Assembly (NCBI GenBank): GCA_018396555.1
Contig: JAGTQL010000003.1
Coordinates: forward strand, 1 to 41,721
Direction of reading: 5' to 3'
From: Candidatus Bathyarchaeota archaeon
GTDB lineage: Archaea; Thermoproteota; Bathyarchaeia; Bathyarchaeales; DTEX01
DNA length: 41,721 bases
Shown here: positions 1 to 41,721 of the stretch, piece after piece
Position numbering within the stretch: the first letter of the stretch is position 1
Layout: every line of letters begins with the position of its first letter
Translations under genes and position numbers: made by a program
Notes under the pieces: model-generated
The model's database searches: none
Seen by the model: only the letters and a program-made list of their open reading frames with translations
What the model was told of the DNA's origin: nothing

Positions 1-94
1 CTAAAGCATACATATACAACATGCTAATAAACCTATAAGGCAACAGGAAAAAAGAAAACCATAAAACCAAAGAAGAGACCCGGACAATAAAAAA

Positions 95-892
95 TTAAAC
101 CACAAAGCTAAATTTTCTAAAATAAATATTTTCCGTTTTCTCATTTAAATGTAAGTATTTGATGTAATAATTTTTAGATGCAATTTCATTCTCTGCACTT
201 TTGATATTTCCCGGTTCTAGCTCTATACTTAGGGATTCCTCAAATCCACGAATTAATGCATGTTTTACTTCAGTCATACTTATTTCTCGATTCAGCTCGT
301 CTCTAATTTTTGTAAGTGGGCTCCATACGCTTGTGCTTTCTCTTCTTTTCTCATCATTGTAAACTGTAAGCGCTTTTTTCAGCACATTTAAGTCTGAGTC
401 AACTAGAAGTGTTCCATGATGCAGTATAACGTTTCTTCTCCTCAATTGCGCAGAACCAGAAATTTTCTTTCCACAAATAAATATGTTTCCCGGAGGAAGA
501 AAACTGATCGATGATAACCCAAGTAGCTCTAATCCCTTAATTATTCCAGAACAAAGAATCCTGTACGATCCCGCTATATCTAATCCTTTCACCAAGCGGT
601 CATTACTATCTAAAACTATAGTGTAGTTCAAATTACCTAAGTCGTGATAAACTGTTCCTCCACCAGAAAACCTTTTGACTACCTGAATTCTCTCCTTAAT
701 GCATTCCTCAAGGTTAACTTCGGCACAAACTTTTTGAGATCGACCCAATATAACTGCGCGATTGTTTCTCCAAAACCTAAGGGTTGTTGGGACAATCCCC
801 TGAATTCTAGCCTCGAGAATAGCCTCGTCAATAGCTAAGTTCATCGCGGCATCATAAGTTATCTCAGAGTCCAGCAATCTCCATGTTACCAA
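95..892 (-). CDS. lplA: Lipoate-protein ligase A (catalytic domain)
   Basis: 265 aa ORF with the LplA-type motif RFSGGGTVYHDLGNLNYTIV and GKKISGSAQLRRRNVILHHGTLL; adjacent to E2/E1 genes of a lipoate-dependent complex. Confidence 0.88.
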   Translation of the reverse strand: MVTWRLLDSEITYDAAMNLAIDEAILEARIQGIVPTTLRFWRNNRAVILGRSQKVCAEVNLEECIKERIQVVKRFSGGGTVYHDLGNLNYTIVLDSNDRLVKGLDIAGSYRILCSGIIKGLELLGLSSISFLPPGNIFICGKKISGSAQLRRRNVILHHGTLLVDSDLNVLKKALTVYNDEKRRESTSVWSPLTKIRDELNREISMTEVKHALIRGFEESLSIELEPGNIKSAENEIASKNYYIKYLHLNEKTENIYFRKFSFVV

Positions 893-950
893 CTATGCTA
901 CCCCGGATCAAAGGAAAATTGGAAGAAAAATGGGTAATTTGATAATATTC

Positions 951-2201
951 TTATGAAGAAAGCAGTAAACTGTAAGGTTTTTCAAGCAATTCTTTAACTT
1001 TTCCCAGGAATTTTGCTGCAATTACTCCATCAACAGCTCTGTGGTCTGCGGATAACGTGGTGTTCATAATCTTTCTAATTTTAATTTCTCCATTAACGAC
1101 GGTCGGTTTATCCCTTATTTTCCCAACTGCTAGTATTGCTACTTCCGGCGGGTTTATTATGGCTGTAAAGGAGTCCACGTCGAATATTCCCAAATTAGAG
1201 ATAGTAAACGTTCCACCAGTGAACTCATCTTCACTAAGCTTTTTCTCTCTAGCCTTTGCGATCAATTTTTCCACCTTAGATGATATTTGGATGAGATCCA
1301 TTGAATCTGCGTTCTTTAAAACTGGAACTATAGGTCCATCCTCTAATCCAACGGCAATGCCGATATTAATATCTTTTGACAATCTGACGTTTTCTCCATC
1401 GCATAGAGCGTTCAACTGAGGATACTCCCTTAAAGCCATAGCCACCGCCTTTATCAGCATATGTGTGAAGGATAAGCGAACGCCATTTTTAGCCTCAATT
1501 AAAGGAATTAACTCTTCCCTAAACCTTACAGCCTCAGTCATGTCGACTTCAACGCTAATGTAGAAATGTGGGATATTCATTTTACTATAGGTCATTTTTC
1601 TGGCTATAGCGCCGCGCATACCGGAGATCGGAATTACTTGAAAATCCTCAATCATTGGCGCCGCAGTAACAACTTGTCGCTCAGGAGATATGGAAGCGGG
1701 TGAAGGTAATACGGTAGCTTTGCTGGTTTCAATCTTGGCCAGATAGTCTAAAACATCCTTCTCAGTTATTCTCCCTCCTGGCCCTGTGCCAACTACCTGC
1801 GTCAGATCAACACCCTTCTCCCTCGCTATCTTCTTTGCCAGTGGAGAGGCCTTAATCTCCCTCTCTACTTTTCCCTCGCCTGTCGCCTTCGTAATTGACG
1901 CGGGCGCCGGGGCTTCGGCCCCTACCATGACCTCTTGGAGAGCTTCCTCAGGGATTTCTTCCCCCTCCTCAGCTATGTATCCTATTATTTTTGCCACTGG
2001 TACGACTTCCCCCTCTTGCGCCAGTATTCTTCTTAGTATGCCGGAACCCCTTGCCTCAACCTCCAAAACAGCCTTATCTGTTTCTACTTCCAGAAGGGTT
2101 TCCCCTCTTTCCACTCTTTCGCCCTCCCTCTTTAGCCATCTTAATATCTTTCCCTTCTCCATCGTCTGACCAAGTTTAGGCATGATAATTTCGAGGACCA
2201 T
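951..2201 (-). CDS. 2-oxoacid dehydrogenase complex E2, dihydrolipoyl acyltransferase
   Basis: N-terminal lipoyl domain (LEVETDKAVLEVEA), peripheral subunit binding domain (ASPLAKKIAREKGVDL..VVGTGPGGRITEKDV) and catalytic TLSADHRAVDG motif. Confidence 0.95.
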   Translation of the reverse strand: MVLEIIMPKLGQTMEKGKILRWLKREGERVERGETLLEVETDKAVLEVEARGSGILRRILAQEGEVVPVAKIIGYIAEEGEEIPEEALQEVMVGAEAPAPASITKATGEGKVEREIKASPLAKKIAREKGVDLTQVVGTGPGGRITEKDVLDYLAKIETSKATVLPSPASISPERQVVTAAPMIEDFQVIPISGMRGAIARKMTYSKMNIPHFYISVEVDMTEAVRFREELIPLIEAKNGVRLSFTHMLIKAVAMALREYPQLNALCDGENVRLSKDINIGIAVGLEDGPIVPVLKNADSMDLIQISSKVEKLIAKAREKKLSEDEFTGGTFTISNLGIFDVDSFTAIINPPEVAILAVGKIRDKPTVVNGEIKIRKIMNTTLSADHRAVDGVIAAKFLGKVKELLEKPYSLLLSS

Positions 2202-2224
2202 GATCTCCTACGCTCCTCTCATGA

Positions 2225-4225
2225 TTAAACTATCTTCTTCACGGCATCTATAATCTTTTCCTTACTTGGTACAACTGTTGCTTCAAGCACTGGGCTCATT
2301 GGTATTGGAACATCAGCTCCTGCAACCCTGATCACTGGCGCATCTAGATAGTCAAACGCCTCCTCCATTATTAGAGAGGCTATTTCAGCTCCGAAACCGC
2401 AAGTTTTGCATGCCTCGTGAACCACCACAGCTCTATGAGTTTTCTTTATTGATTTAACAATCGTGTCGGCATCTAAAGGTTTTAGGGTTCTTGGATCAAT
2501 AACCTCTGCTTCTATTCCTTCCTTCGATAGTTCTTCAGCTGCCTTTAAGGCGGTATGAACCATTCTGGAATAGGCGATGATTGTGGCATCTGTACCTGTT
2601 CTCTTAATGTCTGCAACCCCTAAGGGAACAGTATACTCGGCTTCAGGAACCTCTCCTTCAACATTATAAAGCATCTTATGCTCAATAAATAGTATTGGAT
2701 TGTTATCTCTTATACACGTCTTTAATAAACCTTTTGCATCAAAAGGTGTTGATGGCATTACAACAAAGATCCCGGGGGAATGAATGAACCATGCTTCTAG
2801 GCTTCCGGAATGGTGGGCCGCTATACCTCTGCCAGCTCCACCTTGAGTTCTATAGACGACTGGAACTATTGATTTTCCACCAAACATATACCTGTTTTTA
2901 GCAGCAATGTTAACTATTTGATCCAGGGCTAATGTTATAAAGTCTATGTACATTATTTCAGCCACCGGTCGCATCCCGGTCATTGCTGCGCCAGCAGCGG
3001 ATCCAGCAATTGCTGCTTCGGAAATAGGTGTATCTCTCACCCTTTCAGGACCAAACTCATCATATAAACCTCTTGTAACACCATAGGCGCCACCATAAAC
3101 GCCTACATCTTCCCCCATTATAAAGACGCTTTCATCCCTTAGCATTTCCTCTCTTAACGCTTCATTTAATGCCTGTCTATAGTTGATTTTACGCATTTTT
3201 AGCCCCATCTTTTTAGCTGTAGGCAGATCTTTAATGGACGACTTCGGGTCGATGTAAATCTCTGTATACAGGTCCTCGTAAACAGATTCGATTGGCGGAT
3301 ATGGACTGCTTAACGCGAATCCTTCAGCCTCATTTATTTCTTCCGTAACTTCTTCTTCAAGCAATTTTAATTTCTCTTCAGTTAATATTCCTGCGTCAAA
3401 CAGTTTTCTAGAGAAGCTTTTTATAGGATCTTTCATTCTCCAGAATTCCTCTTCATCTTTCGTTCGATATCTTCTCGGATCGCTTAGTGAGTGACCAAAA
3501 TACCTGTAAGTTTTGCACTCAATAAATGTTGGCCCCTCTCCTCTTCTAGCTCTTTTAACAGCCTCATCAACGGTCTCCTTAACGTTAAGCACGTCCATGC
3601 CGTCAGCGATAACCCCTGGAATATTATATCCTTTAGCCCTCTCAGCAATATTCTCAAACGGAAAGGCTTTTTTAACTGATACCGACATTCCATAAAGGTT
3701 GTTTTCGCATATGTATACAACCGGGAGCTTCCATATGGCTGCCATATTTAGTGACTCATGAAAAGCTCCAGTATTAGCAGCTCCATCACCGAAGAAGCAT
3801 AAAACAACCTGGTTAGTTTTTCTCATTTTAATTGATAAAGCTGCTCCTGTAGCAACTGGAATATTTGACCCAACTATTCCGGTCGCTCCAAGGTTTCCTG
3901 AACTAACATCAGCAACATGCATTGACCCGCCCTTACCCTTGCAATATCCAGTAGCTTTGCCAAGAAGTTCAGCCATCATAAGTTTTATGTCTGCACCCTT
4001 TGCTATGCAATGCCCGTGACCTCGATGTGTACTTGTTATATAATCATCTTTGCGTATGGCTGCGATGGAACCTACGGCGACGGCTTCTTGACCTATATAT
4101 AAATGGGATGCACCCTTAGCAATATCTTGCATTAAAAGATCCATGTATTTTTCCTCAAACTCTCTTATGAGCATCATCTGCCTTAAATATCCAATTAGCT
4201 CCTCAAGTGTATACTTTTCAAGCAT
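2225..4225 (-). CDS. 2-oxoacid (pyruvate/branched-chain type) dehydrogenase E1, alpha and beta subunits fused in one polypeptide
   Basis: 666 aa; N-half has the ThDP motif [31 protein letters not shown] (E1 alpha); C-half has [18 protein letters not shown]...[32 protein letters not shown] (E1 beta). Confidence 0.94.
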
Positions 4226-4447
4226 CAGTTCTCCTCCAGACTAGCACTTGAGTCGTAAATACTGATAACGGTCTTTTAAATATTTTTTATATGCTACGCT
4301 ACTGGTTAAAAGAGATGCGTTTAGAATTGGCTAATTAATTGTCATACTTTATGTTACTGATTCAGGAAATTCCTTTTCCAAAAGATTTTTATGATTATTC
4401 ATGTATTGAAAATCATTCTAATAATTGTATCTTTGAGGTAATAACTT

Positions 4448-5915
4448 ATGTTAAAAGAAGATGTTTATGATGTAGCGATTATAGGTGCAGGTATAGGTGG
4501 CTACGTCTCAGCTATAAGATGCTCACAGCTGGGGATGCGCGTTGTATTAATTGAGAGATGGAAAGTTGGCGGTGTATGTTTAAACAGAGGATGCATACCG
4601 ACTGCCGTGCTGTTTACTACAGTTAATCTTTTAGAAAAAATTAGACGCGCTAAAGATTATGGAATTCTCATCGGGAGTTTTTCAGTGGATCTCAACAACT
4701 ATGCGAGAAAAAATTAGACGCGCTAAAGATTATGGAATTCTCATCGGGAGTTTTTCAGTGGATCTCAAAGGAGTTAAAGCCAAAAAAGAAGCTATAGTTG
4801 ACCGTCTGAGCCAGGGAGTTAGATATTTACTTGAAAAAAATAAGGTTGATTTTATTGAGGGAGTTGGTAGAATAAAATCACGAAATCGCATAGTTGTTGA
4901 GAGAAATGGTGAAGAAAGGATTGTTAATGCGAAAAATATTATCATAGCATCTGGTTCCAGACCTAGACAACTGCCTAACATCCTCGCGGATGGAATTAAA
5001 ATAATTACGGCTGAGGATGTCTTAGGTCTAGAAGAGGTTCCGGAAAACATATTTATTATAGGCGGCGGGATTCTGGGAGTTGAATTCGCCCAAATATTTC
5101 GCTCATTAGGGGCAAATGTAACGATTCTGGAAAAGAGACAAAACTTACTTCCTAACCTCGATAAAGAAGTTGGCACTACTTTTCGCAGGATTTTGGAGAG
5201 AAACGGCATTAAAATATTTACAAGAGTCTCCTCCGAATTGGCAAGCGTTAAGAATGATAAAGTCAATTTAACATTCCAGGCGGACGGAGGGAAAGTTGAC
5301 GCTACCGCTGATAAAGTCATAGTCACTGTTGGGCGGATACCGAATATAGAAGATTTAGGTCTTGAAAATATAGGTGTTCGATTAAAGGATGGTTTTATAG
5401 AAGTTGATAGACGCATGAGAACTAATGTTCCCAATATTTATGCTGTGGGCGACGTCATTGGCGGAAAAATGTTTGCGCATGCAGCTCTTGCTGAAGGTTT
5501 GGTTGCAGCCGAAAATATTGCTGGATTAGAAAGAGAGATTGAATGGAGAACAATTCCAGTCTGCATATATACTACGCCTGAGATTGCGAGCGTAGGTTTA
5601 ACGGAAGAGGAAGCCGCCAATTTAGGTTATAAAATATCAGTTGGAAAGTTCCCATTTATGGCTAATGGAAGGGCACTGGCTCTTGGCGAAAGAGAGGGGT
5701 TTGTTAAAGTGATTGCCAGTAAAGAAACTGATGAAATTTTGGGGGTTCACATAATTGGTCCAGATGCGTCTAATATGATTAGTGAGGCTACAGTTGCGAT
5801 AAGGCTTGAATGCACATCCGAAGAGCTAGGCAGAATTATTCACCCTCATCCTACTTTAAGCGAGACAATTATGGAGGCGGCTTTGGCGGTTTTTGGGAGG
5901 GCAATCCATGTTTAA
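4448..5915 (+). pseudogene. lpd: Dihydrolipoamide dehydrogenase (E3), reading frame interrupted by an internal 73-nt duplication (real frameshift or assembly artefact)
   Basis: ORFs 4448-4717 and 4659-5915 are two frames of one E3. FAD motif AIIGAGIGGYVSAIRCSQLG, redox site GGVCLNRGCIPT, C-terminal HPHPTLSETIMEAA. Removing 73 nt yields the continuous protein ...VNLLEKIRRAKDYGILIGSFSVDLKGVKAKKEAIVDRL... Confidence 0.88.
4633..4768 (+). repeat. Direct duplication within lpd (two ~63-nt copies, period 73 nt, 10-11 nt unique spacer)
   Basis: agaaaaaattagacgcgctaaagattatggaattctcatcgggagtttttcagtggatctcaa occurs at ~4633-4695 and ~4706-4768; period 73 is not a multiple of 3. Confidence 0.97.
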
Positions 5916-5967
5916 CAAAGATTAACCACTGACTAGGTCTTCTTTAAATAGGAGTTTTCATTAATTT

Positions 5968-6837
5968 TTGCTGAAGGAAGGGGTTTATATGTCTGAAAGC
6001 ATGGCCCGAAGGAGAAGAGTTGAAGGGAAAGTTGCCTTAGTGATTGGTGCTTCTGGAGGAATAGGTGAAGGAATAGCTAGAGATTTCGCTAGGGAAGGGG
6101 CTTATGTCGCCCTTGTTGCCAACAGAAACCTTCAGAGGGCGCAAAAGATTGCGGAGGAAATAAATCATCAGTATGGACTTGGCAGAGCTATTGCGCTGAA
6201 GGCCGACGTGACCAGCGAGGAAGAGGTGGAAGAAATGGTTAGGAAAACCGTTGAAGCCTTTGGCGTGATCGATATAATGGTTTACAGCGTCGGCATGGTA
6301 AAGGCGGGAAGCGTTAAAGAAATGAAACTAGAAGACTTTGAGCATGTGACCAAGGTAAACTATACTGGATACTTTTTATGTGTTAAGCACGTAGCACGGG
6401 TTATGGCTGAACAGCATAGGCGTGACCCATCACGCTGGATGGATATAATCCAAATTAACTCTAAATCCGGTCTACAGGGGAGCTATAAAAATGCCGCTTA
6501 CGCCGGGAGTAAATTTGGCGGCATTGGATTAACGCAGAGCTTTGCGCTTGAGCTGCTGGAGGATGGTATTAAAGTTAACGCAATATGTCCAGGAAACTAC
6601 TTTGATGGACCGTTATGGTCGGATCCGAAAGAGGGACTTTTTGTGCAATATTTAAGAGCGGGTAAGGTTCCCGGCGCAAAGACTATTGAAGACGTAAGGA
6701 GATACTATGAATCTAAGGTTCCCATGGGTAGAGGATGCGCCATCGAGGATATGATGCAAGCAATATACTATGTGATAGAGCAAAAGTATGAAACTGGGCA
6801 GGCCATTCCAGTCACCGGTGGACAGGTAATGAGGTAA
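5968..6837 (+). CDS. Short-chain dehydrogenase/reductase (SDR), likely sugar/polyol dehydrogenase
   Basis: Rossmann motif VIGASGGIGEGIARDFA, NTxS region, YAGSKFGG (YxxxK) active site, GQAIPVTGGQVM C-terminus. The start may be internal (e.g. at ATG 5989 or 6001). Confidence 0.88.
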   Translation: MLKEGVYMSESMARRRRVEGKVALVIGASGGIGEGIARDFAREGAYVALVANRNLQRAQKIAEEINHQYGLGRAIALKADVTSEEEVEEMVRKTVEAFGVIDIMVYSVGMVKAGSVKEMKLEDFEHVTKVNYTGYFLCVKHVARVMAEQHRRDPSRWMDIIQINSKSGLQGSYKNAAYAGSKFGGIGLTQSFALELLEDGIKVNAICPGNYFDGPLWSDPKEGLFVQYLRAGKVPGAKTIEDVRRYYESKVPMGRGCAIEDMMQAIYYVIEQKYETGQAIPVTGGQVMR

Positions 6838-6878
6838 GCGTATTTCTCCCAAAAATTTCCTTGCAATACAAGGCATTG

Positions 6879-8435
6879 TCATTCCTCTACCATGAAGAAG
6901 GTTTTTATGATATCTTCGAAATTTTCTCTTGCTTTGTAATCAATTTGAATTGTTTGCTTATTACGCAGTTTAATAGCGTTTAGTAGGATGTTTGGCATCT
7001 TGAAACCCGGCTTTACAACCCAATTGCATTGCTTATCACCTAAGATTAAATGGAGCCCAAGCGCAACTTTTAGAGTGTTTTCCTTCCCGATATTCATGAG
7101 CCACTCTGAAACATCATCCGGCCATGTTATTCTGCCTATAAAGGAGAAGAAAGGAATGCCGAAAGCTCTATCTTTGAAAGCGAGATTTCCAGTGGAGTCA
7201 ATATAACCTATTCCAGCGTATCTGGACAAGAATTGATGGCCGAGAATTAAATAGGCTCCCTTCTTAAAGACTGGGAGAAAATCAGCCTTCTTAGAGAGGT
7301 CATCTACAAGTGGTTGGGGAGATTTGGTGTTATGTTCGGTTCCATTAAAGACTGGAAAACCACGTTTCCCCGCAACTTCCAAGATCTCCCTTAACCGCTC
7401 TTCAGTATTTCTTTTTGGAATAACTTCAATCGCAAAGATTCCATAATTCTCAAGCTCATCAAAAAGAGAATCTAGGTCCGCTTCCTTTTCGGTGATTGGG
7501 TTGCCCAAAACTGGATAGGTTGGTATGGCACCATACTCCCTGTATAAAGAAATGAGTTTTTCGAGATTTGGGAAGGCCTCAGCTGGTTCTTCAACGTAAG
7601 CTGGCCCACCAGCTTTCAAGAGCTCATTTCTAATTAGATCTTGAAGGCCCTCATCGCTTGAAAGATTGATTTTAATGTCACCGAGAAGCTTCCGTAAAAA
7701 TTCTTTAAGGTCATGATTATTTGGAAATTTTTTTCTGATAAGCTCTGCAGCTGCTTGCGCTACATGTCTCTCTGTTACGTTTCCACGGGGTGTACATTTT
7801 AGCACGTCATCGAATGTTAAATTTAGAGACGGGTCAATTCCCTTAAGGATCTCGTTTACTTTTTCAGTCATCTTCTCATATCTTCTTCTCAGAGCTTCTC
7901 TCATTGTTTTCAGTAGCGTGTTCCCCGGTGAATCCGGTTTAAGGTCCTGTACGACTCCTTTACCGCAAAGATATATTCGGCCCGGATTTTTTGGATCATT
8001 ATATCTCTCGCCCTTCACCTTAGCCTCTTCAGACATGGCTATGGCTTCTATGCTGAAGACCGCTTTCAATCCTAAAATTTTACATGCTTCACCGAATTCT
8101 CTGTGGCCAGTTACAGTGTAATGATCGTTTATTCCGAAAATTTCTAGCCCAGCCCTATAAGCCTCCCAGGCAGCCTCGGCGGGCGATCTGAAGATGCTGA
8201 AGGACTCGCTTGTATGGATATGTACATTTACCCAGCCATACCTTTTTGGTGGAGCAATAATCCCTTCGATTTCTAAACGTTTAAGCTCTTTAAGCGCCTC
8301 TAAACGCGACATCGGCTTTCTCTTTCCAGCATAATTTAATTCACCCTCTTCTGGCTCTCCGAGTAAACTGATAAGTATCTGAACTTTTTCAGGAAAAATT
8401 TTAACGCTATTGCCTTTCATGGTTCTCGCCAACAC
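6879..8435 (-). CDS. PHP-domain metal-dependent phosphoesterase-like protein (518 aa)
   Basis: WVNVHIHTSESFS..AYRAGLEIFGINDHYTVTGHREF is the PHP signature, with a late GTEHN motif; large family-specific insertions. Confidence 0.75.
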   Translation of the reverse strand: MLARTMKGNSVKIFPEKVQILISLLGEPEEGELNYAGKRKPMSRLEALKELKRLEIEGIIAPPKRYGWVNVHIHTSESFSIFRSPAEAAWEAYRAGLEIFGINDHYTVTGHREFGEACKILGLKAVFSIEAIAMSEEAKVKGERYNDPKNPGRIYLCGKGVVQDLKPDSPGNTLLKTMREALRRRYEKMTEKVNEILKGIDPSLNLTFDDVLKCTPRGNVTERHVAQAAAELIRKKFPNNHDLKEFLRKLLGDIKINLSSDEGLQDLIRNELLKAGGPAYVEEPAEAFPNLEKLISLYREYGAIPTYPVLGNPITEKEADLDSLFDELENYGIFAIEVIPKRNTEERLREILEVAGKRGFPVFNGTEHNTKSPQPLVDDLSKKADFLPVFKKGAYLILGHQFLSRYAGIGYIDSTGNLAFKDRAFGIPFFSFIGRITWPDDVSEWLMNIGKENTLKVALGLHLILGDKQCNWVVKPGFKMPNILLNAIKLRNKQTIQIDYKARENFEDIIKTFFMVEE

Positions 8436-8563
8436 AGCCTTAGGTATGCATGCTCCATATTCCTTAGATTCTTAAGGAAATCCCAAAAATATTTAAGTTT
8501 TCATCGCTTAGTTAGTGTTAGAAAAATTTATCTCAATGAGAAGATTTAGAGATTAGAGTTTGA

Positions 8564-9628
8564 ATGCCTATGAAGATGAAGGCAGCTTTTCTCGTCGATA
8601 AAGAACGTTTTGAGATTAGAGAGATTGAGAGGCCCAAATGCGGTCCCGGAGAGGTCTTAGTTAGGGTTAAGGCATGCGCCGTCTGTGGCACGGATCTAAG
8701 AATATTTCGTGGTGAAAAGAAAATAGAGGTTCCGATAACTGGGCATGAAATCTCTGGAGTAATTGAAGAGATGGGCGATGGGGTCAGTGGGCTTTCAATC
8801 GGTGATAAAGTAGCTATCGAGACGGTTGTTGGATGTGGGAAGTGTGATGCATGTAGGAGGGGAGAAGAGAACCGTTGTAGACGAAAGTATAAGGCTATAG
8901 GTTATCAATATAACGGTGGCTTCGCACAGTTCACTCTTATACCCAAAGAAGCTGTGAGCCAAGGATGCGTAATTAAGATGCCAGGTCATCTATCTTTTGA
9001 GGAAGCTACGATTGTTGAGCCGTTTTCATGCGTAATTAATGGTTGGTATCCATTTAGAAAAAGGGAGCTAAGATTCACAACCGTGGTTATAGGAGCGGGG
9101 ATAATCGGCATGCTCCATGTAGAATACGCTAAACAGATGGGTTCAAGGGTGATACTTGTTAATCGCACATCTCCAAGATTAATTCTTGCCCAAAATATCG
9201 GTTTGCCTGCTGACGAATTTATTGATGCGAGCAAATGTGATCCGGTTAAAAAGGTCAGAGAGTTAACTGACGGTTTAGGAGCTGATGTTGTGATATGCGC
9301 AGCTTCCTCAAAAAATATTCAGAGGGAAGCTCTTGAGATGGCGGCTGTAGATGCGGACATAAGCTTTTTTGCAGGATTACCAAAAGATGACTCAAACGTT
9401 TTATTGGATTCAAATCTGATACATTATAATGAGCTTCATATTCACGGATCTAATGCTTCTAATAGAAAGCAGTATCTGGAGGCCTTAGATCTCATAGCCT
9501 CTGGAAAGGTTAATGTTAAGAAATTTATAACACATAAATTCCCATTAGAAAGAATTGCAGAAGCAATAAATTACCTCGAAGATAGATCCCTAAATGCTAT
9601 AAAAGTAATAATTGACCCTTGGATGTGA
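8564..9628 (+). CDS. Zinc-dependent medium-chain alcohol/polyol dehydrogenase
   Basis: CAVCGTDLRIFRGEK, GHEISGVIEEMGDGVSGLSIGDKVAI, structural zinc CGKCDACRRGEENRC, Rossmann VVIGAGIIGMLHVEYAKQMG. Confidence 0.9.
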   Translation: MPMKMKAAFLVDKERFEIREIERPKCGPGEVLVRVKACAVCGTDLRIFRGEKKIEVPITGHEISGVIEEMGDGVSGLSIGDKVAIETVVGCGKCDACRRGEENRCRRKYKAIGYQYNGGFAQFTLIPKEAVSQGCVIKMPGHLSFEEATIVEPFSCVINGWYPFRKRELRFTTVVIGAGIIGMLHVEYAKQMGSRVILVNRTSPRLILAQNIGLPADEFIDASKCDPVKKVRELTDGLGADVVICAASSKNIQREALEMAAVDADISFFAGLPKDDSNVLLDSNLIHYNELHIHGSNASNRKQYLEALDLIASGKVNVKKFITHKFPLERIAEAINYLEDRSLNAIKVIIDPWM

Positions 9629-9637
9629 TCTCTTAAT

Positions 9638-10711
9638 TTATGGAAAATATAATAGAACTCTACCAGGCTTTATTCTCGACTCACCTTCTTCAGTATCGGC
9701 GTATTTAAATGCTTCAGTTAAATCATCTATATCATTAATAATAAATCTCTTCATCGAAATTATACGCCTAACTTTACTTTGGAAGTCTGTAGACTTTAAT
9801 AATTCTAAAGCTTTAATATAATGACTCATTCTGCTACGAGTAGAGCCCTTAAAAATTAAGCCCTTATTTACTATTTTATTAACTTCAACCGGCACCTCAC
9901 CCATAGAAATCCCAAGCAAAATACATTTACCTCCAGGCCTGAGAATATCTACCACCTCCTTTATAGTAATTTTATGCGCTCTTCCACCAGCAGCTTCAAA
10001 AGCGATATCGATTTTCTCGTAAATTTCATTTAGCATCAGATAATCCTTTAGTGAATTTATTGGGGAGGCAAAGTCACGAGCTAATGAGAGTTTTTCATCC
10101 GCTACGCCGATTAAGTAGAGTTTTGTGGGTGGAATATTGCCAATATAGGAAGACACTAAAGTTAAAAGATAACCTATTGGTCCGTCGCCTATAACAGCGA
10201 CTGAATTACCTATCCTCGCGCCGGACTCCTCAAAGGCATTTAGAGCTACGGAAAGTGGTTCAGTTAATGTGGCAACTTCCAGATCTACGCCATCAGGGAT
10301 AGGTAAAACTCGATCTTCTGGGTATAAAAAGAGGGTTCTTGCAAGTCCATCAGCTGTGGCAGCCATGTATTTTGCATTTTGACACAAATTCTCCAATTGA
10401 CCTTTACAGAAGTAGCATTCACCGCAAGGTATTAGAGGGTTAACAACAACTTTAGTTCCAATATTTACTTTTGCCCCTTCATCTGCATCAACTACTTCAG
10501 CAACCCCTTCATGAAGCAGACACATAGGTAATCTTGTTTTTAATTTTTCAGGTTCCTTCTCGCCCTTAAAATATAACATTTCGCTTCCACAAATACTGGC
10601 GACGATGGGCTTTAATAAGAGGAAACCTTTAGGAACATGCTCTATAACCCTTTCCCTTAAGGCAAATTTAAACGGCTCTACTAAGCAAAACTCCTTTGCA
10701 ACAAACTCCAT
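9638..10711 (-). CDS. Zinc-dependent medium-chain dehydrogenase (glucose/threonine dehydrogenase-like)
   Basis: ASICGSEMLYFKGEKEPE, HEGVAEVVDADEGAKVNIGTKVVVNPLIPCGECYFCKGQLENLC, Rossmann VAVIGDGPIGYLL. Confidence 0.87.
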   Translation of the reverse strand: MEFVAKEFCLVEPFKFALRERVIEHVPKGFLLLKPIVASICGSEMLYFKGEKEPEKLKTRLPMCLLHEGVAEVVDADEGAKVNIGTKVVVNPLIPCGECYFCKGQLENLCQNAKYMAATADGLARTLFLYPEDRVLPIPDGVDLEVATLTEPLSVALNAFEESGARIGNSVAVIGDGPIGYLLTLVSSYIGNIPPTKLYLIGVADEKLSLARDFASPINSLKDYLMLNEIYEKIDIAFEAAGGRAHKITIKEVVDILRPGGKCILLGISMGEVPVEVNKIVNKGLIFKGSTRSRMSHYIKALELLKSTDFQSKVRRIISMKRFIINDIDDLTEAFKYADTEEGESRIKPGRVLLYFP

Positions 10712-10759
10712 TTAACTTCCCCTTAAATAATGACCAAGAGATAATAAATCTTTAATGAA

Positions 10760-10903
10760 TTCGCTCATATAAAGCTGATGATACATGGTCTTTTCCATTC
10801 CACAATTCCTCTAAAATAAGATCAAAACGTGCTCTACCGGAACAGAAATCATGAAGAAGAATGTAATTTAGAAGCTATGTACCATCTCCTTTATATGAGC
10901 GAA
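10760..10903. repeat. Inverted repeat (arms ~15 nt perfect, longer imperfect) downstream of a decayed region
   Basis: ttcgctcatataaag at 10760-10774 is the reverse complement of ctttatatgagcgaa at 10889-10903; similarity continues imperfectly inward (gatgatacatggtc vs revcomp ggtacatagcttc). Confidence 0.8.
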
Positions 10904-10967
10904 TGAATTTTTAAGTCTTTCACTTTAAGGTGCAGAACTGGCATGAAGTTCTTGAGTCATTGAGAAT

Positions 10968-11306
10968 ATGCAAGTTCCTCGGCATACAGCCGGGTCATAT
11001 GCCTGGATTATACACTCCTACTACAGGCATCCTCACAACCTTGGAACAATTGCTTCGGCTGGGGAAAGAATATGCGATATCAAAAGAATGTTTAATGTGA
11101 AGTGCATTATCACGCGAAGAGATGATACTTTACCCTATCGCATAATGCATAAGAGACTAAGGGGAGAAACGTTGGGAAACTTCATCAGCCCTGAAGATCT
11201 TAGTGTGATGTTAAATGAGTATTATGCGGCTAGAGTATGGGATGAAAATGGGGTTCCTAGGGATGAAACGCTCGAGGGACATGGGTTGTTTTGTGAAAAA
11301 GATTAG
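10968..11306 (+). pseudogene. C-terminal remnant of an aldehyde:ferredoxin oxidoreductase family protein
   Basis: IASAGERICDIKRMFNVKCIITRRDDTLPYRI...SVMLNEYYAARVWDENGVPRDETLEGHGL resembles the AOR C-terminal domain (GERIWNLERLFNVREG..DDTLP..ML.EYY..RGWDE.G); only ~110 aa remain of a family normally ~600 aa. Confidence 0.72.
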
Positions 11307-11322
11307 CAATCTAGGATGTTAG

Positions 11323-11682
11323 ATGGGCTGCTGGAAACCTGGAGATGGGGGCATCGTATTTACGAAGGGAGGCTTTATATCTTACACTTTTGGATACGAG
11401 CATCCGCCTGATAGAGCATTTGCTTTTCTAAAGTATATACCGTTAAGGAACTTTATACGGCGGGAAATTATAGGCTTCCAGTTGAAGCCCTAAAGGAAAG
11501 CTTCAGCCATTACCTATATTTCTGCCTATATAGAGTGAATGAGATTGTAAGCGTTCCATTAACCCATGTAAAGGAGATTTTTATTCCAGGAAACTGTCTT
11601 AAAAGAATCGAGTCGCAATTACGAAGGGAAGGAAATGGAGAACCTTGCCTTAGAGCTAATTCTAATGCTTTCATCAGATAAC
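11323..11682 (+). pseudogene. Frameshifted remnant of an archaeal predicted nucleotidyltransferase
   Basis: Frame 1: [41 protein letters not shown]..., then frame shift to [48 protein letters not shown]...; resembles the N-terminus of an archaeal predicted nucleotidyltransferase family (recognition from memory). Confidence 0.55.
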
Positions 11683-11898
11683 CTTAACCTGCGAACCAGC
11701 AAGATACTATGAGCAAACACTTAAGTTCATAAAACCGATTAAACGCTTATAGCGGTAATTATTTATTAATAGATTCTTCAGCCGAGCGTTAATAAACTCA
11801 GCGAATAAGATTTAAATATTGTAATATGCCTTTCAATTTTATTGGTGATTTAAGTAAAAGAGTTTTCTATGTTAAATTAGTAGAATTGAGGGTGGGAT

Positions 11899-14142
11899 AT
11901 GCCTAAGTTGTTCAGATCCAAAATTGATGAGAGAAGGGTTATAGCCATAGCGTTGCTTGCCATGGTTCTCATTCTGTTGGCTGGCTACGCATTTTATCTT
12001 AGGATTACACCCGTGTACCCTAGAAGGGACATTGTAGGCGTTATAAGGATTGAGGGTTATATAGAGGAGCCCAGCGTTGTGAAGCGTTATCTTGATGTTA
12101 TAGGCCAAGCGATTTTTAATGATAGCATTAAAGCTGTTGTTGTAGTTATTGATTCCGGCGGAGGCTACGCGGACTATATTGAGCAGATTTATCTTGATCT
12201 TCTGATGCTTGGGAAGAAGAAGCCCCTGGTGGCCTCGATTGTTTCGGCTCTTTCAGGAGGCTATTACATTGCTGTCGCAGCTGACCACATCTTTGTTCAT
12301 CCAACATCTATGATTGGAAATGTGGGCGTAAAAGCTTCCATGCCTCCAATACTGGTACCTTCCGAGGTTTCCATAGAAACCGGCGCATATAAATGGACTG
12401 GTTTCTCGCAGCTTTTCTTTCCATTCAATTTAAGCCGAGCGCTAGACAATTTTCTCTCAGCCATTGAAAGGAATCGAGGTGATAAACTAAAGATTCCTCA
12501 AATTCAACTTAAGAGGGCGCTCATATATCTTGGGATTGAAGCCCTGGAGCTAGGCTTGGTTGATGAGGTAGGTTCCCTGCAAAAAGCTATAGAAACGGCT
12601 GCTCAAAGAGCCAATCTAACAAGATATGAGGTTGTTGAGATTAAACCGGGGACCACGCAGGGCTCGCTGTTTCAGACAGAACTCGGGAACTACACATTAA
12701 TAAATGCCAGCATGTTAACTATGGATATGTTAAATGCCCTTCATCCACCCCCAGCTATACACTATATTTATTTGCCTCCGGAAGCCCTACTTTCATCTTC
12801 CCAATCTGCATCTTCATTGCAGTTTAATGTTACATTACCTACTAGTGGAGGAAACATTGTAATCGATGTTTCGCATGGAAATCAGGTGTCTTGGTGGGTG
12901 CTGGATAAACTAATATTTGAATTGGCGAAGATGAATGTTAGTGTGAATTTTGCATATTCATGGAGTGATGTGTCTTCTAGGCTTGGGAATGCGTCGGCGC
13001 TCATCGTGGCTTCCCCAACAATTCCATACTCAGCCGGAGAGATGGATACTATTGAAAAATTTGTGGGGAAAGGAGGTTTATTGCTGCTTTTCTTTGATCC
13101 AGCATGGGAATATATAGGATTTGAGGGGCTTAGATCGGAGATAATTGCCCCAATAAATTCGCTTTCCACGAAATTTGGGCTGTCCTTCGCTAAGGGTTAC
13201 CTTTACAATGAAGCTAAATATTTCGGGATATACAGAAACATTTACATTGAAAATTTCGGCAATCATGCATTAACCCAAGGTTTAAATTCACTAGTTCTCT
13301 TCACAGCAGCCGGAATATATCCTGCTGATAAAGGCATTGCGTGGGCATCAAGCGAAACATATTCTTCGATTGCGGAAAGAGCGGATGAATATGCTGTGGT
13401 AGCCGCTGCTAGACGGGGGAATGGCACCGTGATAGCCGTTGGAGACTTAACATTTTTGATGGAGCCCTACTGCTATGTTGAGGACAATTATAAGTTCTTA
13501 GTTAACATCGCCTCTCTTATTGCAAATGTAAGTATTCAGATTCCGGAAAAAGAGGAGGAAGCTGTGGAGGGAAAGATCACTAGGCCGGATTTGCCCCTTG
13601 GGACTGAGAAGATTTTTAGGGAGAAGGTTGACGGTAACGAGTTTACATTTAGGTGGCTTAAGAATAGTGAGAGGGAAATAATTATTGAAAGGGCGAATCA
13701 GACGATTCATTATTATCTCACTGAGGATGGAGCCTTAGAGAAATGGGTTTCAGACGGTAGGGAATGCATGTATGAGGAGCCTATACCTGAGCCTCCATAT
13801 CCATTAACTAAAGATAAAAGTTGGAGCCATCGGGGTAATTTCACTTTAACAGTTGAGGGAACTGTGTATTATGGCGAAATAATTGAAGAAAATCATGTGA
13901 AGGCTTTTGAAAATATTGTTGCTGAGGATGGAAACAAGTACTTCTGCGCTAAAATAGAGTATAGCCGGGAAGAAATCACGTTGGTTGATGAAATAGTCAT
14001 GAAGGTTAATATAACTGGCAATTATTGGGTCGCATCTGAGGCTGGAACAGTTAAGCAGGAATTTCTAATCCGGTATTACATGAATGATGTTTTCGTCGGA
14101 TTAGAGAGAGACATGATTATATTAGTTTCTATTAGGAAATGA
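11899..14142 (+). CDS. Membrane-anchored S49 (SppA-like) peptidase domain fused to a GATase1/DUF4350-like domain and a C-terminal extracellular-type domain
   Basis: N-terminal TM LLAMVLILLAGYAFYL; S49 motif LVASIVSALSGGYYIAVAADHIFVHPTSMIGNVGV; second domain VIDVSHGNQVSWWVLDKLI...ALIVASPTIPYSAGEMDTIEKFVGKGGLLLLFFDP...VIAVGDLTFLMEPY; C-terminal ~180 aa unassigned. Confidence 0.8.
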   Translation: MPKLFRSKIDERRVIAIALLAMVLILLAGYAFYLRITPVYPRRDIVGVIRIEGYIEEPSVVKRYLDVIGQAIFNDSIKAVVVVIDSGGGYADYIEQIYLDLLMLGKKKPLVASIVSALSGGYYIAVAADHIFVHPTSMIGNVGVKASMPPILVPSEVSIETGAYKWTGFSQLFFPFNLSRALDNFLSAIERNRGDKLKIPQIQLKRALIYLGIEALELGLVDEVGSLQKAIETAAQRANLTRYEVVEIKPGTTQGSLFQTELGNYTLINASMLTMDMLNALHPPPAIHYIYLPPEALLSSSQSASSLQFNVTLPTSGGNIVIDVSHGNQVSWWVLDKLIFELAKMNVSVNFAYSWSDVSSRLGNASALIVASPTIPYSAGEMDTIEKFVGKGGLLLLFFDPAWEYIGFEGLRSEIIAPINSLSTKFGLSFAKGYLYNEAKYFGIYRNIYIENFGNHALTQGLNSLVLFTAAGIYPADKGIAWASSETYSSIAERADEYAVVAAARRGNGTVIAVGDLTFLMEPYCYVEDNYKFLVNIASLIANVSIQIPEKEEEAVEGKITRPDLPLGTEKIFREKVDGNEFTFRWLKNSEREIIIERANQTIHYYLTEDGALEKWVSDGRECMYEEPIPEPPYPLTKDKSWSHRGNFTLTVEGTVYYGEIIEENHVKAFENIVAEDGNKYFCAKIEYSREEITLVDEIVMKVNITGNYWVASEAGTVKQEFLIRYYMNDVFVGLERDMIILVSIRK

Positions 14143-14262
14143 AGGTTAACTCCTAAATTTTGGTCGGCATGTCATTAGGGGAGAAAAAAATTAGCTTCAA
14201 TTAAGGAACGTTTTCTCCTAAAAACATATAACTGTACACATGTTTACATGAGTTGAGGGTCG

Positions 14263-14340
14263 AAGTTGCGTCTAGTATCCCTAGGTAAAACTGGCCTCAG
14301 AGCTTCAAGGCTCTGCATAGGGACTGATTATGCTAGAATT
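14263..14340 (+). pseudogene. N-terminal remnant of an aldo/keto reductase
   Basis: (L)RLVSLGKTGLRASRLCIGTDYAR matches the typical AKR N-terminus (RxLGKTGLxVSRLCLGT); homology stops abruptly. Confidence 0.6.
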
Positions 14341-14640
14341 TATGTACAGCCTATTCCAGCCTTCCAGAACCCTTCTGAAGGCGCTGCTCCCAGCGCTTAT
14401 AAACAATTCACTTCCCATAAGCCTACCACAGTAAACGTCAACCGTAGACGGAACCGCGTTTGGATCAACAGCCCAAACCTGAACATAAACATCCACACCG
14501 CTTAAAGGCCTATCCAACTCATCAAAAAACCTAACATAAACACCCCTACCAGCACCCTGAACCATAAAGGCAGCATAAACAACACTACCAGAAAATATAA
14601 GAGCGACCACAAAAATAGATAGGGCAGCACCCCCGCCCAC
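14305..14640 (-). CDS. Small membrane-anchored/secreted hypothetical protein
   Basis: 111 aa ORF: GGGAALSIFVVALIFSGSVVYAAFMVQGAGRGVYVRFFDELDRPLSGVDVYVQVWAVDPN; N-terminal hydrophobic segment plus beta-rich exported segment; start uncertain. Confidence 0.45.
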   Translation of the reverse strand: MGGGAALSIFVVALIFSGSVVYAAFMVQGAGRGVYVRFFDELDRPLSGVDVYVQVWAVDPNAVPSTVDVYCGRLMGSELFISAGSSAFRRVLEGWNRLYINSSIISPYAEP

Positions 14641-14991
14641 CGGAAAAACACACCAACCCCATCCACCCCCACAAAATTAACAGCAAGAAGTCACATATAT
14701 ATATTGCGCCACAGATTCACCCTCTCAAATCTTATCACCCAACCCAAAACCACAGTCCGTTTTCACAGCCAGAGCGATCAGAAAGAGGCTATCATTCATC
14801 CCCAAGACGAAGAACTCTAAAGATTCAATAAGGACATTAAATCTATAAATTAGAATAAGCATCAGGGAGTAGTTTGTGGATGATGTTGATTCATTAGGTG
14901 GCTACATTACCTCTCTCTGGAGGCAAAAATTTAACTTAACGTGTAGTACTCTATATGCTATCTGCTAACTCTATGGGAGGATTGATGAGCA

Positions 14992-15822
14992 GTGTGCCGC
15001 CTTTTCGGTATGCTATCGGTTAAACCATCTAATGCCTTAAAATATCTTATAAATGATCCATGCTCACTTTATGCTCAAAGCAAGGCTGATCCGAGAAGGC
15101 CGCAAGGCGACGGTTGGGGCGTCGGCTTCTACATTAACGGTTCATTAAAGACGGTGAAAAGCGAAAAGCCGATCTTCGAGGAGTATGAAAGGTTTAGGTT
15201 CATTGTGAATAGTATCAGCTCAAACGTGGTAATTGCGCACGTAAGGAGGGCGAGCAATCCGAGGGGCTTGCCGAAGGAAAAACTTCTCTCAATTGAGAAT
15301 TCTCAGCCATTCAGCTATAAAAATTACGTCTTTGCACATAATGGAGTAATAAACTTGCCGGATGAAATGGCGAATCTTCTTTGTGATTGGCAACCTAACA
15401 TAAAGGGTTTAAATGATAGCGAAGTTTACTTTTGGTACATAATGAAAGAGATCTCTAATGGAAGAAATATTTCAGAGGCATTAAGGAACTTTCAGAGGGA
15501 TCTACATAGAGTCTGGTTGGAGAACCGGGATAAATACCCTGATAAAGATAGGTCCTTCATCGGCTTAAATATTATATTTAGTGATGGCGAAAAACTCTAT
15601 GCGTATTGCAAGTATGATGAGGAGAGGGATGGGCGGGCAGCATCCCTATGTTATAGCGACCAACCAGCAATGCAGATGTCATACATTTACAGCCTCGAAA
15701 AACTAGTGGTACTATCGGAAAAAACAAATCTTGAGGAAAATTGGCAACCGCTTATGAGCGGGCACCTTATAATTGGACAAGTAGTTGACGAAAAAGTAAG
15801 GATCAACGTTCAGAAAATTTAA
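14992..15822 (+). CDS. Class II glutamine amidotransferase (YafJ-type, Ntn hydrolase)
   Basis: MCRLFGMLS with Cys2 nucleophile, GDGWGVGFY, VVIAHVRRAS, QPFSYKNYVFAHNGVI. Confidence 0.9.
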   Translation: MCRLFGMLSVKPSNALKYLINDPCSLYAQSKADPRRPQGDGWGVGFYINGSLKTVKSEKPIFEEYERFRFIVNSISSNVVIAHVRRASNPRGLPKEKLLSIENSQPFSYKNYVFAHNGVINLPDEMANLLCDWQPNIKGLNDSEVYFWYIMKEISNGRNISEALRNFQRDLHRVWLENRDKYPDKDRSFIGLNIIFSDGEKLYAYCKYDEERDGRAASLCYSDQPAMQMSYIYSLEKLVVLSEKTNLEENWQPLMSGHLIIGQVVDEKVRINVQKI

Positions 15823-16021
15823 ATTTATCACATTCCAGATTGAAAACGAGACTAAAAGAGCGTGCTTTCGGCTGCGAAGAAAAATCCACGAGGAGCTTCA
15901 AAAGGGGTCATACTATGAAAAATCTCGGAAGACTGGGTCTCAACATGTAGAATGGGCGGTTTTACAGATCCCTAAGCGTTAACCTACTAGTCTTTAATGC
16001 TCCTATGAGGAGGCGTTTTGA

Positions 16022-16957
16022 ATGGCAGGCGAATGTAGAAGGTGCAAGAAAAAGGAGGCTGAGGTCTACTTACCGCATTCTAATTTAAATCTCTGTTCTG
16101 ACTGCTTCCTACTTTTAACTGAAAGAAGAGTTAAGCACACTGTTAATGCGTACAAAATGCTCTCTAAAAATGATAGGGTCGGCGTAGCAGTATCTGGTGG
16201 AAAGGACAGTTCAACCCTGGCGTACATTTTAAGCAGTTTATTCGACAAGGTTGACATATTTTTGATATATATTGATTTAGGCGTGCCCGACTACTCGGAG
16301 CATTGCCTATATAAGGTCAATGAGCTTGCAAAAATAATTGATAAGGAACTCATCATCTATAGCCTGGAGAAGGATCTAGGCCTTAGAATAGGCGATTTTA
16401 AATCCACAATTTATGGCAGAAAAATCTGTTCAGCGTGTGGAACAATAAAGCGCTACCTATTTAATAAAATATCTTACGATATGGGGCTGACTAAGATTGC
16501 TACGGGGCATAATCTTAATGACACAGTTGAAGTTCTTTTCAACTTTTATTTGGAGGGAAATGTTGAATCTCTTTTGAGAATGAAGCCATTCTTACGAAGA
16601 ATCCATCCAAAGTTTGTACCGAAAATTAAGCCTCTAATAGGCTTGACGGATATGGAGTGCTTATTATATGCTGAATATAGAAACCTACCGATTAGAACTA
16701 TTGACTGTCAATTCTCTAAGGGCTCAAGAATGCTGAGGAGGAAGGAATTGCTAAACATGATAACTGAGAGAATGCCCACATTTATGCACTCATTTATGCA
16801 GTCGCATTTCAAAAGGATACTGCCTACGCTTGAAGCCGCGTCCAAAAATCGGGAGATTAAACTCTATGAATGCACTATTTGCGGAATGCCGACCTCTCTA
16901 AAAGGAGCACCATGCCACTTCTGTAAACTTATCAGTACGCTTAAAAGGCGCGCATGA
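16022..16957 (+). CDS. TtuA/Ncs6-like adenine nucleotide alpha-hydrolase, tRNA 2-thiolation family (paralog 1)
   Basis: N-terminal zinc ribbon CRRCKKKEAEVYLPHSNLNLCSDC, PP-loop VAVSGGKDSS, CSACGTIKRYLFN, ATGHNLNDTVE, C-terminal CTICGMPTSLKGAPCHFC. Confidence 0.88.
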   Translation: MAGECRRCKKKEAEVYLPHSNLNLCSDCFLLLTERRVKHTVNAYKMLSKNDRVGVAVSGGKDSSTLAYILSSLFDKVDIFLIYIDLGVPDYSEHCLYKVNELAKIIDKELIIYSLEKDLGLRIGDFKSTIYGRKICSACGTIKRYLFNKISYDMGLTKIATGHNLNDTVEVLFNFYLEGNVESLLRMKPFLRRIHPKFVPKIKPLIGLTDMECLLYAEYRNLPIRTIDCQFSKGSRMLRRKELLNMITERMPTFMHSFMQSHFKRILPTLEAASKNREIKLYECTICGMPTSLKGAPCHFCKLISTLKRRA

Positions 16958-16977
16958 GTATTCATCTTAAATGCGGA

Positions 16978-17316
16978 TCATTTTTTCAGCCTATTATGGA
17001 AGCATGTTTCCTCGCCTAGGTGGCATGCCGGCCCGCTCTGCTTTACAATGAAAAGCAGCGCATCATGGTCGCAGTCTACAAGAATATCTAAAACCTCTTG
17101 GACATGCCCAGATTTTTCACCCTTCTTCATAACTCTGCCATGGGAGCGCCTAAAATAGTGGGCGTATCCAGTCTCCATAGTTTTCTCTAAAGCCTCCCTA
17201 TTCACGTAGGCTAACGTTAAAACCCTGCCAGAACCATCCTGCACAACAACGGGTAATATCCCACCGCACTTCTCAAAATCCAATTCTTCTAGGCTTAAAA
17301 TTTTTAGGTTTTTCAA
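16978..17316 (-). CDS. hisI: Phosphoribosyl-AMP cyclohydrolase
   Basis: [74 protein letters not shown]; no HisE domain. Confidence 0.95.
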
Positions 17317-18116
17317 AGCCTAACTGGCACCCCCCTCTCATGTAGAAAATGCTTAATTACTGGTATGGGGTATTTGCTGTAGTGGAATACTGAAGCAGCC
17401 AGCGCAGCGTCAGCCTTGCCGAGCGTGAAGGCTTCAAGGAAATGTTCAGGTCTACCCGCTCCGCCGCTTGCTATGACCGGTACATTGACGCGCTCAGCGA
17501 CTCCTCTGGTTAATTCAATATCGTATCCTTTCTCTGTTCCATCCCTGTCCATGGATGTTAGGAGTATCTCGCCAGCTCCGATCTCGGCGCCTTCGGTAGC
17601 CCATTTAAGAGCATCCATGCCAGTTGGCTTACGCCCACCATAAGTGTAGACTTCAAACCAGCACGGTCCCTCAGCGGTTTCTACAACAATTTTGTCTGAT
17701 GCATATTCGTATCTCCTCTTTGCATCTATAGCTAGGACAAGGCATTGGGAACCAAAGTTTTCAGCAAGTTCTCTGATCAGAATGGGTTTTTCAACAGCAG
17801 CGGTGTTAACTGAAACCTTATCGGCGCCGTTGCAGAGAACTAAACGTGCATCTTCAACGCTTCTTATTCCGCCTCCAACTGTGAAGGGTATGTTTATTTC
17901 GGCCGCAACGGATCTCACAACGTCTTTAATTATGCTTCTTTTCTCCGGAGAGGCCGTTATGTCCAAGAAAACGAGTTCATCAGCGCCTTCCTCGCTGTAG
18001 CGTCTTGCAAGCTCAGCTGGGTCTCCAGCATCCCTTAAATTAACAAAGTTTATTCCCTTAACAACCCTTCCATGATCCACATCTAAACATGGTATTATTC
18101 TTTTAACTAAAACCAT
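17313..18116 (-). CDS. hisF: Imidazole glycerol phosphate synthase subunit HisF
   Basis: [64 protein letters not shown]. Confidence 0.97.
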
Positions 18117-18137
18117 ATCTCTCTCATCTCTCCTCTA

Positions 18138-18857
18138 TTAAAGGGCAGCTTTTAAAGCTTCTTTAAGGCTAAATAAGCCTTCATAAAGCGCTCTGCCTAC
18201 GATGATGCCGTAGACGCCGAGCCTCTTTAAGGTTACTATATCGTTGAGGGTTCTTATTCCGCCTGAAGCTATAACGTTAACGCCTAAATTCAAAACTCTA
18301 AGCAGGTTCCTTACATCCGTTCCGTCCATCATTCCATCATGCTCAATTGATGTCACCAGGAAGAGTTTAATTCCAATGGATGAGAATTTTCGGGCGGCTT
18401 CTTCAAGCATTATGCCCGTTCGAGTTTTCCAACCGTCGACAACCACTTCGCCATTTAAATGATCCAGAGCAATGATAATTCTACCAAATCCAAACTTCCT
18501 TAAAAGAGATTTAATGGCTTCTATATTTCTGAACGCGAGCGAACCTAGGATTACTCTTTCGGCGCCAACCTCAATTACTCGACAAGCGCGCTCCGCATTT
18601 TTGATTCCTCCCCCAACCTGAACTGGGATATCAACATACTGAATTATCCTACTTATCAATTCTGTGTTTTCACCCACTCCAAGCGCTGCATCTAAATCTA
18701 CAATATGTATTGCCGGCGCGCCTTCGGATTCCCACCTCTTAGCGATTAATAACGGATCGCCTAAAAACTCGTAGGATTTCACTAAATTGGGGCTACCCTT
18801 CAATAATCTAACAACCTTACCGCCCATTATGTCAATTGCGGGAATCACGTACAACAA
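18138..18857 (-). CDS. hisA: ProFAR isomerase HisA
   Basis: VIPAIDIMGGKVVRLLKGS; VQVGGGIKNAERACRVIEVGAERVILGSLAF; VIASGGIRTLNDI. Confidence 0.96.
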   Translation of the reverse strand: MLYVIPAIDIMGGKVVRLLKGSPNLVKSYEFLGDPLLIAKRWESEGAPAIHIVDLDAALGVGENTELISRIIQYVDIPVQVGGGIKNAERACRVIEVGAERVILGSLAFRNIEAIKSLLRKFGFGRIIIALDHLNGEVVVDGWKTRTGIMLEEAARKFSSIGIKLFLVTSIEHDGMMDGTDVRNLLRVLNLGVNVIASGGIRTLNDIVTLKRLGVYGIIVGRALYEGLFSLKEALKAAL

Positions 18858-18866
18858 TATTCACCC

Positions 18867-19478
18867 TCAACACTTAACTATCCTAACAAAATTTTTAATT
18901 ATCCGCTCGCCGGCTTTACCTGATTTCTCAGGATGAAATTGAACCCCAAAAACATTGCCCCTAATCACTATAGAAGGAAATTTTACACTATACTCAGTTT
19001 CAGCGGCAACCATGGGCGTATCCTCCGGAAGCACGTAGTAGCTGTGAGCAAAATAAAAATGATCTTTTTCGCCTATTCCATCTAGGAAATCTGAAGGCTT
19101 AATTATTTTAAGGGTGTTCCAGCCCATATGGGGAGCCTTAACGCTTCCAGGTAATTTAACAACCTTACCGCTTAATAACCCTAACCCGAAAAGCCCCGGG
19201 CTTTCCTCGCTTTCTCGAAATAACAGTTGCATACCTAGGCATATGCCGAAGGTTACAACGCCGCTTTTAACAAAATCCGCCAACTCGCCCTTAATCTTCA
19301 GTAAACTTTCAGCCCCAGCCTTAAAGCTACCGACTCCTGGAAGGATAAGTGCATCAAAATTTGTAGAGTTTCGAGTTTCTGAACTTATCTCGGCGTTTAA
19401 GCCAGCCTTTTCTAAGGTATGCCTTATGCTGAAAAGGTTTCCAACCCCATAATCTAGTATTACAGCTTTTAAGGTCAC
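18867..19478 (-). CDS. hisH: Imidazole glycerol phosphate synthase glutaminase subunit HisH
   Basis: DYGVGNLFSIRHTLEKAG; LPGVGSFKAG; GICLGMQLLF; FGVQFHPEKSGKAG. Confidence 0.97.
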   Translation of the reverse strand: MTLKAVILDYGVGNLFSIRHTLEKAGLNAEISSETRNSTNFDALILPGVGSFKAGAESLLKIKGELADFVKSGVVTFGICLGMQLLFRESEESPGLFGLGLLSGKVVKLPGSVKAPHMGWNTLKIIKPSDFLDGIGEKDHFYFAHSYYVLPEDTPMVAAETEYSVKFPSIVIRGNVFGVQFHPEKSGKAGERIIKNFVRIVKC

Positions 19479-19481
19479 CTT

Positions 19482-20057
19482 CTATAGTGCCCCCTTAGAG
19501 CTGGGTACGTTCATCCTCTCCGGATCCGTTGAGATAGCTTGTCTTAGAGATAGAGCTAGGGCTTTAAAGGCTGCTTCAACTTTGTGGTGATCATTTAGTC
19601 CATATTGAACCCATATATGTACGTTTGCACGTAAAGAGGCAGCTAAGGTCTCGAAGAAATGATATATGTCCTCACAGGGCATGTCTTCAATACGCTTACC
19701 TTCAAGCTTCAAGTCGATCTTTGGATACGGCCTGTTTGAGAGATCCACCGCTGCAAATGCCAGTGAGCAGTCCATCGGGACGATTGCGTATCCAAACCTT
19801 CTTATACCCGTTGAGTCCCCAAGAGCCTTCCTTATGGCTTCACCTAGACATATAGCTACGTCCTCAACAACATGGTGGCTTAAGTCGCCAGATGCCCTAG
19901 CAAATATGTCGATCAGGCTGTGGGTGGCGAGAGAGCTGAGCATATGATCTAGGAATAATACCCCTGTGTGGACATCTGCTGAGCCAGTCGCATAGAGGTT
20001 CACTTTTACATTGATATTGGTTTCAAACGTTTTTCTTGATATTTCAGCTTCCTTCAA
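19482..20057 (-). CDS. hisB: Imidazoleglycerol-phosphate dehydratase
   Basis: DVHTGVLFLDHMLSSLATHSLIDI; DLSHHVVEDVAICLGEAI; YGLNDHHKVEAAFKALALSL. Confidence 0.96.
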   Translation of the reverse strand: MKEAEISRKTFETNINVKVNLYATGSADVHTGVLFLDHMLSSLATHSLIDIFARASGDLSHHVVEDVAICLGEAIRKALGDSTGIRRFGYAIVPMDCSLAFAAVDLSNRPYPKIDLKLEGKRIEDMPCEDIYHFFETLAASLRANVHIWVQYGLNDHHKVEAAFKALALSLRQAISTDPERMNVPSSKGAL

Positions 20058-21249
20058 ACTCTTCTCCCCTAATAAATTCTATCACATCTGATATATCATT
20101 AACTGAGGGCAAAATAAGATCGCACCCATAATTGATGAATTCTCTCACCAAGTCTTCCTTCACGCTTGAATACTCATAAACCCCGGCGGATAAAAACCTT
20201 GGGTCAGTCCTTGCAGCCTCATTAACCATCATTGCATCTTCCATTGAGTCACCAACATAGAGTGCGAGGTTGAAGGGCTCTAAGCCACTGGCGGATTTAA
20301 GTAGTGAAAATGGGCTTGGCTTCTTAAGGTTGACTTTTATTTTTCTCTCAAGATATTCGCCTTCAGCCTTCTCTACGTCATCAAGGAAAATCATAGCTTT
20401 TGGATTAAACCATTCTAATAGATCGCATAGGATGCGGCGAGCCGGTTTAAATCTACCTCCTGAGGCTATTCCAAATCTGGTTCCGCCCAAAATTGAGGAG
20501 AGACGTCTTAAAGAATCATGATTAACAATAGGCTTCCCATTCTCGACCATTCCTCTGCCGCTGTAAAATATTGGTTCAGCGCCATAGGTTTCCTTAAAAA
20601 GCGTAGGTCCGCAGAATATTTCCTCAAAAACCGTTGCGAGGATGCTTTCACCAACTTTTTCATATCCGTGAAGAAAAGCCTTTAGCAGACTATAGAATTC
20701 TTTCGAGATTTTCCCTGAACTTAATATGGCTTTATCAACAGAGGACGCGCCGTTTACATCTAAGAGATTTGTGAAATCCTCAAGTTTAACCGCTGTTTTC
20801 TTTAGAAAGCTCCTTAAATCTAACCTATCTGCGCTGAGTCCCTCCTTGACCATTAGCAGGCGCCTAAATAAGTTTTTCTCGCAGATAGACAGCCTCATCA
20901 ATTTCTCAAGTTTCTCACGCGCTTCTTTAGGCATCTCACATAGCAAAAACATCGTTAAGCCGTACACTATATCCCAATCGTTATTGAAGCCGCCGCTTCT
21001 TCTAAAAAGAAAAATTGTTTTATCCGACACTAGATTCTTGGGCATAATGCAGCCTGTCATATTCTCAAATACGTATGATGTTGCTTTTGCAATAGCCCTA
21101 TCGTAAGATTCCCTTATGTCGATAAGTACCCCATCGCAATCAAATATGACTGCGTCAACCATTCCGAGATGTCTCGCTTTATCTTCTCTGATATACGCAG
21201 TTCCGGACTCCATATCAAACATGATGTATTTCTTAGGCGCCGAATTCAT
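20044..21249 (-). CDS. HAD-superfamily hydrolase embedded in the his operon; candidate histidinol-phosphate phosphatase
   Basis: HAD motif I VIFDCDGVLID, GIASGGRFKPARRI, LKKPSPFSLLKS, motif IV ALYVGDSMEDAMMVNEA; overlaps hisC upstream and hisB downstream. The true start may be internal (MVDAVIFDCDG...). Confidence 0.8.
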   Translation of the reverse strand: MNSAPKKYIMFDMESGTAYIREDKARHLGMVDAVIFDCDGVLIDIRESYDRAIAKATSYVFENMTGCIMPKNLVSDKTIFLFRRSGGFNNDWDIVYGLTMFLLCEMPKEAREKLEKLMRLSICEKNLFRRLLMVKEGLSADRLDLRSFLKKTAVKLEDFTNLLDVNGASSVDKAILSSGKISKEFYSLLKAFLHGYEKVGESILATVFEEIFCGPTLFKETYGAEPIFYSGRGMVENGKPIVNHDSLRRLSSILGGTRFGIASGGRFKPARRILCDLLEWFNPKAMIFLDDVEKAEGEYLERKIKVNLKKPSPFSLLKSASGLEPFNLALYVGDSMEDAMMVNEAARTDPRFLSAGVYEYSSVKEDLVREFINYGCDLILPSVNDISDVIEFIRGEEFEGS

Positions 21250-22366
21250 CTAGAACCGCCCCTAATTCTCTTATAAAGCGCTTCATCATTTGGGCTGGAG
21301 CAACAGTAACTCTTAGGCAATTCCTGAACTTTAAAACTTGCCCAATATCCTTAACTATAATTCCCCTTTCTAAAAGCGCCTTGTGAACTACTGATGAATC
21401 AACATTGCCAGTTCGGAATAGCACAAAATTTGTTTCAGATGGGAAAGCCGCAATTCTCCCCGTACTGTTGAGCGCATTAATGAGCCTGGATCTCTCAGTT
21501 CTAAGCTCAAATATCTTTCTTTCTATGAATTCAAAATTTTCCTCCAAGAGTTTTGTAGCAACCCTTAAGGCCATGAGGCAAACGGAGTATGGCATCTGAA
21601 ACTTTTCGTTTATTATCTCAGCTAGCTTTCGACTTGCAATAGCATATCCAACTCTTAACCCAGCTAAGCCGAAAACCTTTGAAAACGTTCTAAAAACTAT
21701 TAGGTTTTCAAGATCCCTAGCTAGGTCCAATATTGTTGCGCCAGCGAAGTCAGCGTATGCTTCATCAACGGCGACAATGCCGTCGAAGTTCTCGGCTATA
21801 CTCAATATGTCTTTATGGCTGAACCGGTTTGCAGTTGGATTGTTTGGAGAGCAAAGGAAGATGACCCTAGTATTCGGCGTTACTGAGGAGAGCAAGGCTT
21901 CTACATCAAGGGAAAAATCATCCTTTAATGGCACGCTCTTATATTCTGCGCCCTGTATCTTCACGCAGTGCTCATAAATTACAAATGTTGGAGCTATTGA
22001 TAGGGCTTCATCACCTCTTCTTAGAAACATTCTGGAAACCAGATCTATAATTTGATCGCTTCCGGTGCCTACGACTATTTCCTCAGGCGAAACGTTCAAA
22101 TGTTTACTTAAGGCATTCTTTAAATTATTAACTTCGTCCCGGGGATAGATTCTCGGGTCGATTTCATCGACAGCCCGCCTCAAAATGTTTCTTAGAAAAT
22201 CCAGCGGTATGAAAAGGTTTTCGTTGGAATTTAATTTTAGAATTTCAGAATCTTTCATGTTGATCCTTGAAGCCAAGCCTCTAACACTCTCGCCCAGATC
22301 GTATTTACTTAGATTTTCAGCATCCGCGATTACTTCTCTAATTATTCTCTTTCTTTCCAAATTCAA
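21233..22366 (-). CDS. hisC: Histidinol-phosphate aminotransferase
   Basis: LNSNENLFIPLDFL; VGTGSDQIIDLVSRMFL; VDEAYADFAG; FRTFSKVFGLAGLRVGY. Confidence 0.95.
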   Translation of the reverse strand: MNLERKRIIREVIADAENLSKYDLGESVRGLASRINMKDSEILKLNSNENLFIPLDFLRNILRRAVDEIDPRIYPRDEVNNLKNALSKHLNVSPEEIVVGTGSDQIIDLVSRMFLRRGDEALSIAPTFVIYEHCVKIQGAEYKSVPLKDDFSLDVEALLSSVTPNTRVIFLCSPNNPTANRFSHKDILSIAENFDGIVAVDEAYADFAGATILDLARDLENLIVFRTFSKVFGLAGLRVGYAIASRKLAEIINEKFQMPYSVCLMALRVATKLLEENFEFIERKIFELRTERSRLINALNSTGRIAAFPSETNFVLFRTGNVDSSVVHKALLERGIIVKDIGQVLKFRNCLRVTVAPAQMMKRFIRELGAVLDEFGA

Positions 22367-23658
22367 CCTTTAATCCTCTCCTCCACAGCTAATGCATGAT
22401 TAAGCAACCCTTCGCCCTTAGCCAGGACCTTAGCGGTAAGCGATAATTTTTCTAAGGCATCTCTTGAGCACTCGGCAATATTCATGAACCTGACGAAATT
22501 AAGGGCCGATAAGCCGGAGTAAACCTGCCCAAACCCATTTGTTGGGAGAACATGGTTTGTTCCTAGACAATAATCGCTTAGGGAGGTTGGTGTGTAATTA
22601 CCAATTAGCACAAGTCCAGCTGAATATATTCTTTCAGAGAGCTTATAGGCGTTTTCAGCCATTATCTCAAGGTGTTCAGGCGCAAATGCGTTTATTAACT
22701 CTACAGCCTCATCAATGCTTTCAGATACCACTATCAATCCTTTTCTTTCTAAAGACTGTGAAACTATCTCTCTGTTCGGCGCATCCTCAACTAAACGCTT
22801 AATCTCCTCAGCCACCATATTGGCAACATGCAAAGATGTTGTTACAAGCATTGAAATGCTATCAATACCATGCTCAGCCTGAGAGAGCATATCTCTTGAA
22901 ATTAAACGCGGATCAGATTTTTCATCAGCCAGAATTACTATCTCGCTTGGTCCAGCTGGGAAATCAATCGGTACGTCACGTGAAATTATGTTTTTAGCCG
23001 CTAAAACATACTGGTTGCCTGGACCAACAATTTTCACAACGGGCTTTATGGTTTCAGTTCCATATGCTAGGGCTGCCACGGCCTGTATGCCGCCGACCCT
23101 ATAAATCTCATCTGCGCCGCATATGTCCGCTGCCGCTAGGGTTAACGGATTAATTTCACCATCCCATCTAGGCGGAGAACAAATAACAACTCTGGGAACT
23201 CCCGCAACCTTCGCTGACACCACAGTCATGATGACGGTGCTTGGATAGGCAGCTCCGCCGCCAGGTATGTAGCATCCAGCGCTCGCAATTGGGCGGTAGA
23301 CTCTGCGGATTCTCACGCCGCCATCTTCATATTCAAATGAGGAATGCGCTAGAATCTGCTTTTCGAAACCCTCAACTCTAATCTTTGCGGCCTTAATGGC
23401 TGATATCTGTTCTTCGCTTACTTTTTCATAAGCATCCTTAATTTCTTCTCGACTAACTCTTAAGCGCTCAGCGGTCAACGTGACTCTGTCAAATTTTTCC
23501 GTCAGATCTACTAGGGCTAGATCTCCTCTCCTTTTAACATCCTCAATTATTGACTCAGCATATTTCAGTAGCCCTAAATCTAAGCTTCCCCCCATCGGCC
23601 ATCTGTCCTTCAGAATTGCCTCGCGTGCTTCATCAGATCTCACGATTTTTATTAGCAT
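22363..23658 (-). CDS. hisD: Histidinol dehydrogenase
   Basis: [62 protein letters not shown]. Confidence 0.97.
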
Positions 23659-24650
23659 CTCTCTGAGCCACCGTCCTCCCCATTGGAAGTTATCTCTTCT
23701 AATGGCAGAACTTGCCTAGGCTCGTAGACAACTAATCCTTGAGCGAGCCTTCTTAGGGCTGGAAGGATCTCTAGGAACCGATCCTTGTCTATCACTGTGT
23801 TCACTGAATACCAATTTTCATCTGATAGAGGTGCAACAGTCGGCTTCTTAAGCGCTGGCAGCCTCTCCAATAGCTTCGGGAGATTTTCTCTGTGTACATT
23901 AACGAATATATGCAGCTTCTTTCTGCCGTCAACAACACCCCTAAGAAGGGTTAATACATCATATATCTTCTCACGCTTCATCGGATCCTTAAGGGAGTTT
24001 TTGTTGGCTATGAGCACCGCTGTTGACTTCATTATGACTTCAATCGGCTTCAGTTCATTTTGCTCTAAAGTCTCACCAGTTTCAGCAACATCAATTATGG
24101 CGTCAGCGTTCTCAGGGGGCTTAGCCTCGGTTGCGCCGAAGGATAGGTAGACTGTAACATGATTATTCACGCCTCTTCTCCACCATGGCGTGATCAGCAG
24201 GGGTTCTTTTTCGCCATAGAGCCGCCTATAGGTTTCGTTGCCCCTCAGGAATTCAGCTGAAATGTTAAGATACTCGGTGGATATTCTGAGAACTTTTCCC
24301 TCGCCGTGAAAAGCCTCTAAGAGGCTTGAGAGATTATTTATGTGCGTCCATGCTTTAGGCACTGCCAGAACAAGATTAACCTTAGCATACTCAAGGTCCA
24401 GCAGGATCTCAACATCAGCACAGGTTTCATGCAGCCAATCAAGCCCGGTTATGCCTAAATCATGAAGCCCCTCGCTAACGAATAATGGGATCTCCTGAGG
24501 TCTAAGAACCTTCAATTCTATTCTTGAATCATTTATCAATGGCCTATATGTGCGCTCCCCGCCGGAAATAACGTAGCCAGCCCGTTCCAATGCTTGAAAT
24601 GTTCCTTCAGCCAAATGCCCCTTCGGTATAACTAAACTAATCTTACTCAT
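23652..24650 (-). CDS. hisG: ATP phosphoribosyltransferase, long form
   Basis: LVIPKGHLAEGTFQALERAGY; GITGLDWLHE; ADAIIDVAETGETLEQNELK; additional C-terminal domain (332 aa total). Confidence 0.93.
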   Translation of the reverse strand: MSKISLVIPKGHLAEGTFQALERAGYVISGGERTYRPLINDSRIELKVLRPQEIPLFVSEGLHDLGITGLDWLHETCADVEILLDLEYAKVNLVLAVPKAWTHINNLSSLLEAFHGEGKVLRISTEYLNISAEFLRGNETYRRLYGEKEPLLITPWWRRGVNNHVTVYLSFGATEAKPPENADAIIDVAETGETLEQNELKPIEVIMKSTAVLIANKNSLKDPMKREKIYDVLTLLRGVVDGRKKLHIFVNVHRENLPKLLERLPALKKPTVAPLSDENWYSVNTVIDKDRFLEILPALRRLAQGLVVYEPRQVLPLEEITSNGEDGGSERC

Positions 24651-24662
24651 ACATTCTCACCA

Positions 24663-24904
24663 TTCATTTAGTATTTCCAGGTTTGACCATGAGCGGAGAG
24701 GAGATCTAAAGGAGATTTGAAAATCGAAAAAATGAATAATCGCCTGAGAAAAGATAATAACTTAAGCATTATCATTTTACGTCAAACTCTTTCATTTAGT
24801 ATTTCCAGGTTTGACCATGAGCGGAGAGGAGATCTAAAGGAGATTTGAAAATCGAAAAAATGAATAATCGCCTGAGAAAAGATAATAACTTAAGCATTAT
24901 CATT
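24663..24904 (+). repeat. Intergenic direct duplication: two 114-nt copies separated by 14 nt
   Basis: ttcatttagtatttccaggtttgaccatgagcgg...cttaagcattatcatt at 24663-24776 and 24791-24904 (period 128). Confidence 0.97.
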
Positions 24905-25054
24905 AATGATGCCGAGAGGAGAAATAGGTTCTCATTGATGAACGCAACCGCCTCTTATGAACGCAATCCCCCAATTCCCATACACCACTCAAAAATAGGC
25001 TGCATAATGGAAATATAAATCTTTCTGCAATTAAGAGTTTGACGTAAAATGATA
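24770..25054. repeat. 22-nt perfect inverted repeat spanning the duplication spacer
   Basis: tatcattttacgtcaaactctt (24770-24791) is the reverse complement of aagagtttgacgtaaaatgata (25033-25054). Confidence 0.95.
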
Positions 25055-25223
25055 GTAAGGTTCATTTTGGTTGAAAGGTTCAGTTTCATATATAAAATGG
25101 AAGAAGAAACGTTTTAATTGGGCTTTAAAAAAGAGCGCAAAAAAGGCTTAATACCAACAATAACATTTGCTAATAAAAAGATTTGAAACTGAAATGATAG
25201 TTACGACCGAGATTGTTATGGCA

Positions 25224-25362
25224 AGATATTTTTCCATTCAGCATCCGTTTGTTTCTAAAAAACTAAAACACAAATTTTCCCTTTAATTATCTTACGCATA
25301 TTATAAAAGGTAAATCTAACGCTTATAAGACTGTATAAAAGATATTTTTCCGATCAGTATCC
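25224..25362 (+). promoter_or_regulatory. Pair of 23-nt near-identical direct repeats upstream of aroD (possible operator or leader element)
   Basis: agatatttttccattcagcatcc (25224-25246) vs agatatttttccgatcagtatcc (25340-25362), 20/23 identical; second copy ends ~20 nt before the aroD start. Confidence 0.4.
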
Positions 25363-25382
25363 AAGTGTAGAGCGATGGGAAA

Positions 25383-26084
25383 GTGAAGGTTAGAATTTGC
25401 GTCCCCATACCGGCCAGCAGCGTTCCAGATGCGTTTACTATGCTAGGCAGAGCTGAGAATGCCGGAGCGGACTTAATTGAAATACGCCTAGACTATGCGG
25501 GCTTAGATGCTTCTGAGATAATAAAAATGTCTAGGCATATCGCTAAACAGTGTTCAACGCCCCTAATAGCGACTAATAGGCAGATTAGGCAAGGGGGCAG
25601 ATGCCGCTTATGCGAGGAAGAGCGAATAAAAACCCTCATTGAAGCCGCTAAGGCCGGCTTCACATATGTGGATCTTGATCTTACAACACGCAATTTAAGC
25701 GACGTTGTTAAGACTGTTAGGGATTTCGGTGCCAAGGTGATTATTTCATTTCACGACTTTAATTTTACACCACCAATCAGTGAGATGGAAAGAATAGCTG
25801 GGGTGCAGGTTGAGGCTGGAGCTGACATATGCAAGATTGTTACGATGGCAAATAGCATCTCGGACAGCATAAAATGCCTTTTCTTCACCCATGAAATGAG
25901 TGGAAGCATGAATATTGTTTGCTTCGCCATGGGTGAACATGGTTTACTCTCAAGAATCCTCTCACCGCTTTTCGGAGCCCCCTTCACATACGCATCCTTG
26001 GAAGGCGGCTTTGAAACTGCTCCGGGACAAATATCAATCGGGGATTTGAGGGAGATTTATAGGAGGCTTGGTGTTCAGTCATGA
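25383..26084 (+). CDS. aroD: Type I 3-dehydroquinate dehydratase
   Basis: GADLIEIRLDYAGLD; KVIISFHDFNFTPP; ADICKIVTMANSISD; GAPFTYASLEGGFETAPGQI. Confidence 0.94.
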   Translation: MKVRICVPIPASSVPDAFTMLGRAENAGADLIEIRLDYAGLDASEIIKMSRHIAKQCSTPLIATNRQIRQGGRCRLCEEERIKTLIEAAKAGFTYVDLDLTTRNLSDVVKTVRDFGAKVIISFHDFNFTPPISEMERIAGVQVEAGADICKIVTMANSISDSIKCLFFTHEMSGSMNIVCFAMGEHGLLSRILSPLFGAPFTYASLEGGFETAPGQISIGDLREIYRRLGVQS

Positions 26085-26986
26085 ATCTCTCTGGGAAAAC
26101 CAGGATCTGCGCTTTAATCGGGGATCCTGTTGAGCACTCGCTTAGCCCCGTGATCCAAAACGCTGCATTTAAACATTTAGGCTTAGATTATATTTATTTG
26201 GCATTCAATGTAAGGGCGGACCGCCTAAAAGATGCCGTTTCCGGGATTAGAGCGCTTAACATGCATGGACTTAATGTAACCATGCCTCATAAAATTGCCG
26301 TAATTAAATACCTAGATGGTTTAGATGAGACGGCAAGCAGGGTGGGATCCGTAAATACGATCCTGAATAGCGATGGAAGACTTATCGGCTACACAACAGA
26401 CGGCGTAGGCGCCCTTAATGCTCTAAAAAGCGCTGATGCCGACCCATCTGGTAAAAAGGTTGTAATTTTGGGGGCAGGCGGATCCTCTAGGGCAGTATCG
26501 TTCACGCTGGCTGAGATCGCATCGGAGCTTGTAATACTTAATAGAACTTTTGACAGGGCTAAGGATCTGAAAAACGTTTTACGCAGGGTTTTAGGCAACG
26601 AATTAAGGATTAAGGCAGCGCCGCTTACGGATGAGTATTTAAAGAAAGAGCTTGAAGATGCTGATATATTAATTAACGCTACATCCGTCGGTATGAAACC
26701 TAATAGTGATGACACGCCGGTTAAACGGGATTATCTTAGAAAAGACCTAGTAGTCTTTGATTTTGTTTATGAGCCGCTTGAGACAAGGCTTCTTAGGGAG
26801 GCAAGATTGGCGGGTGCTAAAGTAATTGATGGTTTATCAATGCTGATCCATCAAGGGGCAGCTTCATTCAGAATATGGACTGGGATGAAGGCTCCGGTGG
26901 AGATCATGATGGATGCGGCTTTGAAGAGGATAAAGCAATTGAAGAGTTCAGCGTCCAATAATGTAAAGGAGGATGCGGCCCTTTGA
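26081..26986 (+). CDS. aroE: Shikimate dehydrogenase
   Basis: ALIGDPVEHSLSPVIQNAAF; GLNVTMPHKIAVI; VVILGAGGSSRAVSFTLAE; INATSVGMKP. Confidence 0.96.
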   Translation: MNLSGKTRICALIGDPVEHSLSPVIQNAAFKHLGLDYIYLAFNVRADRLKDAVSGIRALNMHGLNVTMPHKIAVIKYLDGLDETASRVGSVNTILNSDGRLIGYTTDGVGALNALKSADADPSGKKVVILGAGGSSRAVSFTLAEIASELVILNRTFDRAKDLKNVLRRVLGNELRIKAAPLTDEYLKKELEDADILINATSVGMKPNSDDTPVKRDYLRKDLVVFDFVYEPLETRLLREARLAGAKVIDGLSMLIHQGAASFRIWTGMKAPVEIMMDAALKRIKQLKSSASNNVKEDAAL

Positions 26987-27846
26987 TCGGAAGATCTGTT
27001 GCCTACGGCGCGGTCACAATTATTAACGCCATATCATGCGGATTAGGCGCAGCATTAAGCGTGGGTTTAAAAACTGAGGCAAGGGTTAAACTTACCAGCG
27101 AGCCTGGAAATATTGAGGGTAAAATACTCTCCGACCCTTCTGAGAGCACCATATTAATTGATAAGGTTGTTAGGCATATCTTAAAACATTTCCATCTTGA
27201 GGATCAATATGGAGCGTATGTTGAAACCCAATCTAACATACCGATAGCTCGCGGTTTAAAGAGCAGCAGCGCTGCAGCCAACGCCGTAACGCTTGCAGCT
27301 ATATCTGCCTTAGGTGAGGAGGTTGATGACTTATCCTTGATTAATATTGGGGTTGACGCGTCCATAGAGGCTGGAGTAACCGTAACCGGAGCCTTTGATG
27401 ATGCATGCGCTTCATATTTTGGAAACATGGTTGTAACCGACAATTATGAGAGGAAAATTCTGAAAAGATTCCAGCCAGAAGGCGACTACGCCATTCTAAT
27501 TCATGTTCCGCCAAAGAAGGCTTACACATCAAAATCAGATGTTAACAGGATGAAAATAATAGCTGATGAGGTTAAAGCCTTACATAGATTGGCTCTTGTA
27601 GGTGACTACTGGTCAGCCATGACCCTTAATGGTTTATTATATTCAGCGGTTCTAGGCTGTGACATTAATATTGCGCTTGACGCCCTAGCTGAGGGAGCTG
27701 TAGCGGCAGGATTATCAGGCAAGGGCCCCGCAGTTGCGTCAATCGTCCCAAGGGAGAACATTAACCGCGTGCGGGATGTATGGGGCAAATATGAAGGTGA
27801 AATAATTGAGACATGCATTAATCGTGAGAAAGCGCATGTTCTATAA
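26983..27846 (+). CDS. aroK: Archaeal shikimate kinase (GHMP family)
   Basis: IPIARGLKSSSAAANAVTLAA GHMP motif; GAFDDACASYFGNMVVTDN; GLSGKGPAVASIV. Confidence 0.93.
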   Translation: MIGRSVAYGAVTIINAISCGLGAALSVGLKTEARVKLTSEPGNIEGKILSDPSESTILIDKVVRHILKHFHLEDQYGAYVETQSNIPIARGLKSSSAAANAVTLAAISALGEEVDDLSLINIGVDASIEAGVTVTGAFDDACASYFGNMVVTDNYERKILKRFQPEGDYAILIHVPPKKAYTSKSDVNRMKIIADEVKALHRLALVGDYWSAMTLNGLLYSAVLGCDINIALDALAEGAVAAGLSGKGPAVASIVPRENINRVRDVWGKYEGEIIETCINREKAHVL

Positions 27847-27858
27847 ATTATACAGCGT

Positions 27859-29163
27859 GTGGTGACGCATAAGTTGACTGATTTAATAATTAAAGGCGGT
27901 GTCAATCTTTATGGAAGCGTTAAAGCTCCTCCCTCAAAGGCTCATACCCATAGGGCCATCATAGCCTCCTCTCTCTCTCAAGGCTGCTCCGAGGTGAGGA
28001 ATGCACTTATCTGCGACGATACGCTGGCGACGATTAATGCTTGCGTGAGGCTTGGTGCTGAGATAAAAGATGTGGCTGAAGGAACATTTAGAATTCTCGG
28101 TTCGCCTAAACCGAAAACGCCTATTGATGCGATAAATTGTGGCGGTTCCGGATCAACAATCCGTTTCATTACGCCGATATGCGCTCTGGCCGACGGTATC
28201 TCCATTTTAACCGGCGATGAGAGCTTGAGGATGAGACCGATGGGGCCGCTGCTAAATGCTTTAGGGCAGATCGGCGTCAGATGCTATTCAGCGCGCATGA
28301 ACGGACATCCGCCAATAATCGTCTTCGGCGGCGGAATAAGAGGCGGAGAAGCTCATATAAGAGGCGATGTAAGCTCACAGTTCATTTCAGGCCTACTCTT
28401 CGCCGCGCCAATGGCCCAGCATGACACAACTATAATTTTATCAACGCCGCTGGAGTCTAAACCTTACGTTGAGATGACGCTTGACACCATTAGAAGGCAC
28501 AATGTTTCGGTTGAAACGGATTTCAGCGTTTTCCACGTGCCCTCGGGTCAAAAGTATAAGCCCTACGATCACTTTATCGAAGGCGATTATTCTTCAGCGG
28601 CCTTTCTACTTACTGCCGCAGCAATAACGGGCTCCCATATAAGAATTGATAATCTTCTAAGGGATACTCTTCAGGGAGATCGCCTAATAATTAATGTGCT
28701 CCAGAGCATTGGGGTTCATGTTGATGTTGGGGAAAACTTTGTTGAGGTTGAGGGTTCTGATGAACATTTAAGAAGTTTAGATGTGGATATGAGAGATAAT
28801 CCAGATTTGGTTCCAGTATGCGCTGTGCTTGCATCTGTTGCCAGCGGGAGATCAATTATTAGGGGTACTGGGAGGCTTCGGTTTAAGGAGTCGGATAGGA
28901 TTAAAGCCTTATTCAGCGAGCTATCAAAGATGGGCGTGAAGATGAATATTGCCGGTGACGCCATGGAAATCTACGGTGGGGGTGAACTGCATGGAGCTGA
29001 AATATACCCACATGGAGATCATAGAATAGCCATGGCGTGCGCTATTGCCGCCCTAAAAGCCAGCGGTGAAACAGTTATTCGAAACGCTGAATGTATAAAT
29101 AAGTCCTATCCCAATTTTATCAGAGATATAAACCTTTTAGGGGCGGAAACTTTTGAACGGTAA
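27859..29163 (+). CDS. aroA: 3-phosphoshikimate 1-carboxyvinyltransferase (EPSP synthase)
   Basis: APPSKAHTHRAIIASSLSQG; NCGGSGSTIRFITPICAL; RFKESDRIKALFSELSKMG; HGDHRIAMACAIAAL. Confidence 0.96.
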   Translation: MVTHKLTDLIIKGGVNLYGSVKAPPSKAHTHRAIIASSLSQGCSEVRNALICDDTLATINACVRLGAEIKDVAEGTFRILGSPKPKTPIDAINCGGSGSTIRFITPICALADGISILTGDESLRMRPMGPLLNALGQIGVRCYSARMNGHPPIIVFGGGIRGGEAHIRGDVSSQFISGLLFAAPMAQHDTTIILSTPLESKPYVEMTLDTIRRHNVSVETDFSVFHVPSGQKYKPYDHFIEGDYSSAAFLLTAAAITGSHIRIDNLLRDTLQGDRLIINVLQSIGVHVDVGENFVEVEGSDEHLRSLDVDMRDNPDLVPVCAVLASVASGRSIIRGTGRLRFKESDRIKALFSELSKMGVKMNIAGDAMEIYGGGELHGAEIYPHGDHRIAMACAIAALKASGETVIRNAECINKSYPNFIRDINLLGAETFER

Positions 29164-30253
29164 CTCGATAGGTAAAGCATTTATCCTTACATGTTTCGGG
29201 GAAAGCCATGGGGCATGCATAGGCGCTGTGATAGATGGGTGTCCAGCCGGTCTTCCGCTTAGAGAAGAGGACGTCCAGGCTGATCTAGATAGGAGGAAAC
29301 CTGGCTTAACCGCAGTAAGCACCACTCGACTTGAGGAGGATAGGGTTGAGATAATTTCAGGCGTTTATAAAGGTTATACGACCGGCGCGCCGATATGCAT
29401 GATTATTAGGAATAAAGATGTTGACTCGGCGCCCTATGAAATTGTAAATATTAAACCTCGACCCGGACATGCAGATTACACGGCCAAGGTAAAATATGGC
29501 GGATATAGTGATCCGAGGGGCGGGGGAAGATTTTCAGGTAGAATTACAGCTGCCTATGTTATGGCTGGAGCTGTTGCCAAGAAGATCCTTAGGCTCATAG
29601 GGATTGAGGTTTTAGCCCATACAGTCCAGATCGGAAGCGTCAGGGTGGAGAGAGAAGTTTTATATGAGGATATACGCCGAAATGTATATGCAAATCCAGT
29701 CCGCTGCGCTGTTCCAAACGTGGCTGAGAGAATGGTTGAAGAGATACTTAAGGCTTCTAGAGAGGGAGACAGCGTTGGAGGTATAGTTGAGGCTTTGGCG
29801 CTAAATGTTCCGGCTGGTTTAGGCGAGCCAATATTTGACTCCCTCGACTCGGATATAGCGAAAATGCTATTCAATATTCCGGCTGTGAAGGGCGTTGAGT
29901 TTGGAGCAGGCTTCCAAATCGCCTCGATGAGAGGCTCTGAAGCCAATGACCAGTACGCTATGAGAGATAGGAAAATTATCACGCTGACGAATAGCGCTGG
30001 CGGAGTGCTGGGCGGGATCTCAAATGGCATGCCGATAACTGTTAGAGTCGCGTTTAAACCGACGCCCTCAATATCTAAGAGGCAGAGAACAGTTAATTTG
30101 GAAACTATGAGCGAGGAATATATCGAATTCGCTGGAAGGCATGATCCGTGCGTTGTTCCAAGAGCCGTGCCTGTTGTCGAGTCATGCCTAGCATTTGCGC
30201 TGGCTGATCACGCCATTAGATCTGGGATTATCCCGAGGGTTATAAAAACCTAA
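29153..30253 (+). CDS. aroC: Chorismate synthase
   Basis: LTCFGESHGACIGAVIDGCPAGLPL; RPGHADYTAKVKYGGYSDPRGGGRFSGRITAAYV; FAGRHDPCVVPRAVPVVE. Confidence 0.97.
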   Translation: MNGNSIGKAFILTCFGESHGACIGAVIDGCPAGLPLREEDVQADLDRRKPGLTAVSTTRLEEDRVEIISGVYKGYTTGAPICMIIRNKDVDSAPYEIVNIKPRPGHADYTAKVKYGGYSDPRGGGRFSGRITAAYVMAGAVAKKILRLIGIEVLAHTVQIGSVRVEREVLYEDIRRNVYANPVRCAVPNVAERMVEEILKASREGDSVGGIVEALALNVPAGLGEPIFDSLDSDIAKMLFNIPAVKGVEFGAGFQIASMRGSEANDQYAMRDRKIITLTNSAGGVLGGISNGMPITVRVAFKPTPSISKRQRTVNLETMSEEYIEFAGRHDPCVVPRAVPVVESCLAFALADHAIRSGIIPRVIKT

Positions 30254-31599
30254 ATGCCCTTTACGCTTCTCTGAAGGTGCTCCATCGCCTCTTGCAGGCT
30301 TTGGAACCCATATTTGATCTCGCCGTGTTCCCTCCTCAAAGCGATAACGTCTTCCCTAACTTCATCGGGTTTTCGCTTGCCCCTTATAACTTCAAGCATT
30401 AAATCGCAAAGATATCTTATGTCGTCTTTAGCGAAGCCTCTCCTCGTCACATCTTGGAATCCTATTCTTATCCCTGATGGTTTTTCACGATTATTCTGAT
30501 CATCATAGGGCAATAGATTCCTGTTCAATATTATGTTCGCTTTTTCCAATTCCTCAGCAACCCTTTTCCCGCCGCCATAATCGCGGACATCAACAGCTAA
30601 CTGATGAGACATTGTGAAGCCTTGGTTTTCGCCGAGAACCTTTAAGCCGTTCTCATAAAGGTATTGTCCGGCTGTTTGAGCATTATTAACGGTCTGCTTA
30701 GCCAGCATTTCACCGAAGATTTTAAGCTCTAGGGCAGCTATGCCAGTTGCAGGTAGCCTGCCAAGATGAGTGTTGGATGTGCTAAGCGGGAATACGGCGA
30801 ATTGAACGTTCTTTATGGCTTTCTCTATACGTTCGTCTCGCAAATCAGCTAGGATTACTCCTCCCTGCGGACCTGGGAAAGTTTTATGAGTTGAAGATGT
30901 AATGAAGTCAGCTCCCTCCCTAAGCGGGTCTTGGAAGACTCCGCCCGCTATTAAGCCTAAGACATGCGCCGCATCATAAACTACGTATGCACCAGCTTCA
31001 TAGGCTACATCTCTCAACTCTTTAACTGGATGCGGAAACAGGAATAGGCTTCCTCCAAACGTAACTATGCCCGGCTTAGCTGCCCTTATTATTTCGGCTG
31101 ATTTATCTGGATCTATATTCATGTCTCTGATGCTGTAGGCATGCTCAATGTTTTCAAGTCCCAGAACCATTCCAGCTAAACCAGTATAGTCATGTGATAT
31201 GTGTGCTCCAGCGCTTAGAGGAGTAACCACCATTTTCTTACTTTTTGTGGTTAGGGATAAACCTTTGAAGACGGCTAGGTTTGCATGCGTTCCAGAGACT
31301 AAGCGGATGTCAACCCAGCTGCACCTAAAAAGCATCCTCATTAGATCCGTGACGCAGTTCTCTATGACCGTGATATATTTCTGCCCTTGATAATATCTTC
31401 TCTTCACGTGTCCCATCAGGTCGTTTTCGCCTTCAGCATACCTGCTTTCTAGATCCATAGTTAAGCGGAGCATCTCCTTAACCGCTGGAGACTTTAACCC
31501 CTCGCTTGCTATGAGATTTATGCATTCAGCATCGCGGTATACTTCATGTTTCTCGCTTGCCTCAATCAACTCCAAGGCTGTTTTAAAAAACTCCTCCAT
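30250..31599 (-). CDS. glyA: Serine hydroxymethyltransferase
   Basis: INLIASEGLKSPAV; YAEG...RRYYQGQKYITVIE; FITSSTHKTFPGPQGGVIL; GIRIGFQDVTRRGF. Confidence 0.94.
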   Translation of the reverse strand: MEEFFKTALELIEASEKHEVYRDAECINLIASEGLKSPAVKEMLRLTMDLESRYAEGENDLMGHVKRRYYQGQKYITVIENCVTDLMRMLFRCSWVDIRLVSGTHANLAVFKGLSLTTKSKKMVVTPLSAGAHISHDYTGLAGMVLGLENIEHAYSIRDMNIDPDKSAEIIRAAKPGIVTFGGSLFLFPHPVKELRDVAYEAGAYVVYDAAHVLGLIAGGVFQDPLREGADFITSSTHKTFPGPQGGVILADLRDERIEKAIKNVQFAVFPLSTSNTHLGRLPATGIAALELKIFGEMLAKQTVNNAQTAGQYLYENGLKVLGENQGFTMSHQLAVDVRDYGGGKRVAEELEKANIILNRNLLPYDDQNNREKPSGIRIGFQDVTRRGFAKDDIRYLCDLMLEVIRGKRKPDEVREDVIALRREHGEIKYGFQSLQEAMEHLQRSVKGI

Positions 31600-31681
31600 T
31601 TCCGCTCAACCTGAACAGAAGCATAAAATGAGAAGATCTATTTATCTTTTAGGTTTCATAAATTCGCATGCTATTAAGCAT

Positions 31682-33226
31682 TTAGCGCTCTAATACGAAC
31701 GTCTTTTTCGCCACAGGTCTCTCCTTTATCTCATGTATCAGCATCTCCATCCTGTTTCCGACGCCTATAATTGGAACACTCTCGAAAATATCTATTGCCC
31801 TCTGCAATTTTGTGCTTCTCTCAGCGAATAATGTCACTAAAGCGTCGCCATTAGACACTTTGTCACCTATTTTCTTATGCAGTAAAGCACCTGCGCCCTT
31901 ATCTTTAGGCGCTCCGGCGAGCCTAGCCGTCTCAACGAGCGATGCGTTATCTATCCATAAAACTACACCATCCTTATCTGCTCTAATTGTAAATCTCTCA
32001 GAGCCTAAGGCTATATCATCCGGCTTTACGTCTGGATCTCCACCCTGAGCCCCTATTATCTCGCGGAGCTTGCTTTCAGCTTTACCGGAGTTTAATATTT
32101 CTAATGCTATTTCTTTGCCGCTGCTTTTTCCGCTCATCTCTAGAAGTATGCCCGCTATATTTACGGCTTTATCCATTAAGTCGTATGATTGGCTTTTACC
32201 CATTATTGTGTTTAAGGCTTCCCAAGCCTCTATGGCCGGTCCAATTGCGTAGCCAACCGGCTGCTCGCCGTAGGTTACGGCGCACTGCACTTTTATGTCT
32301 AGACGCCGTCCTAATTCAATGAAATCCTTAGCCAAAAGGTCAGCTTCGCCGATGGTCTTTATTTTTGTCCCCCTGCCTGTAGGTATGTCGATTACCAGAA
32401 GATTTGCGCCAACAGCCTTCTTTTTACTCATTATTGAGGGTAGAAGAAGCGGATCTATCGATAGCGGATGTTCAACCCTGATGAACATGTCGTCAGCAGG
32501 AGCAAGATCCAACGTGCCTCCCCAAACTATGCAGCCGTTTGTCTTCTCAACAACCTCACGCATCTCTTCAATGTTTAGGCTTACTGGCATCAGAACCTCC
32601 GCCCTGTCAGCTGTTCCAGCAGCGGACGTAATAGATCTTGAGGAAGACTTCGGTATCGTTAGTCCTGATGCCGCTATTATTGGAACAGCGAGAAGCGTTG
32701 TTTTATCTCCTGGAACTCCGCCTATGGAATGCTTATCAACTATTAGGGGCTTCTTAATCTCAAGTTTATTCCCAGTTTCAACCATGGCTAATGAGAGGCT
32801 TGTTGCCTCATCTAGGTCTAAGCCGAAGGTGTGGAGGGCAGTTACGAAGGCCGCCATCTCAATCTCGCTTAGGTTTCCGCTAACAACATCTCTGACGATC
32901 TCAAGTATTTCCTCATATGTAAGTTTTCTTCCACCCAGCTTGTTCCTTATGTAGTATACTGATAGCGGAGAGTGAGCTGCCTCAACCTCAATTTCTTCCT
33001 CACCTCTTAAGCCCATGTACTTCTTAACCTCGTTGTATAGGCCTATGCGACCCCTTTTAACGCTCTCTACGGCCACATTAACTATTGCGGTGGCCTCCTT
33101 GCCCTTATAGGATAATTTAATGCGACTTAAACCTGTGACGCCTAAGTCCTCAGCGTCCTCGCGATTTAAGACAGCTATGAACTTCCCCCCAGATTCCAAG
33201 TCTAGGAGTTTAACTCTGAGCCTCAT
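31682..33226 (-). CDS. AMP phosphorylase (archaeal thymidine phosphorylase-like)
   Basis: N-terminal extension plus VDKHSIGGVPGDKTTLLAVPIIAASGLTIPKSSSRSITSAAGTADRAEVLM; KKKAVGANLLVIDIPTGRGTKI. Confidence 0.93.
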   Translation of the reverse strand: MRLRVKLLDLESGGKFIAVLNREDAEDLGVTGLSRIKLSYKGKEATAIVNVAVESVKRGRIGLYNEVKKYMGLRGEEEIEVEAAHSPLSVYYIRNKLGGRKLTYEEILEIVRDVVSGNLSEIEMAAFVTALHTFGLDLDEATSLSLAMVETGNKLEIKKPLIVDKHSIGGVPGDKTTLLAVPIIAASGLTIPKSSSRSITSAAGTADRAEVLMPVSLNIEEMREVVEKTNGCIVWGGTLDLAPADDMFIRVEHPLSIDPLLLPSIMSKKKAVGANLLVIDIPTGRGTKIKTIGEADLLAKDFIELGRRLDIKVQCAVTYGEQPVGYAIGPAIEAWEALNTIMGKSQSYDLMDKAVNIAGILLEMSGKSSGKEIALEILNSGKAESKLREIIGAQGGDPDVKPDDIALGSERFTIRADKDGVVLWIDNASLVETARLAGAPKDKGAGALLHKKIGDKVSNGDALVTLFAERSTKLQRAIDIFESVPIIGVGNRMEMLIHEIKERPVAKKTFVLER

Positions 33227-33345
33227 CTAATTGGGCCGCTCCAAACAATTCTATATTTGACACTTTAAAGATCCGGTTTAAGCCTTAAAAGTTTTTATTA
33301 ACGTGATTTGCTCTTTTTAATAAGCGCCTATCAGGGGGTGATGAA

Positions 33346-34623
33346 ATGAAATTGATCTATGTGGTTATAGACGGTATGGGCGATCTGCCTATTGAGGAGC
33401 TAGGTGGGAAAACACCTTTAGAGTTCGCTGAAACTCCGAATATGGATTTTCTTGCAAGTAAAGGTAGGCTTGGGCTCATGTACACTGTTGTGAGGGGCGT
33501 GGCGCCTGAGAGCGATGTGGCTGTAATCTCCATTCTAGGATACGACCCGTATAAATATCACGTTGGCAGGGGGCCTCTTGAGGCATATGGCGCTGGCTTA
33601 GATATGAGGGATGGTTATCTAGCGCTGAGATGCAACTTTGCAACTCTAGGCAAAGATGGGCGTATCATCGATAGGAGAGCTGGGAGAAATCTGACTACGT
33701 GGGAAGCCTCTGAGCTCGCTGAGGCTGTTAATCGCCTAGTTAAACTTGAGTCCCATCCGGCTGAATTTGAGTTTAAGAATACTCTGGGCCATAGGGGGGT
33801 TCTCGTCATAAGGAGCAAGGTTAAATCATTATCTGGAAAGATTTCGAACACTGATCCGGCATATGAGAGAGTCGCTGGTCTAGGTGTTGCCAAAACCGAT
33901 ATTCAAATGATTCTTGAGGAATGTAAGCCCATTGAAGATGCTGAGGCTGCTAGGGTTTCAGCCATGCTTGTTAACGAGTTCATCGTGAAGAGCCGTGAGA
34001 TTTTGGAGCAGCATGGTGTTAACATAAAACGTGAAGCAGAGGGCAAATTGAAGGCTAATGTTATATTGACAAGGGATGCTGGAGATAAATTGCCGAGTTT
34101 CTTTAACATAAATGAGCGGTATGGCGTCAGGTTCGCCTGTCTAGCCGATATGCCCGTTGAGAGGGGAATTGCAAGGCTGGCTGGCATGCACCTCGCTGAG
34201 GTTCCGCCTCCATCTAGAGACTTGAAGCGTGACTGCATAATTAGGGCTGAAAGATTACTTAGCCTTTTGGATAGTTTCGATTGCTTCTATATCCATATTA
34301 AGGGTCCGGATGAGCCTGGCCATGACGGAGACTTTATGCTTAAGACCAGGACGATCGAAACCATAGATGAGCAATTCTTCGGAAAAATATTGCCTAAAAT
34401 AAGCCTCGATGAAACTGTCATATGCGTCACGGCGGATCATTCGACACCATGTAAACTCAAATCTCATAGCGATGACCCTGTTCCGTTACTAATATCGGGA
34501 GGCGGGGTGATAAGTGATGGGATTGAAAGATTTTCTGAAAAGGAATGCCTCAGGGGAAGTATAGGAATCTTAAAGAAGGGAACATTACTTATGCCATTAC
34601 TAATGAAGACAATAAAACCCTAA
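33346..34623 (+). CDS. apgM: 2,3-bisphosphoglycerate-independent phosphoglycerate mutase, archaeal type
   Basis: YVVIDGMGDLPIEELGGKTPLEFAETPNMDFLASKGRLGLMYTV; KGPDEPGHDGDFMLK; VTADHSTPCKLKSHSDDPVPLLI. Confidence 0.95.
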   Translation: MKLIYVVIDGMGDLPIEELGGKTPLEFAETPNMDFLASKGRLGLMYTVVRGVAPESDVAVISILGYDPYKYHVGRGPLEAYGAGLDMRDGYLALRCNFATLGKDGRIIDRRAGRNLTTWEASELAEAVNRLVKLESHPAEFEFKNTLGHRGVLVIRSKVKSLSGKISNTDPAYERVAGLGVAKTDIQMILEECKPIEDAEAARVSAMLVNEFIVKSREILEQHGVNIKREAEGKLKANVILTRDAGDKLPSFFNINERYGVRFACLADMPVERGIARLAGMHLAEVPPPSRDLKRDCIIRAERLLSLLDSFDCFYIHIKGPDEPGHDGDFMLKTRTIETIDEQFFGKILPKISLDETVICVTADHSTPCKLKSHSDDPVPLLISGGGVISDGIERFSEKECLRGSIGILKKGTLLMPLLMKTIKP

Positions 34624-34649
34624 AACTGAGGGCAATTTACGGGTGCAAA

Positions 34650-34659
34650 TAGTTTATTA
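34650..34659 (+). promoter_or_regulatory. Putative archaeal TATA box for the SRP RNA gene
   Basis: tagtttattaa-like AT-rich box ~24-33 nt upstream of the predicted RNA 5' end (34683). Confidence 0.5.
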
Positions 34660-34682
34660 ATCCCAAAAACTAAAAATCTAAT

Positions 34683-35076
34683 GGACGGCGGGTCTTAGGC
34701 GGGGAGCTAGGGGTCCCCTGAGAGACGCACGGTCTCGACCGTAAACCCCCCTATACGACGGGCCGAAAGCTAAAGTGAGGCGTGTAAGGCCGCGGATCCG
34801 GCCGACCCTAAGCGATGAGTATCTGTCCTCTGGGGCTGGCGGTCGCGGGGCATCCTCCGTAGGGAGGGTGTAACCGCGTTTGTCAAGCGAACCTGGCCAG
34901 GCCCGGGAGATGGGGTGAGGGAAGTAAAATGGGAAGGGTAACATTGCTGAATAGGCTGTCCACCCGAAGGAGCAACCTAAGCTTGGGCGTTCAGCGCTCA
35001 GAGGGGTGCGGGTATGAGCGGTGGGCTGGTTTGGGTTTGCGGATTCTGCGCGTCGAGCTTTAGTGGCCCGCCGTCC
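34683..35076 (+). ncRNA. ffs: Archaeal signal recognition particle (7S) RNA, apparently interrupted in helix 8 by an intron
   Basis: Terminal helix ggacggcggg (34683-34692) / cccgccgtcc (35067-35076) is a perfect 10 bp. Alu-domain-like TTAGGCGGGGAGCTAGGGGTCCCCTGAG..AAACCCCCCTATACGACGGGCCGAAAGC. Helix 5 segment CTAAAG/CTTTAG. Helix 6 hairpin CATCCTCC-GTAG-GGAGGGTG with GNAR tetraloop (34851-34870). Helix 8 5' side GCGAACCTGGCCAGGCCC and 3' side GGAGCAACCTAAG. GC-rich island in AT-richer flanks. Confidence 0.9.
34910..34968 (+). other. Putative 59-nt BHB-type archaeal intron inside SRP RNA helix 8
   Basis: Central 4-bp helix CGGG (34904-34907)/CCCG (34963-34966), 3-nt bulges AGA (34908-34910) and AAG (34967-34969), distal helix TGG(G) (34911-34914)/(T)CCA (34959-34962). 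Cleavage after bulge nt 2 on each strand gives CCAGGCCCGGGAG^GGAGCAACC, i.e. canonical helix 8. Confidence 0.85.
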
Positions 35077-35235
35077 GCCCATGTCTCCTTGAAAGATAAT
35101 CCTCCATATCGCAAGTAGGCAGTTCCAAAGTTAATGTCTAGGTTTTAATAATGCGCTTTTTTAAGAGCGGCTACATGAACTTTAGAATCCTAAGCGGCGC
35201 ACACTCAGGTATTGCTGAGCATTTTTAGTTGCTAA

Positions 35236-36180
35236 TTAATGCACATTTATTTTTTGTAGTAGTTGGCATGCTTGGCATATTTCACCCGTTGTTGGTTCGC
35301 CGCAGACTGCGCATTGATTTAGATGAATTTTCGGTTTTCTCTCCCTGATTGCCTCTCGAATTTTCTCTGTGGAGCCATATATTGTATATTTTATGCCCGG
35401 ATGCTTCTCTTCAAGCCTGTTCAACGCGTTTCGCACGTCATTTCTTAAGGCTGCGCTGGCATATGGGCAGGGAGACTCTTGGAATCTTATGCCCTTGAGG
35501 TATGCGTATAGGGTTATCTCTTTCTCTAGAACTTCACAGAGCGGCTTCACTCTCGGAATGAACCACGGCTCCTCATCATTGTATGTGGGCCCTGTCCTGG
35601 CAATTCTCATGGGGTCACCATGTATTATGTTAAGCATGAATGTTTGTATTTCATCATCTAAGTTGTGCGCTGTAGCAATTTTAGTTGCTCCACTTCTCTT
35701 GGCGACCATGTTTAGCGCTTTTCTCCTTAGTACGCCGCAGTATGAGCATGGCGTTAGATCCCCGCTCTTGGTGATCTCGGCTATTTCATCAAGTGTGAAG
35801 CCGTACAGCTCCTTAAAGGAGATAACCGTATATGTTACACCATGTTTAGCGCTGTTTTCAGCGGCTATTTCTATGGCTTCATCCCTATAGCCTTTAATCC
35901 CCTCATCGACTATTATGGCATTTAAGGAGGCTCTTGGAAAATCCTTCTCTATTTTAGCTAGAATATGCAGCAGGCTCACGCTATCCTTTCCGCCCGATAC
36001 GGCAACCGCTATTCTATCATTAAACTCAAACATTTTATGCTTCGCTATTGTTGCTCTAACCTTGTATTCAATTGATTCAAGGAAGCATTTGGCGCAGAGC
36101 TTCTCTCCTGAATAAAGCCTGGCGTAGAAGGCTTCTCTAACGCCGCATATTGTGCATTTAACCATTTGCTTTTCCTTCAA
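35236..36180 (-). CDS. TtuA/Ncs6-like tRNA 2-thiolation protein (paralog 2)
   Basis: CTICGVREAFYARLYSGEKLCAKC, VAVSGGKDSVSLLHIL, PCSYCGVLRRKALN, ATAHNLDDEIQTFMLN, CPYAS, C-terminal CAVCGEPTTGEICQAC. Confidence 0.92.
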   Translation of the reverse strand: MKEKQMVKCTICGVREAFYARLYSGEKLCAKCFLESIEYKVRATIAKHKMFEFNDRIAVAVSGGKDSVSLLHILAKIEKDFPRASLNAIIVDEGIKGYRDEAIEIAAENSAKHGVTYTVISFKELYGFTLDEIAEITKSGDLTPCSYCGVLRRKALNMVAKRSGATKIATAHNLDDEIQTFMLNIIHGDPMRIARTGPTYNDEEPWFIPRVKPLCEVLEKEITLYAYLKGIRFQESPCPYASAALRNDVRNALNRLEEKHPGIKYTIYGSTEKIREAIRERKPKIHLNQCAVCGEPTTGEICQACQLLQKINVH

Positions 36181-36199
36181 GAACAGCAGGCGCTTCAGT

Positions 36200-37321
36200 T
36201 TATAGGCTTAGAGCTATGTTAATCGTGATCAAAAATACGGAGAAGACGTTGAAAAACTTTTTTATCAATGCGCTTCTTTCAGAAAAACCTTGGAGTAAAC
36301 ATTGTAGAAATTTATCCCCATCAAGGGACGGTATTGGGAGCATATTGAATATGGCGACATTAATTGATATTATGAAAAGCCAGTTTAAAATGAGGTATGT
36401 TTGAATATCCCAGAAGAAACCTAAGTTGAGCCTACTAGGATAGTAAAGTAATGATGGGAGCATAATTCCCATTATGGCTTTGTTCTTATCCTCCGGGCTT
36501 GGAATAGTCAATATTGTGAAATTGCCCCTACTAGTCGCCACAACAAGTTTCTCACCCGGCTTGACTCTGGACATGAAATCAGCCAATTCTCGATATTCAT
36601 GTACCAACGTCCCATTCAAAGCGTATATTACATCCCATCTTTTAACTCCGGCCAAATCTAACGGTCCGCCCTCCACAACCTCCATCACAACTATGCCGGA
36701 CGGTGCTTGAATAAAGAGGGTGAAAATCGTGAGGAAAATTAATAGTCCAGATAGAACATTTGCTGATGCGCCGGCTGAAAATATTTTCAGCTTCGATCCG
36801 GTCTTCAGAGCATCCATTTTCTCCTCCTCTATCTCAACGAATCCTCCTGGGAAAACTGCTAGAAGCAGCATCCCAGCGGATTTTATGCTTATACCCTCTG
36901 CTAGGGATATTATGCCATGCGCCGCTTCATGAATGAAAACTACAAGCACAACTGAAATGAGGAAGTAAGGCAGCCAGTATAGGCTAAGCGTTAAGCCGGG
37001 AACCACGATTGAAACCGGGACGCCTTCCTCCCTTGAAAGAAATAGATTTACAAGGTTTCCAGTTAGGAAAACCAATGCGAAAATCATGAAACTAAAACCT
37101 AGAATAACGCTTATGTATGAGAAGATTTTCCAGAATGTTCTCCATTTGCTTGAGCATTTATATAGGGCCCTCTTAAATCCCTCAGAATTGTATCTTATGA
37201 AGAAGGGTAAAATGTTTAATCCGTATTTCTTCACATTTATGATCTTGCTGAGAAGGTAGATTAACAGCCAAAAGATTAGGAGGAAAATTGCGAAGACGTA
37301 CTCTCCTCTTAAGGAAAACAT
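36200..37321 (-). CDS. Site-2 protease family (M50) membrane metalloprotease with PDZ domain
   Basis: VVFIHEAAHGIISLAEG (HExxH), PDZ-like VVEGGPLDLAGVKRWDVIYALNG, NMLPIPSLDGDKFLQ, multiple TM segments. Confidence 0.92.
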   Translation of the reverse strand: MFSLRGEYVFAIFLLIFWLLIYLLSKIINVKKYGLNILPFFIRYNSEGFKRALYKCSSKWRTFWKIFSYISVILGFSFMIFALVFLTGNLVNLFLSREEGVPVSIVVPGLTLSLYWLPYFLISVVLVVFIHEAAHGIISLAEGISIKSAGMLLLAVFPGGFVEIEEEKMDALKTGSKLKIFSAGASANVLSGLLIFLTIFTLFIQAPSGIVVMEVVEGGPLDLAGVKRWDVIYALNGTLVHEYRELADFMSRVKPGEKLVVATSRGNFTILTIPSPEDKNKAIMGIMLPSLLYYPSRLNLGFFWDIQTYLILNWLFIISINVAIFNMLPIPSLDGDKFLQCLLQGFSERSALIKKFFNVFSVFLITINIALSL

Positions 37322-37427
37322 GCCGCTTCACTTTAAGCATCTTAATTCTTATGCCAAAAATAATTAAGGCGCAATATAAAGGTATAAGCAGATCGCCTAA
37401 GGCACAGGTTCATTTGAGGGAAGCAAG

Positions 37428-38135
37428 TTGGCCAAGAAACCCATAATATATTCGGAGAGGCTTGAAGTTGTCTACAGCGCCGATAGGTGGAGGCTTCTGT
37501 CCGAATTGAGAAGTAGAGCGATTGAGATAATGGAGGCTCTTGAGAGGACACACTTATTCAGCATTACCCATGGAAGCATAGCCCGCGGGGATGTTTCGCC
37601 GAGAAGCGACATAGACGTATTTATACCGCAGATCTTCTCCTCTTTCACCGTTGAGAACGCGCTTAGAATGGCTGGCATATCAATCAGTAGACGCATTCTA
37701 GTTCAGGCAACACCAACCTATTCGATTAAGGGTTATATTGAAATTGATGAGCGGCGTTGCATTTCATTTCCGCTATCTAGGATGAGAGAGGTTGAGAGGG
37801 ATTTCTATAAGTTCGGCGGAGAAGCAACCTTGGAAATGCTGAGAAGCAAAGTTAGGGTTCCGGGGGTTGATAAGAGGCTCATGCTAATAGAGCCCACGGA
37901 GAAGGGGCATGTTGAAAGCAGCATAATTGGGCAGGAGGAGAGGGTTGCGAAGCTGCTCGGCATTTCGGTTGATACTGTTTTGGATAGGGTTCGCACGTTA
38001 CTGCGCCGCGACAAGGTTGGCAGAACCGGACTATTTGTTGAAAGGGAGCTTGCTCCTGAGGAAAGCTTCGAATCTGTTCTGAAGAGGCTGGCAGACGCAA
38101 ACCCAGCTGTTCGAAGAAGGCTCAGAGAAGACTGA
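37428..38135 (+). CDS. Predicted nucleotidyltransferase (MNT/pol-beta fold) with C-terminal extension
   Basis: THGSIARGDVSPRSDIDVFIP (GSxxRGxxxxxSDxDv nucleotidyltransferase motif). GTG/TTG start likely. Confidence 0.8.
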   Translation: MAKKPIIYSERLEVVYSADRWRLLSELRSRAIEIMEALERTHLFSITHGSIARGDVSPRSDIDVFIPQIFSSFTVENALRMAGISISRRILVQATPTYSIKGYIEIDERRCISFPLSRMREVERDFYKFGGEATLEMLRSKVRVPGVDKRLMLIEPTEKGHVESSIIGQEERVAKLLGISVDTVLDRVRTLLRRDKVGRTGLFVERELAPEESFESVLKRLADANPAVRRRLRED

Positions 38136-38157
38136 GCACGCTAAAGGACTAGAAGGT

Positions 38158-39093
38158 TTATTTCAGAAGCTCGCGAAGATGAACTTTTATAGGTCCAATT
38201 TTCCCACCGTAGTTCCCAGCTGATATCTTCAGGACGCCTGGGGCTTTAACGGCAGCTTTTATGCCCTCAGCCATGGCCATCTTAACATTTTCTAAGCCTA
38301 CCCCGTTGATCACAATTTCATATATGGCATTCACGTTTTTTGGAACCTGGCTTTCCGGCAGAATTTCCCTAAGTCTAGGGCAGAAGATGTGGTTTGTTGA
38401 TGCTGGAAGCTTATATTTTAATGAGCCTATCTTGGAGCCGGAGCGACATATCCCCCCTGGAAATGGGAGGATTACGCCTTTAACTTTCCCGCGTATCGCA
38501 TCGGCAGCCGCCTCAGCAGCTAAGAGCCCAGACTTCATATCTTTTGCCATTATAAAGAAGTTTCCGCCGGCAACGCCCTTCTTAACGCCAAAAATGCTCT
38601 CAACAATGAATTCTCCTTCCATGACTGGTATACGCCAAACTCTCCGACCGTACATTTCATCAAACTTCTGGAATCCATCACCGAAAAAACGTAGGCTTCT
38701 GCCAACCTTCAGTTTTCTAGCGGTTCCATGAAGCGCATTAAAAGCAGCCGTTGTTGGGCATGTCATTACGCACTGTCCTATACGCGCTATCATCTGCTTT
38801 TTCAAATCGCTTCTGGTCCGATGGTAAATCTGTATTATGGCACCAACCCGCCCGTCAGGGGTCTCGCTGGGTGAAACAAGCCCTTCAACGCCAGCTTCAG
38901 CTGGCGAACCTATTATCGAGGATGCGAATCCAGTTGCAACTTCAGCTGCGATTAAGGCCCACTTCTCATTCTCAGCTGTTATCAGAATCCTCCCAACCCA
39001 CATTTCAAATATTTCGGCAAACGTATCTTCTATTTCCACCTCATTATAGCGGAGCAAGTAATACACCTCTCTCGGATCTTTAATTAGTTTCAT
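38158..39093 (-). CDS. ftr: Formylmethanofuran--tetrahydromethanopterin N-formyltransferase
   Basis: MTCPTTAAFNAL, FGDGFQKFDEMYGRRVWRIPVMEGEFIVE, GVAGGNFFIMA, SAGNYGGKIGPIKVHLREL. Confidence 0.93.
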   Translation of the reverse strand: MKLIKDPREVYYLLRYNEVEIEDTFAEIFEMWVGRILITAENEKWALIAAEVATGFASSIIGSPAEAGVEGLVSPSETPDGRVGAIIQIYHRTRSDLKKQMIARIGQCVMTCPTTAAFNALHGTARKLKVGRSLRFFGDGFQKFDEMYGRRVWRIPVMEGEFIVESIFGVKKGVAGGNFFIMAKDMKSGLLAAEAAADAIRGKVKGVILPFPGGICRSGSKIGSLKYKLPASTNHIFCPRLREILPESQVPKNVNAIYEIVINGVGLENVKMAMAEGIKAAVKAPGVLKISAGNYGGKIGPIKVHLRELLK

Positions 39094-39320
39094 TTTTTCT
39101 CTTAGAACTTAAACTTTTTTCATATTAATCTACTAAGCGTTTGGAATATCTTTGATCGTTGCAAGGGTCTGGTAGAGGGGTGGGGGAAATTAATCCATAA
39201 CAATATTTTTAACTAAAACATTTTTAAATAGGGAAACATCTCTTTTCAATTTAAATGTTTGAGGGATATTTCAACATAATATACATGATCAAGTTAACCT
39301 TTAGGAAGGTCTGATTTGAT

Positions 39321-39743
39321 ATGGAGTTTACATTAATAACTGGGCGGACGATAAATCAGGGCCGTGGGAGGGAGCACGGTAAGTTTTCTGAGGAATACTT
39401 GGTGAACGTTGCTGTTTGCGAGATGAACCCTGACGATATGAAAAGGCTTAATATAAAAGATGGAATGAACGTTAGGGTTACGACCGAGGTGGGCTCGGTG
39501 ATCGTTAAAGCTAGAAAGTCGAGGAGAATAAAGACGCCGGGCGTAATATTCATGCCATATGGGCCCTGGGCAAACGCGGTTCTAAAGCCTGAATCTGAAG
39601 GAACAGGTATGCCGCTGCTTAAGGGGCTGAAGGCTAATGTTGAGCCAACTGAGGATGAGGTTTCAAATCTGAAAGATCTTCTTATCGAAGCTTACGGAAG
39701 CAGTAAAATAGTGAAATCGGAGGAGCAGAAATTATGGATGTAA
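39321..39743 (+). CDS. fwdD: Formylmethanofuran dehydrogenase subunit D (molybdopterin dinucleotide-binding)
   Basis: LITGRTINQGRGREHGKFSEEY, NIKDGMNVRVTTEVGSVIVKA, FMPYGPWANAVL; start overlaps into fwdB. Confidence 0.88.
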   Translation: MEFTLITGRTINQGRGREHGKFSEEYLVNVAVCEMNPDDMKRLNIKDGMNVRVTTEVGSVIVKARKSRRIKTPGVIFMPYGPWANAVLKPESEGTGMPLLKGLKANVEPTEDEVSNLKDLLIEAYGSSKIVKSEEQKLWM

Positions 39744-41176
39744 TCTCAAGCGTTGTTTGCCCAGTTTGCGGATGTTGCTGCGATGATCTAGAAGTTCTGG
39801 TCGATAATAATCGGATAGTTGATGTTAGAAATGCTTGCGCTTTGGGTGCAGCGAAGTTCTTAAATTATAGCGGACATAGAAATACGAAGCCTCTTGTGAG
39901 GAAAAATGGTAGGCTGGTTGAGGCTTCCCTTGAAGAGGCTATAGAGAGAAGCGCTGAGATGCTTGCAAACGCATCCTACCCGCTTCTTTACGGCTGGAGC
40001 TCAACTAGCTGTGAAGCTATAAGAGTTGGTTTAGAGCTGGCTGAGGAGGTTGGAGGTGTAATCGATAATACGTCGACTATCTGTCACGGCCCCTCAGTAA
40101 TCGCCATACAAGAGGTTGGTTTACCTGCATGCACCCTAGGCCAGATTCGCCATAGAGCTGACTTGATAGTGTATTGGGGAAGTAACCCGTGGAGCGCGCA
40201 TCCACGCCATATAGAGCGCTACACGGTTCTAGCTGAGGGGAGATTTCAGAAGGGCATATGGAAGCGTTACCTTTCACGCCTAGTCTTTGAATCTGCAATT
40301 AAGAGAAGATATAGGGTGGCGAGCCTAGTTTTTAAGGGAGGAAGCGCATCGCCCCCTGCCCATGAGGTGTTCAGTCAGCTTTTGCCGCCTAGCGAGGAGA
40401 GGAAGCTTGTTGTTGTAGATGTTCAAAGAACTCGGACTGCTGATTTAGCGGATTTCTTTGTAAGAGTTGAGCCTGGCGGCGACTATGATGTTCTGCAGGC
40501 GCTTCGCGCTCTTATCCGGGATGAAGAATTGGACGTCGATGAGGTTGCAGGGGTTCCGATTGAGACGCTTGAGGAGCTGGCTGATCTAATGGTTAATACA
40601 AGGTTTGGCATATTATTTTTCGGCTTAGGTTTGACTATGAGTGTTGGTAGATCGAGAAACGTTGAGGCCGCAATAAAGCTGACTAGGGATCTAAATAGGT
40701 ACACAAAGTTTCTCATAATGCCGATGAGAGGGCACTTCAATGTTACCGGCGCTGACACTGTTTTTACTTGGCAGACAGGCTACCCTTACGCCGTTGATTT
40801 CTCGCACGGCTATCCGAGATATAATCCAGGTGAAACTTCAGCTATTGATGTACTTACAAAGGATGATGTTGATGCAGCATTGGTGGTTGCCTCTGATCCG
40901 GCCTCAAACTTTCCGAGGAAGTGTGTAGAAAACCTAGTTAAGAAACCGTTAATAGTCATCGATTCTCATATGTCGGCAACAGCCCTGGTGGCTGACGTTG
41001 TGATCCCCTCCGCCTTCGTTGGTATAGAGGCTGAAGGCACAACCTACCGTATGGATCATGTGCCGCTTCCCCTGAAGAAGATCGTTGAGCCTCCGGAAGG
41101 ATGCTTGCCGGATGAGGAAATACTGAGAATGATGCTTGAAAGGGTTCGGGACATTAAAGGGAGAGAATCCTCCTAA
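39734..41176 (+). CDS. fwdB: Formylmethanofuran dehydrogenase subunit B (catalytic, W/Mo-bisPGD)
   Basis: CPVCGCCCDDLEV [4Fe-4S] motif, STICHGPSVIAIQEVG (catalytic Cys, not Sec), VVYWGSNPWSAHPRHIERYT, IDSHMSATALVADVVIPSAFVGIEAEGTTYRMDHVPLPLKK. Confidence 0.93.
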   Translation: MDVISSVVCPVCGCCCDDLEVLVDNNRIVDVRNACALGAAKFLNYSGHRNTKPLVRKNGRLVEASLEEAIERSAEMLANASYPLLYGWSSTSCEAIRVGLELAEEVGGVIDNTSTICHGPSVIAIQEVGLPACTLGQIRHRADLIVYWGSNPWSAHPRHIERYTVLAEGRFQKGIWKRYLSRLVFESAIKRRYRVASLVFKGGSASPPAHEVFSQLLPPSEERKLVVVDVQRTRTADLADFFVRVEPGGDYDVLQALRALIRDEELDVDEVAGVPIETLEELADLMVNTRFGILFFGLGLTMSVGRSRNVEAAIKLTRDLNRYTKFLIMPMRGHFNVTGADTVFTWQTGYPYAVDFSHGYPRYNPGETSAIDVLTKDDVDAALVVASDPASNFPRKCVENLVKKPLIVIDSHMSATALVADVVIPSAFVGIEAEGTTYRMDHVPLPLKKIVEPPEGCLPDEEILRMMLERVRDIKGRESS

Positions 41177-41282
41177 AATAGAGAATCCGGCGAAAACCTT
41201 TTTCATGTCAAAACATTATTAAGCTTGGGAAGACAATGCTCCCCTTAGTAATTGCAACGGGTTTCCGGGTTGAGGCTGGGAT

Positions 41283-41721
41283 ATGAAGTCTGCGACAAGC
41301 ATATCGGAAATATTATCTGGGAAAAAAGTTGATGAGGATGTGACCATTAGGGGCTGGCTGCATAATAAGCGCTCAAGCGGTGGAATACACTTCTTCATAG
41401 TTAGGGATGGAACAGGGGTAATACAATGCACAATTAAGAAAGATAGGGTTGCTGAGGATGTTTTCGAGGCTGCTAAGAAGATAACGCAGGAGTCAACCAT
41501 GGAAATCAGGGGTGTAGTTAAGGAGGATCAGAGGGCTCCCGAAGGATATGAAATACAGGCATGCGACATGAAAATTTTACATCTGGCTGAGGAGGGTTTT
41601 CCAGTAGCTAAGAAATATCACGGTCCGGATTTTCTGCTTGACAATAGGCACCTCTGGATTAGAAGCCAGAAGATGCAGAGAATTCTTCGCATAAGGGCTG
41701 AAATGCTTAGGGCTGCCAGGG
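41283..41721 (+). CDS. asnS: Asparaginyl (Asp/Asn family) tRNA synthetase, N-terminal part, truncated by the window end
   Basis: ATG at 41283: MKSATSISEILSGKKVDEDVTIRGWLHNKRSSGGIHFFIVRDGTGVIQCTIKKDRV...FLLDNRHLWIRSQKMQRILRIRAEMLRAAR; OB-fold then class II entry. Confidence 0.8.
   Translation, partial: MKSATSISEILSGKKVDEDVTIRGWLHNKRSSGGIHFFIVRDGTGVIQCTIKKDRVAEDVFEAAKKITQESTMEIRGVVKEDQRAPEGYEIQACDMKILHLAEEGFPVAKKYHGPDFLLDNRHLWIRSQKMQRILRIRAEMLRAAR

Follow-up and report, generated by a model that had tools for sequence, protein, structure and literature searches.

A predicted bulge-helix-bulge intron in the helix 8 tip of an archaeal SRP RNA encoded in normal order

The SRP (7S) RNA gene found in the window, the whole 41,721-nt stretch of Candidatus Bathyarchaeota DNA analysed here, is interrupted at the tip of helix 8 by 59 nt that very probably constitute a cis-spliced archaeal bulge-helix-bulge (BHB) intron in a gene of normal order. 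Few RNA elements are as conserved as the helix 8 tip, which lies beside the SRP54 site of this universal RNA. Twelve genomes from two phyla carry inserts of 18-60 nt, mostly unrelated in sequence, at an identical junction, and the best reading of this pattern is that a BHB intron may have been gained repeatedly at one site in SRP RNA. The first-pass annotation of this DNA had treated the case of the present genome by itself; its intron interpretation holds, and the phenomenon is wider than a single genome. The relevant features, all on the + strand, are as follows.

34653 to 34661, +: TATA-box-like TTTATTAAT, some 25 nt before the start of the RNA, by inspection only.
34686 to 35073, +: SRP RNA gene with insert, in conventional 5′-3′ order, by RF01857 match; the sole SRP RNA match in the genome.
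34686 to 34909, +: 5′ exon (5′ part of the Alu domain, helices 5-6 and the 5′ strand of helix 8), ending in CCAGGCCCGGGAG, by RF01857 and intron-less relatives.
34904 to 34907, +: 5′ strand of the BHB central helix, CGGG (exon), paired with 34963-34966.
34908 to 34910, +: 5′ bulge AGA (3 nt), predicted cut after 34909, by the EndA rule and register test.
34910 to 34968, +: predicted 59-nt intron, ATGGGGTGAGG...CTGTCCACCCGAA, by deletion scan and presence/absence in the genus.
34911 to 34914, +: intron-side helix TGGG, paired with TCCA at 34959-34962, by compensatory changes in other genomes.
34963 to 34966, +: 3′ strand of the BHB central helix, CCCG (intron), paired with 34904-34907.
34967 to 34969, +: 3′ bulge AAG (3 nt), predicted cut after 34968, by the EndA rule and register test.
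34969 to 35073, +: 3′ exon, beginning with GGAGCAACCTAAGC, by RF01857 alignment and relatives.

The match to the archaeal SRP RNA model RF01857 (Archaea_SRP) scores 135.2 bits, against a gathering score of 96.5, and runs collinearly through model positions 1-317 of 317, confirming the conventional gene order that had been assigned earlier; the Thermoproteus-type order, with the 3′ half upstream of the 5′ half, is not seen. In the helix 8 loop the alignment opens into a 61-nt insertion where the model has 2 nt, and the site lies in the apical loop rather than in the asymmetric loop of helix 8. With a profile built from 43 intron-less relatives we scored 1600 versions of the sequence, each lacking 40-79 nt at or near the site: removal of exactly 34910-34968 ranks first, yielding 306.2 bits in one piece, while the uncut sequence is matched in two pieces of 201.8 and 84.3 bits. 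The boundaries are thus reached from the relatives, independently of any splicing rule, and the rule can itself be tested against the junction. The junction common to the inserts falls between CCCGGGAG and GGAGCA, and helix 8 of the intron-less relatives, CCAGGCCCGGGAGGGAGCAACC, is identical to the predicted spliced product. The first-pass annotation had described a helix 8 split by 59 nt between a left part ending at 34909 and a right part starting at 34969, had anticipated a score gain upon removal of these 59 nt, and had argued that cutting by the EndA rule would regenerate an archaeal helix 8; the sequence check, the deletion scan and the comparison with relatives agree with it on all three counts.

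In the EndA register, the 5′ bulge comprises two exon nucleotides and one intron nucleotide, and the 3′ bulge two intron nucleotides and one exon nucleotide. When 216 registers were tested, this one gave a complete central helix of four pairs, with three or more intron-side pairs, in 11 of the 12 inserts, the twelfth (in the Asgard genome G580) retaining three of the four central pairs with one mismatch, and the best of the other registers fitted a single insert perfectly. Shuffling of the window insert reproduced the same geometry in no more than 1 of 20,000 trials, and for the inserts of all genomes the observed geometry has P values of 5e-5 to 2.4e-3 each. Across ten distinct junction sequences, 95.6% of the cells in the BHB pairs are paired, as compared with 30-57% when partners are slid by 1-3 columns, and two-sided changes (e.g. 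G-C, U-A, C-G) occur at each of the four intron-side pairs. Since the central helix makes use of the invariant exon CGGG, its intron strand varies only to CUCG or CUUG, with G-U pairs, or to ACCG in G580; three Asgard inserts have two G-U pairs each in this helix. The earlier reading of the junction as a BHB, with CGGG/CCCG between AGA and AAG and with TGG(G)/(T)CCA beyond, proves exact, in a register that is unique across the 12 genomes. Its caveat about a short exon-side helix is also borne out: of the outer helices of a strict hBHBh′ motif, the intron-side one is regular and covarying, and the exon-side one consists of the single pair C34903-G34970 followed by the non-canonical pairs of the helix 8 symmetric loop. 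In nearest-neighbour folding of the isolated segment the BHB lies 4-11 kcal/mol above the minimum-energy structure, with the worst value in G000; as such folding also misses the established fold of mature helix 8, minimum-energy predictions are uninformative here.

Both presence and absence of the insert are seen among relatives, a comparison the first-pass annotation had called for, and most Bathyarchaeia are without it. Among the 11 genomes of the genus, the SRP match is 387-388 nt long in three sister species (G000, G010 and G002) and about 327-330 nt in seven; in the remaining one, G009, the gene is cut at a contig end and has no insert, bringing those without it to eight. The three carriers, from independent assemblies, have the same insert diverged by substitutions, and in a tree of the spliced SRP exons they form one clade (99/97). 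In the order as a whole, 133 of 165 genomes have an SRP match above the cut-off and four have inserts, helix 8 having been read directly in about 50 of these genes and the rest judged by match length only, so that very short introns could be missed. The fourth carrier, G036 (Candidatus Bathyarchaeota isolate ILS 300), belongs to another family; it has an unrelated 22-nt insert and is placed apart from the sister clade, beside the intron-less G023, which implies at least two apparent gains within Bathyarchaeia, or else a larger number of losses. Two further candidates, G017 and G030, were rejected: their genes are cut by contig ends and are without insert. A pattern search through 400 Thermoproteota genomes gave no additional true case of an insert; among the matches listed by the contig pattern scan most were chance hits in bacterial coding genes, and true SRP genes were picked by context. 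Permuted SRP RNA genes were sought in the same number of Thermoproteota genomes, with a single match that its sequence marks as due to chance.

In the Asgard phylum, eight of 232 genomes (G501, G502, G503, G579, G580, G581, G582 and G668) have inserts at the same junction. They are 26 and 24 nt long in two Baldrarchaeota genomes; 19, 18 and 24 nt in three related genomes, one of which is Candidatus Jordarchaeum; and 30, 31 and 31 nt in three genomes of a further lineage. The SRP exons of G508 are very similar to those of the insert-bearing Baldrarchaeota and have no insert between them. All insert-bearing genes scored with RF01857 exceed its gathering score, and for the gene in G668 the identification comes from the helix 8 sequence alone; all insert-bearing genomes with a record title are metagenome assemblies.

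More than one SRP RNA match was found in G025 (contig C1, positions 3279-3591 and 4913-5230) and in G122, the weaker copies scoring 119.5 and 105.2 bits, and G118 has three; gene duplication or mixing of bins may lie behind these. In five genomes that are at least 92% complete and have no SRP match (G014, G040, G058, G062 and G121), a search for the 3′ exon motif gave no match either; gaps, larger introns or rearranged genes could account for them.

The first-pass annotation had relied on EndA for splicing, and the genome of the window encodes two EndA paralogues as well as RtcB. In EndA alpha (C84), Tyr, His and Lys stand at the expected places, with catalytic roles read from the sequence; its closest counterparts are the heterotetrameric crenarchaeal enzymes 3p1z and 3ajv (Aeropyrum and Sulfolobus subunits), and its alignment with them includes the KP...DF part of the Crenarchaea-specific loop. 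The second paralogue (C17) lacks the histidine. The heterotetrameric class is reported to tolerate a broad range of BHB motifs (PMC6379350). Several tRNA genes of this genome have intron-size insertions in the anticodon loop, and one, L279 (1501-1597; G000:C85:1913-2009), has additional nucleotides in the D-loop that are likely to be an intron outside the canonical position, which is consistent with a broad-specificity EndA. In the Asgard groups Atabeyarchaeia and Freyarchaeia, introns are reported to interrupt 92-95% of tRNA genes, often at non-canonical sites (PMC11291895). The SRP intron has no similarity to the fetched tRNA loci, their introns included, and a box C/D RNA suspected by eye within it was rejected, as CUGA is not conserved in G002.

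From these genes and this geometry we infer that the SRP precursor is transcribed, cleaved and ligated. In the precursor, exon CGGG would pair with intron CCCG, displacing its pairing with the rest of helix 8; EndA, here of the alpha-beta heterotetramer type, would cut AG^A and AA^G after the second bulge nucleotide; and RtcB ligase would join the exons and so re-form the helix 8 tip CCC-GGGA-GGG, with a predicted joint at which GGCCCGGGAG is followed by GGAGCAACC. The intron itself is probably circularised by RtcB.

The strongest rival to splicing is retention, in which mature SRP RNA would keep the insert as a longer or branched end of helix 8, in the manner of basidiomycete fungi. Because the fungal insertions are reported to remain in the mature RNA (PMC4605306), insertion alone is no proof of splicing, and the inserts considered here can form hairpins. 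Retention would, however, destroy the CCC/GGG stem of the GGGA tetraloop, which is near-invariant in relatives, and it provides no reason for a 4-bp helix between 3-nt bulges, nor for insertion exactly at an EndA site in 12 of 12 cases; it also leaves unexplained the exact restoration of the conserved tip, and the fungal insertions lie in the asymmetric loop and not at the tip (PMC4605306). Nor do relatives share these 59 nt as a conserved expansion of helix 8, a pattern that the first-pass annotation had set down as contrary to its reading: other lineages have unrelated inserts of other lengths with the same BHB. We consider retention unlikely.

It is still less probable that the BHB is cut and the exons are left unjoined or joined in some other order, with SRP RNA working as two fragments or as a circle, even though archaea cut both rRNA and permuted SRP RNA at BHB motifs, with circular products (PMC7758197, PMC4731332). 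Against it stand the presence of RtcB; an intact helix 1 in a gene of conventional order, which leaves no need for circularisation; and the poor binding of SRP19 and SRP54 by T. tenax RNA left open at helix 8 (PMC4731332). An assembly artefact or a pseudogene might be suspected, given that the window comes from a metagenome-assembled genome, 90% complete and in 120 contigs, and yet the two sister assemblies with the same insert make an artefact unlikely, and a pseudogene is at odds with the conserved exons of the sole SRP RNA gene found in the genome; this is the most remote of the explanations weighed, and splicing of a BHB intron is the reading we prefer.

If splicing occurs as predicted, SRP assembly from a gene of normal order would require the tRNA splicing machinery, and the Asgard cases would show that essential RNAs other than tRNA undergo BHB splicing in the relatives of eukaryotes as well. 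Introns of the Bathyarchaeia genus and of Baldrarchaeota share both ends (ATGGA...CTGTCCACCCGAA), a similarity that is partly forced by pairing, and their cores are more similar than shuffled sequences (P 0.0005-0.002), which suggests a common origin or transfer. One may tentatively envisage that BHB introns have settled in the helix 8 tip again and again in two phyla, that some of them perhaps passed from one phylum to the other, and that the intron-bearing gene is the predicted intermediate on the way to permuted genes, a broader scenario that we hold to be possible and are inclined to doubt. It should also be kept in mind that covariance models may overlook or mis-bound SRP RNA genes whose introns are longer.

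Two direct repeats were observed elsewhere in the window. Two perfect 114-nt copies (24663-24776 and 24791-24904), 128 nt apart, lie just upstream of a hisG-like gene on the reverse strand, between the his operon and shikimate genes. A perfect 63-nt repeat (4633-4695 and 4706-4768) is located inside a dihydrolipoamide-dehydrogenase-like gene and separates ORF 4448-4717 from ORF 4659-5915, indicating that the gene is broken or that the stretch was duplicated in assembly.

Archaeal BHB introns occur in tRNA, rRNA and a few mRNAs, such as that of cbf5. The SRP intron shares with them the 4-bp helix between two 3-nt bulges, the short length and the predicted use of EndA and RtcB, and differs in its host and in having a symmetric loop, rather than a regular stem, as the exon-side helix. 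A search of the open-access literature found no account of an intron in an archaeal SRP RNA of normal gene order, a point of novelty that the first-pass annotation had wanted checked. The closest known system is the permuted SRP RNA of T. tenax and T. uzoniensis, which is circular and EndA-processed, with EndA cleaving a BHB near the helix 8 tip in T. tenax (Plagens et al. 2015, PMC4731332). Thermoproteus and the present case have in common the BHB near the helix 8 tip, the heterotetrameric type of EndA, of which our junction is a predicted substrate, and the restored helix 8 loop; the Thermoproteus gene, however, has its halves in exchanged order and yields a circular RNA lacking helix 1, whereas the present gene retains the normal order and helix 1 and has an internal intron to be removed. 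Plagens et al. proposed simple BHB introns as the ancestor of permuted SRP genes and reported none (PMC4731332); the predicted introns would supply that state, making the route from intron to permutation testable. Basidiomycete SRP RNA likewise has insertions in helix 8, differing in their asymmetric-loop position and their retention in the mature RNA, and the available passages of that account describe no BHB (PMC4605306). In Pyrococcus furiosus, the tRNA splicing machinery also matures a large non-tRNA RNA via a BHB, the permuted 23S rRNA, by circularisation and re-opening and not by intron removal (PMC7758197). BHB introns as such are known, and what would be new is SRP RNA as their host.
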